Shown in pieces: positions 1 to 64,000 of a DNA stretch of 64,000 nt. Both the position numbers and the translations under genes were made by a program. Position 1 is the stretch's first letter. Every line of letters starts with the position of its first letter. The notes below the pieces were generated by a model. The model was not told where the DNA came from. It saw only the letters and a program-made list of their open reading frames with translations, and made no database searches. The stretch comes from Planctomycetota bacterium (GTDB taxonomy: Bacteria > Planctomycetota > SZUA-567 > H5-PLA8), in the NCBI GenBank assembly GCA_027493525.1, contig JAOSKN010000003.1, forward strand, positions 1,178,001-1,242,000, written 5' to 3'.

Positions 1-1413
1 AGGTTGCCGCCGCACACCCAAGCCAAGGGCTTGCCGGTGACCGCTTTCTTCCAAGCCCAGTTGATATGCGCGCGGTAGGGCTCTGGCATAAAAAGATTGT
101 TCTTGATCAAGTTATCCTTGAACTCGAAACGTTTGTGAAATTGGCGGCTGTCCTTCCGGTTTTCCAAGGGCGGTGGATCGAGGAAGCCTTCCATGGCCTT
201 GTCCGAGGGCGTACCCACGCAGCCGTTGTCGTAGCCGTGGAATGTATTGTGATAGATGCGATTGCCCGAGACGAAACCGGCCTCGTGCCCCTCGCCCATC
301 CAGAAGCCCGTGCCGTCCGAGCGCTGGTGCCAGCCTTCCCAGGAGCCGCCCCAGCGAAACCCGATGGCCATCCCGCCGGCGACGCCCTCCGGATAATCGG
401 CATCGGGTTTCTCGAGTTGGGGATTGCTGAAAATGTTGCGTCGAATCAGGCCGTGCTGCCCCGAGTATTGCAGGGCCGACGGCTGAGCGCCGGCATCCGG
501 GCGGAACGGGGTGTACCCGAAGTAGTTCGCCTCGAACAGATTGAAGCGCGCGCTGTCGTAGGCCGCTTCGGGCATGTAGGAAGGATTGTCCGGACCGCGC
601 CGGTCGGGCTTGATGTCGTAGACCTCGACCAGCTTCTCCGCGCGCGCCTTGACGTAGTAGGCATTGGTCAGGTGGTTGCGCCGGATCACGTTATAGCTGC
701 CGCCTCGGATGGCGATCAGCGCGTGCGCCGCGATCTCGAAGGTACAGTACTCCACCACATTCCGGTCGCTCTTCTCCAGGATCAAGCTGTCGAAGCCCGA
801 ATTCCGAAACAGGCAGTCCTCGAAACGGCAGCGTTCGCATTCAATCAGCTTCACGCATCCCTTCCCCGCGTTTCGGCCGTCCTTGAATACGCAGCGCTTG
901 AAGGTCAGGTGCTGGCACTTGCGGGCAAAAACCCAGCCTTCCACCTCCTCGAAGGTCAGGTTCTCGAATGTCAGATACCCTATTTCGCGCAGGACCAGCA
1001 CGCAGCGCGTGGGCGATATCTCGTCCGTCGGGTATCCGGAGTCGCCGCCCAGGACCACCTTCTCGTCCTTGAAGGCCTGGAACCGAATGGGCGCCCCGGG
1101 TTTGCCGGAATGCCGAGGTTGCAAGACGTCGTGCTCCTCGGCGCTCTTCCGCGAGTGGTACACGCCCTCCCGAATCAGCACCGTATCGCCGGAGACGGCG
1201 ACGGCCGCGGCCTTGGAAATGCAGGTGAAGGCGTCGCCGTCCGCTCCCGAGGCGTCGCGCTTGGCGATCGAGTACGTGCCCTTGCAGTCCGCCGCCAGCT
1301 TGCCGTCCACGTACATCGTCGCGGCGCCGGCATCGCATGCGGCGGCCAGCACGGCCAGTGCAAGCCAGCATCCAGAACTTGCTGCACTCGTGCCCTTGGG
1401 TCGGCTTGTCATC
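1..1413 (-). CDS. Right-handed parallel beta-helix (pectate-lyase-like) secreted protein, 3' end outside the window
   Basis: Not in the ORF track because it runs off the window. The minus strand from ATG at 1413 reads MTSRPKGTSAASSGCWLALAVLAAACDAGAATMYVDGKLAADCKGTYSIAKRDASGADGDAFTCISKAAAVAVSGDTVLIREGVYHSR...FENLTFEEVEGWVFARKCQHLTFKRCVFKDG..., open to position 1, with a beta-helix pattern. Confidence 0.8.
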
Positions 1414-1502
1414 TTTCGCCCTTTCCATGTAATACGAATTATGCTGCTCCTTGTCGCATACCGGACTTGCCCCTTCAAAGCTTGCAGAGTACATATCTTA
1501 TT

Positions 1503-2381
1503 ATGCAATTCTTGCCGGACGCCACGCTGAAGGCCGCCGTGCACCGCGCCAAGCCCCGCTTGCGCCCCAGCGGCGTCTGGCTCACGCGCGTCTGCCATCC
1601 CACCTGGGTGCTGGATTACTGCGGGCTGGAAGGCGAGTCCTGCCGGATCGAACGAGAGGGCGCGGAAGGGCCGCCGTTTGCCTGGCGCCCCGGCACCTGG
1701 CACCTCTACGCGCCTCACACGCCCTATCGCCTGCGCATGGACCGCACGGACCTGCCCTCGCAGGACCTGTGGCTGCTCTTCGAATTGCGCCAGCCGCCGC
1801 TTGAACTGAAAGCCCGCGATTTCGCGGTGCTCGCCGACCCGGAGGATCAGCTCGGCGCGGACGTGCGCGCGATGGGGCTGCTGCAGGAACGCGGCCTGCC
1901 GGGGAGCGAGTGGACGCTGCACGGCTACCTGCTCTGCGTGCTGGGCCGGATTCTGACGGCGGCGCGCGCCGGGGCCGCCGGCACTCCGGAAGATCCTTGG
2001 CGCGTGCTGGCTCCGGATTCGCTCGAAGCCGACGCCCAGGGCCGGCTGCTGCATCAGGTGGACCGGCACGTGACGCGCGCGCTGAAATCCCCGCCCACGC
2101 TGGAGCAGCTCGCGGCGCTGCTCAACATGTCGGTCTCGTCGCTCGCGCACCGTTTCAAGGCCGAGACCGGCCTGACGGTCGTGCAGCGCATCCGCTGGCT
2201 GCGCGTCCGAGAGGCTCGCCGTCTGCTCGCGCAGCCTTCCGCGACGGTCAAATCGGTGGCGCGAAGCCTCGGCTTTCCCAACGCATTCTACTTCTCGCGC
2301 GTCTTCACCCAGGTGGCGGGCCTCTCGCCGACCCTTTACGCGCGGCGCTTCAAACAGGCGGCCGACCGGAGTATGGAATAG
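1503..2381 (+). CDS. AraC family transcriptional regulator
   Basis: C-terminal double HTH (LEQLAALLNMSVSSLAHRFKAETGLTVVQRIRWLRVREARRLLAQPSATVKSVARSLGFPNAFYFSRVFTQVAGLSPTLYARRF). Internal ATG of ORF 66..2381; divergent from the beta-helix gene. Confidence 0.85.
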   Translation: MQFLPDATLKAAVHRAKPRLRPSGVWLTRVCHPTWVLDYCGLEGESCRIEREGAEGPPFAWRPGTWHLYAPHTPYRLRMDRTDLPSQDLWLLFELRQPPLELKARDFAVLADPEDQLGADVRAMGLLQERGLPGSEWTLHGYLLCVLGRILTAARAGAAGTPEDPWRVLAPDSLEADAQGRLLHQVDRHVTRALKSPPTLEQLAALLNMSVSSLAHRFKAETGLTVVQRIRWLRVREARRLLAQPSATVKSVARSLGFPNAFYFSRVFTQVAGLSPTLYARRFKQAADRSME

Positions 2382-2414
2382 CCTGCGTTGCGGTCGAACG
2401 CCGTCATGAGCCTC

Positions 2415-2578
2415 AGTACCGCGCCGCGGAAGTAACTGGCCCAATGCGCCGGGCATTTTGTCCCGGATCGAGGCGCGCCGAGGGAGCATATCGGGACGAA
2501 GATCTGAGACCGAGACGCAACGAAGAGCCGGGGCAAAAGGCCCCAGCATTGGGTCAGGAACTTCCGCGGCGCGGTACT
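2415..2578. repeat. 164-bp palindromic MITE-like element, copy 1
   Basis: Left end AGTACCGCGCCGCGGAAGTAACTGGCCCAATG; reverse complement of right end AGTACCGCGCCGCGGAAGTTCCTGACCCAATG. Second 164-bp copy at 20963-21126. Confidence 0.85.
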
Positions 2579-3414
2579 CAGGGCTTCGGCCAGAGCATCG
2601 GGAACTGCGGGCCGCGCCACGACTCTCCAGGTTGCGGGTACTCCGCGCAGCGCTTCATCCACGTTTCGTTGGGGTGCCCGCGCGGATGCAGGCGATACGT
2701 GCAGGCGCTCGAGATCGCGTGCGAGACCAGGCCCTTGCGCCAGCGCGGGCTGTGGTTCATGCCGCTCCCGTGCAGGGTCTTGCCGTGATGAAAGCTCACC
2801 TCGCCGGCCTTCAGCAGCGCGGGGACCTCCCGCAGCCCCAGTTCCTCCGGCAGATCCGGCTTCTCCTCGTTATTCCCGCTGATGTGCCTGGGCAATTCGA
2901 AGAGGCCGAGCCGGTGGCTGCCGGCCATGAAAACCATCGGCCCCTGGTCGGCCGTCACGTCGTCGAGCGCGATCCAGCAGGTGACCGTCTCGCACTCGGC
3001 GACGACCTGCCAGTAGGCCCAGTCCTGGTGCCAGGTGACGACGTGCCCGCCGCCGGGCGGCTTGTAGGCGATCTGGTCGTGCCAGAGCCGGATACCCGGC
3101 GCGCCGAGCAACTGCGCGCAGATCCGCCCCAGCCGTTCGCTCGTGACGCAGGCCTCGATCGTGCGGTCGGCTTTCCACGCGTTGTCGAACTTGCGCACCG
3201 CCAGAGGGTGGCTCGCCTGCCGCCAGTAACTGCCGTCCGGCGGGGAGCCGGTCTCGTGCCGCCCGTCGATGACGCCCTCGCAGGCCGCGCGCAGGACCTC
3301 GAGTTCCGCGTCGTCGAAGAGCTTGCCGTGGACATGGAAGCCATCCTTCTTCCAGGCGGCGAGTTCTGCGGGGCTCAGTTCGGTCGAGGCGAGCGTCTCG
3401 GCGGCGGCGGGCAT
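2578..3414 (-). CDS. Phytanoyl-CoA dioxygenase (PhyH) family protein
   Basis: 278 aa with Fe/2OG motifs (VVTWHQDWAYWQV...ITCWIALDDVTADQGPMVFMAGSHRLG...EVSFHHGKTLHGSGMNHS). Confidence 0.85.
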   Translation of the reverse strand: MPAAAETLASTELSPAELAAWKKDGFHVHGKLFDDAELEVLRAACEGVIDGRHETGSPPDGSYWRQASHPLAVRKFDNAWKADRTIEACVTSERLGRICAQLLGAPGIRLWHDQIAYKPPGGGHVVTWHQDWAYWQVVAECETVTCWIALDDVTADQGPMVFMAGSHRLGLFELPRHISGNNEEKPDLPEELGLREVPALLKAGEVSFHHGKTLHGSGMNHSPRWRKGLVSHAISSACTYRLHPRGHPNETWMKRCAEYPQPGESWRGPQFPMLWPKP

Positions 3415-3539
3415 GGCGAGGTCTCCGGGGTCCAGGCGACGATTGCATCCCGAGCGGTTCGCCGGAAGATTACGCCCTGCGGGCGCCGGCCCGCGTTCAG
3501 GATCCTTCGATCGGCGTTCGAGATTCCGGGATCGCCGCC

Positions 3540-4502
3540 ATGCGCCGTCACTTCGGACCCGCCCTGCCCCAAGCCGCGCATCTTCACGCGCTGGAGCAGC
3601 CGCTGCAGGAATTCCCGGCGCTCACCCATGTCCACGAGGCCATCTGCGCGCCCGCGCACCAGCTCCTCCCGCATACGCACGAGAGCTTCGAGATCTGCTA
3701 CATCCACGCCGGGCGCGGGACCTGGTTCGCCGGCGGGCGCGAGTGGGACCTGAAGCCCGGCGACCTCTACATCACCAAGCCCGGCGAGGTCCACGGCGGG
3801 CGCACCGATCCGCGCGACCCCTATCACCTGTACGTGGTGGGGCTCGACCCGAGCGCGCTGCCGCCGATGGGACCGCGCGCCCTCGACGCGCCCGCCCGCG
3901 ACGTGGCGCAGGCCGTGGACGAGGCCGCGGCGCTGGAACGCGGCTGGGCCGCGCTGGACCAGCGCGTGATCCCCGGCGCGCAGGGCATCGAACGGATCTA
4001 CCGGCGGCTGCTGGCGGAACTGGACCCGCCCGCCCCCGCCGAGCCGGCCGCGCGCGCCCTGCGGCTGCTGATGACCCAGGCCTTGCTCGTGGAATTGCTG
4101 GTGGGCGTCGCGCGCCTCTACGCGGCGAAACAAGGCCCCGCGGAACCCAGGCCCCTCGCGGCCGGCGCCCGCCCGCTCGACGACCGCTTCCGCGAGCTGA
4201 CGCTCTGGCTGAGCACCCGCCTCGCCGACCCGCCTTCGCTCTCCGAGATGGCCGCGCGCGCCGGGCTTTCTCCCGCCCACTTCGCCGTCCGCTTCAAGCA
4301 GCAGACCGACCGCACGCCGCTGGAGTACCTCACCGCCGCGCGCATCGGCGAGGCCGCCCGGCGCCTGCGCCGCGCGCCGGACCTCGACGTCGGCGCCGTC
4401 GCGCTGGAACTGGGCTTCTCCAGCGCGCAGTACTTCAGCGTGGTCTTCAAGAAGCACATGGGCATGACGCCGAGCGAGTTTCGCGAGCAGGCCGGAATTT
4501 GA
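3540..4502 (+). CDS. AraC family transcriptional regulator with N-terminal cupin-like sensor
   Basis: 320 aa; HTESFEICYIHAGRGTWFAGGREWDLKPGDLYITKPGEVH cupin pattern; C-terminal AraC HTH. Confidence 0.88.
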   Translation: MRRHFGPALPQAAHLHALEQPLQEFPALTHVHEAICAPAHQLLPHTHESFEICYIHAGRGTWFAGGREWDLKPGDLYITKPGEVHGGRTDPRDPYHLYVVGLDPSALPPMGPRALDAPARDVAQAVDEAAALERGWAALDQRVIPGAQGIERIYRRLLAELDPPAPAEPAARALRLLMTQALLVELLVGVARLYAAKQGPAEPRPLAAGARPLDDRFRELTLWLSTRLADPPSLSEMAARAGLSPAHFAVRFKQQTDRTPLEYLTAARIGEAARRLRRAPDLDVGAVALELGFSSAQYFSVVFKKHMGMTPSEFREQAGI

Positions 4503-4509
4503 GACGCGC

Positions 4510-6207
4510 CTACGGCGCGCGCAGGTCGTAGCAGGCCACCGTGTCCTTGCAGCGCAGGTACAGCCTGCCGGCGGCGATCGAAGGCGAACTGTAAGGATTG
4601 AACGCCTTCCCGCTCAGCCGCCCCAGTTCCTCGTATTTCTCCGGCGTAGCACGGTACATGATGCAGATGCGCGGCTTTTCCTTCGCCTCGGATCCGACGT
4701 CCGGGGCGAAGGCGATGAGCTTCCCGTCCGCGAGGATCGGCGAGCCGGTCTCGTGTTTCTGCATCTCCTCGATCCACTTCGTCTCCCCCGTCTTCAGGTC
4801 GTGGCAGTGCGCGCCCGAGGTCCGGTATCCTCCGCCCAGGGAGTAGACGTAGCCGTCGTGGACGACCACGCTGCCGCCGCGTTCGTCGTAGCGTTCCTTG
4901 CTGACCCAGGCGCGGGCGCCCTGGTCCAGGCCGAGCCGGATCGCCGCGATGTTACCCTTGTTGAACAGCACCGCCAGATTCCCGTCGATCGCCGGCGAGG
5001 TGTAGGCATCGAAGACGCCTTGGTCGCATTGCCAGAGCACGCTCCCGTCCCGCGCGTTCACCCCGGCCACCGCCGTATACCGGCGGCCCTCGGGGTACGT
5101 GCCCACGATCAGGACGAGGTTGCCGCCCTGTTCCCAGGGCGTGGCGGAGCCGAACCCGTTCCGCACCTGCTCCTGCTTCCAGCGCACCGCGCCGGTCTGC
5201 GCGTCGTACGCCACCAGGCCGTTCTTGTAGCCGATGACGACGAGGCCCTGCAGCACCAGCGGCGACGAGTTGGTGAAGTTCGTGGCGGCCTTCCAGAGCT
5301 CCTTGCCGTCCTCGGCCGCAACGCAGTACGTGCCCGCGCTCCCCGCGACGTAGACCTTGCCGTCCGCGACGGCAGGCGTCCCGGAGGCCGGAAAGTGGTA
5401 CTGCCCGTCGGTCTGCCCGCCCGGGAACTCGGTCCGCCAGAGCTGCTTGCCGGTCTTCGCGTCCAGGCAGAAGATCAGATCGGCGATCCGTTCGCCCGTG
5501 GCATCGACCTTGTCGATGATCCGCGCGCCTTCCGCATGCGGGTTCAGGCTGACCTGGGCCTCCCGCGCCAGTTCCTGCACCGAGCCGAAGGGCTTGTCGC
5601 GTACCGCCGCCAATTGCCCCAGCAGCTTCCAACTTAGCAATTGATTGACGCCGGCCCCCTTGCCCAAGGCGTCGCCCTTGAGATGCCGCGCCACGAAGTC
5701 CGCGTGCGCCTTGGCCTCGGACGGGTCCAAGGCGGCCAGAAAATTCTTGAGATACGCCTCCTGCTCGGCCTCCGAGACCGGCCGCTTGCTCCGCGCCTCG
5801 CGGACCTTATTGGAAAGCTCTTCCGTGACCCCCTCGCCCCAGCCCCACCGTTCGAGCATCCCGGTGGTCACGCTCACGTTGCCCGTTTTGAACTGGCAGT
5901 GCGCGAAGTAGTAGGCGCGCTCGCCAACCACGCTGACGCTTCCGCAGCCGCCGACGATCGAGTTGTTGCTGTAGCCGCCCTTGGCCAGGCCGGGGAACTT
6001 CTCGCTCTCCCAGAGCAGCTTCGGCCCTTCCTCCGGCCAGCGCTCCAGCAGCTTCGGGCCGGGCGAGGCGATCCCGCTGCGCCGAGGCCCGCGCCACTGC
6101 GGCCAATCCCCGCCCCCGGCGTCCTGCGAGGCCCGAGATCGATCCGTAACCCCAATAGAAATAATAAGTAGTGCGATCAGAGCCAACCGGTCGCGGGTCT
6201 CAGGCAT
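4510..6207 (-). CDS. PQQ-binding-like beta-propeller repeat protein (secreted)
   Basis: MPETRDRLALIALLIISIGVTDRSRASQDAGGGDWPQWRGPRRSGI...; repeated propeller blades (LDAKTGKQLWRTEFPGG; DGKELWKAATNFTNSSPLV; YDAQTGAVRWKQ). Confidence 0.85.
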   Translation of the reverse strand: MPETRDRLALIALLIISIGVTDRSRASQDAGGGDWPQWRGPRRSGIASPGPKLLERWPEEGPKLLWESEKFPGLAKGGYSNNSIVGGCGSVSVVGERAYYFAHCQFKTGNVSVTTGMLERWGWGEGVTEELSNKVREARSKRPVSEAEQEAYLKNFLAALDPSEAKAHADFVARHLKGDALGKGAGVNQLLSWKLLGQLAAVRDKPFGSVQELAREAQVSLNPHAEGARIIDKVDATGERIADLIFCLDAKTGKQLWRTEFPGGQTDGQYHFPASGTPAVADGKVYVAGSAGTYCVAAEDGKELWKAATNFTNSSPLVLQGLVVIGYKNGLVAYDAQTGAVRWKQEQVRNGFGSATPWEQGGNLVLIVGTYPEGRRYTAVAGVNARDGSVLWQCDQGVFDAYTSPAIDGNLAVLFNKGNIAAIRLGLDQGARAWVSKERYDERGGSVVVHDGYVYSLGGGYRTSGAHCHDLKTGETKWIEEMQKHETGSPILADGKLIAFAPDVGSEAKEKPRICIMYRATPEKYEELGRLSGKAFNPYSSPSIAAGRLYLRCKDTVACYDLRAP

Positions 6208-6248
6208 CGTCGCTCCTCCAACGGTCCGCTCCCACATACACCAAAACA

Positions 6249-6280
6249 TGCATGTAATAAATAAAAACTTGCATGTAATA
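6249..6280. promoter_or_regulatory. Candidate operator: two direct TGCATGTAATA repeats, 21 bp start to start
   Basis: TGCATGTAATA at 6249-6259 and 6270-6280 in the divergent intergenic region between the propeller gene and the GntR/LacI regulator. Confidence 0.55.
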
Positions 6281-6327
6281 TGGAATGCTTTAGAACGATA
6301 CCTGCTTGCGCATCCAGGGAGCCAGTC

Positions 6328-7533
6328 ATGCCTCGCGCCGCGGCGTTGCCCAAATACGAGAAGGTCCGCGAGAAGCTCCGCGCCCGGATCCTGGACGGCC
6401 AGTACGCGCCGGGGATGCGCCTGCCCACCGAGATCGAACTCTTCCGCGAGTTCCGCGCCAGCGACTCCACCGTGGTCCGCGCCCTGAACGACCTCGCGCG
6501 CGAGGGGCTGATCGTCCGCCGGCGCGGGAGCGGGACCTTCGTGGCCGAACAGGCCAACCCGCCGCTCCTCCCCGGCCGGCGCCTGAAACTCGGCATCCTC
6601 TGGTATCACTCGGTCCGCGCGAGCCTCTTCGGCGGCCTGTGCCACGAACTCTCGAGAGGCGCCTTGGATGCCTGGGGCCTGGGGTCGCTCGAACCCGAAT
6701 TCGAAGAAAACCGCGCCGGGACCTACACCCGCGCCGCCTGGCGCCAGCAGGCGCGGAACCTGGTCGTGGAATGCCTGGGCAACGAGTGGGGCGGCCAGTC
6801 GCGCGCGCCCGCGCTGAAGGTCGTGCGCGACGCCGGGTACGACGGCCTCATGACCTTGGGCATCATCGAGGAGGCCTGGCTCGGGGAACTCCTGAACCTG
6901 GGCCTGCCCGCGGTGATCGTGGACTGTCCATCGCAGCGGCTGGGGCGCCGCGCCGACCTCGTCTATGCCGACCCGCAGATCGGTTACCGCGACGCGGTGG
7001 ACGCCTTCGTCGCGCGCGGCCTGACGCGGATCCATTTCGTCACCGCGTACGTCTGGGACCCGCACAAGAAGATAAACGATCCCAGCCGGAAGAGCGGTTT
7101 CCGCTACGGCAAGCGGACCGATCCGGATTCCTTTCTCCGCCTGAGCACCTTCCGGCAGGCGATGGACGCGCACCGCCTCGAGGTCCAGGACGCGCACATC
7201 CACAGGTTCGACGGCGCTGCGGCGCCGGAACTGGCCGCCCGCCTCGCCGCGCTACCCGAGCTTGAACGCCCGCAGGCGCTCGTTTGCCATGGCCTGGATC
7301 ACGCCAACGCGCTGGTCGCCGCCTGCGCCGCGCAGGGCCTGCATCTGGAAGCGGCGGGCGCCACCGACCGCCGCGTTGCGGGGCCGGCGGTGAACATCCT
7401 TCTGAATACCCGCGAGATGGGCTCGGTCGCGGGCGAACTGCTCCTGCGCCGCCTGAAGCAGCCGGATCGCCCCTACCTGAACGTGGGGATTCAAATGGAC
7501 TGCCTGCCCAGTCCGGCCGCCGTCAACGGCTGA
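6328..7533 (+). CDS. GntR-type wHTH with LacI-like effector domain, transcriptional regulator
   Basis: N-terminus KYEKVREKLRARILDGQYAPGMRLPTEIELFREFRASDSTVVRALNDLAREGLIVRRRGSGTFVAE; C-terminal periplasmic-binding-protein-like region. Confidence 0.87.
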   Translation: MPRAAALPKYEKVREKLRARILDGQYAPGMRLPTEIELFREFRASDSTVVRALNDLAREGLIVRRRGSGTFVAEQANPPLLPGRRLKLGILWYHSVRASLFGGLCHELSRGALDAWGLGSLEPEFEENRAGTYTRAAWRQQARNLVVECLGNEWGGQSRAPALKVVRDAGYDGLMTLGIIEEAWLGELLNLGLPAVIVDCPSQRLGRRADLVYADPQIGYRDAVDAFVARGLTRIHFVTAYVWDPHKKINDPSRKSGFRYGKRTDPDSFLRLSTFRQAMDAHRLEVQDAHIHRFDGAAAPELAARLAALPELERPQALVCHGLDHANALVAACAAQGLHLEAAGATDRRVAGPAVNILLNTREMGSVAGELLLRRLKQPDRPYLNVGIQMDCLPSPAAVNG

Positions 7534-7548
7534 CCGGACGGGAGGGTT

Positions 7549-7857
7549 TCACGCCCGCGCGCTCAGGGTCTTCGTCTCCAGCGCGTTCAGCGAGCCGCGC
7601 AGGTGGACCACGACCAGGCGCAGGAACTCGCGCACGTCCTCTTCGGGCGGATCGCAGGCCAGCGGCAGCGTGTGCCGGATCTCGCAGCTCGGCTGCCGCA
7701 GTTCCTTCTCGATTTTCTCGATCAGCGCGTCCAACTCCCGCACCGACTTCTGCATCAGCAGCAGCCGCGCCACGCGCGGCGCGTCCTTCTGCGGGCGCAG
7801 GGAGTAGATCACCGGAAAAAGCACGGTGCTGAAACTGGTCAAGTCGCAGAGTTCCAT
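7549..7857 (-). CDS. Hypothetical protein (102 aa)
   Basis: Complete helical-looking ORF; no family recognised. Confidence 0.5.
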   Translation of the reverse strand: MELCDLTSFSTVLFPVIYSLRPQKDAPRVARLLLMQKSVRELDALIEKIEKELRQPSCEIRHTLPLACDPPEEDVREFLRLVVVHLRGSLNALETKTLSARA

Positions 7858-8069
7858 GGTGAATCCGCCTTTCTCCGCCCATCACTTGGTGCATATTTCG
7901 CGTACCCGCGTTTACCGAACTCGCCCGTTTACCCGAGCGCCTCCATCGCACTGGGCCTATGTCGCCAACAGGCCTCGACATTCCGCCAGGTAGACGTCCG
8001 CGTTTCAGCCCGCTTCAAACCCTTGCGCAGTCTTGGCGCGCACGTGCGCATCGGATAACTTGCTATCGA

Positions 8070-9299
8070 ATGCAAGCTCTCCGGTTCATCCGTTCGGTCC
8101 CGCGCTGGCTGCTGGTGCGCGGACTGGGGCCTTATGTGCCCAGCCTGGCGACGGGGTCGCTCTCGTGCATCCAGCTTGCCCAGGTCGATCCGCCGGTGCG
8201 CCCCGCGCCCGAGTGGGTCCGCATCAAGCCGAAGCTCAGCGGCATCTGCGGTTCCGACCTGAGCGCCATCGCCTGCAAGGGCAGCCCGTACTTCTCGCCC
8301 TTCGTCTCGACGCCGTTCACGCTGGGGCATGAAGTCGTCGGCGCCATCGAGGAACTCGGACCCGCGACGCCGCCGGAATGGAAGGTCGGGCAGCGCGTGG
8401 TCCTGGAGCCGGCGCTCGGCTGCGCGGTCCGCGGGATCGAACCGCCCTGCGCGTATTGCGCGCGCGGGCAATACGCGCATTGCGTGAACATCCTCAAAGG
8501 CTCCATCGCCGGCGGGATCCAGACGGGCTACTGCGCGAGCACCGGCGGCGGCTGGAGCGGCGGGCTGGTGGCGCATCCGTCGCAGCTTCACGCGGTGCCG
8601 GATGGACTAAGCGACGACGCGGCGGTGCTCGCCGAGCCCTTCGCCTGCTCGCTCCACGCGGCGCTGCTGGCCCCGCGCGAGCCCGAGGCCACGCTGCTGG
8701 CGATCGGCTGCGGCTCGATCGGCCTGCTGGCCATCGCCGGCTACCGCGCCGTGGGCGGGCGCGGACGCGTGCTGGCCCTCGCGCGTTACGACCATCAGGC
8801 TCAGATGGCGCGCGAACTGGGCGCCGACGAGGTCTGCCGCGAGCGCGAGACCGAAGCCGTCTACCGCTGGGTCCTCGAACGGACCTCCGGCAGCCTCCAC
8901 CGCCCGGAACTCGGAAAGCCCGTCCCGCTCGGCGGCGCGCCGGCGGTCCTCGATTGCGTCGGTTCCTCGCAGAGCATCGACGACGCGCTGCGCCTCGCCG
9001 CGCCCGGCGCCCTGGTGCTGATGGTTGGGATGCCCGGCATCCCCAAGGGCGTGGACATGACGGCGCTCTGGTACAAGGCCCTGCGCCTGCACGGAACCTA
9101 CGCGTACGGCTGGGAGGCGCACGGCGGGCGGACGGTCAAGACCCTGGCGCTGGCGCTGGAGATTCTTGCGAGCGACGCCGGCGCGAAGCTGGCCAAGCTC
9201 GTCAACCGCCGCTACCCGCTCCACGCCTACGCCCGCGCGCTCGACGACGCCTTCCGCGCCGGAACCAGCGGCGCGTTCAAAGTGGTCTTCGAGCTGTGA
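8070..9299 (+). CDS. Zinc-dependent alcohol dehydrogenase family protein (MDR superfamily)
   Basis: KLSGICGSDLSAIACKG...TPFTLGHEVVGAIEELG...GQRVVLEPALGC; AIGCGSIGLLAIAGYR nucleotide-binding motif. Confidence 0.87.
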   Translation: MQALRFIRSVPRWLLVRGLGPYVPSLATGSLSCIQLAQVDPPVRPAPEWVRIKPKLSGICGSDLSAIACKGSPYFSPFVSTPFTLGHEVVGAIEELGPATPPEWKVGQRVVLEPALGCAVRGIEPPCAYCARGQYAHCVNILKGSIAGGIQTGYCASTGGGWSGGLVAHPSQLHAVPDGLSDDAAVLAEPFACSLHAALLAPREPEATLLAIGCGSIGLLAIAGYRAVGGRGRVLALARYDHQAQMARELGADEVCRERETEAVYRWVLERTSGSLHRPELGKPVPLGGAPAVLDCVGSSQSIDDALRLAAPGALVLMVGMPGIPKGVDMTALWYKALRLHGTYAYGWEAHGGRTVKTLALALEILASDAGAKLAKLVNRRYPLHAYARALDDAFRAGTSGAFKVVFEL

Positions 9300-9434
9300 G
9301 ATCACTCGTCCAGGGGTGTACCGCGGGCGTCGCGCCCGCAGCGGCGGCGCAGCCGCCGGTAAGGTCGCGGCGAAGGCGGCGTTAACCGGGCGTTTGCCGC
9401 ATGCGGTGCGGTGGGAGGAAGTGAACGGCTGAGA

Positions 9435-9628
9435 GTGAACCGTAAACAGTAAACGGTTAACAGTAACGGCTCGGACATCCTGATTTCGCGATGAGCGAAG
9501 AACTCAAGACAGACTTGACTCAATAATAGCCCTTCAAGCCCTCATTCAGTTCTGTTGCCTGTTGACTGTTCACTGTTCGCTGTTCACTGTTCACTGTTCA
9601 CTGTTCACTGTTTACCGTTTACTGCTTC
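9435..9628. repeat. Heptanucleotide arrays in inverted arrangement
   Basis: GTGAACC GTAAACA GTAAACG GTTAACA GTAACGG at 9435-9469; CTGTTGC CTGTTGA CTGTTCA CTGTTCG CTGTTCA(x4) CTGTTTA CCGTTTA... at 9552-9628. Confidence 0.85.
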
Positions 9629-11735
9629 ACCCCAACCTTGTCCCCCGCCCCCACCTCCACCTTCGTCCCATCCTTCCGCGTCAACGTTAGCGCCGCCGGG
9701 GTCTCGCCATCGGCGGCGGCTTCCCAGGTCCAGGTGTCGTCCACGCCCTGGCCGGTCACGCGGAGCGTTGTCTTCGCGCCGTCGAGCCCTCGGCGCTCAG
9801 CTTCAGGTCGCCCTTCGCCCACGGGTCGAAGACCGCGGCCACGCGCCATTGCGCGGTCTTGGCCGTGTAGTGCAGCTTCTGCCCGCGCGGCGACTTCTTG
9901 CCCTTCTTGTCCTCCTCGTCGGCGAGGATTTCCGCCGTCCCGGCGGGCGCGCTGAGCAGTTGCATGGCGCAGGCGGCCTCGCCTTTCTTGAGCCGGTACG
10001 TCCCGGCGGCGGCGTCCACGGCGCTCAACTCGGGGCTGTGCAGCAGCCAGGCGATCTCGGCCTCCGCCTTCGCGCCGATCTCGTCGAGAACCAGCACGTA
10101 CCCGCCGCGCACCCAGACGAAGCCGCGCCGGAAGCGGGTCAGGCCCTGGTAGAGCCCCGCCGCCTCGCCCTGCGCGACCACCACGTTGCCCGCGTCCTTG
10201 AAGGCCACCGTCCGCGCCAGCGTCGTCAGGTCCACGCCTTTCGGCGGCTGCGTCCAGCCGCCGCTTTCGCCAAGCTGTCCCTTTCCGTCGACGAGGATCG
10301 TATTGTGCGGCTCGGTCCACTTCCCCTGCGGGTAGCCGTCGTCGGTCGCGAGCATCTCGCCGCCGGCGAAGAGCTGGAACGAGTTGGCGTCCGGGTGATC
10401 GTGCGCGATGTTGATGTAGTGGAAGTCGTTCTCGTTGCGGTAGCGGTTCAGCGTGTACCCGCCGTACGGCCCGCACTTGAACATCGCGGCCACGCTTTTT
10501 TCCTTCCAGCCGTCGCGCACGAAGGCCAGCCCCAGGTCGGGATACAGCTTCGTCTTCGCCACCGCGTCCAGCGAACCGCTCTCCAGCGCGGGGTCGGACC
10601 AGAGGATCGAGAACCACTTGAACTCCGCCGCGTTCGCCTGGGCCTTGAAGAATTCCAGGATCCCCGCGTACACGTCCTTGTCGCGGTGCTTCGCCGCGCA
10701 GCGCAGGAGATAGTTGTTATAGCTGCCCATCGCCGTCAGGCCCGAATCCCCGTAGCAGAAGAGCTGCTTGAATCCCGGCGCGAGCGTCTGGAGCCGGAAG
10801 AGCGCGTTGTTCGCGAAGAATCCGTGGTCGAGGTAGTCCGTCCCGAAGCAGCGGTCCGCCGCGTCGAAGGCCAGCACCAGGTATTGCACGCCGAAGGGCA
10901 TGTACGAAGGCGAATCGTGGTACGAGCCGTCCGGCGAATGCCAATCGGCGACGAACTTCAGTTCCTCCCAGGTCTTCGTGACGATCCAATCTTCTTCGGG
11001 TTTGCCTTCCGCGCTCGCCAGCGCGCAGAGGGCCAGCCCCGCGAGCCGGTGGTGCCGGTGGTTGTTCTGCGGATCCTGCTGCCAGTAGTGCGTCGCGTCG
11101 GCCTTCTGCAGGTGCCCGAGGTGGTACATTCGCCGCGCGCGCAGCAGCAGATTCGTGCGGTACGCCTCGCGGAACTCCGGCTCCAGGTCCTCGTAAAGCC
11201 AGTCGTAGGCCAGCGCCGCGCCGATCATCACGTTCGCCGCGCCCATCCCGCTATCGACTTCGGGGCAATCTTCCCAGACCGGCAACTTCAGCAGCAGCTC
11301 CATGTAGCCCTTCGTCTTCTCGAACGAGGACTTCTCACCCGTCAGCGCGTAATGCAGCGCCGCCGTCGGCAGCCGCCAGAGCCCGTGCCGCTGCGCGTCG
11401 GTCGCGTCCTTCGTGAACTTCACCTCCTCCAGCTTCGGCGGGTTGCAGGCCTTGAGGTACGCCAGCAGGCCCTCGTAGTCGGCCTTGCCCGGGCCGGCGA
11501 TCTTCTCCTTCAGCTTCGCGAGTTCGTCCTTCGAGAAGAGCAGCCGCGGATGCTGGCCCAGCACGTCCTTGAGCAGCCGCTTCGGCTCGGAGACTTCCGG
11601 GTCGCGCGCGGGGACCTTCTTGAGCTGGATCTCCGGGTCGGCGTCGTTCCCTTTGTCCTTCGCGCCCTTGCCCCAGGCGGGCAGGGCGAACGTCAGCATC
11701 GAGACCAAGACAAAAGCGGCGTGTGCGCGGCGCAT
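9619..11735 (-). CDS. Heparinase II/III family protein (secreted); apparent 1-nt frameshift near 9786-9792
   Basis: MRRAHAAFVLVSMLTFALPAWGKG...HPRLLFSKDELAKLKEKI...NIAHDHPDANSFQLFAGGEMLATDDGYPQGKWTEPHNTILVDGKGQ. The main frame ends STARRQRSA; the next frame continues LDGAKTTLRVTGQGVDDTWTWEAAADGETPAALTLTRKDGTKVEVGAGDKVGVKQ*. Confidence 0.82.
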
Positions 11736-12164
11736 ACGAGCCTCCTTGCGTGACGTATCTGCATACCCCCGCTCGGCGCGCCGGAGTCCCAATAATTTTC
11801 AATCTTTAGCAAAGCACAAGCTCTATGGTACCCGACCCACGCGGAGCCCTGTTTTGCTAATAATATGAGTGGCCTGGGGGCTCAAACTTCTTGTCCCCTC
11901 CGCGTCTTCTGCGCCCCTGCGGTGTAAGACCGTGCCCGGAATACCGCGCGCGCCGCCGCACATGGATCGGAGGACCGCGCGCCCGGACTTCCATCCCGAG
12001 CGCGCCCGGCTACGATACGTGCGAGGCCAAAGGGAGCGCGACGATGCGAAGCATGCTCACCGCCCTGGCAATGCTGGCGCTGGCCGGCTGCGGCGGCGCG
12101 CAGCGCCGACGAACCGAAACCCGGGGACTCGGAGAAGCCGAAGGATCCCCCCAAGGAGGCCCAC

Positions 12165-12704
12165 ATGGAGACCGCCACCTTCGGCGCGGGCTGCTTCTGG
12201 TGCGTGGAGGCGATCTACCAGCGCGTCGACGGCGTCGCGTCGGTTACCTCCGGCTACATGGGCGGCAGCGTCGAAAATCCCACCTACAAGCAGGTCTGCA
12301 CCGGCGAGACCGGACACGCCGAAGTCTGCCAGATCGTCTTCGACCCGGCCAAGGTCGGCTTCGGGAAGCTCCTGGAGGTTTTCTTCCACAGCGCCCACGA
12401 CCCGACGACCCTCAACCGCCAGGGCGCCGATGAAGGCACCCAGTACCGCAGCGTGATCTTCTATCATTCCGAAGCGCAGAAGAAGGCCGCCGAGGAGGCC
12501 AAGCGGAAGCTCAACGACGAAAACGCCTTCGGCAAGCCGGTCGTCACCGAGATCAGCCCCGCCAAGACCTACTACAAGGCCGAGGACTACCACCAGGACT
12601 ACTTCGACCTTCACGGCGAGCAGCCCTACTGCCGCAGCGTCATCGCGCCGAAGGTGGAGAAGTTCGAGAAGAAGCTGAAAGAAGAGAAGGCCGCCGGAAA
12701 GTAA
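12165..12704 (+). CDS. msrA: Peptide-methionine (S)-S-oxide reductase MsrA
   Basis: METATFGAGCFWCVEAIYQRVDGVASVTSGYMGGSVENPTYKQVCTGETGHAEVCQIVFDP; GCFWC active site. Confidence 0.95.
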   Translation: METATFGAGCFWCVEAIYQRVDGVASVTSGYMGGSVENPTYKQVCTGETGHAEVCQIVFDPAKVGFGKLLEVFFHSAHDPTTLNRQGADEGTQYRSVIFYHSEAQKKAAEEAKRKLNDENAFGKPVVTEISPAKTYYKAEDYHQDYFDLHGEQPYCRSVIAPKVEKFEKKLKEEKAAGK

Positions 12705-12808
12705 GCCAAGAACAACCGCCTGGATCAGGCCATTTTCTTTTTGAGAAACTTTAGTTCGAATGCATCTCCATTGGCGAATTCCTTGAACCTTTTGAATTTA
12801 TAAACTTT

Positions 12809-14281
12809 GTAACCGTTCAGTTCCCTACCGATGCAAGGAATGCCGGAGCCTTTGCGCCGGTGCGGTGAGCAGCCAAGGCCCTGCGCAGATAGTCAAGGAT
12901 GGGACGCTTTTGCAAACGCAAGGTCTGCACGGTGGTCAAGATCCGTTCGGTGAAACGGCAGCCTGCGGTACTGTGATTGCCGAAGCTCCCTTTGCGCCAC
13001 AGCACCGCCGGACGCAACATCCGTTCGGCGTGGTTGTTGGTCGGTTCGATGCCTTCGACGGCCGCGAAGGTCCACAGCGCGTCGTAGACTTTCAGCACGC
13101 GTCTGCAAAAGCGCTTGGTTTTGGGGTCCGCGCCCCTGCTTCCGAGCCGGAGCGTTCTCTGGAAACGCAGGCGTATCGGTTGCAACCGCACGTGTAGCGC
13201 GGCACGGTCGCAACGCCGGTCTTTGAAATCCTTCCAGGCCGCAAAGACCGCTCGGGCGGTCTTGCGGCCCGCTCGGCCGAGCGGTTGTGTCGCGGATCCC
13301 AGGTCGATCAACTTCTGAAAATCGCGCTTGAGGTGCGCCCAGCAAATTTGCCGCTGCCGCGGCGGCAGGTGCGCGTAGGCGCCCCAGCGGTCGGAGCCGA
13401 GGATGCCGCAACACGCCCCCAGCAACGCCTTCAGGCCGTCCTTACCCCGGTGGGCGTGAATTTGAAAGGCTGCGACGCTCCGCGTGGCTGCCACCCACAG
13501 CCAACACAGCTTGCCACCCTTCGCCCAGCCGGTTTCATCCACGTTTTTGAAAGCCGCCCCACGCACGGCCGCCAGCGCCTGCGCGTGAGGCCCTTCCAGC
13601 GCGCCGCTCATCTCGTGTTCGAGCTTGATCACCGTGCCCAGGGATAGCGGGACCCCAAAGACGGTCTCGGCGAGTTCCTGGACGTTGCGCTTGCTGGCGT
13701 GGCCACGCCCACTCAGATACGACAACGCCGCCGCCAGGTTGGGACCCAGCGCATGGGCTTGAATCTCCGGCGGAATCTCCGCGCGGGTGCGGCAGCCGCA
13801 GCACGGACAGGTGCGTGCGTGCCCCTGGTATTCGGTGATTTCGGCCGGCTGCGGCGGCAACTCCGCGACTTGATGCCAAGTCGGAGGCGGATCGTGTGGC
13901 CCTGGCCGCTTAGACAAGGGGGCTTGGCATTCCGCACATACGTGCGGCACGTAATGGACCACGTGCGTGACCCGTTCGGGCGGCAAACGTACACGGTGAT
14001 GGCCCGGATGTCCGGGTTGTCCGCCGGGTTTGCGGCCGCTCGGCTTCTTGGCGGCTGGAGGCTTCTGCCAGGGCGCATCGGACGACGGTGGTTTGGAAGA
14101 GTTCGAGGCATTCTGGTTCAAGCGCTCGGAAAGCCGCTCCAGCTTGGCTTCCAATTCTTCGATCCGCGCCAGGAGCACCGCGCAATTCGGACAAGCCGGG
14201 TTGGGTTTAAGCTCGCGCACACATACAGTATCGGATGGCGTGACGTAAAAAATGAGCCTTCATAGGGGACTGAACGGTTAC
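12809..14281 (-). mobile_element. Complete IS66-family insertion sequence (1473 bp)
   Basis: TIRs GTAACCGTTCAGTTCCCTA / GTAACCGTTCAGTCCCCTA (right end reverse-complemented); exact 8-bp TSD TAAACTTT at 12801-12808 and 14282-14289. Confidence 0.93.
12817..14220 (-). CDS. IS66 family transposase
   Basis: LLARIEELEAKLERLSERLNQNASNSSKPPSSD...GRKPGGQPGHPGHHR...NVDETGWAKGGKLCWLWVAAT...TNNHAERMLRPAVLWRKGSFGNHS. Confidence 0.95.
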   Translation of the reverse strand: MRELKPNPACPNCAVLLARIEELEAKLERLSERLNQNASNSSKPPSSDAPWQKPPAAKKPSGRKPGGQPGHPGHHRVRLPPERVTHVVHYVPHVCAECQAPLSKRPGPHDPPPTWHQVAELPPQPAEITEYQGHARTCPCCGCRTRAEIPPEIQAHALGPNLAAALSYLSGRGHASKRNVQELAETVFGVPLSLGTVIKLEHEMSGALEGPHAQALAAVRGAAFKNVDETGWAKGGKLCWLWVAATRSVAAFQIHAHRGKDGLKALLGACCGILGSDRWGAYAHLPPRQRQICWAHLKRDFQKLIDLGSATQPLGRAGRKTARAVFAAWKDFKDRRCDRAALHVRLQPIRLRFQRTLRLGSRGADPKTKRFCRRVLKVYDALWTFAAVEGIEPTNNHAERMLRPAVLWRKGSFGNHSTAGCRFTERILTTVQTLRLQKRPILDYLRRALAAHRTGAKAPAFLASVGN

Positions 14282-14415
14282 TAAACTTTTTGGCGCTCTT
14301 GAAGCTTGCCTAGCGCCGCTTCATCCCCGGAGTGCCTGTAGCATCCATCGCGACACTTACAATTCCTCCCGAGCGCACTTTCGATGACTTAAACCCATGC
14401 GTCTCTCACGATTCG

Positions 14416-14769
14416 CTACGTTCGCTTCGCGAAACGAACTTGAGAATCGGTAACCACCACAAAGTGATCGCGAAGGTTCCCCGCATGATGCGCCAGAAGG
14501 CGCGTGAGTGCGCCGATTGCGTTCGCTGCCCGCTCATCGTCCAGGCGCAGCAACACTACGCCTTTGTGAGGCATGCGTTCCCGAAATACCTTCTCACCGA
14601 AATCCTTGTCGTTCGTTATCAGAATCCAGTCTTCCGCATGGGCCTTCCGCAGCACCTCTTCATCTGTAATGCCGCGCGAATGTTCGTACACAGACCAGAC
14701 TTCATGGCCTTGACTCACAAGCCAGCGCGCGACCGTTGGGCCTGTGCTTTCATCCACTAGAAATCGCAC
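14416..14769 (-). CDS. DUF5615-like PIN-fold protein (putative toxin)
   Basis: MRFLVDESTGPTVARWLVSQGHEVWSVYEHSRGITDEEVLRKAHAEDWILITNDKDFGEKVF. Confidence 0.82.
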   Translation of the reverse strand: MRFLVDESTGPTVARWLVSQGHEVWSVYEHSRGITDEEVLRKAHAEDWILITNDKDFGEKVFRERMPHKGVVLLRLDDERAANAIGALTRLLAHHAGNLRDHFVVVTDSQVRFAKRT

Positions 14770-15018
14770 TCAGGCACTTTCCTTCGCGAGCGGCACGAAA
14801 GATGTGCTTTCCAGCGAACGAGAAGCGAACAACAGGCAGGCGCGAACGTCCTCGGAAGTCAAGCCCTCGTATTCTCCCAGGATCTCAGCTTCCGAAACGC
14901 CGTGCGCGAGCAGATTCAGGATGCGTTCGACCGTCAGGCGCGTCCCACGTATCACCGGCTTGCCCACCATAATGCCGGGGTCCAAGGTAATTCGATTGAG
15001 AAGTTCGAGATCCGACAT
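14770..15018 (-). CDS. DUF433 domain protein (putative antitoxin)
   Basis: NRITLDPGIMVGKPVIRGTRLTVERILNLLAHGVSEAEILGEYEGLTSEDVRACLLFA; directly abuts the DUF5615 gene. Confidence 0.85.
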   Translation of the reverse strand: MSDLELLNRITLDPGIMVGKPVIRGTRLTVERILNLLAHGVSEAEILGEYEGLTSEDVRACLLFASRSLESTSFVPLAKESA

Positions 15019-15108
15019 GTCCGTCCGCCTCCGGGGCCGCCTCTCTGCTTATTCTAAGCGCTCGCCGGCCTAAAACACAAGACCGTGGATTCCACGATGC
15101 CCGCCCCC

Positions 15109-16911
15109 TTACTCCTCACCGTCCTCCGTCTTCGCCTCCACCGGCGCCTTCTTCTCCTCCGCCGGCGCGGGAACCGGAGCGGGAGCCTCCAGCGGAATCG
15201 CCGCGACAGGCCGCCGCGTCAGGTCGAAGACCTGCGACGGATATTGGAACACGATCGGCACGTAACTCCAATCCATCAATTCTTGAAGCCGATTCGGGTC
15301 CAAATGCGCCTTCGGATCGTCGCCGCCCGTCATCCCCTTCTTGAAGATCGGGTAGAAGACCACCCCCGGCGAGAGCCACTCCGCGTACTCCGGCTTGCCC
15401 CGGGGAATGAAGCGCTCGGGGAAGATCGACGGCCCCCACAGATGCGTGAAGTCGCACGCCGCCGTCTCGATGGGGAATTCGTGGTCCGGGTATTTCCCAC
15501 GGATATACGGAAAGAATTTCCGCGCCATCTCGACGTTCGACGGCGCCCATTTCGTGCGCTGCCCGTGGCTCGTATCGTCCAGTCCGGTGAGCCGGATGCC
15601 CCACGCGCGGACCAGGTCCAGCTCCCGCTCCCAGATCGCGCGGTCCTCGGCCTTCTCCGTATCGATCGGCCAGCGCTCCCCGCTGTCGAAGCCCGCCGAG
15701 AGGCTCGCCGCGCGACCCATCCACAGCCCCACCGTCACGTCCCGCTCGTAGAGCCGCTTCAGTTCGCCGGCCGTCTCCCGCCCCTTCTCGCAGACGCCCG
15801 TCCCGATCTCGAAGACCATGTTCGCCCCGCGGTGCTCGGCGTACGAGCCCGCCACCTGCCAGATCATCGTCTTGCGCCAGCCGCGCGGGTGCTGCTCGCG
15901 CAGGAACCGGTCCACCCAGTCCTTCCAGCCGAGCAGGTCCAGCCGGTAGGAGTGCCCCTTGGGATTCGCCGCGCCGATCAGCTCCTGGATCCCGAAGCTG
16001 AACGCCGCGATCGGGCGTGGGTCGCGTTCGTAGCGCACCTCGCCCCAGCTCGCGTGCAGGAAGCGCTTGTACGCCTCGAACGCCGTGTACCAGCGCTCCA
16101 GCGGCGCGGCGCCGAAGGCCAGCGCGTAGCGCCGCGAAGCGCCTGGCGCGAGCTTCAGCGCCGGCGGGTTCTGCTTGGGCACGGATTTTCCGTCAGGCCA
16201 CGGTCCCAGCGGCGCGTACTCCGCCACCCAGCGCTCGCCGTCCCGGTAATTGCGCACCCCGACGAGATGGTCCAGGTTCGCCGCGTCGTACAGGAACGCC
16301 GCGCCAACAAACAACCCGTGCTCGCCGAAGCCCGCGATTGGAGAGTACGCCACCCCGGGGTACGCGTCGCGCGGATGGTTCGTGCGCTGGCCCCCCTGCG
16401 AGAGCCGCGGACAGCGCGCCGGGTTGACGTACTTCGCCTCCGGCCCGAAGCCGCACGTCCAGCGGAACGCCGGGACGGCTTGCGCCTCCTCCGTCTCGTT
16501 GCGCAGGTCGAAGACCGCCAGCCCGCCCTGCTCCAGCGCCACGCTGCGGACGCGCACGCTCAGCTTCGTCTCCGTCCACAGCGGCTCGCCGTTCGTGTTG
16601 AGCGCGTCCACGCCGCCGGCGCTCAGCCGCAGCGCCGCCGCCGCGCCTGCGCCGTGGAGCGTCAGCCGCACCGGCGCGCTGCTCCAGTCGAGCCGCTCCA
16701 GCGCCGCGGCGTCCGGCGCGGCCTGGGCGGACGGTCCGCCGGCCGGGAGCGCCGGCGCCGGCGCCGGCTCCGGCTCCCGCAATCGTTCGTCGGGGATCGC
16801 GAGGTCCACCGGCACGGCGAAGCCTGCGCCGCCGCCTTCCGAACTTCGCGCCGGCCCCGGCAGGCACAGTGCCGCCAGCACCGCGAGGCCTAGCCGTAAA
16901 CGCATCGTCAT
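15109..16911 (-). CDS. Secreted protein, possibly glycoside-hydrolase (alpha-galactosidase)-like
   Basis: Signal peptide MTMRLRLGLAVLAALCLPGPARSSEG; 602 aa; TIM-barrel-like segments (DVTVGLWMGRAASLSAGFDSG; AWGIRLTGLDDTSHGQ). Family not certain. Confidence 0.65.
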   Translation of the reverse strand: MTMRLRLGLAVLAALCLPGPARSSEGGGAGFAVPVDLAIPDERLREPEPAPAPALPAGGPSAQAAPDAAALERLDWSSAPVRLTLHGAGAAAALRLSAGGVDALNTNGEPLWTETKLSVRVRSVALEQGGLAVFDLRNETEEAQAVPAFRWTCGFGPEAKYVNPARCPRLSQGGQRTNHPRDAYPGVAYSPIAGFGEHGLFVGAAFLYDAANLDHLVGVRNYRDGERWVAEYAPLGPWPDGKSVPKQNPPALKLAPGASRRYALAFGAAPLERWYTAFEAYKRFLHASWGEVRYERDPRPIAAFSFGIQELIGAANPKGHSYRLDLLGWKDWVDRFLREQHPRGWRKTMIWQVAGSYAEHRGANMVFEIGTGVCEKGRETAGELKRLYERDVTVGLWMGRAASLSAGFDSGERWPIDTEKAEDRAIWERELDLVRAWGIRLTGLDDTSHGQRTKWAPSNVEMARKFFPYIRGKYPDHEFPIETAACDFTHLWGPSIFPERFIPRGKPEYAEWLSPGVVFYPIFKKGMTGGDDPKAHLDPNRLQELMDWSYVPIVFQYPSQVFDLTRRPVAAIPLEAPAPVPAPAEEKKAPVEAKTEDGEE

Positions 16912-18386
16912 GCTCCAGGCTCCCCATTGGCGGCGCGCGCGCCGCCTCGCTTCGCATCCGCTTCACGGCACGCGCGCACGAGCCGCTCCAGGTCGGCCAG
17001 CGCGTCGCCCGCCCCGCGCAGGCCGCGCAGGAACGGCGCGTGCAGCGCGGCGACCCGCTCCTGCAAGGCCACCTTGGCCGGCGTATCGCCGACGCGCGCC
17101 GTCGCCCCGGCCAGCCCCGCGCGCAGGTACGCCTCGGGCGCCGGATGCCCCGGCGCGTACGACTCTTCGAAGGCCGCGCGCGAGACCGGCAGGTTTCCGT
17201 GCAGCGCCGCCATCGCGCGCTGGACTTCCGGCGTGCAGAACGCGCGGGCCAGTTCCAGCGCCTCGCCCGGATGAGGCCCGTCCCGCCGCACGCCGACGCT
17301 CATCAGGCGCAGTTCGTCGCAGCCGTCCGCGCCAAGGGCCAGCGGCCAGACCGTCCAGGGAAAGGAGACCGTGTGCGGCAGCGCCAGCGCCAGATAGCTG
17401 CCCATCGGAAAGGCCAGCAGCCGCCCCGCGCGAAACTCCGGCAGCGCGAAGTCCGGCGCCCAGCGCCGGTCCCCGCGCAGCGGTCGCTTCGCGCGCCATT
17501 GGAGATACGCCCCGGCCCGCGCGGCATCCAGTTCCATGCGCCCGCAGGCCCCCGCGCGCAGCGCTCCCGCCCGTGTCAGCTCGTCGAAGAGCGAGCCCGG
17601 CGAGTAGCCCAGCGGCGCGCCGTCCGGCGCGGCCTCCGCGGCCTCCGCGCGCGCATAGAGTGCCTCCCAGTCCCGCGGCGCGTCCGCCGCAAGCCCCGCG
17701 CGCGAGAGAAGCTCCGAATTGACGTAGACCCAGCGCAGGTTCGCCAGCACCGCCGCGCCCACGGCCGGTTCGGCGTGCGCCGTCCAATGCGCGACTTCGG
17801 GCAGCGGGTCGTCCACCCCGACGCCCTGCCGCTTCAGCTCCGCCGCCGTGAGGAACCGCTCCGCGCCCAGCGCCCCCAGCACCGCGCTGCCCGCCACCGC
17901 CACGTCAAAAGGCGACTCGGCGTGCAGATCCTGCACGTGCCCGGCCTGGCCCGTTACAAGTTCCACCCGGACCCGCGCCTGGCGCGCCTCGAAGCCCGCG
18001 ACCGCCCGCCGCCACGCTTCCACCTGCGGCGGATACGCGTCGGCGACGTACACCCGCAGCGTCGCCGCGCGCCGGGGCCGATCCAGCGCCGCGCGGTCGA
18101 CCTCGTACCCGCCTGAGGACGGCCCTCCGGCTTCCGGCTTCCCGCGGCCTACGCGCACGAAGAATCCGCTCCGCGCGCGCCCTTCGAGCGCGCCGGACTC
18201 GGCCAGCTCATGCAGCGCGGCCAGGACCTCGCGCGGCGCCGTGCGGAACTGCCTCGCCAGGACCCGCACCGAGACCAGCCGGTCCCCGGGCGAAAGCCGC
18301 CCCGTCGCGAGCTGCGCCTCAAGGTATGCGCGGACGCGCTCGCGCTTGCCGGGTCGTTTGAGGGTTGGGGTTGCCAAGGGCCGCAT
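16908..18386 (-). CDS. GntR-type wHTH fused to an extracellular solute-binding-protein-like domain
   Basis: KRERVRAYLEAQLATGRLSPGDRLVSVRVLARQFRTAPREVLAALHELAESGALEGRARSGFFVRVGRG followed by an SBP-like region; 4-bp overlap with the downstream gene. Confidence 0.75.
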   Translation of the reverse strand: MRPLATPTLKRPGKRERVRAYLEAQLATGRLSPGDRLVSVRVLARQFRTAPREVLAALHELAESGALEGRARSGFFVRVGRGKPEAGGPSSGGYEVDRAALDRPRRAATLRVYVADAYPPQVEAWRRAVAGFEARQARVRVELVTGQAGHVQDLHAESPFDVAVAGSAVLGALGAERFLTAAELKRQGVGVDDPLPEVAHWTAHAEPAVGAAVLANLRWVYVNSELLSRAGLAADAPRDWEALYARAEAAEAAPDGAPLGYSPGSLFDELTRAGALRAGACGRMELDAARAGAYLQWRAKRPLRGDRRWAPDFALPEFRAGRLLAFPMGSYLALALPHTVSFPWTVWPLALGADGCDELRLMSVGVRRDGPHPGEALELARAFCTPEVQRAMAALHGNLPVSRAAFEESYAPGHPAPEAYLRAGLAGATARVGDTPAKVALQERVAALHAPFLRGLRGAGDALADLERLVRACREADAKRGGARAANGEPGA

Positions 18387-18531
18387 CCTGATACCAAACT
18401 GCTCTCATTCTAATACACTTCTGATGCCGACATGTCACCGCCTGCCGCGGAATTTTCGCCGCCGCGTTCGATACAAAACCATAACCCATTCAAATAAAAT
18501 AAGATGCGCAATCGACCGCGAATCGACTCGG

Positions 18532-21195
18532 CTACGGCTGGGTCGCCCGTTGACGCTCCTTAACAAGCCATGCTTCGAGTGCGGCATGGACCTCCGGAGT
18601 TTGTACCACCACCAGTTTGCCCATGCTCAAGTGGAGCTGCGCGCCGGTCTCGATCATCCAAAACTCCGGGGCAACCTCCTTCTTGACGCGCGCCAGCAGT
18701 TCGTCGCTGAGGATTCGCAGGCCGTCCAAGTCGTACACGCGCACTTTCAGGGGCAGGCCATCGCAGCTCGACTTCAGCGCGACCCAGACGGCCTCGTCGC
18801 CAAGCACGTAATCCAAGGCCAGGGGCTTGAGCGCCTCGCGGAGCACCTCGCCGCCGGGCCGCTCCCGCGCCGCCAGCGCGATCCGGCGATCGTGCAGGTT
18901 CGCGCCGGCGCCGGGATCCAGCACGATGGGCGCGCCCAGGACTTTGCCGTACTCCTCGAAGGCTTGCGCGAGCGGCGCTTCGGCGACGTCAGGCGAGACC
19001 GGCAGGGCCAGCTTCTTGCGCAGCGCCTCGCGATCGAGGCAGGCCGGCGCCGCCGCGGCCTCGGGTCCGTCGCTCACCTCGTGGCTGCGGCCGGCGGCGG
19101 GGCGGCGCAGGGCCTCGAGCAGCCGGCCCAGCCGCGCGTGCCCTTCGGCCTCGGCCATCACGATCAGGTTGCCGTCGTGCTCCTGAAGCGACGTGGCAGG
19201 GTCCGCGAAGTCGCCATTCAATGGGCCTTCCACGATCCAGGTGGCGAGCATATAAACGTTCTTCAGATCGCGCGTGTAATGAATGCCCACCTCGAGGCCG
19301 GCGTGCGCGTCGCCGCGCTTGGTGAGGCAGACGCCCCCGTCGCGCAAGTCCACGGCCAATTGGGATATCCGCGCCAGCAGGTTCAGGACGCTCGCGGCCC
19401 GCAGGTTCTCCGCGCGCAGCGTGACCGCCAGTTGGCCGACGCCTTCGGTATGCCGGCGCGGATCGAGCCCGACGACGAGTCCGGTCTGCTCCGCCACCTC
19501 GTCCAGCGCCTCGCCGAGCGGCGTCTCCCTGAAATCCACGTGGATGCGCTTCTCGTCCAGCTTCGCGCGCAGTTCGTCCCGCCAGGCCCGGTCCGCGCCG
19601 CTGCCTATCCAGGGCGTCGGAACGCGCTTCGGATCGAGCGGGCGTTCCGGGCGCTTCCCCTCCGGCTCCACGGCGCGGACCCGCTTTTGCCAGGCTTCCA
19701 ACTCCCCCAGCAGGCGAACAATCCCCGCGTGGACCTCCGCCGACTGCATGACAACGAGCTTCCCTCCACGTTCCTGGATCGTCGTGCCTTGGTTGGGATC
19801 CCACGAATCGGGCCGCACCCGGTTGCGGATCAGGTCGGTGATCGAGGCCGTCGTCAGCGGCATGCCCGGGCCTTTCGTCAGGCGCTCCACCGAGTAGATG
19901 TGAAGCTCGATCGCCCAGGCGCAGACGTTCACCTGGTTGCTGATGAAGACCGCCTCGTCGATCAGGCTGTAATCCAGGTCGGCGCAGCGCAGGACCCACT
20001 CCAGCGCCGTGACCAGCGGCAACTCCTTCACGCGCAGGCTGATGATCGGTATCCCCCCTTCCAGAACGCCTGGATCTATCAGCAGCGGCGCGTCGGTGTG
20101 CCGGCGCAGCAAGGCGATGCACTCCGTAAGCGGGCGATTCTCGAACTCGAAACTGACTTTCGGTTCGGCGAGCTGCCGCTTTAAGCGCGACATCCAGGCC
20201 GGCGGTTCCTCTCGCAGGATCACGACCTGCTCGGCCGCCTGCTTCCGCCAGCATCCAAGGAAGCGCTCCACCTCCTCGTGGGACTGGGCCGGGCCGCGAA
20301 TCGCCAGCTTGCCCTCATGGGTCGCGACGGAAGCGGTGGGGTCGGCCGCCAGCAGCCGCTCCTCGAAAAGCTGGGCGACATCCGCCAGCGGCAGGCCCAG
20401 GTTCCCGGCCTCGTATAAGCGCGTCTCGTAGTGCCGAAGCTGGTAAGCCTGCTTCGTCAGCGCGATGCGCCGGGGCTCGATGCTCTGGACCAGTTGAGCG
20501 CATCGGCACAACCAGTTCAGCGCGTGCTCCCCGCTCATGGACTTGGCTTCCAAGTCGATGGGGATCTCGCGCGCGTCCTCGGATTCGGGCCCCAGCGCCA
20601 GCGGCAGGCCGACCTGGCGGGCGAGGTCCGCCAAGGCCTCTTCGAGGGGCGTCTCGCGGTAGTTCAGGGTGACCGGCTTCTCCAGCTTGGCGCGATAGTC
20701 GAGCAGGGCGAAGCGCACCGCGATGCGTTCGAGCCGCAGGGCGACCTCCTGGTCCTGCGTCGCGCGCCGCGCCTCCTCGAGCTGCGGCAGGACCCGAAGG
20801 CCCTGCGCCAGCAACTCCGCATGCGCCTTTTCGCGGGTCTCGTACCGGTCGCTGCCCAAGTCCTCGATCCGTTGCCGCACCTGTGCCGGGTCGAGGGGCG
20901 TCGGCGCTTCCCCTGAGTGCGCCGCGGCGGCCAGCGCCGTTAGGCCCAGGACACAGGCGCTAAGTACCGTGCCGTTGAAGTAACTGGCCCAATGCGCCGG
21001 GCATTTTGCCCCGGATCGAGGCGCGCCGAGGGAGCATATCGGGACGAAGATCTGTGACTGAGGCGCAACGAAGAGCCGGGGCCAAAGGCCCAAGCAGTGG
21101 GTCAGGAACTTCTGCGGCGCGGTACTAAGGAAGCATCGATTCGAGGGCACGGGCGCGCCTCCGCTCGCGGCGGCAAGGGGTCGTTCGATTCTCAT
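18532..21195 (-). CDS. Repetitive secretin/TonB-short-N-terminal (STN)-like secreted protein; N-terminus uncertain
   Basis: Repeated KPVTLNYRETPLEEALADLARQVGLPLALGPES / RIHVDFRETPLGEALDEVAEQTGLVVGLDP / VSFEFENRPLTECIALLRRHTDAPLLIDPG; signal-like TVLSACVLGLTALAAAAHS immediately after the MITE-like element. Confidence 0.65.
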   Translation of the reverse strand: MRIERPLAAASGGAPVPSNRCFLSTAPQKFLTHCLGLWPRLFVAPQSQIFVPICSLGAPRSGAKCPAHWASYFNGTVLSACVLGLTALAAAAHSGEAPTPLDPAQVRQRIEDLGSDRYETREKAHAELLAQGLRVLPQLEEARRATQDQEVALRLERIAVRFALLDYRAKLEKPVTLNYRETPLEEALADLARQVGLPLALGPESEDAREIPIDLEAKSMSGEHALNWLCRCAQLVQSIEPRRIALTKQAYQLRHYETRLYEAGNLGLPLADVAQLFEERLLAADPTASVATHEGKLAIRGPAQSHEEVERFLGCWRKQAAEQVVILREEPPAWMSRLKRQLAEPKVSFEFENRPLTECIALLRRHTDAPLLIDPGVLEGGIPIISLRVKELPLVTALEWVLRCADLDYSLIDEAVFISNQVNVCAWAIELHIYSVERLTKGPGMPLTTASITDLIRNRVRPDSWDPNQGTTIQERGGKLVVMQSAEVHAGIVRLLGELEAWQKRVRAVEPEGKRPERPLDPKRVPTPWIGSGADRAWRDELRAKLDEKRIHVDFRETPLGEALDEVAEQTGLVVGLDPRRHTEGVGQLAVTLRAENLRAASVLNLLARISQLAVDLRDGGVCLTKRGDAHAGLEVGIHYTRDLKNVYMLATWIVEGPLNGDFADPATSLQEHDGNLIVMAEAEGHARLGRLLEALRRPAAGRSHEVSDGPEAAAAPACLDREALRKKLALPVSPDVAEAPLAQAFEEYGKVLGAPIVLDPGAGANLHDRRIALAARERPGGEVLREALKPLALDYVLGDEAVWVALKSSCDGLPLKVRVYDLDGLRILSDELLARVKKEVAPEFWMIETGAQLHLSMGKLVVVQTPEVHAALEAWLVKERQRATQP
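20963..21126. repeat. 164-bp palindromic MITE-like element, copy 2
   Basis: AGTACCGTGCCGTTGAAGTAACTGGCCCAATG...CAGTGGGTCAGGAACTTCTGCGGCGCGGTACT; same length and high identity to 2415-2578. Confidence 0.85.
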
Positions 21196-21254
21196 GACGG
21201 GGCGAAGGACGAGTTGGTGCCGGAAAATGGGCTTTATTCCGAACCGGCGCGCGC

Positions 21255-22034
21255 TCACGCACCCTTCAGCTTCGCCGCAACCTTCGCCGCGAGCGCGTCG
21301 CAGAGCGCGCTCAGCGCGGCCTCGCCGGCCTCCGCCGTCGCCGTCCCGCGCGGGTCCTCCCCGACCTGGCTGAAGAGCGCATGGCCTGGATCGAGTTGCA
21401 GCTTGGGCACGTCTTCCGGCCGCGGCCGCTTGTGCGGGTTCGGCCAGTCTGCGCTCGTGCGGCCTTCGCGGAGCGCCGCCATCTCGACGTGCTCCGGCAG
21501 CAGCGCCAGCCCGTAGCTCGTCTCCCAGCGCGCCGCGTGGTCCCCGGAGACCGGCACGTCCAGCGCGCGCCCCAGCGCCATCTCGTTGCCGGCCAGGATC
21601 AGCACGTCCGGATGCCGGTGCTCCACGACCGGCACGACCGAATTCAGCAGCGGCTGCCACGGATAATGCCCGGCGACCACCACCAGCGCCTTGAAGCCCT
21701 GCAGCGCCGCGCGCTCCAGCGTCTCGCGCAGGATCTTCTTCGCCGCCTCCGCGTCCTGATAGAAGGTCCACGCGAACTCGCCGTGCCCGCCCCCGGCGCC
21801 CCACCACATCACCGGCAAGAGCAACCCGCCGGTCCGCTCGGCCATCCGGATGCAGAGCCGCTCCGCCTTCAACCCGTCGAAGCCCACCGGCAAATGCCAG
21901 CCGTGGTGCTCCAGCAGCCCCAGCGGCCAGTACAGCACCGGCGCCTCGTCCACCGCCGCGCGAAGCTGGTCGGGCCGGAGGGTCTCGTAGCGCTGCCAGG
22001 CAGACATGGGAAGCTCCAGGATCCACAGGCTCAA
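21255..22034 (-). CDS. Creatininase family protein
   Basis: VLYWPLGLLEHHGWHLPVGFDGLKAERLCIRMAER...VVVAGHYPWQPLL. Alternative start MSAWQRYETL. Confidence 0.85.
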   Translation of the reverse strand: MSLWILELPMSAWQRYETLRPDQLRAAVDEAPVLYWPLGLLEHHGWHLPVGFDGLKAERLCIRMAERTGGLLLPVMWWGAGGGHGEFAWTFYQDAEAAKKILRETLERAALQGFKALVVVAGHYPWQPLLNSVVPVVEHRHPDVLILAGNEMALGRALDVPVSGDHAARWETSYGLALLPEHVEMAALREGRTSADWPNPHKRPRPEDVPKLQLDPGHALFSQVGEDPRGTATAEAGEAALSALCDALAAKVAAKLKGA

Positions 22035-22044
22035 GCACGCCGTT

Positions 22045-22145
22045 CAGAAACGTAAAACGTGGAGCGTGAAAGGACCAGCCTTCGGTTGCCTCTTGGTGAA
22101 GGTGCGCGCCATACCGTCTTCACGTTTTACGTTTTACGTTTCTGC
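22045..22145. repeat. Heptanucleotide arrays in inverted arrangement
   Basis: CAGAAACGTAAAACGT (22045-22060) is the exact reverse complement of ACGTTTTACGTTTCTG near 22129-22144; period 7. Confidence 0.8.
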
Positions 22146-22213
22146 CGTTGCCTACTGCAACAAAACACCTGGCCAAGCGTCCTTAATACTAAGGACGCGG
22201 TGACTTATGAAGG

Positions 22214-22261
22214 GTAGCTCAGTATAGGAGTCAGGGCCATAGGCGAGAGCCCTGGAACCCT
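22214..22261 (+). other. Putative structured 5' leader RNA
   Basis: AGGGT..CAGGGC-CATAGGCGAGA-GCCCTG..ACCCT nested complementary arms just upstream of the VWA gene. No known riboswitch recognised. Confidence 0.35.
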
Positions 22262-22280
22262 AGAGAGCGCACGCATCTAG

Positions 22281-24474
22281 ATGCCAGCCGGCCTTCGATG
22301 TACTCAGCTCCTCCCGCAGGCCAGCCTGCTGGCACTGCTCGTCCTCACATGTGCAACTTTTTTTGGCCCCCTGCGAGCCGCCGAAGACCCCATCGTCCTC
22401 CCGGATGCCGGCTCGGCGGCGCTGGGACCCGACGACACGCTGGAGCTGACCCTCACCGCGCAAGCACTTGGAGAAGAAGGTCTTAAACGAGCAGCCTTCG
22501 GCGCCACAAACCCCGCTCTCCACGCCTGGCTCCTCGAATCCGGCCAGGCTCCCGCCGCCGGGAACTCCGGCGACGGCCGCGCCTTCGTCTGGCCTTCTCC
22601 GACCCGCCTGGGCGAGTGGTTAGTGCACCTGCGCGGTCTGGACGCGCCGCGAACCGGCCCGGACGCCCCGAAGGCCTGGGATCTGCTCCTGCGCTGGACC
22701 TGGCCGGACGCTCCCGGCGGCGAGGTCCGCCTCAAACAGGCCGTCCGTTTCCGGGTCGGGCTCCCCGACGTCGTCCTGCTCCTCGACGGCTCGCTCTCCA
22801 TGGGCCGCAACGACCCGCAGCGGCTGCGCGTCGAGGCCGCGCGGACCTTCGTGAACCTCGCGCTCCGCTCCGGCGGGATCGGGCGCGTCGCGGTGGTCCA
22901 GTTCGACGACAAGCCGCGCCTGCTTCTGCCGCTGACGCCGGTGGCCGAACGCGGGCGCTTCGAGCTCACCTTCAGCGAACTGCGCGAACTGGGCATGACC
23001 GACATCAACGGCGGCATCCGCACCGCCGTGGACCTGCTGGCCGGGCGCGAGGCCGAGGCGCGCGCGGCGGTGGTGCTCCTCACCGACGGCAAGCAGGAAC
23101 CCGGCGAGTACGCGGAGGCGCACCAGGCCGCGAAGCAGGCCGGCATCCCCATCCACACCGTCGCGCTGGGCCAGTCCGCCGACCGCGCGCTGCTCCAGCG
23201 CATCGCCGCCGACACCGGCGGCACGTGCAGCGACGCCGAGAGCGGGCAGGACCTGCTCCATCTCTACGGCACGATCGCCGGGCGCATCCTGGGCGGGCGC
23301 ACGCTCTGCGAGGCCGCCCTCGAGCCCGGCGCGGCCGGCGCGGGCTTCCCCGTCGACGGCTCCATCCGTTCGCTCGCCGCGAGCGCGAAGTCCGAAGCCC
23401 CCCGGCGCGCTGCTGCTGAAAGAACCGGCGGGCCACGAGACCCCCAGCGAGGCGCGCGAGCACGCCGTTCTTTTCCGCCAGATGCCGCCCCTGGGCGCGT
23501 GGCTTGCGAGCTGGAGCGGCCCGCGGAGCGCGCGCTTCGAGGCCGCCGCCCAGACCCCGCTCTACCCGCTCTTCTTCCGCGCCCGCCCGCACCCCGGCGC
23601 GCCCGTCGAACTCGACCCCGACGACCCCCGTGTCGCCCTCTCCCTGGCCGAAGGAATCGCGCTCCAGCCCGGCGCGGCCGTGCGGCTCGAACTCGCGCGC
23701 GAGGGCGACCCCGGCGCGCTCATTGAAATCCAGCTTCACGACGACGGGCGGCACGGCGACGGCGCGCCCGGCGACGGCGTCTTCGCCGCCGACCTCCCCG
23801 AGTTCGCCGAACGCGGCTGGCCCGACGACGCGCGCGGCACGCTCCGCATCCTCGCCAGCGGCGCGCGGATGGGAACCGAGTCCTTCCGCCGCGAAGCCGC
23901 GGCCCCCTGGATCCTCCGCCGCTCCGGCGCGCGCGCCCTGGCCGCCTCCGGGCCGCTCGATCTCGGGACGCACTGGTCGGGCTCCGACGCGCGGGGCCTC
24001 GTCGCGCTCAGGCTCCGCGGCCCCGGCGGCGCGTTGCAGGCGGAACTCCTCCCCGCTCCGGAAGGAGAAGGCTTGCTCGCCCCGCCCGCGCCCCCGCGGC
24101 TCGATGGCGTGCCGGCGTCCCTGGAGCCGCGCCAACCCGCCGAACTGAGCTTGAGCCTCGCGCTTCCCGAGGGCCTCGCGCCCGGACGCTACGGCGGGAC
24201 GCTCCGCCTCCGCGTCGCCGGCGCCGGCCGCGAGCCCGTCGCCGCCGAGGTTCCCTGGCGCGTGGAGGTCCGCGCGCCGGAACTCCGCGCCGAGCCCCTC
24301 GACCTCGGCGCGCTCTGGCCGGGGCAGCGCGCGCTCAAGACCCTTCGTCTCGCCACCCGCGGCGGGCGCACGCGCCTTTTGCCGTTCGAACTGCGTGCCA
24401 ATAAGCCCTCCCCCTTCCCCTCCCCCTCCCGCAGGGAGAGGGGGTACATGTGCACGAACTTCTGCCCGCCCTGA
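22281..24474 (+). CDS. VWA-domain secreted protein; apparent 1-nt frameshift at CCCCCC (about 23397-23403); probably the N-terminal part of a larger protein
   Basis: Signal peptide, VWA/MIDAS-like DVVLLLDGSLSMGRNDPQRLRVEAARTFVNLAL...LLTDGKQEPGEYAEA. The frame then switches to PGALLLKEPAGHETPSEAREHAVLFRQMPPLGAWLASWSG... Confidence 0.7.
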
Positions 24475-27400
24475 AACTGAGCGGCGGACCGGAACGCCTC
24501 GCGCCGCTCGACGCCGAGGGCGCTGCGTTCGAACTGGCCTTCGAGGTCTCGCCGCGCGCGCGCGCCGGCGCGCTCGATCGGGAGATCCTGGTCCGGGACT
24601 TCGATGGGCGCGAACTCGGCCGCATCCCCCTCCGCGCCTCGGTGCGCGCCATGGCCTTGATCGTGGACGAGCGCCTCGATTTCGGTGTCCTGGAGCCCGG
24701 CGACCTGGCCGAGCGCGACCTGGTCTGGACCGCCACCGCCCCCGCCGACATCCTCGACGCCCTGCCGCCGCCGCGCCTCGCCGCCGCCGCCGACCGGCCC
24801 GAGGAAGCCGCCGTCGAGGCCGCCGCCGCGCCCCGGGCGCGCCTCAGCTGACCCTCTCCGAGCGCGCCGCCGGCGGGCCGCTCGAAGGCGGCTACGCGCT
24901 CGACTTCGGCCCCGCCCTCGCCCGCGGGCGCTGGCACGTCGAGGTCATCCCGCCCAAGCTCAGCCTCGACCCGCTCGAACTCGACTTCGGCTCGCTCCTC
25001 CCCGGTCAGTTGAAGCTGATCCGCCTCACGGGCCGCCTCACCGCCGCGCGAAGCGTGAACCTGACTCTCCGCGTCCCGCACCCGCCGGCCAAGCCCCGCT
25101 TCGAAGCCACCGCCTTCCCCGAAGGCGCCTTCGCGCTCTCCGCCGGCCCCGAGGAACTGGGCCCCGGGCAGGACGCCGGCTGGGAAGCCCGCCTCGCCGT
25201 GCCCGAGAGCGCCGAGGACGGCCTCTACGCGACCGCCCTGCTGGTCCGCTCCCGGCTCGGCGAGCAGCGCGTCCCGGTCCGCGTCCGCGTCGTCAGCCCC
25301 ATTCCCATCCCGCCCTTCCATGTCACGCCCACCGCGCTCACCCTTCGCATCGTCGACGGCATCCCCGAGCCCGCGAGCCGCGTCGTCGTCACCTCGCACC
25401 GCGACCACGACCTGCCTCTCTCCGCGCTCGTCCGCCCCGGCGCGGGCTACGCGCAGGGCTGCGGCGTGCTGCTCGACGAAGCCGGCCTCCCCGCGCGGGC
25501 CGCCGAATGGAACCTCCCCGGACGCGGGCAACTGAGCCTGTACGTCCGCGCGCACCCCGACGCCGTCCACGAGGAGTTCGGCGCGCTCGTGCTCCGCGCG
25601 GAGCAGGAAGAGCAGGCCGTCGCCCTCGCCATCGAGAAAGTCGACGCGGCGCCCAAGGGCGCGGGGCTGCCCCAACCCGGCGGGCTCAGCTACTTCGACT
25701 GGCTCCGCCTGCTCCTGCTCCTGATTCTGCTCCTGCTCGTGCTCCTCATTCGCGCGCTGCTCCGCAAGCGCTGGGTCCGCTACCTCGCCTACGCCTGCCT
25801 GCTCCATGCCGCCTTCTTCCTGATCGCCGTCCCGCCCGGCGAACTCGTCGCCGCGCTCCCCGACTCCGTCCAGCTCACGCTCCTCCAGGCGGAGGAACAG
25901 TGGAGCGGCGAACTCTCCCCCGAGCAGCAGCGCCGCCTCGACGAACTGGGCGCCACCGCCGACGCCGGGCAGGCCGGCGCGAAGGCCGCCGGCTCCGGCA
26001 TGGAAGCCCCCGGCGGCGGCGCGCCCGAGCTTGCCGGGGACCTGCTCCAAGCCGCCGACGCCGCCCCTGCGGCGGCCGCCGCGATGCAGGATCCGCGGCT
26101 CGAAGAGCAGCGCCCCGGCGCGCCCGCTCCGGAGACGCAGCGCGCCGAGCCCGCGCAACCCGTCGAAGACCGCCCGCTGAGTTCCGAACCGCTCGAAGTT
26201 CCCGCGCCCGCGCGCCCCGCCCCCGCGCCCGAGCCCCGCCGCGCCCCGGAGGCCGGCAGCGTGGCCGCCGCGAGCGCGCCCGAGTTCCCCGCCTTGACCG
26301 CGCCGCTCGCGACCCCCGAGCGCCAGCCGGCCGCCGCCGCCGCGCTCGCCGATCCGCGCCCCGCTCAGCCCGCCCAGCCGGCGGCGGCCTCGCGCCCCGC
26401 CGAATCTCGCCCTACCCGCGAAGCCCCCGCCGCCAGCGATGCGCCGCTCGTCGACGCCCCGCTCGTCGCGAACCCTGTTGCCGCGCCGCGGCCCGCCACG
26501 CCCGATGCCCAGGTCCCCACCGCGCCCGCCCGCGCCAACGCCAGCGCGCTGCTGGATGAGAACATCGAGCCCGTCGTCGCCGCGCCGGATGGCGCGGACT
26601 CCGCGCATTCCGCGCAACCCGCGCAACCCGCGGCCGCCGCCGCGCCGGGCCAGCCGAGCACGCCGGTGAATTGGGGCGCTGCGCTGGCGCAGGGCGGGCG
26701 CGCGCGCGGCGGCGCGGACGCCCGCGTCGCCGGCGGGCTGGCCTTCGGCGACGGGACCGACGTCGCGCTCGATGCCGGACCGCTTGCCGGAGGCGCCGGG
26801 AGCGCCGGCGCGGCCCGGAAGACCGGCGGCGCGAACGGGACCGGGAACCATCCGGCCGCGCGCGGCGGCGGCGCGCCCTCCGCCAGCGGCATCGGCGGCG
26901 CGGGCGCGGGACGCGACGGTCTGGCGGAGCTTGGACGGGCGGGACAGGGCGATCGCAGCGCCGGCCCGCGCGCGGGGCGCGGCGGCCTGGGCGAACTCGA
27001 TGGCGCGGGTTTCGGCTCGGAGAAATTCGGCCCCGGCGCGGGCGCTGGCGATGGGCTCGCCCGGGGCGCGCGCGAAGACGGCGCGGGACTCGGCGACGCC
27101 CCGCTGGACCTCGGCGGGAGCGGCGCGGGCGCGAAGCCCGGTCCCGGCGCGGGACAGGGCGCGGCCGAGGCCGGCGCCGGCCCCGGGCGCGCGCACGCCG
27201 CCGGCTCGGGACTCGGCTACGCCGGAGAAGGGCCGGGCGCCGGCGGCCTCGCCGAACTCGGCGCGCTCGGCGGAACCGGCGGCGCGGGCGGGCCGCGCCC
27301 CGAACGCGGCGCCGCCGCGCTCGACCCGGACCTCGCCTGGCGGCCGGCCTTCGCCACCGACCCCGGCCTGCGCGGGGCCTTCACCGCCCGCGAGACCGGC

Positions 27401-28663
27401 AGCCGCCCGCTCTGGGGCTACCCGCGGCAGGCCGCGCTCCGCCTCACCCTTGGCCTCGCACGGCACGGCGGCGACTGGAACTCCTCCCCCACCGCGCTCT
27501 ACCACCTCGCCACGGCCTTCCGTGAGCGCTGCGGGCTCCCGGACGCCGAAGTCTCCGTCCGCCAAGTCGAACTCGACCGCGCCGAGTCCCTCGCCGAGTG
27601 CCGCGTCGTACTGATGACCTCCAACGAGCCGATCCCCTTCACGCCCCGCCAGGAGCGCGCCCTGGCCGCGTACCTCAAGCAGGGCGGGACGCTCTGGGTC
27701 AACGACTCCAGCGCCAGCGAGGACGAACGCTTCGACACGGCCTTCCGCGCGATGCTTGCCCGCGCGCTCCCCGAACGCGGCCTCGAACGCCTCCCGCCCG
27801 ACCACCCGTATTTCCGCGCCGCCTACGACCTCACCCCCGGCTACAAGGGCTACCGCATCCCGCCCGGCGACAAGTACCGCGAGGAGCACCTCCGCGGCGT
27901 CGTCTACCCCTCCGCAGATGGACGCGGGCGCCTCGCCCTGCTCTATACGCGCAACGACTACGCCGACGGGCTCGAGATCGACCCGCGCATGACCGCCGGG
28001 CGCATGTCCCTCACCGACCTCACCCCCGACGAGATGCTGGAAGGCTCGCTCCGCTTCGGCATCAACCTGCTCGCGCTGGCCCTGGGCGCCGAAGCCCCCG
28101 TCTTCCCCAGGCCTCCGGAAGGCTCCGCCGAGGCGCTCAAGCTCTACCGCTACCACGGCCCGCCGCTGCGCGTCTTCGACGACTTCGTCTCGGCCGGCGC
28201 CGAGGCCGGCGGGAAGGCCTGGCGCGTCGAGGAATGGAGCAACCCGGCCGCCGCCGAACCCGCACAGGCCGCCGGCGAACCCGTCCTGCGCGTGCGCTTC
28301 AAGGGTGGGGATAAAATGAAAGCCGCCGTCGGCCGCGCCGTCGAACTGAACCTCGCCCAGGCCCGCGCGCTCGTCCTGGACCTCCACTCCGGCCTGCCCA
28401 ACGGCTTCAACGTCGCGCTGCTTCTTCAGACCGGCCCCGATTGGAGCAGCTTCGAGACCCGCCCGGTCTACGTCCGCCCCGGCTGGAACCGCGGCATCCG
28501 CTTCCCGCTCGACCTCGACGATTTCAAGAGCGACAAGACCGAGTGGAAAGCCTACGACACCCCCTTCCGCCCCCGCGAACAGGTCGTCCGCGTCGTCGTC
28601 CTCCTCTACAACCTGCGCGAAGACGGGACCGTGCTGTTGAAGGATCTGCGCATCGAGAAGTAG
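24450..28663 (+). CDS. Large protein with Hydin-like repeats, TM segments, Ala/Gly/Pro-rich linker and C-terminal DUF4159-like domain; apparent frameshift near 24833-24840
   Basis: LDFGVLEPGDLAERDLVW; LDFGSLLPGQLKLIRLTG; SYFDWLRLLLLLILLLLVLLIRALLRKRWVRYLAYACLLHAAFFLIAV; C-terminus DPDLAWRPAFATDPGLRGAF...GGTLWVNDSSASEDERFDTAF...PDHPYFRAAYDL...LALLYTRNDYADG (DUF4159-like). Confidence 0.65.
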
Positions 28664-28686
28664 CGGCTAAGAGGCGCCGGTTGCTG

Positions 28687-28728
28687 GTTTGCAGTTTGCA
28701 GTTTGTTTGGTTCTTGGTTCTTGAGCAC
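28687..28728. repeat. Degenerate heptanucleotide array
   Basis: GGTTTGC AGTTTGC AGTTTGT TTGGTTC TTGGTTC TTGAGCA, 3' of the DUF4159 gene stop. Confidence 0.7.
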
Positions 28729-28749
28729 TTGGGATTTCAAGAAGCCCCG

Positions 28750-29580
28750 CTACGCCTTCGCGTCCTTCGACGCCTTCACGCACAGCGCCAGGAGCGCCTG
28801 CTGGTACGCGGGCTTGATCTCCACGATCTCCAGCCCGGCCTGAAAGCGGTGGCTCTCCTGGTCGGGCTTCTCCTGCTCGCGGATCCAGCGCACCTGGCAG
28901 ACCGCGCGGACCTCGTGCTCGGGATCCTGCAAGGTCACGTCGGCGTAGACGTCGCTGGGCTGGGCCTCCGAGATCGCCACCGGCACGCGCGGGACGTCCA
29001 TCACCGCCAGGCCGCCCTGCGAGATGTCCAGCGTCGTCACGAAGCGGATCTCGTCCTCGATCGGCGAACCGATCCGCGTGCAGAATTGCAGGCTCACCGG
29101 GATCCGCGCGCGGAAGCGCGAGAACTTGCGCGGGATGCGCCCGCGATACAGACGGTCGCGCCGCGCCTCCACGTGGTCCTCGCGCGCCACGAAGAGCTTG
29201 ACGGCCCGGCGGCAGCCGTACTCCAGCTCGCGCACCGCGCCCGGCTTGAGCGGCTCGGCGACGGCCAGGCAGACGTACCCCGGCGTCTCCTCGAAGGGCA
29301 CGCAGCGGTGGTCCTTCAGCGCGCGGTACGGGAAGATCCGGCTGTACTCGTCGGGGATCGCGCGCGCCTCCAGGTCCACCGTCGGCAGGTTCGCCAGCAG
29401 CGCCAGCGCGTCGCGGAGCTGCTCCGGCGTGAGGTCCCCGGCGGCCACGAGGTACGCGCCCAGCCGCATCCCGTGCTGCTTCGCCCCGCCGGCGGCCGCT
29501 TCGAGCTGCGCCGCCGTCGCCTGCCGCCGGTGCAGCAGAATCTCGCCGAGTTTGCGGTCGTCGCCCGTCAGCTTCGCCAT
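28750..29580 (-). CDS. MshEN (GspE/PilB N-terminal)-like plus PilZ domain protein
   Basis: KLGEILLHRRQATAAQLEAA...LGAYLVAAGDLTPEQLRDALALLANLPTVDLEARAIPDEYSRIFPYRALKDHRCVPFEE, then PilZ-like RKFSRFRARIPVSLQF...TLDISQGGLAVM. Confidence 0.8.
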   Translation of the reverse strand: MAKLTGDDRKLGEILLHRRQATAAQLEAAAGGAKQHGMRLGAYLVAAGDLTPEQLRDALALLANLPTVDLEARAIPDEYSRIFPYRALKDHRCVPFEETPGYVCLAVAEPLKPGAVRELEYGCRRAVKLFVAREDHVEARRDRLYRGRIPRKFSRFRARIPVSLQFCTRIGSPIEDEIRFVTTLDISQGGLAVMDVPRVPVAISEAQPSDVYADVTLQDPEHEVRAVCQVRWIREQEKPDQESHRFQAGLEIVEIKPAYQQALLALCVKASKDAKA

Positions 29581-29753
29581 GCGCGCGCCCTTTCGCCCCG
29601 GCGTACGATAGGGCCGTATCTTAACACGCCCGCCCCCGCCCCGCCGAACCGCAATCCTGCCCGCGCGGAACGCGGACGGGGTGCTTCACCGCAGAGAACA
29701 CAGAGCACACGGAGGTGAAGAGGGATTGGGGCTATGAATCAGACCCCTTCCTT

Positions 29754-29781
29754 CATTCCCCATCCCGCATTCCGCATTCGC
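29754..29781. repeat. Short heptanucleotide array
   Basis: CATTCCC CATCCCG CATTCCG CATTCGC. Confidence 0.6.
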
Positions 29782-30073
29782 AAGGTCTCATTTTGCCGTT
29801 GACATCCGCGCCGCCAGCCGGTTTATTGACCCGATCATGTGCGCCGCACCCCAGACCCACGCTTCCCGCGCCCCCTCGGCGCCTGGAGGGTTCAACGTCC
29901 GCGGAGCCTTTGCCGCGGACGTGGTGCTCCCGCTGTAACCCCGCCGTGCCTTGCGCCTCGACCCTGACGAACCGAATCCAAGCCGTGCCCCGAGCCGCGC
30001 GAACGTGCGCGCGACGACCGAACTTTGACCGGCGCTTCACGCGCCTTGCGACGAAGAACAGGAACCTGAACCC

Positions 30074-31705
30074 ATGAGCACCGCCAAATCCGCCCGCGCC
30101 AAGGCCGTCAAGCCCGGCGCCGATCCCAACCGCCTCGTCGTCTTCGATACCACCCTTCGCGACGGCGAGCAGTCCCCGGGCGCGACCATGAACCAGGAGG
30201 AGAAGATCCAGGTCGCCCGCGCGCTCTACCGGCTGAAGGTCGACGTCATCGAGGCCGGCTTCCCCATCGCCAGCCCCGGCGACCACGACGCGGTGAAGGC
30301 CATCGCCGAGGACCTCGACGAGAAGGACGCGCCCATTATCTGCGGCCTCGCGCGCAGCCTCGAGAAGGACATCCGCTCCGCCGCCAGCGCCGTCAAGAAC
30401 GCGCGCCGGCCGCGCATCCACGTCTTCCTGGCCACCAGCGCCATCCACCGCCAGTTCAAGCTCAAGAAGGCCAAGGACGAGATCGTCAAGCAGGCCGTCG
30501 AGGCCGTGACCTTCGCCCGGAGCCTCGTGGAGGACATCGAGTTCAGCCCCGAGGACGCCAGCCGCACCGAGCCCGAGTTTCTCTGCGAGGTCACCGAGGC
30601 CGTCATCGCCGCCGGCGCCTCCACCGTCAACATCCCCGACACCGTCGGCTACGCCATCCCCGACCAGTTCGGCTCCGTCATTCGCACGCTCAAGGAGAAG
30701 GTTCCCAACATCGAGGACGCCGTGATCAGCGTGCACTGCCACAACGACCTGGGCCTCGCCGTCGCCAACAGCCTCGCCGGCGTCCGCAACGGCGCGCGGC
30801 AGGTCGAATGCACCATCAACGGCATCGGCGAACGCGCCGGCAACGCCGCCCTGGAGGAACTGGTCATGGCGCTGCGCACACGCCACGACTTCTTCCCCTA
30901 CGTCACCGGGATCGACTCGCGCCGCATCCTGCCCACCAGCAAGCTCGTCAGCAACATCACCGGCATCCACGTCCAGCGCAACAAGGCCGTCGTCGGCGAG
31001 AACGCCTTCGCCCACGAATCCGGCATCCACCAGGACGGCGTGCTCAAGGAGCGCACCACCTACGAGATCATGCGCCCCGAAGACGTCGGCGTCGAGAAGT
31101 CCATGCTGGTCCTCGGCAAGCACAGCGGGAAGCACGCCTTCAAGAATCGCCTGAAGGACCTGGGCTACGACCTGGAGGAGAAGCCGCTCGTCGACGCCTT
31201 CGAGAAGTTCAAGACCCTCTGCGACAAGAAGAAGACCATCTACGACGCCGACCTGATCGCGCTCGTCGAGGACCAGCTCGTCTCGTCCGCTCCCGTCTGG
31301 GAACTGGAACTGCTGCAAGTCGCCAGCGGCAACAAGGCCGTGCCCACCGCCACCGTGATCCTGCGCCGCGAAAAGGCCGTCTACCAGGACGCCGCCACCG
31401 GCGACGGCCCCATCGACGCGCTCACCAAGGCCATCGACCGCATCACCGGCGTCTCGGGCAAGATCCTCGATTACCAGGTCCGCGCCGTCAGCGAAGGGCG
31501 CGAGGCCCAGGGCGAGGTCGACATCAAGTGCGACTTCGACGGCGAGGTGCTCTACGGGCGCGGCTTCAGCACCGACATCATCGAAGCCAGCGCCAAGGCC
31601 TACCTCAACGCCGTCTGCCGCGCCTGCGCCAAAGGCGATACCGCCGTCAAGAAGACCGAGCGGCCCGGCCACGTCGCGCCCAAGCCCGTGGGGGCCACGC
31701 CGTAG
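30074..31705 (+). CDS. leuA: 2-isopropylmalate synthase
   Basis: RLVVFDTTLRDGEQSPGATMNQEEKIQVARALYRLKVDVIEAGFPIASPGD...HCHNDLGLAVANSLAGVRNGARQVECTINGIGERAGNAALEE. Confidence 0.96.
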   Translation: MSTAKSARAKAVKPGADPNRLVVFDTTLRDGEQSPGATMNQEEKIQVARALYRLKVDVIEAGFPIASPGDHDAVKAIAEDLDEKDAPIICGLARSLEKDIRSAASAVKNARRPRIHVFLATSAIHRQFKLKKAKDEIVKQAVEAVTFARSLVEDIEFSPEDASRTEPEFLCEVTEAVIAAGASTVNIPDTVGYAIPDQFGSVIRTLKEKVPNIEDAVISVHCHNDLGLAVANSLAGVRNGARQVECTINGIGERAGNAALEELVMALRTRHDFFPYVTGIDSRRILPTSKLVSNITGIHVQRNKAVVGENAFAHESGIHQDGVLKERTTYEIMRPEDVGVEKSMLVLGKHSGKHAFKNRLKDLGYDLEEKPLVDAFEKFKTLCDKKKTIYDADLIALVEDQLVSSAPVWELELLQVASGNKAVPTATVILRREKAVYQDAATGDGPIDALTKAIDRITGVSGKILDYQVRAVSEGREAQGEVDIKCDFDGEVLYGRGFSTDIIEASAKAYLNAVCRACAKGDTAVKKTERPGHVAPKPVGATP

Positions 31706-31712
31706 GGCGGCG

Positions 31713-31761
31713 GTAATCTGTAATCTGTATTCTGTATTTTCTGTATTCTGTAATCAGTGAA
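31713..31761. repeat. Heptanucleotide array after leuA
   Basis: GTAATCT GTAATCT GTATTCT GTATTTT CTGTATT CTGTAAT CAGTGAA. Confidence 0.75.
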
Positions 31762-31767
31762 CGGGAG

Positions 31768-31802
31768 AGGCGGGGCGCGCGATGGCGTGCCCCGCCTTTT
31801 TG
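31768..31802 (+). terminator. Rho-independent terminator downstream of leuA
   Basis: AGGCGGGGC-GCGCGATGGCGT-GCCCCGCCT followed by TTTTT. Confidence 0.85.
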
Positions 31803-31980
31803 ATCACGGGCCAAGGCAGGTAAAGCGCGGCAAAGAGTATGGCTGTCGCGGTGAAGAATCTATAATCCCGATACCTTCCGTCTCCCCCGCCAACCAAGCC
31901 CTGTAGCACCTGCGGCAGTCAATCGCCAGAACCCAGAACCCGAATTCTCCGGCCTCCGTGCCTCCGTGGTGAAACAAGCT

Positions 31981-32439
31981 TCAAGCGCAGCGCGCCGCCA
32001 ACCCCTGCACCGCCGCCCAGTCGTGCGCCGCGGCCCGCTGCACGGCCGCGTGCAGCACTTCCATATCGATCGGCTTGTGGAAGACCGCCGTCACCAGCGG
32101 CATCCGGCGCAGCGCCTCCACCTGCCGGTCCTCCGGCGCAAGCCCCGTCAACACCAGCACCGGCGGCGGAGGATCAAACTTCAACGCCGGATGCCGCAGC
32201 AGCGCCCGCGCCAGCGCCGTTCCGTCCATGTTGGGCATCACCACGTCCACCAGGATCACCCCCACGCGCGCCCCGGCCAGCACGTCCAGCGCCTCCTCGC
32301 CGTCCTCGCAGGCATACACCTGAAAGCCCTCGGAAAGGCGGTAGCTGACCAGCGTGCGCCACGCGAAGTCGTCTTCGACAAGCAGGATAGAAGGGAGGTC
32401 CGCAACCAACATGAGGATGTACTCCAAACGACTATGCAC
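31981..32439 (-). CDS. Response regulator receiver domain protein
   Basis: PSILLVEDDFAWRTLVSYRLSEGFQVYACEDGEEALDVLAGARVGVILVDVVMPNMDGTALARALLRHP. Confidence 0.9.
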   Translation of the reverse strand: MHSRLEYILMLVADLPSILLVEDDFAWRTLVSYRLSEGFQVYACEDGEEALDVLAGARVGVILVDVVMPNMDGTALARALLRHPALKFDPPPPVLVLTGLAPEDRQVEALRRMPLVTAVFHKPIDMEVLHAAVQRAAAHDWAAVQGLAARCA

Positions 32440-32543
32440 AAAATATAGTCGGCTTTCGTTCGGATGCCAATAGGAATATTATCTAAATTAAAGCCAAGGC
32501 GTTATAGATCATGGTCGTTGTGGTACACTGAATACATAAGCAT

Positions 32544-33134
32544 ATGCACGTAGCGTGCATGGCTGTCGTATTGGGGCTGGGTGCTAAACGTATGCAGCGC
32601 TTCGCCATCTACTTCGAAGCCCCTCCCGAACCCGGAACCCGACCCGTCCAGATCGTGCGCATGTCCATGCGCGCGCTCTTCCATCACGGCGTCAAATACT
32701 GGCCCTTCGCCGCTTCGCTCAACGACCTCCGCGACATCATGAAGACGCTCCAGGCGCGCGGGCAGAAGCCCGACCTCTTCGTCGTCAACACCTTCGGCTC
32801 CATGAAGCTCCTCCCGTCGCTGGACTTCCTGATGGGCGAGACGCCCGTCTTCTTCTTCCGCCGCACCCTCTTCTGGCTCAAGGACGGCGGCGGCGAAGCG
32901 GACGCCGGCAGCACCCACTTCTCCACCATCCTCAAGCAGATGACCCCGCGCCTCACCACCGTCTGGCGCTACGGCGGCGCCAACGCCGAGGACGTCGCGA
33001 TCGACTGCGCGCGCCGGATCGCCCTGTTCCTCGCGGATGGAAAATTCCGCAACCTCGAGCATTCCGGGCACACCGACTTCGACCTCGGCAACGAACGCCA
33101 GGCCTGGCGCAAGATGCTCGGGACCGCCGACTGA
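32544..33134 (+). CDS. Hypothetical protein (alternative start at 32592)
   Basis: 196 aa, good coding pattern; MQRFAIYFEAPPEPGTRPVQIVRMSMRALFHHGVKYWPFAASLNDLRDI. Confidence 0.6.
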   Translation: MHVACMAVVLGLGAKRMQRFAIYFEAPPEPGTRPVQIVRMSMRALFHHGVKYWPFAASLNDLRDIMKTLQARGQKPDLFVVNTFGSMKLLPSLDFLMGETPVFFFRRTLFWLKDGGGEADAGSTHFSTILKQMTPRLTTVWRYGGANAEDVAIDCARRIALFLADGKFRNLEHSGHTDFDLGNERQAWRKMLGTAD

Positions 33135-33353
33135 CCCCCGTGCCGCGCGCGTCTCGACCGCCGGCCGCGCCGTCGTCACGTCCCTTCGCCCCGCGCTTTC
33201 CGCCCAACCCGCTCGAATGCCGGCCCCGTTCGCGCGTCTTCCATGGGGAGCCCCGGCTCCCGCGCCCCGCCATGGCGTGAAAGCGCGGAAACCGTTACAG
33301 TAAGTACCCTGTAGAAGGTTGGGACTCGAACTCAAAGAGGAGCGCCCCATCGC

Positions 33354-35214
33354 ATGAAGCGCCTTAACCTGCCGCGCAAGACCGCGGCGCTGCTGGTGTT
33401 GCTCGCCGTGAGCGGCCTGGCCCGCGCCGAGGAAGACGTCCCGTCCGCCGGGCAGATCCTCCCCGAGGACACCATCCTCGCCATCCGTTTGGGCGAATGG
33501 AGCCGCTGGGCGCAGGACTGGGACAAGACCAGCCTCGCGAAGATCTGCGCCGAGCCGGAGATCCAGGCCTTCATGGCCGGCCCGCTGGCGCGCTGGCGCG
33601 ACCTGACCAAGGATCCCGCCAACCCCGCGCAGCCCGCCCCAGCCGGCGGCGGCGCGGCCGGCATCGTCGCCAACGTCCTCAACACCCTCCAGGCCTTCGT
33701 GCCCGGGCCGGTCACGCTCGCCGTCTGCCGCGGCGGCGAACCCGCCGCCGGCGCCCCGCCCAAGCCCCCCCGCCCTCGCCGTGATCATGCGCAGCACCAG
33801 CGTCGGGCAGTGGGTCAAGGTCGTCCAGATCCTCCAGGACCAGTTGCCCTTCAAGGTCCTGCAGAAGGAGGACTACCAGGGCGCGCTGATCCTCGTCGCC
33901 CCCACCGAGCAATACTCCTTCTCGATCACCGAGTACGGCAAGCACCTCGTCTTCACCACCGACAGGGAACTCTGCAAGCAGATCGTCGACGGCATCGGCG
34001 GCATCCTGCCCAAGAAACTCGCCGACAATCCGCGCTTCCAGGCCAGCGGGCTCACCGGCGCCGAGCCCATGGGCGCGTTCCTCAATGTCGCCGCCCTCCG
34101 CGAGATGCTCGGCGCGCAGCCCGGCGCCGACGCCGGCCGCATCAGGGAGACCCTCGACTTCCTGGGCCTCGAAGACCTCCACTCCATCGCCTGGTCCATG
34201 CGCCTCGACGGGCAGGCCTTCGCCTCCCGCGCGGCCTTCCTGACCAAGGACAAGCGCGGCGGGCTGCTCGCGGCCCTCGACAACGAACCGCTCGGCCCCG
34301 AAGCGCTCAAGATCTGCCCGCCCCATACCCCCTTCATCGTGGGCCTCAAGGCCAAGCCCGAGTACCTCTCGCGCCTGCTCCGCGGCGGCATGGGCGCGGG
34401 CAGCGCCGCCAGCGAGCGCATGCGCAAGGTCTTCGAGCAGGCCAAGGCCGACGGCCGCGACCTGGGCAAGGAACTGGCCGAGGCCTTCGGCAACGAGCTG
34501 ATCGTCACCAGCTACAAGGACCCCGGCAGCCCCACCCTCGGCGCCTCCAGTTCGCTCGTCTTCAGCCTCTCCGTCAAGGATCCGGCCAAGGCCGAAGAAC
34601 TCCTCGCGCAGGTCCTCGAGCGCGCCGTCAAGGTCCACAACGCCGAAGGCGCCGGGCAGGTCGCGCTCCAGTCCGTCGACGTGGAAGGCAAGAAGGTCCG
34701 CTACATCCGCGGCGTCCAGTCCGGCAGCGGCACCGAACCCAAGTACGTCCTCACCGCCGAACGCCTGATCGTGGCGATGGACATGCTGGTCCTCAAGAGC
34801 GCCCTCAAGAACCTGAAGGAAGACGGGCTGCTCCAGATGGCCCACTACAAGGAGGCTGTGAAGGGCACCGACGGCCGTCTCGGCAGCATGTTCGTCTACG
34901 TGGACTGGGCGCAGTGGTATTCGTCGGCCTTTAACCTCGGCGCGACCGCGCTGAAACTCATCGCGCCCGAAGCCCTGCTCAAGGAAGTCGGCGTGGACCT
35001 GAACCTGCTGCCCGCGCCCGACGCCGTCACCCGGCATCTCTTCCCGGCCATGGCGGTGATCGAAGCGACGGAGCAAGGCGTGGTCATGACCAGCCGCAGC
35101 CCATTGCCCTCGCTGGAAGTCGTCGCGCCGCCGGTCGCGGCCTTCTCCGCCGTCCTCGCCACCTTCGGCGCGCAGTTGGGCGGGGAAGAAAAGCCGGCGG
35201 AAAGACAGAAGTAG
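33354..35214 (+). CDS. Secreted hypothetical protein (DUF3352-like); apparent 1-nt frameshift at CCCCCCC (about 33765-33772)
   Basis: Frame 1 MKRLNLPRKTAALLVLLAVSGLARAEEDVPSAGQILPEDTILAIRLGEWSRWAQDWDKT...VTLAVCRGGEPAAGAPPKPP; then frame 3 ALAVIMRSTSVGQWVKVVQILQDQLPFKVLQ... to 35214. Confidence 0.7.
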
Positions 35215-35220
35215 AACGCC

Positions 35221-35250
35221 GGGTGCTGGGTTCTGGGGTCTGGGGTCTGG
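35221..35250. repeat. Heptanucleotide array
   Basis: GGGTGCT GGGTTCT GGGGTCT GGGGTCT GG, directly after the DUF3352-like gene. Confidence 0.75.
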
Positions 35251-35427
35251 TAGCGCGCGGCGGCCCTTGACCTGAGTGCGCATCGAGGCGCGCCGGTGCT
35301 TCAGCGGCGGGTTATCGGGTCAATATTCAACAGACGGCCGGGCACCGAGCCGCGTTGCAATCACGAGGACAGTTCGACCCGGAAAGTCCGTTGCAGTGCG
35401 TGGTTATCCGGCTGGCCGGCGGCCAAG

Positions 35428-35763
35428 TCACTGCAACTCGATCCACACGCTCCTACCGCGCCCGGTCTGATGCCAATGAACGACGATGATGCCGCACGCC
35501 ACGGCCGCGATGAGCAGCACGATGTTGTTCAGGGTCAGGCCGGCGCCCTTTACCATGAACAGGACTGCGAACGCTCCCCAAGCGAGGCACAAAAGCACCG
35601 CCGGGACAACAGCCCATTTCCGACGCAATAGGATGCCGATTCCCGCGGGGATGGCGAGGACGGCCGTGGTAATCCCGAACAGCCCAGGCGAGAGACGGCT
35701 GGCCACGAGGATGTAAGTGGCGCCGAGCAACCAGATAATCGCGATAAGCCGGGCAGCGAACAT
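35428..35763 (-). CDS. Small membrane protein (cassette-like gene)
   Basis: MFAARLIAIIWLLGATYILVASRLSPGLFGITTAVLAIPAGIGILLRRKWAVVPAVLLCLAWGAFAVLFMV, several TM helices. Confidence 0.7.
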   Translation of the reverse strand: MFAARLIAIIWLLGATYILVASRLSPGLFGITTAVLAIPAGIGILLRRKWAVVPAVLLCLAWGAFAVLFMVKGAGLTLNNIVLLIAAVACGIIVVHWHQTGRGRSVWIELQ

Positions 35764-35820
35764 TGTTAATGGGCAAGCCTCGAAGCCGGATAGCGACCGA
35801 GGCTCAGCCGCTGGTTAGGC
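35764..35820 (-). other. attC-like site (integron recombination site), degenerate
   Basis: Minus strand GCCTAACCAGCGGCTGAGCCTCGGTCGCTATCCGGCTTCGAGGCTTGCCCATTAAC; canonical GCCTAAC end, GAGCCTCG/CGAGGCTT arms, degenerate other end. Confidence 0.5.
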
Positions 35821-36086
35821 CGCTTGCCACGGTTCAGGCTGGACACGGGCATTCAGTTGGGCATAAGCTGAAATCGAAGCCATTCCTTACGCTGAAAGCT
35901 TAGATCCGCAACCCACTGGTCGACCCATGTTCCAAAAAGTGAACACAGGAATCCTATCTACCGGAGCATTTCCCGGCAAGGCTGGCGGCACGATCGCCCA
36001 TCGCATCGCCTTGCGCCTTTCAGGATCGGGCGCCGCTGGCCGCGGCCGTTGGCAGCCAGTGCCACGCGCGCCAACTTGCGCGGCCG

Positions 36087-36677
36087 CTAAATTGCGCCAT
36101 TCGGTTTTTCGCGCGAGTTGAACCCGGGGCACGCGCCTCGCACTTCCATTTGTGATTCGTCGAGATGGAAGACGAGATATTCACGGTCGGCAAGGAAATC
36201 GTATTCAGCGCCCAGCCGTTTCGCGATTTCCAGCACGTCGTCCTCCCAAGCTTGGCTCCAATCCATTTCCGACTCTTCGGGGAGCGGCTTCCCATTGTTG
36301 ACGCCGACCTCGCCCTCACCGCTGAATACTTCGCGTCGCTTGCTCCCTGAATCGAAAACTGTTAAACCGTATGAGCCCGAAGCGCCTTCGCACACCCAGC
36401 CAACAACCCGAGTATTCCATTTCTGGGAATATTTCAGCCACACGTCGTCTACCATCAGAACGAGTTCAGGATCGACGATGAACGTCCAACCGTCGGCGAC
36501 GTACGCCACCTTGGCTACTCGATTGCAATCGGGATTCCAGTCGAGTTCACGCGATGCCTGGTCGCCGGTCGGCACCGTGAAGGAGTCCTCGATGACGTAC
36601 TCGCATTTCCGGAGAATGTCGGCGATTTCATCGAGGTGCTCGCCCTCAATCGAAACGACGCTGATGTGCATGCTCAT
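36087..36677 (-). CDS. Hypothetical protein (cassette-like gene)
   Basis: 196 aa; MSMHISVVSIEGEHLDEIADILRKCEYVIEDSFTVPTGDQASRELDWNPDCNRVAKVAYVADGWTFIVDPELVLMVDDVW. Confidence 0.7.
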   Translation of the reverse strand: MSMHISVVSIEGEHLDEIADILRKCEYVIEDSFTVPTGDQASRELDWNPDCNRVAKVAYVADGWTFIVDPELVLMVDDVWLKYSQKWNTRVVGWVCEGASGSYGLTVFDSGSKRREVFSGEGEVGVNNGKPLPEESEMDWSQAWEDDVLEIAKRLGAEYDFLADREYLVFHLDESQMEVRGACPGFNSREKPNGAI

Positions 36678-36704
36678 GGGAACCCACCGGTCAGAGACGA
36701 AGCG

Positions 36705-36764
36705 GCATGAAGCTTGAGCTAAGCCGAACCGCGAAGCGGCTTCGGCTTGAATGAATTGTTAGGC
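36705..36764 (-). other. attC-like site (60 bp)
   Basis: Minus strand GCCTAACAATTCATTCAAGCCGAAGCCGCTTCGCGGTTCGGCTTAGCTCAAGCTTCATGC, close to the classical attC layout; degenerate R' end; the upstream ORF stop TAA lies inside GCCTAAC. Confidence 0.7.
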
Positions 36765-37091
36765 GGAGGGCCCGGGAGGCTCAACGCCCACGTCCTTCAA
36801 TCGCTTGGTGGCTATTGCCAGCTGCTCTTCGGAGAACAGTGCCCGCCAAGGCTCTTGTAGGACAAGGTACTCGACACTGAGTTTTAACTGCTCTCGGCCA
36901 CGAAGGAATAGCTCCGTGAAGCCAGCAGAGGGATTGGCGGACGCCAGTAGCTGATCTGCAGCGGCCTTGCCGCCGCTGCCTTGGACCATCTGAAGAAAGC
37001 GGGTAGCGCGGTACGGCGGGCTAAGACGAGCCGCTGACTCATAGATGTGGAGCATAGTCGCGTGGAACTGCTCTTCGAGATGCGATGGCAT
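36759..37091 (-). CDS. Hypothetical protein (cassette-like gene)
   Basis: 110 aa; MPSHLEEQFHATMLHIYESAARLSPPYRATRFLQMVQGSGGKAAADQLL...; stop TAA inside the attC-like GCCTAAC. Confidence 0.7.
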   Translation of the reverse strand: MPSHLEEQFHATMLHIYESAARLSPPYRATRFLQMVQGSGGKAAADQLLASANPSAGFTELFLRGREQLKLSVEYLVLQEPWRALFSEEQLAIATKRLKDVGVEPPGPSA

Positions 37092-37102
37092 TCGATCCCT
37101 CC

Positions 37103-37178
37103 GCCTAACATGTATTCGACCACCTTATTGCGGCCTGGCAAATCCAGAGGCTAAGACGATGGCCGCAACACGTCAATC
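37103..37178 (-). other. Possible third attC-like site (degenerate)
   Basis: GCCTAACATGTATTCGACCACC...TTGCGGCC...GGCCGCAA...GTCAATC; one canonical core end adjacent to the next ORF start. Confidence 0.4.
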
Positions 37179-37496
37179 GGCATCTTTTCCATATCTTCTT
37201 TCGCCCAGTATGGCGGGAATCTTTAAGACAAGAAATTTGACCTCCAAAGTGCGGTACTATTATTTCTTCGTTCGCGCGCTTTGCCGCGCGAGGGCGACAC
37301 CCAATCCGGCCTCTGCGCCGCGAGCATGAACCAGCCGAAACATCTTCGGCAAATTATCCCTAAATCCCATCTCTGTGTTCTCTGTGCCCTCTGTGGTTAA
37401 TCCTTCCTACGCGGCCCTTAAAGCCCGGAAATCCCCACGGTCCCGCCACAAGCTCACCAGGAAGCCCAGCGCCACCGTGACCAGCGCCCAGAACTC

Positions 37497-38878
37497 GGGG
37501 TATTGTCAAAAGTTGTGGATGGCGAGAGGAGAATCATGCGGCGTTTTCCTTGATGCCGTCCACGAAACGGATGCCTCGAATCACGTCTTCCAGCAGCTTA
37601 TGGCCGTTTAGTTTCCGCCAGCGCTTCTCGGCAACCTGAGCGAGTTTGAACACCATCGCCAGCGTGGCTTGGCGCGTGCCGCAGCCTTTGGTCTTGTGCG
37701 TCCGCAAGCGCACCGTGGCGAAGGCGGACTCGATCGGGTTCGTCGTTCTCAGATGCGCCCAATGCTCGGCGGGGAAATCGTAAAACGCCAACAGCGCGTC
37801 TTGGTCCTTGAGCAGACACTCGACCGCCTTGGGATGCTTGGCTTGGTACGTCGCCACGAACGCATCGAACGCTGCCTGCGCATCCTTGCGCGTCTGGGCC
37901 ATCCAGATCTGATGCAATTTCTCCTTGGCTGAAGGCTGTAATTTCTTGGGCAGGCCGTTCAGCACATTCATCGTCTTGTGAACCCAGCAACGCTGCACCC
38001 GGCACTTGGCAAAGGCTTTCGGAAGCGCCGCCCAGAAGCCCAACGCACCGTCGCCGATGGCCAGGTCCGGGCCGTTCTTCAAGCCGCGCGCTTTCAGGTC
38101 CGTCAAGACCTCAAGCCAGGACTGTTCGCTCTCCCGCACGCCGTCATGCACGGCGACCAGTTCCTTCTTGCCGTCGGCCGTGGCCCCCATGACCACCAGG
38201 ATGCACGAGCGGTCTTCCTCCAGGCGGACGTTGAAGTAGATGCCGTCCACCCACAGATACACGTAGCGCTTGCCCGCCAAGGACCGCCGGTTCCAGCTCG
38301 CGTACTCGGAGGCCCAGACGTCCTTGATCCGCGTGATCGTATTGGCCGAAAGCCCCTTGGCTTGCGGCCCCAACAGCGCGCTCAGCGCCTCCGGAAAGTC
38401 CTGCGTGGAGATGCCCTTCAAATAGAGCCACGGGATCAGGTCTTCCATGCTCTTGGTCCGGCGCAAATAGGGCGGCAGAATCTTGCTCGTAAAGGGCTCT
38501 CGCTCGTCCGAGGGGCGCCGGTCTTCCACGCGCGGCTGCGCTACGCGTACGGCGCCGATGCCCGTCTGGATCGTTCGTTCCGGCAGGTAGCCGTTGCGCA
38601 CCACCACGCGATGCCCGCGCTCGTCCCGCGCCCGCTCGAAACGCTGGAGGTATTCTTCCACCTCCGCGTTCAGCGCCGCGGCTAGCAAGCGCTGCGCGCC
38701 TTCGTTCAGGATGTGAGTAAGCACGTCCCGGCTGGACGCTTGCGGATCGAGCGAAACCGTCGTACCCTGGCTCATGTGGCGTATCCTCCTGCCCTTGTGG
38801 GCGTGGTGGCCTTAGATCTCCACCAAGGATACGCCGCACTTTTCTTTCTCGCTCATCCACAACTTTTGACAATACCCC
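37497..38878 (-). mobile_element. Complete IS256-family insertion sequence, copy 1 (1382 bp)
   Basis: Ends GGGGTATTGTCAAAAGTTGTGGATG / reverse complement; 9-bp TSD CCAGAACTC at 37488-37496 and 38879-38887. Confidence 0.95.
37534..38775 (-). CDS. IS256 family transposase
   Basis: 413 aa; YLWVDGIYFNVRLEEDRSCILVVMGATADGKKELVAVHDGVRESEQSWLEVLTDLKARGL...GDGALGFWAALPKAFAKCRVQRCWVHKTMNVLNGLPK. Confidence 0.96.
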   Translation of the reverse strand: MSQGTTVSLDPQASSRDVLTHILNEGAQRLLAAALNAEVEEYLQRFERARDERGHRVVVRNGYLPERTIQTGIGAVRVAQPRVEDRRPSDEREPFTSKILPPYLRRTKSMEDLIPWLYLKGISTQDFPEALSALLGPQAKGLSANTITRIKDVWASEYASWNRRSLAGKRYVYLWVDGIYFNVRLEEDRSCILVVMGATADGKKELVAVHDGVRESEQSWLEVLTDLKARGLKNGPDLAIGDGALGFWAALPKAFAKCRVQRCWVHKTMNVLNGLPKKLQPSAKEKLHQIWMAQTRKDAQAAFDAFVATYQAKHPKAVECLLKDQDALLAFYDFPAEHWAHLRTTNPIESAFATVRLRTHKTKGCGTRQATLAMVFKLAQVAEKRWRKLNGHKLLEDVIRGIRFVDGIKENAA

Positions 38879-40132
38879 CCAGAACTCCGGCAGGCGCAGG
38901 TAGCCGTTCGGTTCGGAAGCCGCCAGTTGCGCGTCCAGTTCGACCGGCGCGCCGCCGGTGGCATAGACGCGCACGAGCCGCTTCGAATCCGGCGTAAAGC
39001 CAAGGTGCGTCGTACTCGGCAGGTCGCGCAGTTTGCGTCCATCCGCGGCGTCCCAGAGCGCGCCGTCGTAGCCCTTCTTGCCCACCGCCGTCAGCATCTT
39101 TCCGTCCGGCGACCAGAGCGGTCCTGCGTAAAGGTCCGGCGCCGCGCCCTCCAGCTCGAAAAGCCGCTTCCCGCTGGCAACATCCCACACGCCCACAGCC
39201 CGGGCGTCAGCCTCGACGTTCCCGGTATCCGCGGCGATGCGCGCGCCGTCGGGCGAGAATTGCGCCCAGACGTACCAATTGAATGGACCTTCGAGCTTCG
39301 AGATTTTCGTCCCGGTCTCCGCTTCAAATACCGTAAGCTCGCAAAGGTAGGAGGCGGAATCGTAATTCAGCGCCAGCACCTTGCGCCCGTCCGGCGAAAA
39401 GCTGACGAAACTCCCCCGCTTCCCTTCCAGCGTCGCGTGCGGCTGGAGGTCCGCCGTGCGGAGGATCACGCCCGCCGAGCTGGGATCCGGCACGGCCACG
39501 AACTTCCCATCGGGCGAGAACGCCGCCGGCGCCGCGCGCGAATGCTGGACGGCGATGCGCGCGCGCTCGGCGCCCGAAGGCAGGTCCCAAAGCCGCAGCG
39601 TCTCGTCGTCGCCGCCCGTCAGCGCCAGCTTCCCGTCCGGCGAGACCGCCACGTAGTTCACGGCATCCGTGTGCCCCTTCAGCCACGCCACGCTCGCGCC
39701 CGTCTTCACGTCCCAGACCCCCGCCGTCCCGTCGTCGCTGGCGGTCAGGTAGTACGCGCCGTCGGGCGAGAAGCCGCAGTAGCGGATCGAAGCGGCATGG
39801 CCGGCGTTGAAATGGAGCAGCTCGCCCGTCGCCGCGTTCCAGACCGCGGCCTGCTCCCCGCTCGCGACGACCATGGAGCCGTCCGGCGAGACCTCCGCGC
39901 GCCACAGGCTGTGGCTGAAGCCCGCGTTCAGGCGCGTCAGGTTCTGGCTCAACCGCGCCTGGTACGCCCAGTACGTGCCCAGCAGGATCGCCGCCAGGAG
40001 CAGCGAACGCAGCGAAAACCGGAACCGCCGGCGCGGCGGCGCGGACGCCTCCCGCGGAGCGCGCACCGCGGTTCGAGGGTCGGACACTCGGGACATACGT
40101 GGGTTTACGGAATTCGTCCGGAATCTTTCGCG

Positions 40133-40765
40133 CTACCGCGCTTCCAGCGCCGCCGACACATCCACCTCGAAGCCCTTGAGCAGCGCGGAGCTGGCCGTTT
40201 TGCCTTTCTTGAACTCGCCGTGAACGACGTACGCTTTGCGGCGCTTGGGCAGGGTCAGGACCGTGATGGACCCGCGCGCGGGATCGACGATCCAATATTC
40301 GGGAATGCCCGCGCGAGCGTACTCAGCGCGCTTGGTTTTCAAGTCGAGCGTCTTATTGGAAGAGCTGACGACCTCCACGACCAGATCCGCCTGCTCCCAG
40401 AAGCGGCCTTTGCACCGGCTCAGGTTTTCCTGCCGCATGAAGAGCGCGTCCGGCTCGCGAAACTTCTCGCCCCACAACCGCATCGGAAAAGGAGCATGCG
40501 CCGCCCGGCCCCCATGGCCGCGGGCATACGCTTTCAGCGCCGAGGTGAATTGAAATACGATATCCTGGTGCTCGTTATCGGGCATGGGCAGGAACTCCAG
40601 GAAACCGCGATCGAACTCGACGTGCCGTCCCACGTCCAAGCCTAGGTAGTCCTCAAGGGTCCAGCCTCCTTGATCGGGATAGAGCAGCGCCATGCCCCAC
40701 GTGGGCTTGCGGCCTTCGCGCTTGGCCAATTCCAAAGGCAGCGTTCCCATATTCGCGCCTCCCAT
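40133..40765 (-). CDS. Uma2 family endonuclease-like protein (DUF820)
   Basis: DYLGLDVGRHVEFDRGFLEFLPMPDNEHQDIVFQFTSALKAYARG...EPDALFM...DLVVEVVSSSNKTLDLKTKRAEYARAGIPEYWIVDPARGSITVLTL. Confidence 0.9.
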   Translation of the reverse strand: MGGANMGTLPLELAKREGRKPTWGMALLYPDQGGWTLEDYLGLDVGRHVEFDRGFLEFLPMPDNEHQDIVFQFTSALKAYARGHGGRAAHAPFPMRLWGEKFREPDALFMRQENLSRCKGRFWEQADLVVEVVSSSNKTLDLKTKRAEYARAGIPEYWIVDPARGSITVLTLPKRRKAYVVHGEFKKGKTASSALLKGFEVDVSAALEAR

Positions 40766-40806
40766 TCGACGAAGCGAGTATACCTCAAGAAGCCGCAGCC
40801 TGGAAC

Positions 40807-41637
40807 CTACAACCCCGCCACCAGCCGCTCGACCAGCTTCGTCACCTTCGGCTCGGCCTCGTTCGCGGTGGCGATGATCGACTTGATCTCCGCCGGCTCC
40901 AGCGCGTCGGGGAGGCACAGGTCCGTCACGATGCTCGCCCCGAAGACCTTCAAGCCCGCGTGAACCGCCGCGAGCGTCTCCGGCACGGTGCTCATCCCCA
41001 CCACGTCGGCGCCCATGACCTGGAGCATCCGGTACTCGGCGCGCGTCTCGAGGTTCGGCCCCAGCACCCCGGCGTAGACGGCGCGGTGCGCGCGGATCCC
41101 CTCGGCCAGGCAGATCTTCTCGGCTCGTGCGAGCAGTTCCGGGTCGTAGGGCCGGCACATGTCGGGGAAGCGCGGGCCGAGCCGCTCGTCGTTGGGCCCC
41201 GCCAGCGGATTGACGCCCATCAGGTTGATGTGGTCGTCGAGCAGCGCCACGTCGCCCTTGCGCTGGAACTTGTTCAGCCCCCCGCACGCGCCGGAAAGGA
41301 ACAGGTACTCCGCGCCCAGCGCCTTGCCCACGCGCACCGGGAGCGTCACCTGCTCCAGCGACCAACCCTCGTACAGATGGAAGCGCCCGCTGAAGGCGAC
41401 CACCGGCACGCCGCCCAGCGTCCCCGCGACCACCTCGCCGGCGTGGCTCGTCACGGTGCTGGAAGGGAAGTGCGGGACCTCGCCGAATGGCAGCGCCTTG
41501 CGCGCCTCCAGCCTCCCGCTCAAGCCCCCCAACCCCGTCCCCAGCACGATGGCGGCCCTCGGCGGCTGCGGCAGCAGGGCCTTCTTGATCGCGGCGGCGG
41601 CTTCCTGAATCCGGTCGAAGAGGGAAGTGGTCGGCAT
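40807..41637 (-). CDS. punA: Purine-nucleoside phosphorylase
   Basis: AAIVLGTGLGGLSGRLE...FPSSTVTSHAGEVVAGTLGGVPVVAFSGRFHLYEGWSLEQVTLPVRV...GVLGPNLETRAEYRMLQVMGADVVGMSTVPETLAAVHAGLKV. Confidence 0.94.
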   Translation of the reverse strand: MPTTSLFDRIQEAAAAIKKALLPQPPRAAIVLGTGLGGLSGRLEARKALPFGEVPHFPSSTVTSHAGEVVAGTLGGVPVVAFSGRFHLYEGWSLEQVTLPVRVGKALGAEYLFLSGACGGLNKFQRKGDVALLDDHINLMGVNPLAGPNDERLGPRFPDMCRPYDPELLARAEKICLAEGIRAHRAVYAGVLGPNLETRAEYRMLQVMGADVVGMSTVPETLAAVHAGLKVFGASIVTDLCLPDALEPAEIKSIIATANEAEPKVTKLVERLVAGL

Positions 41638-41665
41638 GTGCGAGCCTCGGATCGGTGAGCGGCGA

Positions 41666-43171
41666 TCATGCCAGGCTCAAGAGTATCTCGACCTTCTCCT
41701 TGTCTATGATCTCGGTACGGTTCAACAACTTGATCGGGAACGGCTTTTCCGTATCTATGGCGCTCCAGCGTTCGGCCAAGAGCTTCAATGCGTCAGCCTG
41801 TACGAGAGCAATATCCCAATTCGTCCGGGCCTTATACTGGAATGCGGTTGCGAGGGACTGCTGAGTAAAACCAGGGCCTATGACCAAGAATGCGAGAGGG
41901 ACAAGGCCCTTTTCCCTCTCCTTCCTCAAGTACCCGTCGAACTGTGACTCAATATGATCCTGTAGATTTACCTGCTTCTCGTCCGTCTTGCAGTCCCACA
42001 ATATGATTTCCTTATTCTCCAAGAGTATTCGACCGTCTGCTTTCGATATTTTTCTGCTGTTGTCAATGTCTACTCCCAACAACTCGTCAATCAGGAAATC
42101 AGTAGCCTTCTCGAACTGGTGTTCGATATCCAAGTCTTTCGTTATGATCTTCTTGGCCTTCAAATCAGCGTACGCCCTTGAGGCGAGGAGTTCATAATTA
42201 TTGTACCATTCCTCACGCTCGTCTTGGGTCGTTCGCTCTTCAAAAGTTAGGTCGTCATAAAACTCCAGGAGCCGCAAAATGGTTTCGGCCTTCGAGCCGC
42301 TTCCCTTCAACCCAACAAGGCGGCACATTTCAGACAACTTTGCGCCGCCTAAGACTTCCAAAACTTGAGAGGGAAGCACGTCGCCGTTGACGATCCTCTC
42401 TATTACGTCTGGCTTATTGCCGCCCTTGTCCATTTTCTTAGAGTCGAGAACGTTCCTTAGGTCCGCCAAAGTAATACTGTCATGCTGAAGAATGCGCCGA
42501 TAGTTCATCCGCTGAAGTTCCATGCTGGTTATATCCTTCCGGAGTATGGCTACGATCTCCGTAGGAATAATGTCTATGTTCTTATTGTTCTCGTCCCGGT
42601 AGCTCCAAAGGATTCCCTCTCGTTGAAGGGCCTTGCGAGCCTCATTTATATCGTCTGCTGTATGCAGCTCGCATTTAGGCCGAGGAAACCTCTTAATATA
42701 GGCACCAATAAGCCAGTGCTCCTCCCTGGAAATGCTCAAGTAGTTACGCAGAGCGAGCAGGAGGTTTGCTTCGTCCTCGGAGACATTGTCATTCCTCCAT
42801 GCGGCCTCAAGGACGATCCTGTATGTATCGTAATGGTGCCAGCGGATCGGGTCATGTTTCTTGGGGTCGAAGAAATCTAGGTCCTTTGCAGCCTTAATGA
42901 GGTTCTTTTCATAATTGATTACCTTCTCGTCGAGTTTCGACTCCTCAAGTCCGTATGACTCCTCTTGGAGGAGGATCTCGTAGAGAATAATCTCTTTGAG
43001 ATTGCGCCTGTTTACGTCGGGGTCAGTTTCCTTGATTGCGGCGAGAACTCTATCCTTTGCTGTTAGTTTCTTGGCGTCCTTTACTATCGTTGCTTCGAGT
43101 GCTTTGTCGTCCAGCCCCCTGGTTGACTCAAGATAGTTGCCGAGAATCCTGAGCATGACCGTCTTTAACAT
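41666..43171 (-). CDS. TerB-like / SAP-like / C-terminal PD-(D/E)XK (FokI-like) nuclease candidate
   Basis: WRNDNVSEDEANLLLALRNYLSISREEHWLIGAYI (TerB-like); LADLRNVLDSKKMDKGGNKPDVIERIVNG and LSEMCRLVGLKGSGSKAETILRLLEF (SAP-like); KADGRILLENKEIILWDCKTDEKQVNLQDHIESQFDGYL...LAFLVIGPGF (D..DxK nuclease pattern). Confidence 0.6.
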   Translation of the reverse strand: MLKTVMLRILGNYLESTRGLDDKALEATIVKDAKKLTAKDRVLAAIKETDPDVNRRNLKEIILYEILLQEESYGLEESKLDEKVINYEKNLIKAAKDLDFFDPKKHDPIRWHHYDTYRIVLEAAWRNDNVSEDEANLLLALRNYLSISREEHWLIGAYIKRFPRPKCELHTADDINEARKALQREGILWSYRDENNKNIDIIPTEIVAILRKDITSMELQRMNYRRILQHDSITLADLRNVLDSKKMDKGGNKPDVIERIVNGDVLPSQVLEVLGGAKLSEMCRLVGLKGSGSKAETILRLLEFYDDLTFEERTTQDEREEWYNNYELLASRAYADLKAKKIITKDLDIEHQFEKATDFLIDELLGVDIDNSRKISKADGRILLENKEIILWDCKTDEKQVNLQDHIESQFDGYLRKEREKGLVPLAFLVIGPGFTQQSLATAFQYKARTNWDIALVQADALKLLAERWSAIDTEKPFPIKLLNRTEIIDKEKVEILLSLA

Positions 43172-43184
43172 GTGAGATGCGATG

Positions 43185-43435
43185 TCAGCGACCCCTTTGC
43201 ATAGAGCATGACGCCCGAGGAGTCTCTGCTCGGCAGCGTCCTTTTTTTGCTCGCCTGCGCCTCCGGGCCTTTTGCGGCTCGCTCGGTCTTTCTATGATTG
43301 GTTCTGAGGTAGGCGCCGGATCGGTCTGGGGCGGCGAAGGTTGCGCTTGAGGTTCGCTGGCCTTCTGCTGGACGGAAACTCCCTCAGGATTGGGGGTTTC
43401 GGGTGCCGGTTCTTCGCCCTTCGGCTCGTTTTCCA
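43185..43435 (-). CDS. Small acidic/Pro-rich protein with basic C-terminus, upstream of the nuclease candidate
   Basis: MENEPKGEEPAPETPNPEGVSVQQKASEPQ...EPQKARRRRRAKKGRCRAETPRASCSMQRGR*; RBS-like GGGAGGGGAGT before the ATG. Confidence 0.55.
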
Positions 43436-43622
43436 TACTCCCCTCCCGACTAGAAAAACGCATTGAAGCATGGAACTCTTTGAGGTCAAGGAAAACAAAG
43501 GATCGACGCAAAAAGGCCCAATTGCAGCATGCCTCGTAGGAAGCGCCGTGGGCTTGCTCCGTGCCACCCTTCACGTACTTCCAGTCCACCCGACGGCTAC
43601 CAGCCCCCACAACCCCAGCCCC

Positions 43623-43991
43623 CTACTCAAACCCCAACTCCGCCAGCCGCTCCTCGTCCAGACCGAAGTGGTGCCCGATCTCATGCAGCACCGTCACCTG
43701 GATCTGATGGGTCAAATCCGCCTCGTCCGGGTAGTCCGCCAGCAGCGGCTCAAAATACAGGAAGATCCGCGGCGGCAGCGCCGGCGCGTCGTCCACCGAA
43801 CGCTCCGTCAACGGATCCCCCTCGTACAGCCCGTAGACCTCCTCGTCGGGCGCAAGCCCCAACCCCTCCCGCTGCGCGGCCTGGATGCGCGGCTGGATCT
43901 GCAGCACGCACTCGTCCACGTAAGGCCGAAACTCCGCCGGAATCCCGTTTAACGCGCGCTCGGCGATCAATCGAAATCTCTTAGAATTCAA
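43623..43991 (-). CDS. Metallopeptidase family protein (minimal zinc metalloprotease, DUF1025-like)
   Basis: IQVTVLHEIGHHFGLDEERLAELGFE (HExxH). Confidence 0.9.
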   Translation of the reverse strand: MNSKRFRLIAERALNGIPAEFRPYVDECVLQIQPRIQAAQREGLGLAPDEEVYGLYEGDPLTERSVDDAPALPPRIFLYFEPLLADYPDEADLTHQIQVTVLHEIGHHFGLDEERLAELGFE

Positions 43992-44100
43992 TCCTTCGCC
44001 CTCGCTCCCATCGCCAACCCACCGGCGCCGGCCGCTTTAGCCCGCAAAGCAAGCCTAGCCAGTAAATCCTACGGAATCCTTGTGAAATCAAGAAATTCGA

Positions 44101-44114
44101 AGTATACATACTTA
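44101..44114. promoter_or_regulatory. Palindromic operator candidate AAGTATACATACTT
   Basis: AAGTAT-AC-ATACTT, 26 bp upstream of the GntR/LacI regulator start. Confidence 0.45.
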
Positions 44115-44139
44115 GGTACTTAACTCGGATCTCGCCGCC

Positions 44140-45267
44140 ATGAACACCAGCCCCCTCCAGCGCCCGCGCCTCTGGAACCTCCCCAAAGAATCCGTAGCGC
44201 CCCTCTACCTTCAGATCCAGGACCTGATTCTTTCCCACATCGAAGCCGGCCGAGCCAAGCCCGGCGATCTGCTCCCTTCTTATCCCTGGCTCTCGCGGAC
44301 CCTCCAGGTCGCCGACAAGACCGTCCGGCAAGCCTACGCCGAACTGGAACGCCTGGGCGTCGTCGAGATCCACCGCGGCAGGGGTACCTTCGTCACCCGG
44401 GGCTCCGCCGAAAGCGCCGCCGACCTGCCCCGGACGGGTGTTATCGGCCTTCTCCCCCCCGGCCTGCCCGTGGACCTCTCCGAAGAAACCTTCTTCTGGC
44501 GCGCCATGCGCGCGGTACAGGAAGCCGCCTGGGCCGAGCGCCTCGACACCCTGGTCCTGGCCCGCGCCGGCGATCTCCGCGCCCCCGGCGCCGCCGAAAA
44601 GATCGCCGACCGCCGCCGCCTGGACGGCGTGGCCCTGCTGGGTTCGGCCGTGGAGGAGTTCGTCCGCCGCCTCCACGCCCTGCGTTTCCCGGCCGTGCTG
44701 GTGGACGTGCAACTCGAGAGCGTCCCCGTCGACGGGGTCGTCTTCGACAACGCCGGCGCCGCCCGCGACCTCACCTACAAGCTCATCGGGCTCGGGCACC
44801 GCAAGATCGGCTTTGCCGGCATCCCCCGCGGGCAGAGCAGCCCCGAGCGCGAAGCCGGCTACCGCCACGCCATGGGCGCCGCCAGCCTTCCCGTCCGCCC
44901 CGAATGGATCGCCCGCGTGGACGTCGATCTGGGTGAGACCGGGCACAGCGCCCTCGACCTGCTCCTTGGGCAGGGCCTCACCGCCCTGGTCTGCTTCAAC
45001 GGCGCGCTGGCCCTGACCGCCGCCGAGGTCGCCGCGCGGCGCGGCCTGCGCGTCCCCGAGGACCTGTCCCTCGCCGCGACCACCGCCGAGGGCCTCTGGA
45101 GCCTCCCGGGCGGGCGGGCGCTGGAACGGATGAGTTTCGACCCCAAGGCGCTCGGCGCGTCCGCCCTGCGCCTCCTGAACGAACGCATCGCCGATCCCGG
45201 CCGCGAAGTCCGCCGGGAAGTCCTAGCCGCCGTAGCCGTGCAAGGAGAAAGCGTCGCCGGCCAGTGA
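44140..45267 (+). CDS. GntR-type wHTH with LacI-like sensor domain, transcriptional regulator
   Basis: VAPLYLQIQDLILSHIEAGRAKPGDLLPSYPWLSRTLQVADKTVRQAYAELERLGVVEIHRGRGTFVTRG...; LacI-like C-terminus. Confidence 0.9.
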   Translation: MNTSPLQRPRLWNLPKESVAPLYLQIQDLILSHIEAGRAKPGDLLPSYPWLSRTLQVADKTVRQAYAELERLGVVEIHRGRGTFVTRGSAESAADLPRTGVIGLLPPGLPVDLSEETFFWRAMRAVQEAAWAERLDTLVLARAGDLRAPGAAEKIADRRRLDGVALLGSAVEEFVRRLHALRFPAVLVDVQLESVPVDGVVFDNAGAARDLTYKLIGLGHRKIGFAGIPRGQSSPEREAGYRHAMGAASLPVRPEWIARVDVDLGETGHSALDLLLGQGLTALVCFNGALALTAAEVAARRGLRVPEDLSLAATTAEGLWSLPGGRALERMSFDPKALGASALRLLNERIADPGREVRREVLAAVAVQGESVAGQ

Positions 45268-45470
45268 ACAGTGAACAGTGAACAGTGAACAGTGAACAGT
45301 GAACAGTGAACAGTGAACGGTGAACGGTGAACGGTGAACGGTGAACGGTGAACGGTGAACGGTGAACGGTGAACGGCAGGTGCTCTAAGACACTTTACTG
45401 TTTCTTGCAGTTACTATTTACCGTTCACTGTTTACTGATCACTGTTTACTGATCACTGTTTACCGATCAA
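45264..45470. repeat. Heptanucleotide array: 16 units GTGAACA/GTGAACG, then inverted-type units
   Basis: 7x GTGAACA then 9x GTGAACG at 45264-45375; downstream GTTCACTGTTTACTGATCACTGTTTACTGATCACTGTTTACC. The TGA stop of the regulator is inside the first unit. Confidence 0.95.
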
Positions 45471-45489
45471 CCATCTCAAGGATGCGCCC

Positions 45490-46658
45490 ATGTCCAACCT
45501 GACCTCCGCACTCCTTCCCCTACTCCTCCTTGCGGCCTGCGCCGCGGCCCGCGCCGGCGACGGGGAGGCTCCGCCGAAGCCCGAGCGCGTCGTTTACGCC
45601 TGGTTCCCGGCCGACATGAACGACTGGAGCACCGCCGCGGTGGACTGGTCGGCGCTCACCCATATCTGCTTCCGCTCCGCCGTCGTCCAGGCCGACGGCA
45701 CGCTCAAGATCGGCGGCGGCTGCGACCCCGAGAAGATCAAGGCCCTCGTCGCCGAGGCCCACGCGCACAAGGTCAAGGTCTGCGTCCTCGTCTGGGGCAG
45801 CGGGCGCAAGGCCGCCGACGCGTACCTCGCCGAGCACGCCAAGACCTTCGCCGACGAGGTCCTCAAGTTTCTCAAGGAGTACGGCCTGGACGGTGTCAAC
45901 CTCGACGACGAGACCTGGCAGGAGCACAACGAGGTCGCCGGCGACTCCAACCGCGACCGCGTCAACCTGCTCTTCAAGACCCTCCACGACACGCTCAAGG
46001 CCGCTAACCCCGCCTACCACATCAGCTACGCCGCCCCGCCCGTCATCTCCGCCGACGACAAGTACGGCGCGGCCTGGCTCGACTTCAAGACCATCGTCCG
46101 GCACGTCGATCACATCACCTTCATGTCCTACTGCATGTTCACCCCCACCATCGGCTGGACCGGCAGCGCGCAGCCCGTCCGCGGCGGCGGCAAGGTCGGC
46201 GCCCACGCGCGCGACTACGACACCGTGATCAAGGACTACCTCGAAGCCACCGGCGGGGCGAAGGAGAAGCTCGTCCTGGGCCTGGGCCTCCACCGCGGCG
46301 GCAACGAGTGGACCGTCTCCAGCGACAAGCCCCTCGCCGGCATCTATCCGCTTCTCGCCAAGCCCCGCAAGCTCACCGCCGCCGAGGCCGCCGAGCAGGC
46401 CAAACGGCACGGCCGCCGCTTCGACCCCGAGCAGCAGGCCCCTGGTACTGCTACAAGGATAACGACGTCTTCGTGCAGGGCTGGTACGAGGACGACGAGT
46501 CCCTCGCCGCCAAGCTCAAGCTCGCCCGCGAACACGGCCTCCCCGGCGTCTGCCTCTGGGTCCTCGACGGCAAGGCCGAGCCCGCCTCCACCTTCAAGCT
46601 CCTGAAGGAGCACGTCCTCGACGCGCCCGCCCCCGCCGCCGCCCCCGCGGAAAAGTGA
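45490..46658 (+). CDS. GH18 family (chitinase-like) secreted protein; apparent 1-nt frameshift near 46440
   Basis: ERVVYAWFPADMNDWSTAAVDWSALTHICFRS...FLKEYGLDGVNLDDETW (GH18 DxxxxDxE-type motif). Frame switches to PWYCYKDNDVFVQGWYEDDESLAAKLKLAREHGLPGVCLWVLDGK... to 46658. Confidence 0.85.
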
Positions 46659-46742
46659 ACCGCGCGCACGGCGCTAACTCGATCACGCCCTGAAATTCCC
46701 CCGGGAATTCTATTGTCTTACAAATGCCGCAGGGGTATTATA

Positions 46743-46758
46743 AGTGTACTAGTTCACT
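46743..46758. promoter_or_regulatory. Near-palindromic operator candidate AGTGTACTAGTTCACT
   Basis: 16-bp imperfect palindrome upstream of the heparinase-like gene. Confidence 0.4.
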
Positions 46759-46769
46759 AGGAGGCCCCC

Positions 46770-48692
46770 ATGCCCGAACCCCGCAGCCTCTTCGGCCAGG
46801 CGCTCCTCGAACGCAAACACGCGCCCGGCCTCGAGTTCTTCCGCGAGCACCTGCGCGCGCGCTGCGAAGCGATCCGGACCCCCGGCTCGCGCTACCACCT
46901 CGACTGGCGCGCGTGCGAGCTCCCCATCTGGAAGCAGCGCATGGGCTGCCGCGCCATCCCCGCCGCCCTCGAACAGTTCAGCTTCGCCGCCGTGCTCCTC
47001 GACGAAGCCCACGCCGCGCACGCCCGCGACCTCTTCATGACCCTGGTCGACCGCCGCATCGACGAGGAGATGGAGACCCTCAACCCGCACGGCGTACTCC
47101 ACAAGGGCTGGCGGCACACCCCGCTCGATGCCGGCGCCAGCTCCGTCGCCCTGGGCCTGGCCTTCGACGCGCTCCACCCGTTCCTCGCCGCCGCCGAGCG
47201 CGTGAAGATCGGCGCGTGGCTGCGGCCCTTCATCGAGTACCTCTTCGAGCATGCCCCGGATCCCGACGAGCTGAAGCCCGAATGGAACATCGCCAGCACC
47301 GCGACGACCGGCCTCGCCCTCCTCGCCCTCGCGCTCCACGACGCCGGCCTGCTTGACGAGGCGCGCTGCGAGCGCGCGCAGCGCATGGCCCTGCATCGCG
47401 CGAAGGTGCTCCTCGGCCGCTGCGTGGACGCCGGAGGCGCGCTCTTCGAGGGGCCCTGCTACGGCGCCAGCGCCCTCGAGTACGTCGCCGCCTACGCCTA
47501 CGCCCGCGCGCGCCTCGGCGACCGCGAACTCCTCGGCCACCCCGCCTGGGCGCTCGCCGTCCGCGGGCTCGTCCACGAACTCGTCCCCGCCACCGGCGTC
47601 CCCAACCACCTCAACGACTGCAACGAACCCCACGCGCTCCCCTGGCTGGCCCTCGCCGCCTCCAGCGCCCGCGACGGCCTCGCCCAGTGGCTCTGGCAGC
47701 GCATGACCAACTTCCCCGAAGCGCCGCGCATCCAGCCCGATGAACGCGACGTCTGGCGCGCCTTCGAGACCCGCTACCTGCTCTACTGCGACCCCGCGCT
47801 GAAGCCCGTCCCGCCCCGCGAGGCCGGCCTGCCGCTGCGCATGCGCTTCCCCGAACGCGACCTCGTCGACCTCCGCACCGGCTGGGACCGCGACGACGCC
47901 TTCCTCTCCTTCGTCTGCGACCACTCGCCCCGCGGCGGGCACCGCCAGGCCGACCGCGGACACTTCGCCTTCCACGCCCTCGGCGAAGCCTTCGCCGTCG
48001 ACACCGGCTACGGCAAGGTCGCCGTCCACGGCGCGGGAACCCTGCGCATGGGCGCCCTCGGCGAAGCGCACAACCTGCCCCTGATTCACGGCGAAATGCA
48101 GCATGAAATGCCCGCCCCCGGCGGCATCCGCAAGCTGGACTTGGACGCCGAGATTCCCCGCGTCGAAGCCGAAATCGGCGCCAGTTGGCGCTCCCTGAAC
48201 CGCTTCACCCGCCGCCTCGCCTGGCTCCCCGGCGCCCCCGGCGAAGCGCCGTTCCTCCTCGTCGCGGACCTCGCCGAGTGGGACGCCGAAGGCCCCGTCC
48301 TCACCTCCTGGCTGCTCCACACCCACGCCCGCAACAGCGCCGAGTTCGACGGCCCCCAGGCCGTCCTCACCGGCGGGAACGCCGGCCAGCGCTGCCTCGT
48401 GCGGATGCTCGCCCCCGGTATCGGGCACTGGCGGCAAGAGGCCTTCCTCGGCCATCCGCGCCTGCGCTACGACCGCATCGCCCAGCCGCTGCTTGCCCTG
48501 GTCCTCCTCGCGCCGTTCAAAGCCGGCGCCGAACCGCCGCGCGTGGAAACCCACGCCGAACCCGAAGGCTGCGCCCTCCGCGTCCGCAACGGCCCGCATG
48601 CCTACGCCGCCGCCCTCGCCCTCCCCGGGCGCAGCCTCGAATGGAATGGGATGAAGACGGATGGAGAATTCTCGGTAAAAATCGAGCGCTAA
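46770..48692 (+). CDS. Heparinase II/III family-like protein
   Basis: 640 aa; alpha/alpha-toroid N-terminal half, then DHSPRGGHRQADRGHFAFHALGEAFAVDTGYGKVAVHGAGTLRMGALGEAHNLPLIHGEMQ. Confidence 0.8.
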   Translation: MPEPRSLFGQALLERKHAPGLEFFREHLRARCEAIRTPGSRYHLDWRACELPIWKQRMGCRAIPAALEQFSFAAVLLDEAHAAHARDLFMTLVDRRIDEEMETLNPHGVLHKGWRHTPLDAGASSVALGLAFDALHPFLAAAERVKIGAWLRPFIEYLFEHAPDPDELKPEWNIASTATTGLALLALALHDAGLLDEARCERAQRMALHRAKVLLGRCVDAGGALFEGPCYGASALEYVAAYAYARARLGDRELLGHPAWALAVRGLVHELVPATGVPNHLNDCNEPHALPWLALAASSARDGLAQWLWQRMTNFPEAPRIQPDERDVWRAFETRYLLYCDPALKPVPPREAGLPLRMRFPERDLVDLRTGWDRDDAFLSFVCDHSPRGGHRQADRGHFAFHALGEAFAVDTGYGKVAVHGAGTLRMGALGEAHNLPLIHGEMQHEMPAPGGIRKLDLDAEIPRVEAEIGASWRSLNRFTRRLAWLPGAPGEAPFLLVADLAEWDAEGPVLTSWLLHTHARNSAEFDGPQAVLTGGNAGQRCLVRMLAPGIGHWRQEAFLGHPRLRYDRIAQPLLALVLLAPFKAGAEPPRVETHAEPEGCALRVRNGPHAYAAALALPGRSLEWNGMKTDGEFSVKIER

Positions 48693-48752
48693 GCGGTGCG
48701 GATAAGAGGGCGTCCTAAGCGGCTTCGGAGCGCCGGGCAAGCGAGGCGAGCC

Positions 48753-49478
48753 TCAGGCCTCATCTCTTGCGTCTTGCCCCTCACATTCCGCATTTCGAAT
48801 TCCGCATTCCGCATTTTCCGCTCCCCGGCCGCCCCTCCTCACCCACCACAACAACCCCTGCCCCGCCAGCAGCCCCAGCGCGCCGTAAAAGCCGGCGATC
48901 CGGAGCGGCGCGGTCTCGTAATCCGTCAGGCGCTGGAGGAAGACCGCCCACGAGGTGAAGAGCGGCGTCACGAGGCAGTAGAAGGCCAGCAGCGACGCGC
49001 AGCCCAGCCCGAGGTAACTCAGCGCGTACCCCAGCGCGAAGGCCCAGCGCGGCCTGAAGCGGAAATGCCCGCGCCGCGAAGCGTGCAGCAGGCTGATCAC
49101 CAGCGCCCCGGCCCACGCCGCGCCGCCCAGCACGCCGTACGGCACGAAATTCGGCTCGTACAACGCCAGGAAGCCCGCGAAGTAGCCGGCCACCAGGAAG
49201 CTCCCGGCCAAGAGGTCGGTCGTGAAGAGCTGCGCCTTGAGGTCCCGCTCCGCCCGCCGCCGGCGCGCCTCCAGGACCATCAGCCGCCACGACGCGAGCG
49301 CCGCGACGGCCAGCAGCGCGCCGAAGACCGTCCAGTTCAGCCCCGCGCGAGGTATCCGCCCGCCGAAGAGCGCCCAGCCGAACATCACCAGCCCCGACGA
49401 AGAGAGCGCGATCAGCGTCCAGATCAGCCCGCGTTCCAACGCCGCCGGCCGGTTCGTTGAAGCCTCGCCCTCGCCCAT
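48753..49478 (-). CDS. Integral membrane protein, hypothetical
   Basis: 241 aa, multiple hydrophobic helices; the N-terminal hydrophilic part precedes repeats. Confidence 0.65.
   Translation of the reverse strand: MGEGEASTNRPAALERGLIWTLIALSSSGLVMFGWALFGGRIPRAGLNWTVFGALLAVAALASWRLMVLEARRRRAERDLKAQLFTTDLLAGSFLVAGYFAGFLALYEPNFVPYGVLGGAAWAGALVISLLHASRRGHFRFRPRWAFALGYALSYLGLGCASLLAFYCLVTPLFTSWAVFLQRLTDYETAPLRIAGFYGALGLLAGQGLLWWVRRGGRGAENAECGIRNAECEGQDARDEA
48784..48818. repeat. Heptanucleotide array
   Basis: CATTCCG CATTTCG AATTCCG CATTCCG CATTTTC; overlaps the 3' end of the 48753-49478 ORF. Confidence 0.65.
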
Positions 49479-49489
49479 CCCTCGCCCTC

Positions 49490-49640
49490 GCGTGCCACGG
49501 GTCGGCGATGCCGCTGTAGCGCCGGCGTCCTCGCCGGCTCGCGTGGGCGTCCCGCCCGCGCGTCTTTTCGTTCTCCCGTACCGCGAACATCCGGGCCGCC
49601 CGCCGCGCCACGGGTCAGCGAAGCTGCCCCGTGCCTCCCC
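49490..49640. repeat. GC-rich modular hairpin repeat cluster 1
   Basis: GTGCCACGGGTCGGCG..; TGTAGCGCCGGCGTCCTCGCCGGCTCGCGTGGGCGTCCCGCCCGCGCGTCTTTTCGTTCTCCCGTACCGCG; CACGGGTCAGCGAAGCTGCCCCGTG. Confidence 0.8.
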
Positions 49641-49664
49641 TCCTCCGTACCCCCCCGCTCCGCC

Positions 49665-49785
49665 CTACATCCTATACCGAATTCCCTGTATGCTCGCGAC
49701 GGATTGGTGAAGCTCGGCGCGCATGAGCGCGTCCTTTGAAATCCGCGCGGCGCCGGGCGGCCTCGAGTTCGCCGTCCACGTGAGC
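49665..49785 (+). pseudogene. Duplicated 5' fragment (promoter plus first ~21 codons) of the DUF167 gene
   Basis: MSASFEIRAAPGGLEFAVHVS mirrors MSAAFEIRAAPGGVEFAVHAS at 51518; the upstream CCTACA..ATACCG.ATTCCC.GTATGCTCGCG also matches. Confidence 0.75.
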
Positions 49786-49848
49786 CGTACGATGTCGCGG
49801 AATGCTTCGTTCCAGTCGTCTGGCTCGCGTACCGGAGGTCCGAAGCGC

Positions 49849-51210
49849 ATGCTCATCCTGACGGAACTGGCCATCGTGCTGGCCCTGGTTGGCGTCAACG
49901 GGCTCTTCGCGATGTCCGAAATGGCGCTCGTTTCGGCTCGCCGCGCGCGGCTCCAGCGCCTGGCCGCCGGCGGCAGGGGCGGCGCGGACGCCGCGCTCAA
50001 GCTCAAGGACAACCCCGACGACTTCCTGGCCGCCGTGCAGATCGGGATCACGCTGATCGGGATCGTCGCCGGCGCGTTCGGCGGGGCGAGCCTCGCGACG
50101 AAGCTCGCCGAATGGATCGGCCGCATCGAGCCCCTGGCGCCTTACGGCCAGCCGCTCGGTTTCGGGCTCACCGTGGGATCGATTACCTACCTCTCGCTGG
50201 TGCTCGGCGAGCTGGTGCCCAAGCGGCTGGCGCTGGCGCATCCGGAGGTCCTGGCCGTGTGGCTCGCGCGCCCGATGCGGGTCCTTGCGCGCCTGACGCA
50301 TCCGGCGGTGCGCGTGCTGAGCTTCTCGACGAGCCTGCTGCTCAAGCTGCTTCCCGTCCCGCACGCCAGCGAACCCGCGGTGACGGAGGAGGAATTGAAG
50401 CTGCTCATGGACCAGGCGGCCCAGTCGGGCGTGCTCAAGCGCGGCGAGCAGGCGCTGCTGAACAACGTCCTGCGCCTGGACGATCTGCCCGTCGGCCGGC
50501 TCATGACGCCGCGCGACGAACTGGTCTGGATCGACGCGTCCGACCCCGCCGCGATCGACTGGATCGCCCTCGGGCAATCCCGGCACACCCACTTTCCCGT
50601 CTGCCGGGGAAGCCTGAATCACATCCTGGGCATGCTGGCCGTGAAGGACATCTGGGCCGAGGGCATGTCGGGGAAAGCGCCCGACGTGGCCAGCAGGCTG
50701 TCCGCGCCCCTGTACGTGCCCGAGACCAGCACCGGGGCGCGGCTCCTGGAACTCTTCAAGCAGATGAACCTGCGCCAGGCGCTGGTCATCGACGAGTACG
50801 GACTCGTCCTGGGCATCGTGACCCTCAACGACATCCTCAAGGCCATCGTGGGCGGGCTGCCGGCGGCGCCCGCGGTGGAACCGGACATCGCGAAACGGCC
50901 CGACGGCTCCTACCTCGTCGACGGCCTGGTCTATCTCGACCGCCTGAAAGACGTGCTCGAACTGGGCGCGCTCCCCGGCGAAAACGACGCCGGGTATAAG
51001 ACGGCCGGCGGACTCGCCATGCACGTGCTCCAGAAGGTCCCGCGAGCGGCCGAACGCTTCGACCTCCAGGACTGGACCTTCGAAGTCGTGGACATGGACG
51101 GCAACCGCGTGGATAAGCTGCTGGTGACCCCGAAAAAAAGGGAACGTGATACGGAGCCGCGCCCGCCCGCGTGCCACGGGTCAGCGAAGCTGCCCCGTGC
51201 CCGCCCGTAG
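49849..51210 (+). CDS. Hemolysin-family / CorC-CNNM-type CBS-domain transporter
   Basis: DUF21-like N-terminus LTELAIVLALVGVNGLFAMSEMALVSARRARLQRLAAGG...LGELVPKRLALAHPE; CBS region; CorC_HlyC-like C-terminus DGSYLVDGLVYLDRLKDVL. Confidence 0.9.
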   Translation: MLILTELAIVLALVGVNGLFAMSEMALVSARRARLQRLAAGGRGGADAALKLKDNPDDFLAAVQIGITLIGIVAGAFGGASLATKLAEWIGRIEPLAPYGQPLGFGLTVGSITYLSLVLGELVPKRLALAHPEVLAVWLARPMRVLARLTHPAVRVLSFSTSLLLKLLPVPHASEPAVTEEELKLLMDQAAQSGVLKRGEQALLNNVLRLDDLPVGRLMTPRDELVWIDASDPAAIDWIALGQSRHTHFPVCRGSLNHILGMLAVKDIWAEGMSGKAPDVASRLSAPLYVPETSTGARLLELFKQMNLRQALVIDEYGLVLGIVTLNDILKAIVGGLPAAPAVEPDIAKRPDGSYLVDGLVYLDRLKDVLELGALPGENDAGYKTAGGLAMHVLQKVPRAAERFDLQDWTFEVVDMDGNRVDKLLVTPKKRERDTEPRPPACHGSAKLPRARP

Positions 51211-51450
51211 CGCCGGCGTCCTCGCCGGCTCGCGTGGGCGTCCCGCCCGCGCGTCTGTTCGTTCTCCCGTACCGCGAGCATCCCGCCTCCCCCGCCGTGC
51301 CACGGGTCGGCGAAGCCGCCGTAGCGCCGGCGTCCTCGCCGGCTCGCGTGGGCGTCCCGCCCGCGCGTCTTTTCGTTCTCCCGTACCGTGAGCATCCCGC
51401 CCGCGTGCCACGGGTCGGCGAAGCCGCCCCGTGCCGCGCCTCCGTGCCCC
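51170..51450. repeat. GC-rich modular hairpin repeat cluster 2 (tandem)
   Basis: About 120-bp unit CACGGGTCRGCGAAGCYGCCCCGTGCC..GTAGCGCCGGCGTCCTCGCCGGCTCGCGTGGGCGTCCCGCCCGCGCGTCTKTTCGTTCTCCCGTACCGYGAGCATCCCGCC, repeated. Confidence 0.9.
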
Positions 51451-51517
51451 CGCCCCGCCCTACACTCCATACCGGATTCCCGGTATGCTCGCGAAAGGTC
51501 GGCGAGGAGTAACGCGC

Positions 51518-51814
51518 ATGAGCGCAGCCTTCGAGATCCGCGCGGCGCCGGGCGGCGTCGAGTTCGCCGTCCACGCAAGCCCCGGCAGCTCGAAGGCCGG
51601 CGTGCGCGGCCTCCACGGCGCGGCCCTCAAGGTCGCCGTCAACGCCCCGCCGGAGAAAGGAAAAGCCAACGCCGCGCTCGAACGGCTCCTCGCCGAGGTC
51701 CTCGGCGTACCCCCGAAGGCCGTAACCGTCGTCGCCGGCCTCGCGTCACGCCAGAAGCGCGTCCGCGTCCAGGGCCTCGACGCCCAAACCGCCCGCAAGC
51801 GCCTGGGCATCTGA
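51518..51814 (+). CDS. DUF167 (YggU-like) domain protein
   Basis: FAVHASPGSSKAGVRGLHGAALKVAVNAPPEKGKANAALERLLAEVLGVPPKAVTVVAGLASRQKRVRVQGLD. Confidence 0.9.
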   Translation: MSAAFEIRAAPGGVEFAVHASPGSSKAGVRGLHGAALKVAVNAPPEKGKANAALERLLAEVLGVPPKAVTVVAGLASRQKRVRVQGLDAQTARKRLGI

Positions 51815-51930
51815 GCCCGTCGCCCCTGCCTCAAGCGTTTTCCCCTGCTCCTCGAGAAGGGGCAGGGACGGCGCCCCAAGAATCCGGCGGGGAACCGCGG
51901 AGAAGACAAAGCGCGCGGAGAGGGGATTTA

Positions 51931-52072
51931 GGATTGCGGATTGCGGATTGCGGATTGCGGATGCACTTTCAAACCGCATTACACAGTTCAAAGAATTAAT
52001 TTACGAGCCAGCGGCTGGAAATGTGATCAAAGAAATCGGCTGATTAATTCCGCAATCCGCAATCCGCAATGA
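51931..52072. repeat. Heptanucleotide arrays in inverted arrangement
   Basis: GGATTGC x4 at 51931-51958; GCAATCC x2 plus partial at 52052-52072 (reverse complement). Confidence 0.9.
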
Positions 52073-52074
52073 GC

Positions 52075-53340
52075 CTACTTCTTGTCCCCGAACAGCCCGA
52101 AGAACCGGCTCCGCCGGTTGCGCCGCCGCGACGACGAACGATGCACCGCGCTGATCGCGCCGCTCGGGCTGCGGTACGACGTCGTGTCCGTGTCCTTCAC
52201 CCCGCTGCGGATCTGGTCCAGCGCCCGCTCCAGGTCCCGCACCAGCGTCGAGGCCGTCTGCTGCCGCTCGCCGGGCTTCTTGCGCATCATCCGGTCCACC
52301 ACGAAGTACACCATCGGCGCCTGCCCCGGCACCAGCCGCTCGATCGGCTCCGGGTCCTCGAAAACCTGCTTCTCCATGATCTCCTTCGCGTCCTTGCCCG
52401 TGAAGGGGACCTTCCCCGTCAGCATCCGCCAGTAGCTCACGCCCAGGCTGTAGATGTCCGCGCGGTGGTCCAGCGGCAGCCCGCGCGCCTGCTCCGGCGC
52501 CATGTAGTGCGGGCTCCCGAAGACGCCCTCGCTCTGGTCGGCCTTGCCCTTCTCGTTCAGCGTCTTCGCGATCCCCAGGTCCGCCAGCCGCACCTCGCCC
52601 GACTCCGTCAGCATCAGGTTGTCCGGCTTGATGTCGCAGTGCACGATCTTCGACTTCTCGGCGTACTCCAGCGCCCGCGCCGCCTGCAGGACGATCTCCG
52701 TCGCGCGCACCGCCTCCAGCTTCCGCCCGCGGCTGATCAGGTCCTGCACCGAACCCCCGCCGACGAACTCCATCGAGAGGAAGTAGACCCCGCCCTCCTC
52801 GCCGACCTCGTGCACCCCGATCACGTTCGGATGGTTCAGCCGCCCCGCCGCGCGCGCCTCCGAAAGGAACCGCTCCACGAACGAGCGGTCGCGGACCAGC
52901 TCCGGCGCGAGGATCTTCAGCGCCACCGTCCGCCCCAGCGAGATCTGCGTCGCCTTGTAGACCTCGCCCATCCCGCCCACGCCGATCCGCGTCTGCAGGT
53001 GGTATCCGCCGATCTTCTGTCCCGCCAGCGAGCCCTCGCTCTTGTCGCTGTCCGAAAGAAAACTCAGCAGCGTCTCGCCCAGCCGCACCGTGTCGCCCAC
53101 GCACAGCATCGTGTCCTTCGCGATCTTCATCCCGTTCACGAGCGTGCCGTTGTGGCTTTCCAGGTCGGTGATGACGTAAAGTTCCTTCTGCCGCTGGATC
53201 TGGAAATGCGTCCGCGAGACCAGGAAGTCCGTGAGGATCAGATCGCACTGCGCCGAACGCCCGATCACGTAGGCGCGATCTTCCTCAAGATTGAGGCTCA
53301 CGCCCTTCTCGTTGCCGCGTTCGACGATCAGGCGAGGCAT
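52075..53340 (-). CDS. FHA domain / Ser-Thr protein kinase
   Basis: FHA: YVIGRSAQCDLILTDFLVSRTHFQIQ...DLESHNGTLVNG. Kinase: IGVGGMGEVYKATQ...VALKIL...IVHCDIKPDNLML...LADLGIAKTL...GSPHYMAPEQARG. Confidence 0.95.
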   Translation of the reverse strand: MPRLIVERGNEKGVSLNLEEDRAYVIGRSAQCDLILTDFLVSRTHFQIQRQKELYVITDLESHNGTLVNGMKIAKDTMLCVGDTVRLGETLLSFLSDSDKSEGSLAGQKIGGYHLQTRIGVGGMGEVYKATQISLGRTVALKILAPELVRDRSFVERFLSEARAAGRLNHPNVIGVHEVGEEGGVYFLSMEFVGGGSVQDLISRGRKLEAVRATEIVLQAARALEYAEKSKIVHCDIKPDNLMLTESGEVRLADLGIAKTLNEKGKADQSEGVFGSPHYMAPEQARGLPLDHRADIYSLGVSYWRMLTGKVPFTGKDAKEIMEKQVFEDPEPIERLVPGQAPMVYFVVDRMMRKKPGERQQTASTLVRDLERALDQIRSGVKDTDTTSYRSPSGAISAVHRSSSRRRNRRSRFFGLFGDKK

Positions 53341-53353
53341 TCGTAACTCCGTA

Positions 53354-53533
53354 GTAATCAGTAATCAGTAATCAGTAATCAGTAATCAGTAATCAGTAAT
53401 CAGTAATCAGTAATCAACCACTGCCACTGCATGTCAAGAAATCCCAATTCTGTTCACTGTTCACTGACCACTGATCACTGTTCACTGTTCACTGACCACT
53501 GTTCACTGTTCACTGATCACTGATCACTGACTA
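53354..53533. repeat. Heptanucleotide arrays: 9x GTAATCA, then 12 CTGNNCA-type units
   Basis: 53354-53416 GTAATCA x9; 53450-53533 CTGTTCA/CTGACCA/CTGATCA/CTGACTA mosaic, abutting the proC stop. Confidence 0.93.
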
Positions 53534-54355
53534 CGGTCCCTGCCCCAGTTCCCGGCTCCGCTCCGCCGCGCGCCGGATCGCCGCGGTGAGCTTCTCCTTC
53601 ACCCCGTCGGCCTCCAGCCGCTCCACCGCCGCCTGCGTGGTGCCGTTGGGACTCGTCACGCGCCGGCGCAGTTCCTCCGGCGCCAGGCCCGTCTCCTCCA
53701 GCAGCTTCGCCGCGCCCAGGCACGTCCGCGTGCTCAATTGCAGCGCCTGCTGCGGCGTGAAACCCTCGCGAATCCCCGCCTCGACCATCGCCTCGACCAG
53801 GTAGAACAGGTACGCCGGGCCGCTCCCCGAAAGCCCCGTCACCGCGTCCATCATCCGCTCTTCGACGCGCAGCACGACCGCGGAACTCGAAAGCAGCGTC
53901 TCGATCGCGCGCAGGTCCGGCTCCGTCGCGTGCCGGCCCGCGCACAGGCACGCCGCGCCCAGGCCCACCAGCATCGGCGTGTTCGGCATCACCCGCACCG
54001 TCCGCGCGCCCGCCGGAAGCCCCGCCTCCAGCCGCCGCGTCGGCACCCCCGCCGCGATCGACGCCAGCAGGTGCCGCTTCACCTCGAAGAACGCGCCGAT
54101 GTCCTTCAAGACCTCTTCGATCGTCTGCGGCTTCACGCACAGCACCAGCACGTCCGCCGCCTCGAGCACCTCGCGGTTGGTCCGCGCCGCGCGCACCCCG
54201 AGTTCCTTCGCGAAGAGCTCCCGCCGCGCGTCCGATACGTCGCTGGCGATCACACGGTCTTTCGGCAGCAGATTGCTCTTGATTACACCGCGCGCCAGCG
54301 CCTCGGCCATGTTGCCCGCGCCCAGCAGTCCCAACGTCCGGCTCGCCAATTCCAT
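53531..54355 (-). CDS. proC: Pyrroline-5-carboxylate reductase
   Basis: LGLLGAGNMAEALARGVIKSNLL...VRVMPNTPMLVGLGAACLCAGRHA...TGLSGSGPAYLFYLVEAMVEAGIREG. Confidence 0.95.
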   Translation of the reverse strand: MELASRTLGLLGAGNMAEALARGVIKSNLLPKDRVIASDVSDARRELFAKELGVRAARTNREVLEAADVLVLCVKPQTIEEVLKDIGAFFEVKRHLLASIAAGVPTRRLEAGLPAGARTVRVMPNTPMLVGLGAACLCAGRHATEPDLRAIETLLSSSAVVLRVEERMMDAVTGLSGSGPAYLFYLVEAMVEAGIREGFTPQQALQLSTRTCLGAAKLLEETGLAPEELRRRVTSPNGTTQAAVERLEADGVKEKLTAAIRRAAERSRELGQGP

Positions 54356-54709
54356 GAAGCGTCAACCCGTCCGTGCGCGGCACGCCAACTCGAAGGTGAA
54401 CCCGTCCCGTCCGCCCCGCGTGCTCTGGCCCTCTGCGGTTGGAAGAGGTCGATGCAAATGCTAACGCACCTTGCGTAGTTGCCAACTGGGAAAAGGAACC
54501 CGCCCCGCGCTCGTCTCCATGCCTTCCTACTTATCCTTGTCTCCTGCGCCTTGATCGCTTTCCCTTCCTCCCCGAGGAGGGGCAGGGGCGGCGCCGAACC
54601 AATCCGCGCGAAGCGCGCCCCAATTCCGAATGGAGTTCAGACTAAAATTGCTCGGCGTTCTCCGCGTCTTCTGCGGTTCAAGCCGTGTGGTCGTGTGCGG
54701 AAGGCGGGA

Positions 54710-55438
54710 CTACGCAAAGAGCGCCGATCCCACCCGCACCATCGTCGCGCCTTCCTCCACCGCCGCCTCATAGTCCTGCGTCATGCCCATCGATAACTCG
54801 AGCAGCGGCGCCGGCGCCCAGCCTTGCGCGTTGGCCTCCTCCAGCAGCGCCCGCAGCCGCGCGAAGACCGGGCGCGCAACCCGCTCCGCGTCGTCCCCGT
54901 GCGGCGCCATCGCCATCAAGCCCGCCACGCGGCACGGCGCGCACGCCGCCGCCTCGCCCAGAAACCCGCGCAGTTCGCCCGGCGCCAGCCCGTGCTTCTG
55001 CGCCTCGCCGCTCACGTTCACCTCCGCCAGGCAGGGGACCTCCGCCAGCCCGCGCTTGCGCGCCTCCCGCGCGATCTCGCGGAGCAGCCGGCTCGAATCC
55101 ACCGCGCCCAGCCAGGCGTAGTCGCGCAATGCGTATTTGACTTTGTTCGTCTGGAGGTGCCCGATGAAGTGCCAGCGCGCCCCGGCCGCGGCAACCTCGC
55201 CGCGCAGCGCCTCGAGCTTCTCCCGCGCGTCCTGGATCCGGTTCTCCCCCAAGTCGCGCACGCCCCCGGCCAAGAGCGCCCGGACCTCCGCCGCGCCGAC
55301 GTACTTCGTCACCGCGATCAGCCGCACCCCCGCCGCGTCGCGCCCGGCCCGCGCCGCCGCCGCGCCGATCCGCGCCCGCACCTCCGCCAGGTTCCGCGCG
55401 ATCCGCTCGGGTTCGATCGAAGGAAGCCGCTCCGCCAT
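54710..55438 (-). CDS. YggS family pyridoxal phosphate-dependent protein
   Basis: RIARNLAEVRARIGAAAARAGRDAAGVRLIAVTKYVGAAEVRALLAGGVRDLGENRIQDAREKLEAL...WHFIGHLQTNKVK...LSMGMTQDYEAAVEEGATMVRVGSALFA. Confidence 0.95.
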   Translation of the reverse strand: MAERLPSIEPERIARNLAEVRARIGAAAARAGRDAAGVRLIAVTKYVGAAEVRALLAGGVRDLGENRIQDAREKLEALRGEVAAAGARWHFIGHLQTNKVKYALRDYAWLGAVDSSRLLREIAREARKRGLAEVPCLAEVNVSGEAQKHGLAPGELRGFLGEAAACAPCRVAGLMAMAPHGDDAERVARPVFARLRALLEEANAQGWAPAPLLELSMGMTQDYEAAVEEGATMVRVGSALFA

Positions 55439-55494
55439 GCTGGGAAGGTAATCGCTCGTCCGTACACGGCAAACGGTGGATTCGGAATCGTACC

Positions 55495-55815
55495 GCGAGC
55501 GTCCCGCCCGCTCCACGTGCCACGGGTCAGCGAAGCCGCCCCGTGCCTTTCGTAGCGCCGGCGTCCTCGCCGGCTCGCGCGGGCGTCCCGCCCGCCGTGC
55601 CACGGGTCGGCGAAGCCGCCCCGTGCCTTTCGTAGCGCCGGCGTCCTCGCCGGCTCGCGCGGGCGTCCCGCCCGCGCGTCTTTTCGTTCCCCCATACCGC
55701 GAGCGTCCCGCCCGCCGTGCCACGGGTCAGCGAAGCTGCCCCGTGCCCCCGTAGCCCCGGCGTCCTCGCCGGCCTTCTTCCGTACCGCTCCCCGCCGTGC
55801 CACGGGTCGGTTGCG
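55495..55815. repeat. GC-rich modular hairpin repeat cluster 3 (tandem)
   Basis: At least three CACGGGTCRGCGAAGCYGCCCCGTGCC modules alternating with GTAGCGCCGGCGTCCTCGCCGGCTCGCGCGGGCGTCCCGCCCGC. Confidence 0.9.
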
Positions 55816-55904
55816 TCGTAGCCGAAGTAGAGCGTCGTACGCGTAGTAGAGGGGCATCGTACCCATAGTCTGGACTGGCGCGCCGGACTTGGTATGCTGC
55901 CGTC

Positions 55905-57122
55905 ATGGTGGCGCGAGCCGAACCCCTGCGCAGGCGTGAACTTGAGTCCGCTGAGTGGCTCCCTTGGCGTCGTAAGCGAAGCGCTGAAATCCACCACTCA
56001 AGCACAATCTATCAGGCCAACTGGTTGACCTTTACCATCGGCGGGCGCAGGTTCTTCCTGTCGCGGTATCGTATCCAATGCCCCGAGTTGGGCATCTTCC
56101 TGAGCCGAGACTTCCTGCCGTACCCAAACAAGTACAGGGCGTGGTCGAATAATCCCGTGGGGCAGGTGGATAGGGACGGATTGGCTTCAACTGATACACT
56201 TACAGGATATCACCTTGACATATCGTTGTCTGGATTGCGGCCAGAAGTCAGAATCGAAATTGCCAAGAGATGGCTAGATTCTGCCGAACAATGGATCAAT
56301 TTTTATAAGGACGACCTAGAACAAGCAACCAAATTTGGCATAACTAACTTGACAAGCCATCAAGAATCACTTCATCAAGCAGAATTAGAGTACGCCAGAA
56401 GAAGGCAGAAATTCCGAGAAATCTTAAGGGATGCTCTCAATGACTTTGCCCAAAGCGAGGATAAGCGTGTACGCGACGAATACGAAAGAATAAGATGCAA
56501 GAAGGTTTGTGAGTGCATGGAGGACGCTCTCTTGCTATTCTTTGAGGCTAATAGGGCAAGGCGTAACGACCCTGAATGGAACAATGTTCTCCAAGAATTC
56601 TTGACTGCCGGAGGGGATAAAATTCGCAATGACTTTATTGTGGCAGTTGCGCTGACAGTGGTTTCAGCAGGGGTACTTGCATTTGCAAAAGCACCAGTTG
56701 TTCTAGAATCGACCATTGCCGTCGGGAGTACGGTTACGAGAACTGCCTTATTGGGCCACAAAGCTGCGCTTGCGGCTGAGGCGTTAGAGATTGGCCTGGG
56801 AGGCCTTAAAATCTACAATATGCAGGATCTAACTCGTACCATTTCGTCGGTTGAAGATTTGGGGACATTGGATACAGGAGTTATAAACAAACTTAATGGA
56901 ATAAAGCCAGGCCTCGGTGATAGATATAATGCCTATTGGCGTAAGTCAATCCATGGAGGTGTTTTCAATCTTAAGCAATTGCGGGAGCGTCTACGGGATT
57001 GCGACAATAGTCCAAGTCGATTACTTGGCGACGATAGACGGAGCGAAATTATACGCAATCTCACGGAGGCCGAACAGTCCGAGTTGAGAGATTTGCGGAA
57101 GGAGTACGGATGCGATAGGTAG
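55905..57122 (+). CDS. Orphan Rhs-core fragment with variable C-terminal (candidate toxin tip), module 1
   Basis: STIYQANWLTFTIGGRRFFLSRYRIQCPELGIFLSRDFLPYPNKYRAWSNNPVGQVDRDGL (Rhs core-like), then a low-GC-coded helical and TM-containing C-terminus. Confidence 0.7.
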   Translation: MVARAEPLRRRELESAEWLPWRRKRSAEIHHSSTIYQANWLTFTIGGRRFFLSRYRIQCPELGIFLSRDFLPYPNKYRAWSNNPVGQVDRDGLASTDTLTGYHLDISLSGLRPEVRIEIAKRWLDSAEQWINFYKDDLEQATKFGITNLTSHQESLHQAELEYARRRQKFREILRDALNDFAQSEDKRVRDEYERIRCKKVCECMEDALLLFFEANRARRNDPEWNNVLQEFLTAGGDKIRNDFIVAVALTVVSAGVLAFAKAPVVLESTIAVGSTVTRTALLGHKAALAAEALEIGLGGLKIYNMQDLTRTISSVEDLGTLDTGVINKLNGIKPGLGDRYNAYWRKSIHGGVFNLKQLRERLRDCDNSPSRLLGDDRRSEIIRNLTEAEQSELRDLRKEYGCDR

Positions 57123-57141
57123 GCTAATGAGAAATTGATAC

Positions 57142-57603
57142 ATGCCCGAGCTTGGGAAGGTGCTTTTTCTTGTGGTGGTAACAGGAGCAATTGTTCTGAT
57201 TGCTTATGGATTATATGAGGGATCGAATCTTATAATTGCATTGGGTCTCGTTTACCTGTTCAGGTCCATCTATCGTTTGGGCACAAGAAGAGACTTAAGT
57301 AAAGAGCATGATACTTCTCGGGTCAAGAGCATTTCGCCTAAGTTTCATCTTTCAACTCTACTTGCGTGTGTTTGTGCATCTGCATTTTTCCTTGGAGTTG
57401 GGGTTTGGTATTGGAAGAAGATTACCTTTCAGGAAAACGTGGCTGATATTTTAGTGGTAATAATCCCAGGGGTATCGATAGTCATATTATTGGGGGTTTA
57501 CCTTGAAAAACGTGTGACGGCCCTGCATCGCCCCAGCGACCCGCCTGTAGGGGATGTAGCGGCCCAGGCGACTGTAAAGGATGAAAAGGAGTCGAAAGCG
57601 TGA
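57142..57603 (+). CDS. Membrane protein, candidate immunity partner of module 1
   Basis: 153 aa; four or so TM helices; directly follows the Rhs-tip gene; C-terminus encoded by the conserved 3' repeat. Confidence 0.6.
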   Translation: MPELGKVLFLVVVTGAIVLIAYGLYEGSNLIIALGLVYLFRSIYRLGTRRDLSKEHDTSRVKSISPKFHLSTLLACVCASAFFLGVGVWYWKKITFQENVADILVVIIPGVSIVILLGVYLEKRVTALHRPSDPPVGDVAAQATVKDEKESKA

Positions 57604-57663
57604 AGATGTGGAACGGACGAAACAACTGCGGCCGCACTTCTCACGCACGGATACGGCGAAGGG
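57556..57663 (+). repeat. Conserved 3' flank of Rhs-tip module 1
   Basis: GTAGCGGCCCAGGCGACTGTAAAGGATGAAAAGGAGTCGAAAGCGTGAAGATGTGGAACGGACGAAACAACTGCGGCCGCACTTCTCACGCACGGATACGGCGAAGGG; matches 63688-63796. Confidence 0.92.
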
Positions 57664-58186
57664 CGTATGTGTCAAAAATGTTCGTGAGGCGTAAACAGTC
57701 GTCGTCGCAGGAGGTTGAACGAGATTGCCCCAAGGACCCCGCCCCATGACCCCGCCGCCCATCGAGACGGTCTCGGTCGAGCGGCAGGACGGGCGGTGCG
57801 TCGTGGTCGTCAGGCGCGGCGGGATCGAGGCCACGGGCGCGGACCAGGACGAGCAGACGGCGCTCTTCGCGGCCCCTGGGTTCCGGCGCTCATCCTGCGC
57901 GGGCCGCTTCGAGCGCGTCCTGGACCTGGGGGGCTGTTCCGGGCGGGTGGCCGGGAGGAAGGGCGCCAAACAGCAAGCGACCGTTCACTTGCTCCTTGCC
58001 GATGCGCGTTCGATGGAGCTGGAATCTTCCGCAAGCACGGAGGCTTTCGAGACCGGGAACTCCTGCGCGCGAACGATTGGATGGAAGCGTGAGCGCGAGC
58101 GGACGCCTCCCAGCACGGAGCAAGTCAACCGCCCTTGCTCCGTCGCACCCGCTCCTGGCCACCCGCAGTTCGTCTCTTGCTGTATT

Positions 58187-58242
58187 CCGTTTGCAGTTTG
58201 CCGTTTGTTTGGAATTTGATTCTTGCCGTTTGCAGTTTTCCG
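58187..58242. repeat. Degenerate heptanucleotide array
   Basis: CCGTTTG CAGTTTG CCGTTTG TTTGGAA TTTGATT CTTGCCG TTTGCAG TTTTCCG. Confidence 0.7.
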
Positions 58243-58268
58243 TACGCAGCTTGAATCTATTAAACTCG

Positions 58269-59114
58269 TTACTCTTTCGCCTCCGGCGCCAGCACCTTCG
58301 CGCCCTCCTTGATCCGGTGGTTGAACGGCGGCCGCGCCAGGATCTTCTCGAGCGCCTGCCGCACCAGCGGCTCGGCCTCCGCGCGCCACGCCGCCTCCAG
58401 CGCCGCCTGGTGCTCCTTCCGCGCGACCTTGTCCAGCGCGTCGGCCGCCATCCGCCGCACCAGCGGGACCGCGGCGCTGCGCAAGCACCCCAGCAGCGCC
58501 GGCGCGGCGGCCGGCGTTCCCGTCTCGCCCAGCGCGCCGAGGTACGGCAGCAGCGCCCCGGCGTCGGCCGCCTGCAGCGGCGCGCGGAGCTTCTTCTGCT
58601 CGTTCTGCAAGCCCAGCGCGATCCGTTCGGCCGCCCTGACCCGCTGCTCCTCCGGCAGCCCCGCGGCCAGTTGCGCCAGCGTCACCGCCGCCTTCCGCCG
58701 CACGCTCGGCTCCTCCGAATCCAGCAGCCCGAAGACCGCCTCGTACGCCCCGCCCGCCTTCGCCAGCCCCGCCGCGTGCAGCGCCGCCAACTGCGCGCCC
58801 GGATCGGCCTCCCGCTTCAGCAGCTCCGGCAGCCGCTCGGCCGCAAGCTTCGGGTCCAGCGCCGCCAGCAGCTCGACCGCCTCTTTGCGTACCTTCGGAT
58901 CCGCGTGCCCCAGCAGCCGCGCCACCCCCGCCGCCGTCCCCGCCTCGTCCGGGATTTTCGGCGCGGGCGCGGGCGCCGGCGCCGGATCGAGCGGCCGCTC
59001 CGGCGCCCCCGAACCCGCCCCGCCCGCCGCCCCGCCCCGCAGCCACAGCAGCGCGAAGGCCAGCGCCAGTATGAAGCCGAACCCCGCCGCCGCCTTCCAG
59101 ATGTTCGCGTCCAT
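58269..59114 (-). CDS. HEAT-repeat protein with N-terminal TM helix
   Basis: MDANIWKAAAGFGFILALAFALLWLRGG...GVARLLGHADPKVRKEAVELLAAL...VFGLLDSEEPSVRRKAAVTLAQL. Confidence 0.82.
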   Translation of the reverse strand: MDANIWKAAAGFGFILALAFALLWLRGGAAGGAGSGAPERPLDPAPAPAPAPKIPDEAGTAAGVARLLGHADPKVRKEAVELLAALDPKLAAERLPELLKREADPGAQLAALHAAGLAKAGGAYEAVFGLLDSEEPSVRRKAAVTLAQLAAGLPEEQRVRAAERIALGLQNEQKKLRAPLQAADAGALLPYLGALGETGTPAAAPALLGCLRSAAVPLVRRMAADALDKVARKEHQAALEAAWRAEAEPLVRQALEKILARPPFNHRIKEGAKVLAPEAKE

Positions 59115-59179
59115 CCGTGCCCCCTTGCACCTTCGTTCGCAGTATGCCACGCGCCCCGAGCCTGTCGAATGCCTCAGCG

Positions 59180-59310
59180 CCCAACCCCGCGTGCCACGAG
59201 TCGGTACTCCGCCCCGTGCCCCGATTCCACGTCATGCCACGGGTCGGTACTCCGCCCCGTGCCCCGATTCCACGTCGTGCCACGGGTCGGCGCAGCCGCC
59301 CCCTGCCCCG
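59180..59310. repeat. GC-rich hairpin repeat cluster 4
   Basis: GTGCCACGAGTCGGTACTCCGCCCCGTGCCCCGATTCCACGTC repeated about every 43 bp. Confidence 0.85.
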
Positions 59311-59319
59311 CCTTTCCAG

Positions 59320-59396
59320 CCGTTTGCCGTTTGTTTGGAATTTGGTTCTTGCCGTTTGAAATTTGTTTGGCTCTTGGTTCTTCTAATTTGGTTCTT
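59320..59396. repeat. Degenerate heptanucleotide array
   Basis: CCGTTTG CCGTTTG TTTGGAA TTTGGTT CTTGCCG TTTGAAA TTTGTTT GGCTCTT GGTTCTT CTAATTT GGTTCTT; shares units with 58187-58242. Confidence 0.75.
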
Positions 59397-59470
59397 CCCG
59401 CCTCCCTGGTTCTCGCCGCCGCCCCGCGCCCCCGATTCGCAATTTGCCCTGTACGTCCCCCGGCCACCGG

Positions 59471-59506
59471 TGTATGTACTACAATACTGGTAGTATGCTA
59501 CATACA
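59471..59506. promoter_or_regulatory. Nested palindromic operator candidate
   Basis: TGTATG-TACTAC-AATACTG-GTAGTA-TGC-TACATACA; outer arms TGTATGTA/TACATACA, inner arms TACTAC/GTAGTA; 25 bp upstream of the SGNH-like gene. Confidence 0.5.
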
Positions 59507-59531
59507 GGACTTCATAAGGAACTAACATACC

Positions 59532-60467
59532 ATGCCTTACAAGATCACATTCATCGCGTGCGGCCTCGCCGCCGCCCCCCTCTTCGCCGGCCAAGCTGCC
59601 TCTTCTATGCCGGCCCTCAAGCCGTTTCCCGAACAAGGCGTCTACGAGCGCGACGGGAAGCGCTACGAATGCGGCCTCTATCCCGGCGGCAAGAACGAGA
59701 TGCCCGAGGCCCATCGCAAGGCCGGCGAACGCCTCGCCGCGCAGATCGTCCCGCTCAGCCCGGCGGGCCAGCCTGACCCCAACGGCAGGATCGCGCTCCT
59801 CGCCGCCGGCCATTCCAACCCGCGCGAATACTTCGGCGCCTACGCGCCGTTCATCGCCGCCGAAGTCCAGAAGGGCGCGCTCCATCCCAAGGTCGCGCTC
59901 GCCTCGATCTGCAAGGGCGGGAAAATGTGCCAGGATTGGGCCAAGGAATGCCGCGCCCAGACGCCCGCCGGCGGGCCGAAGGAGACGCAGGTGCTCTTCC
60001 TGCTCACCTCCTATCACAACGCCTCCCGCGGCGCGACCGAGAAGAAGCAGCCCGAGGCGCTCAAAATGAACTTCGAGGCGCGCACGCAGGCGATGAAGGA
60101 GGATCTCAAGGTCATCGTCCAGGCCTTCGCCAAGACCTATCCCCAGCTCAAACTCGCCTACCTGGGGTGCGACACCTGGCGCGGAAACTCCGGCCTCGAA
60201 CCGATGGTCTGGGAAGAAGCGTTCGCCTTCAAAGCGCTCATCGAAGAGCAGCTCAAAGGCGATCCCGAACTGGCCTTCGAAGGCCCCAACCGCAAAGCGC
60301 CCTGGCTGGCCTGGGGCGGCTACATCTGGGAGCACAATCCGCCCAAGGATCGCTTCGCCGCCGACGGCGTCCATCCCAGCGGCTCCGGCAAAGCCTTCGC
60401 CTACGGCCGCTGGCACGAGCTCCTGACCAAGGACAGCACCGCCGCGCCGTGGTTCCTCAAACGCTGA
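59532..60467 (+). CDS. Secreted SGNH-hydrolase-like protein
   Basis: Signal peptide; GRIALLAAGHSNPREYFGAYAPFIAAE...LLTSYHN...FAADGVHPSGSGKAFAYGRWHELL (terminal DGxHPS motif). Confidence 0.72.
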   Translation: MPYKITFIACGLAAAPLFAGQAASSMPALKPFPEQGVYERDGKRYECGLYPGGKNEMPEAHRKAGERLAAQIVPLSPAGQPDPNGRIALLAAGHSNPREYFGAYAPFIAAEVQKGALHPKVALASICKGGKMCQDWAKECRAQTPAGGPKETQVLFLLTSYHNASRGATEKKQPEALKMNFEARTQAMKEDLKVIVQAFAKTYPQLKLAYLGCDTWRGNSGLEPMVWEEAFAFKALIEEQLKGDPELAFEGPNRKAPWLAWGGYIWEHNPPKDRFAADGVHPSGSGKAFAYGRWHELLTKDSTAAPWFLKR

Positions 60468-60479
60468 ACCCCGCGCCCC

Positions 60480-60640
60480 GCCGTGCCGCGGGTCGGTACT
60501 CCGCCCCGTGCCCCCGCACCGCCTCGTCCCATGTCGTGCCACGGGTCAGCGAAGCTGCCCCGTGCCAGCGCAGCCGCCCCGAGCCTTTCGTAGCGCCGGC
60601 GTCCCGCCGGCCATACCGCCCCGTCCCGGCGGCAAGTGCC
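60480..60640. repeat. GC-rich hairpin repeat cluster 5
   Basis: GTGCCGCGGGTCGGTACTCCGCCCCGTGCCCC; GTGCCACGGGTCAGCGAAGCTGCCCCGTGCC; GTAGCGCCGGCGTCCCGCCGGC. Confidence 0.8.
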
Positions 60641-60653
60641 ATCTCGCCCTGGC

Positions 60654-60745
60654 CTCGTAGCCGTAGTCGCGTCGTATGCGTAGTAGCGCCGTAGACGTAG
60701 TGGCATCGTAGGCGTAGTAGCGTCGTAGCCAAAGTATGGCATACG
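60654..60745. repeat. Degenerate ~18-bp repeat upstream of Rhs module 2
   Basis: (T)CGTANNCGTAGTAGCG-type units; minus strand reads YYAYDA/YGYDA-like; a shorter version lies at 55808-55870 before module 1. Confidence 0.6.
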
Positions 60746-60799
60746 GCCGGTAACAGGGTATGCTGCGCGCATGGTGGCCGTGGCCCAACCCGAGCGGGC

Positions 60800-61771
60800 G
60801 TGGAGCGTTACCCGCGCCGAGCGGCGCCCAGCAAGCGCCCCCGTCCCGTCCGCGCCCAGTCCGGCGCATGGGCCGGCGAGCTCATCTACCAGGCCAACTG
60901 GTTGACCTTTACCATAGGGGCCAAGCGGTTGTGTTTGAGTCCTACTCGTGTTTATGACCCGGAGACAGGGAGGTTCCCAAGTAGAGATCCGCTCGATACT
61001 TATATACTTCTTAGTGGCCACAGCCCAAATGATTCATCCGCTATATTTGAGGGTGGCATTCCTGGAGCAATGCTATTAGCCCGAAGGACTCAATTATTGC
61101 AAAAATATGTTTTCGTAGATAATTCACCAGTTCTCTTAGTTGACCCGGTGGGATTGTACTGCTGTGTAACTGATTTTACCATAATTGATACAGGGTATAT
61201 CAAGTATCCGCCTGCTCAGCCTGGACAAACGTACCCTTATCCCCTTCGTAATTGGGCAGGAGGAAGTATTAATTTTGTTGGAATTGTTGCGGCCGGAAAA
61301 AATAAGGGAAAGCTTTACTATGAATCTACCGTGCTGTTTAAGGTCTTAGTCAAACTGAGCGATGGATCAGATCCCGAAGACTGTTCATTTGTGCGTGAAT
61401 GGAAAAACGAAATTATTGCGGAAAACAACATTGTCAAGAAGGATCCATATGGCATTGAGATTCCACTAAAGGCTATAGTTGTGGGAAAGACAATTGAAAT
61501 TTATGATAACCCTGGAATTATTTTTGTGGGGAGGCGTGCCGTTGGCTTGGAGCTAACTAGTGATTGGCGTTTAACCGTAAAGGATAAAACTGGGCGAATA
61601 CCGGAATCCTGGATTGATTATAGATTGGCGATATATAATACAATTCTTGCAAAAAGTTCTGGAATTGAGGAAAAGGGAAAGAAGACAAGTGAACCCTGCC
61701 CATTATCCATTAAAGAAGCCTTTGGATGTGACGTAAACCGAATCGTTAATGTTCCAGAATACGGGAAATGA
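60800..61771 (+). CDS. Orphan Rhs-core fragment with a different C-terminal (candidate toxin tip), module 2
   Basis: ELIYQANWLTFTIGAKRLCLSPTRVYDPETGRFPSRDPLDTYILLSGHSPND...YVFVDNSPVLLVDPVGLYCCV; unrelated C-terminus to module 1. Confidence 0.72.
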   Translation: MERYPRRAAPSKRPRPVRAQSGAWAGELIYQANWLTFTIGAKRLCLSPTRVYDPETGRFPSRDPLDTYILLSGHSPNDSSAIFEGGIPGAMLLARRTQLLQKYVFVDNSPVLLVDPVGLYCCVTDFTIIDTGYIKYPPAQPGQTYPYPLRNWAGGSINFVGIVAAGKNKGKLYYESTVLFKVLVKLSDGSDPEDCSFVREWKNEIIAENNIVKKDPYGIEIPLKAIVVGKTIEIYDNPGIIFVGRRAVGLELTSDWRLTVKDKTGRIPESWIDYRLAIYNTILAKSSGIEEKGKKTSEPCPLSIKEAFGCDVNRIVNVPEYGK

Positions 61772-62186
61772 GCGATGAAGCTTCAATATCGCCTGAGTAC
61801 GCTAATTGGAATTGTCATTACTGCGGGGGTGGCGATTGGAATTACGGTCTATATTTATCCGTATTATTTGGCTAAGAAATCAATAGATAGGTATTGCGCT
61901 ATGCCTTTGGATACATTAGTCACTGGCTATGTATTGCGCAATAGTCAATCTAGAAGGGAGCCCATGGGATCTAAGTTTAGAGACGAAGTTGGAGCCATAA
62001 ATAAATATTCGCTATGGTCTTTAGAGTGTGCCCTGCAAAGTAAATCTCCTCAGGTTAGACGAAATGCTGCATACATTATTGCATGGGCGGGCTCCGTTGA
62101 TCCTGAGACTCTTCAATTCTTGAACGCCAGGATACAAAGTGAGAATGATAGCTTGGCTCGAGGTTTGATGGTTTGGGCATATATGC

Positions 62187-63568
62187 GGGGTATTGTCAAA
62201 AGTTGTGGATGGCGAGAGGAGAATCATGCGGCGTTTTCCTTGATGCCGTCCACGAAACGGATGCCTCGAATCACGTCTTCCAGCAGCTTATGGCCGTTTA
62301 GTTTCCGCCAGCGCTTCTCGGCAACCTGAGCGAGTTTGAACACCATCGCCAGCGTGGCTTGGCGCGTGCCGCAGCCTTTGGTCTTGTGCGTCCGCAAGCG
62401 CACCGTGGCGAAGGCGGACTCGATCGGGTTCGTCGTTCTCAGATGCGCCCAATGCTCGGCGGGGAAATCGTAAAACGCCAACAGCGCGTCTTGGTCCTTG
62501 AGCAGACACTCGACCGCCTTGGGATGCTTGGCTTGGTACGTCGCCACGAACGCATCGAACGCTGCCTGCGCATCCTTGCGCGTCTGGGCCATCCAGATCT
62601 GATGCAATTTCTCCTTGGCTGAAGGCTGTAATTTCTTGGGCAGGCCGTTCAGCACATTCATCGTCTTGTGAACCCAGCAACGCTGCACCCGGCACTTGGC
62701 AAAGGCTTTCGGAAGCGCCGCCCAGAAGCCCAACGCACCGTCGCCGATGGCCAGGTCCGGGCCGTTCTTCAAGCCGCGCGCTTTCAGGTCCGTCAAGACC
62801 TCAAGCCAGGACTGTTCGCTCTCCCGCACGCCGTCATGCACGGCGACCAGTTCCTTCTTGCCGTCGGCCGTGGCCCCCATGACCACCAGGATGCACGAGC
62901 GGTCTTCCTCCAGGCGGACGTTGAAGTAGATGCCGTCCACCCACAGATACACGTAGCGCTTGCCCGCCAAGGACCGCCGGTTCCAGCTCGCGTACTCGGA
63001 GGCCCAGACGTCCTTGATCCGCGTGATCGTATTGGCCGAAAGCCCCTTGGCTTGCGGCCCCAACAGCGCGCTCAGCGCCTCCGGAAAGTCCTGCGTGGAG
63101 ATGCCCTTCAAATAGAGCCACGGGATCAGGTCTTCCATGCTCTTGGTCCGGCGCAAATAGGGCGGCAGAATCTTGCTCGTAAAGGGCTCTCGCTCGTCCG
63201 AGGGGCGCCGGTCTTCCACGCGCGGCTGCGCTACGCGTACGGCGCCGATGCCCGTCTGGATCGTTCGTTCCGGCAGGTAGCCGTTGCGCACCACCACGCG
63301 ATGCCCGCGCTCGTCCCGCGCCCGCTCGAAACGCTGGAGGTATTCTTCCACCTCCGCGTTCAGCGCCGCGGCTAGCAAGCGCTGCGCGCCTTCGTTCAGG
63401 ATGTGAGTAAGCCCGTCCCGGCTGGCAGCTTGCGGATCGAGCGAAACCGTCGTACCCTGGCTCATGTGGCGTATCCTCCTGCCCTTGTGGGCGTGGTGGC
63501 CTTAGATCTCCACCAAGGATACGCCGCACTTTTCTTTCTCGCTCATCCACAACTTTTGACAATACCCC
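62187..63568 (-). mobile_element. Complete IS256-family insertion sequence, copy 2 (1382 bp)
   Basis: Same ends and length as copy 1; 9-bp TSD CATATATGC at 62178-62186 and 63569-63577. Confidence 0.96.
62224..63465 (-). CDS. IS256 family transposase (copy 2)
   Basis: Same 413-aa protein as copy 1 except near the N-terminus (QAASRDGLTH vs QASSRDVLTH). Confidence 0.96.
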   Translation of the reverse strand: MSQGTTVSLDPQAASRDGLTHILNEGAQRLLAAALNAEVEEYLQRFERARDERGHRVVVRNGYLPERTIQTGIGAVRVAQPRVEDRRPSDEREPFTSKILPPYLRRTKSMEDLIPWLYLKGISTQDFPEALSALLGPQAKGLSANTITRIKDVWASEYASWNRRSLAGKRYVYLWVDGIYFNVRLEEDRSCILVVMGATADGKKELVAVHDGVRESEQSWLEVLTDLKARGLKNGPDLAIGDGALGFWAALPKAFAKCRVQRCWVHKTMNVLNGLPKKLQPSAKEKLHQIWMAQTRKDAQAAFDAFVATYQAKHPKAVECLLKDQDALLAFYDFPAEHWAHLRTTNPIESAFATVRLRTHKTKGCGTRQATLAMVFKLAQVAEKRWRKLNGHKLLEDVIRGIRFVDGIKENAA

Positions 63569-63687
63569 CATATATGCGTAACTCTAGTAGCGATGCTGGA
63601 GCGACTCCCTATATTGACATAGAAGGAAATTGGCACGTGGAAGAGCTACCGAATTTTTAACGACAGTAATTTGTTGCTGTAGCGCGT

Positions 63688-63796
63688 GTAGCGGCCAAGG
63701 CGACTGTAGAGGATGAATAGGAGTCGAAAGCGTGAAAGATGTGGAACGGACGAAACAACTGCGGCCGCACTTCTCACGCACGGATACGGCGAAGGG
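63688..63796 (+). repeat. Conserved 3' flank of Rhs-tip module 2
   Basis: GTAGCGGCCAAGGCGACTGTAGAGGATGAATAGGAGTCGAAAGCGTGAAAGATGTGGAACGGACGAAACAACTGCGGCCGCACTTCTCACGCACGGATACGGCGAAGGG. Confidence 0.92.
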
Positions 63797-64000
63797 TTTT
63801 CGAATTGCCAAAGAGCCACGACTTGCGAAAAGATCACGGGCGGGTGGCACGGGCGCCGAGAAGACACACGATGAAGGCAAGACTCCTTGATTGTGGTGCC
63901 ACTGCGCTGCGGTACTCCGCAGCCAGTGCGAGGCGCGCACCCCGGATTCAACTCGCACGTAGACCCGAATGAAGTAACTTGAGTGGGCCACGCGACCCGG

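What the first reader, a model, noticed from the sequence alone, without database searches (positions are those of the whole stretch)
41666..43435. Low-GC gene pair: TerB-like + SAP-like + FokI-like PD-(D/E)XK protein with a small charged partner
The 501-aa product combines a TerB-like segment, two consecutive SAP-like helix pairs, and a C-terminal KADG...WDCKTD...Q...Y...LAFLVIGPGF pattern that resembles the FokI cleavage domain layout (KPDG...VDTK...Q...Y...FLFVSGHF). It is visibly lower in GC than its neighbours and is preceded by a small ORF with a poly-Arg tail. Architecture suggests an undescribed defence or DNA-processing module; function is inference.
Basis: partly seen in the sequence, partly recalled or inferred. 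Interest (0 to 1): 0.75.

Follow-up and report, generated by a model that had tools for sequence, protein, structure and literature searches.

The report
Orphan SAP-domain FokI-like nuclease gene
A horizontally acquired gene, split here by a one-base frame break, encodes a DNA-binding protein ending in a FokI-type DNA-cutting domain; relatives ride on proviruses, plasmids and scattered chromosomes, which makes it a likely but untested new anti-phage or anti-plasmid nuclease.

Summary
ORF 41666-43171(-) encodes 501 aa with two SAP domains (Pfam, significant), a weak TerB-like half-domain, a probable winged helix and a C-terminal nuclease domain. AlphaFold2 models the nuclease at pLDDT 88. All credible Foldseek PDB hits are FokI and its relatives BspD6I (best E 1.2e-5, probability 1.00), and profile comparison with Pfam FokI cleavage domains agrees (95%). 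The catalytic E, D and (D/E)xK are kept in every relative aligned. The 'small charged partner' is not a second gene. It is the N-terminus of the same protein, cut off by a one-base frame break at A7 (43242-43248). Ten relatives carry it as one uninterrupted ORF, and a neighbouring gene is also frame-broken, so an assembly indel is likely. The gene is low-GC, absent from the sister genome and patchy (13 of 349 genomes of one class). It sits at unrelated sites with no conserved partner and occurs on a halovirus provirus, a Pseudoalteromonas prophage and a plasmid beside SIR2-HerA. Its middle part is shared with a Shango-like SAP-BrxD/BrxHI system. Best reading: a stand-alone, mobile-element-borne nuclease acting in defence or inter-element conflict. 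Nuclease fold near-certain; defence inferred. Not in PADLOC or NCBIfam; no paper found.

The parts
41666..43436 (-). whole gene in two frames: ATG at 43436, frame break at A7 43242-43248, stop at 41666
   Evidence: frames and homologues
   Evidence: sequence; same kind of tail in ten relatives
43242..43271 (-). basic patch KARRRRRAKK ending in the A7 run
   Evidence: basic patch at the same place in relatives
43242..43248 (-). A7 homopolymer at which the reading frame breaks
   Evidence: no break in ten relatives
43172..43240 (-). conserved block DAAEQRLLGRHALCKGVADIASH, in frame upstream of the listed ATG of the 501-aa ORF
41666..43171 (-). 501-aa ORF as listed (lacks the native N-terminus)
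42719..42895 (-). TerB-like half-domain, residues ~93-151
   Evidence: hhalign to six TerB domains E 4.7e-5, probability 68%; other parts of the protein 0.2-0.8%
42527..42658 (-). probable winged helix, residues ~172-215
   Evidence: helix and beta-hairpin in the AF2 model; weak wHTH hits
42389..42472 (-). SAP domain 1, residues 234-261
   Evidence: Pfam PF02037 above cut-off
42254..42337 (-). SAP domain 2, residues 279-306
   Evidence: PF18953 (sub-threshold here; above cut-off in the homologue)
41669..42214 (-). FokI-like PD-(D/E)XK nuclease domain, residues ~320-501
   Evidence: AF2 pLDDT 87.9; Foldseek FokI/BspD6I; hhalign to FokI_cleav_dom
41987..42112 (-). predicted active site E354, D379, D393-x-K395
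   Evidence: kept in all family members aligned, D393 as D or E

Best explanation
A stand-alone, horizontally mobile nuclease. The full protein (about 590-630 aa in most unbroken relatives) has a disordered acidic tail and a basic patch, a helical region with a TerB-like half-domain and probable winged helix, two SAP domains, and a C-terminal FokI-like nuclease. The SAP, basic and winged-helix parts should hold DNA with little sequence specificity. The TerB-like region probably senses or docks something made during infection or DNA entry. On activation the nuclease domains, by analogy with FokI, pair up and cut DNA of an invading phage or plasmid (or the cell's own DNA, as in abortive infection). 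Shown here: family, architecture, fold, kept active-site residues, mobility and absence of a fixed partner. Inferred: catalytic activity, dimerisation, trigger, target and defence role. In this assembly the gene is split by one base, so the window copy may be an assembly artefact or a broken gene.
For: Fold and profile both give FokI-type nuclease, with catalytic residues kept across planctomycetes, haloarchaea and Pseudoalteromonas. SAP domains. Patchy: 1 of 101 relatives, 13 of 349 genomes of another class, several as fragments or with stops. Lower GC than its locus in most loci. Inserted between zincin and PNP genes that remain neighbours, without it, in G002 and G004. Carried on the induced provirus Humcor1 (PMC7911831), an integrase-bearing viral contig, the end of a Pseudoalteromonas prophage and a plasmid directly before SIR2-HerA near a type IV restriction gene. 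Middle module shared with a SAP-BrxD ATPase + BrxHI helicase pair that also scores against Shango SngB/SngC.
Against: No phage or plasmid assay exists. No PADLOC, NCBIfam or informative PHROG hit. In planctomycetes the neighbours are not visibly defence genes in most loci. Viruses also carry DNA-processing nucleases for their own replication. The window copy is frame-broken.
Confidence: 0.55

Rival explanations
1. A DNA-processing nuclease that serves the mobile element itself (recombination, replication or repair of viral DNA, or homing-like cutting of rival elements) rather than host defence.
For: Present on the provirus Humcor1, a prophage and an integrase-bearing contig; SAP domains occur in repair nucleases (general knowledge).
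Against: Most planctomycete copies found are on chromosomal contigs at unrelated sites with no conserved viral neighbours; the prophage copy lies past the tail genes at the element's edge; one plasmid copy is next to SIR2-HerA.
Confidence: 0.25
2. A restriction enzyme of type IIS or type IV kind: sequence- or modification-specific recognition through the SAP/winged-helix part, with host DNA spared by methylation or by lack of the modification.
For: FokI-like cleavage domain fused to DNA-binding modules; no conserved methyltransferase, which would suit type IV.
Against: A type IIS system needs a partner methyltransferase and none is conserved; SAP domains usually lack base specificity (general knowledge); no modified-base-reading domain was detected.
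Confidence: 0.15
3. The window copy is a decaying pseudogene of no current function.
For: One-base frame break at A7; relatives include fragments and copies with stops.
Against: The 501-codon frame is otherwise open and differs from its closest homologue mainly at third codon positions; another gene 3 kb away is also frame-broken, pointing to assembly indels.
Confidence: 0.2

Closest known systems
FokI cleavage domain family (Pfam PF09254; FokI, Nt.BspD6I, R.BspD6I2)
   Same: nuclease fold and active-site layout (FE in helix, D...(D/E)xK), best PDB hits, profile match 95%
   Different: below Pfam detection; no FokI-type recognition domains and no partner methyltransferase; fused to TerB-like and SAP modules
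Shango (SngA TerB-like, SngB ATPase, SngC helicase; PMC10250203)
   Same: TerB-like element; the middle module also occurs in a SAP-BrxD ATPase + BrxHI helicase pair scoring against SngB/SngC
   Different: single gene with a nuclease; no ATPase or helicase partner; no BrxC/BrxD family member found in this genome
614-aa Pseudoalteromonas plasmid/prophage proteins and phrog_34709 (unknown function)
   Same: similar overall layout and nuclease motif; 24-25% identity in the nuclease region
   Different: SAP domains not recognised by Pfam; E instead of D in the (D/E)xK; one copy next to SIR2-HerA
Haloarchaeal homologues (Humcor1 provirus, Natrinema plasmid)
   Same: align over most of the length at ~24%
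   Different: no basic N-terminal tail; insertions; SAP not recognised by Pfam

Membership tests
FokI-like PD-(D/E)XK nuclease domain | FokI cleavage-domain fold | tested here: met
   Foldseek hits 1-12 are all FokI/BspD6I, probability 0.97-1.00, TMq 0.46-0.67
FokI-like PD-(D/E)XK nuclease domain | catalytic D and (D/E)xK | tested here: met
   D379, D393 (D or E) and K395 kept in all 15 aligned members
FokI-like PD-(D/E)XK nuclease domain | sequence-profile relationship | tested here: met
   hhalign probability 95.4%, E 1.9e-8 for one comparison; control regions 0.1%. Pfam's own threshold not met by single sequences
FokI-like PD-(D/E)XK nuclease domain | cleavage-domain dimerisation and DNA cutting | not testable with these tools
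   needs biochemistry
Type IIS restriction-modification system | cognate DNA methyltransferase | tested here: not met
   no gene shared among family loci; none among the window neighbours tested
SAP domain proteins | Pfam SAP above cut-off | tested here: met
   27.9 bits against 23.9; stronger in homologues
TerB domain | full TerB domain match | tested here: inconclusive
   no Pfam TerB hit; profile match to second half only, 68%
Shango | SngA-SngB-SngC operon (TerB protein, ATPase, helicase) | tested here: not met
   no ATPase/helicase next to the gene; no PF10923 match in the genome
known anti-phage system (PADLOC-DB 2.0.0) | match to a PADLOC model | tested here: not met

The most novel reading that the evidence does not exclude
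A new single-gene immune nuclease family spanning planctomycetes, gammaproteobacterial plasmids/prophages and haloarchaeal viruses, in which one TerB-like/SAP DNA-engaging module is paired either with a FokI-type nuclease or with a BrxD/BrxHI ATPase-helicase, linking Shango/BREX-type systems to FokI-type cutters.
Probability: 0.35. Interest if true: 0.75.

Novelty: new variant of a known kind. Interest (0 to 1): 0.55.

Why it matters
FokI-like cleavage domains are known mainly from restriction and nicking enzymes. Here one is fused to SAP modules in a partnerless, mobile gene that crosses bacteria and archaea and rides on viruses and plasmids. If it is immune, it adds a defence family that present catalogues miss. 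Its middle module, shared with a SAP-BrxD/BrxHI pair, offers a concrete way to ask what the TerB/SAP part of Shango-like systems recognises.

Tried and rejected
Two-gene reading: rejected, ten relatives show one ORF. Programmed frameshift at A7: disfavoured, because the closest homologue has no A run at that point. Conserved operon partner: none found by all-against-all comparison of 22 loci; only Ser/Thr-kinase-like ORFs recur, a common planctomycete family. Flanking repeats or tRNA as insertion marks: nothing convincing, no tRNA in the window. Sequence-only PDB search with the nuclease profile: only a weak NucS hit, E 0.6-1. Foldseek for TerB in the full model: no TerB hit; that model is weaker (pLDDT 74, pTM 0.42). 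Literature searches for FokI-like plus SAP, and for SAP plus TerB plus defence, found no description.

Full report
Observation. The ORF at 41666-43171 on the minus strand encodes 501 aa. Its GC is 0.49, against about 0.66 around it. It is a real gene: its frame is open for 541 codons, against at most 257 in 200 shuffles, and differences from the nearest homologue concentrate at third codon positions.

Correction: one gene, not two. The homologue in a planctomycete MAG (L002, 66% identical) is a single 628-aa ORF. In the window the tail and basic patch are in one frame and the conserved block in another; they meet at a run of seven A (43242-43248). Ten planctomycete relatives have the whole as one ORF. 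A neighbouring GH18 gene is also frame-broken near 46440 compared with an intact homologue, so assembly indels are the likeliest cause. A true mutation cannot be excluded without reads.

Domains. Pfam finds SAP domains above cut-off, more strongly in relatives. A TerB-like half-domain is supported only weakly (hhalign 68%, E 4.7e-5 for one comparison). The AF2 model suggests a winged helix before the SAP pair. The C-terminal 193 residues fold with pLDDT 87.9 and pTM 0.85. The first twelve Foldseek hits in the PDB are all FokI, Nt.BspD6I or R.BspD6I2, with nothing else credible. Profile comparison with Pfam FokI_cleav_dom matches taken from planctomycete genomes (four loci, of which three gave usable sequence) gives 95% probability, and other parts of the protein give 0.1%. 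Residues E354, D379, D393 (D or E) and K395 are kept throughout.

Distribution and context. The gene is in 1 of 101 related genomes, the window's own, and not in the same-genus genome G001. It is in 13 of 349 genomes of another planctomycete class, several times as fragments or with stops. In G002 and G004 the two genes flanking it here (zincin and purine nucleoside phosphorylase) lie close together without it. Among 22 loci the gene itself is the only convincingly shared one. Distant relatives lie on the induced halovirus provirus Humcor1 (PMC7911831), a Natrinema plasmid near an integrase and a IIG-like methylase, the end of a Pseudoalteromonas prophage, and a Pseudoalteromonas plasmid directly before SIR2-HerA. 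A closer relative (56%) lies on a viral contig with an integrase.

Link to Shango-like systems. In genome G390 a 968-aa protein carries the same middle module with repeated SAP domains fused to a BrxD-type ATPase, followed by a BrxHI-type helicase; PADLOC scores them against BrxD/SngB and BrxHI/SngC. Shango is an experimentally shown anti-phage system with TerB, ATPase and helicase (PMC10250203). The window gene is not a Shango member: it lacks both partners.

Mechanism. Most likely a partnerless nuclease that docks on DNA through SAP/basic/winged-helix parts, is held or triggered through the TerB-like part, and cuts through a FokI-like domain, probably as a dimer. Its pattern of spread fits defence or conflict between mobile elements. 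Architecture and fold are shown; activity, trigger, target and defence role are inferred.

Novelty. The nuclease kind is known; this architecture is absent from PADLOC and NCBIfam, and I found no paper describing it. It is best called a new variant of a known kind.

Noticed in passing
L016 (G390 contig C16) 1870-7028: A 968-aa protein with repeated SAP domains fused to a BrxD-type ATPase, followed by a BrxHI-type helicase: a two-gene Shango/BREX-like system with a SAP module shared with the window protein.
   Followed up: partly
window 45490-46660: GH18-family gene frame-broken near 46440 relative to the intact homologue in G006; suggests indel errors in this assembly.
   Followed up: partly
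window 55905-57122 and 60800-61771: Two low-GC ORFs that by eye look like RHS-core tips with variable C-termini, each followed by a small ORF; Pfam found nothing at E 0.001.
   Followed up: no
window 37534-38775 and 62224-63465: Two nearly identical Mutator-family transposases; the first cuts into a WD40-like ORF.
   Followed up: no
L017 171-5012 and L019 6849-11694: In two Pseudoalteromonas plasmids the 614-aa relative is followed either by SIR2-HerA or by a metallophosphoesterase and an NTPase: a swap at the same position near a type IV restriction gene.
   Followed up: partly
G648 (L049, L050): One genome holds two intact, similar copies of the family gene at different sites.
   Followed up: no
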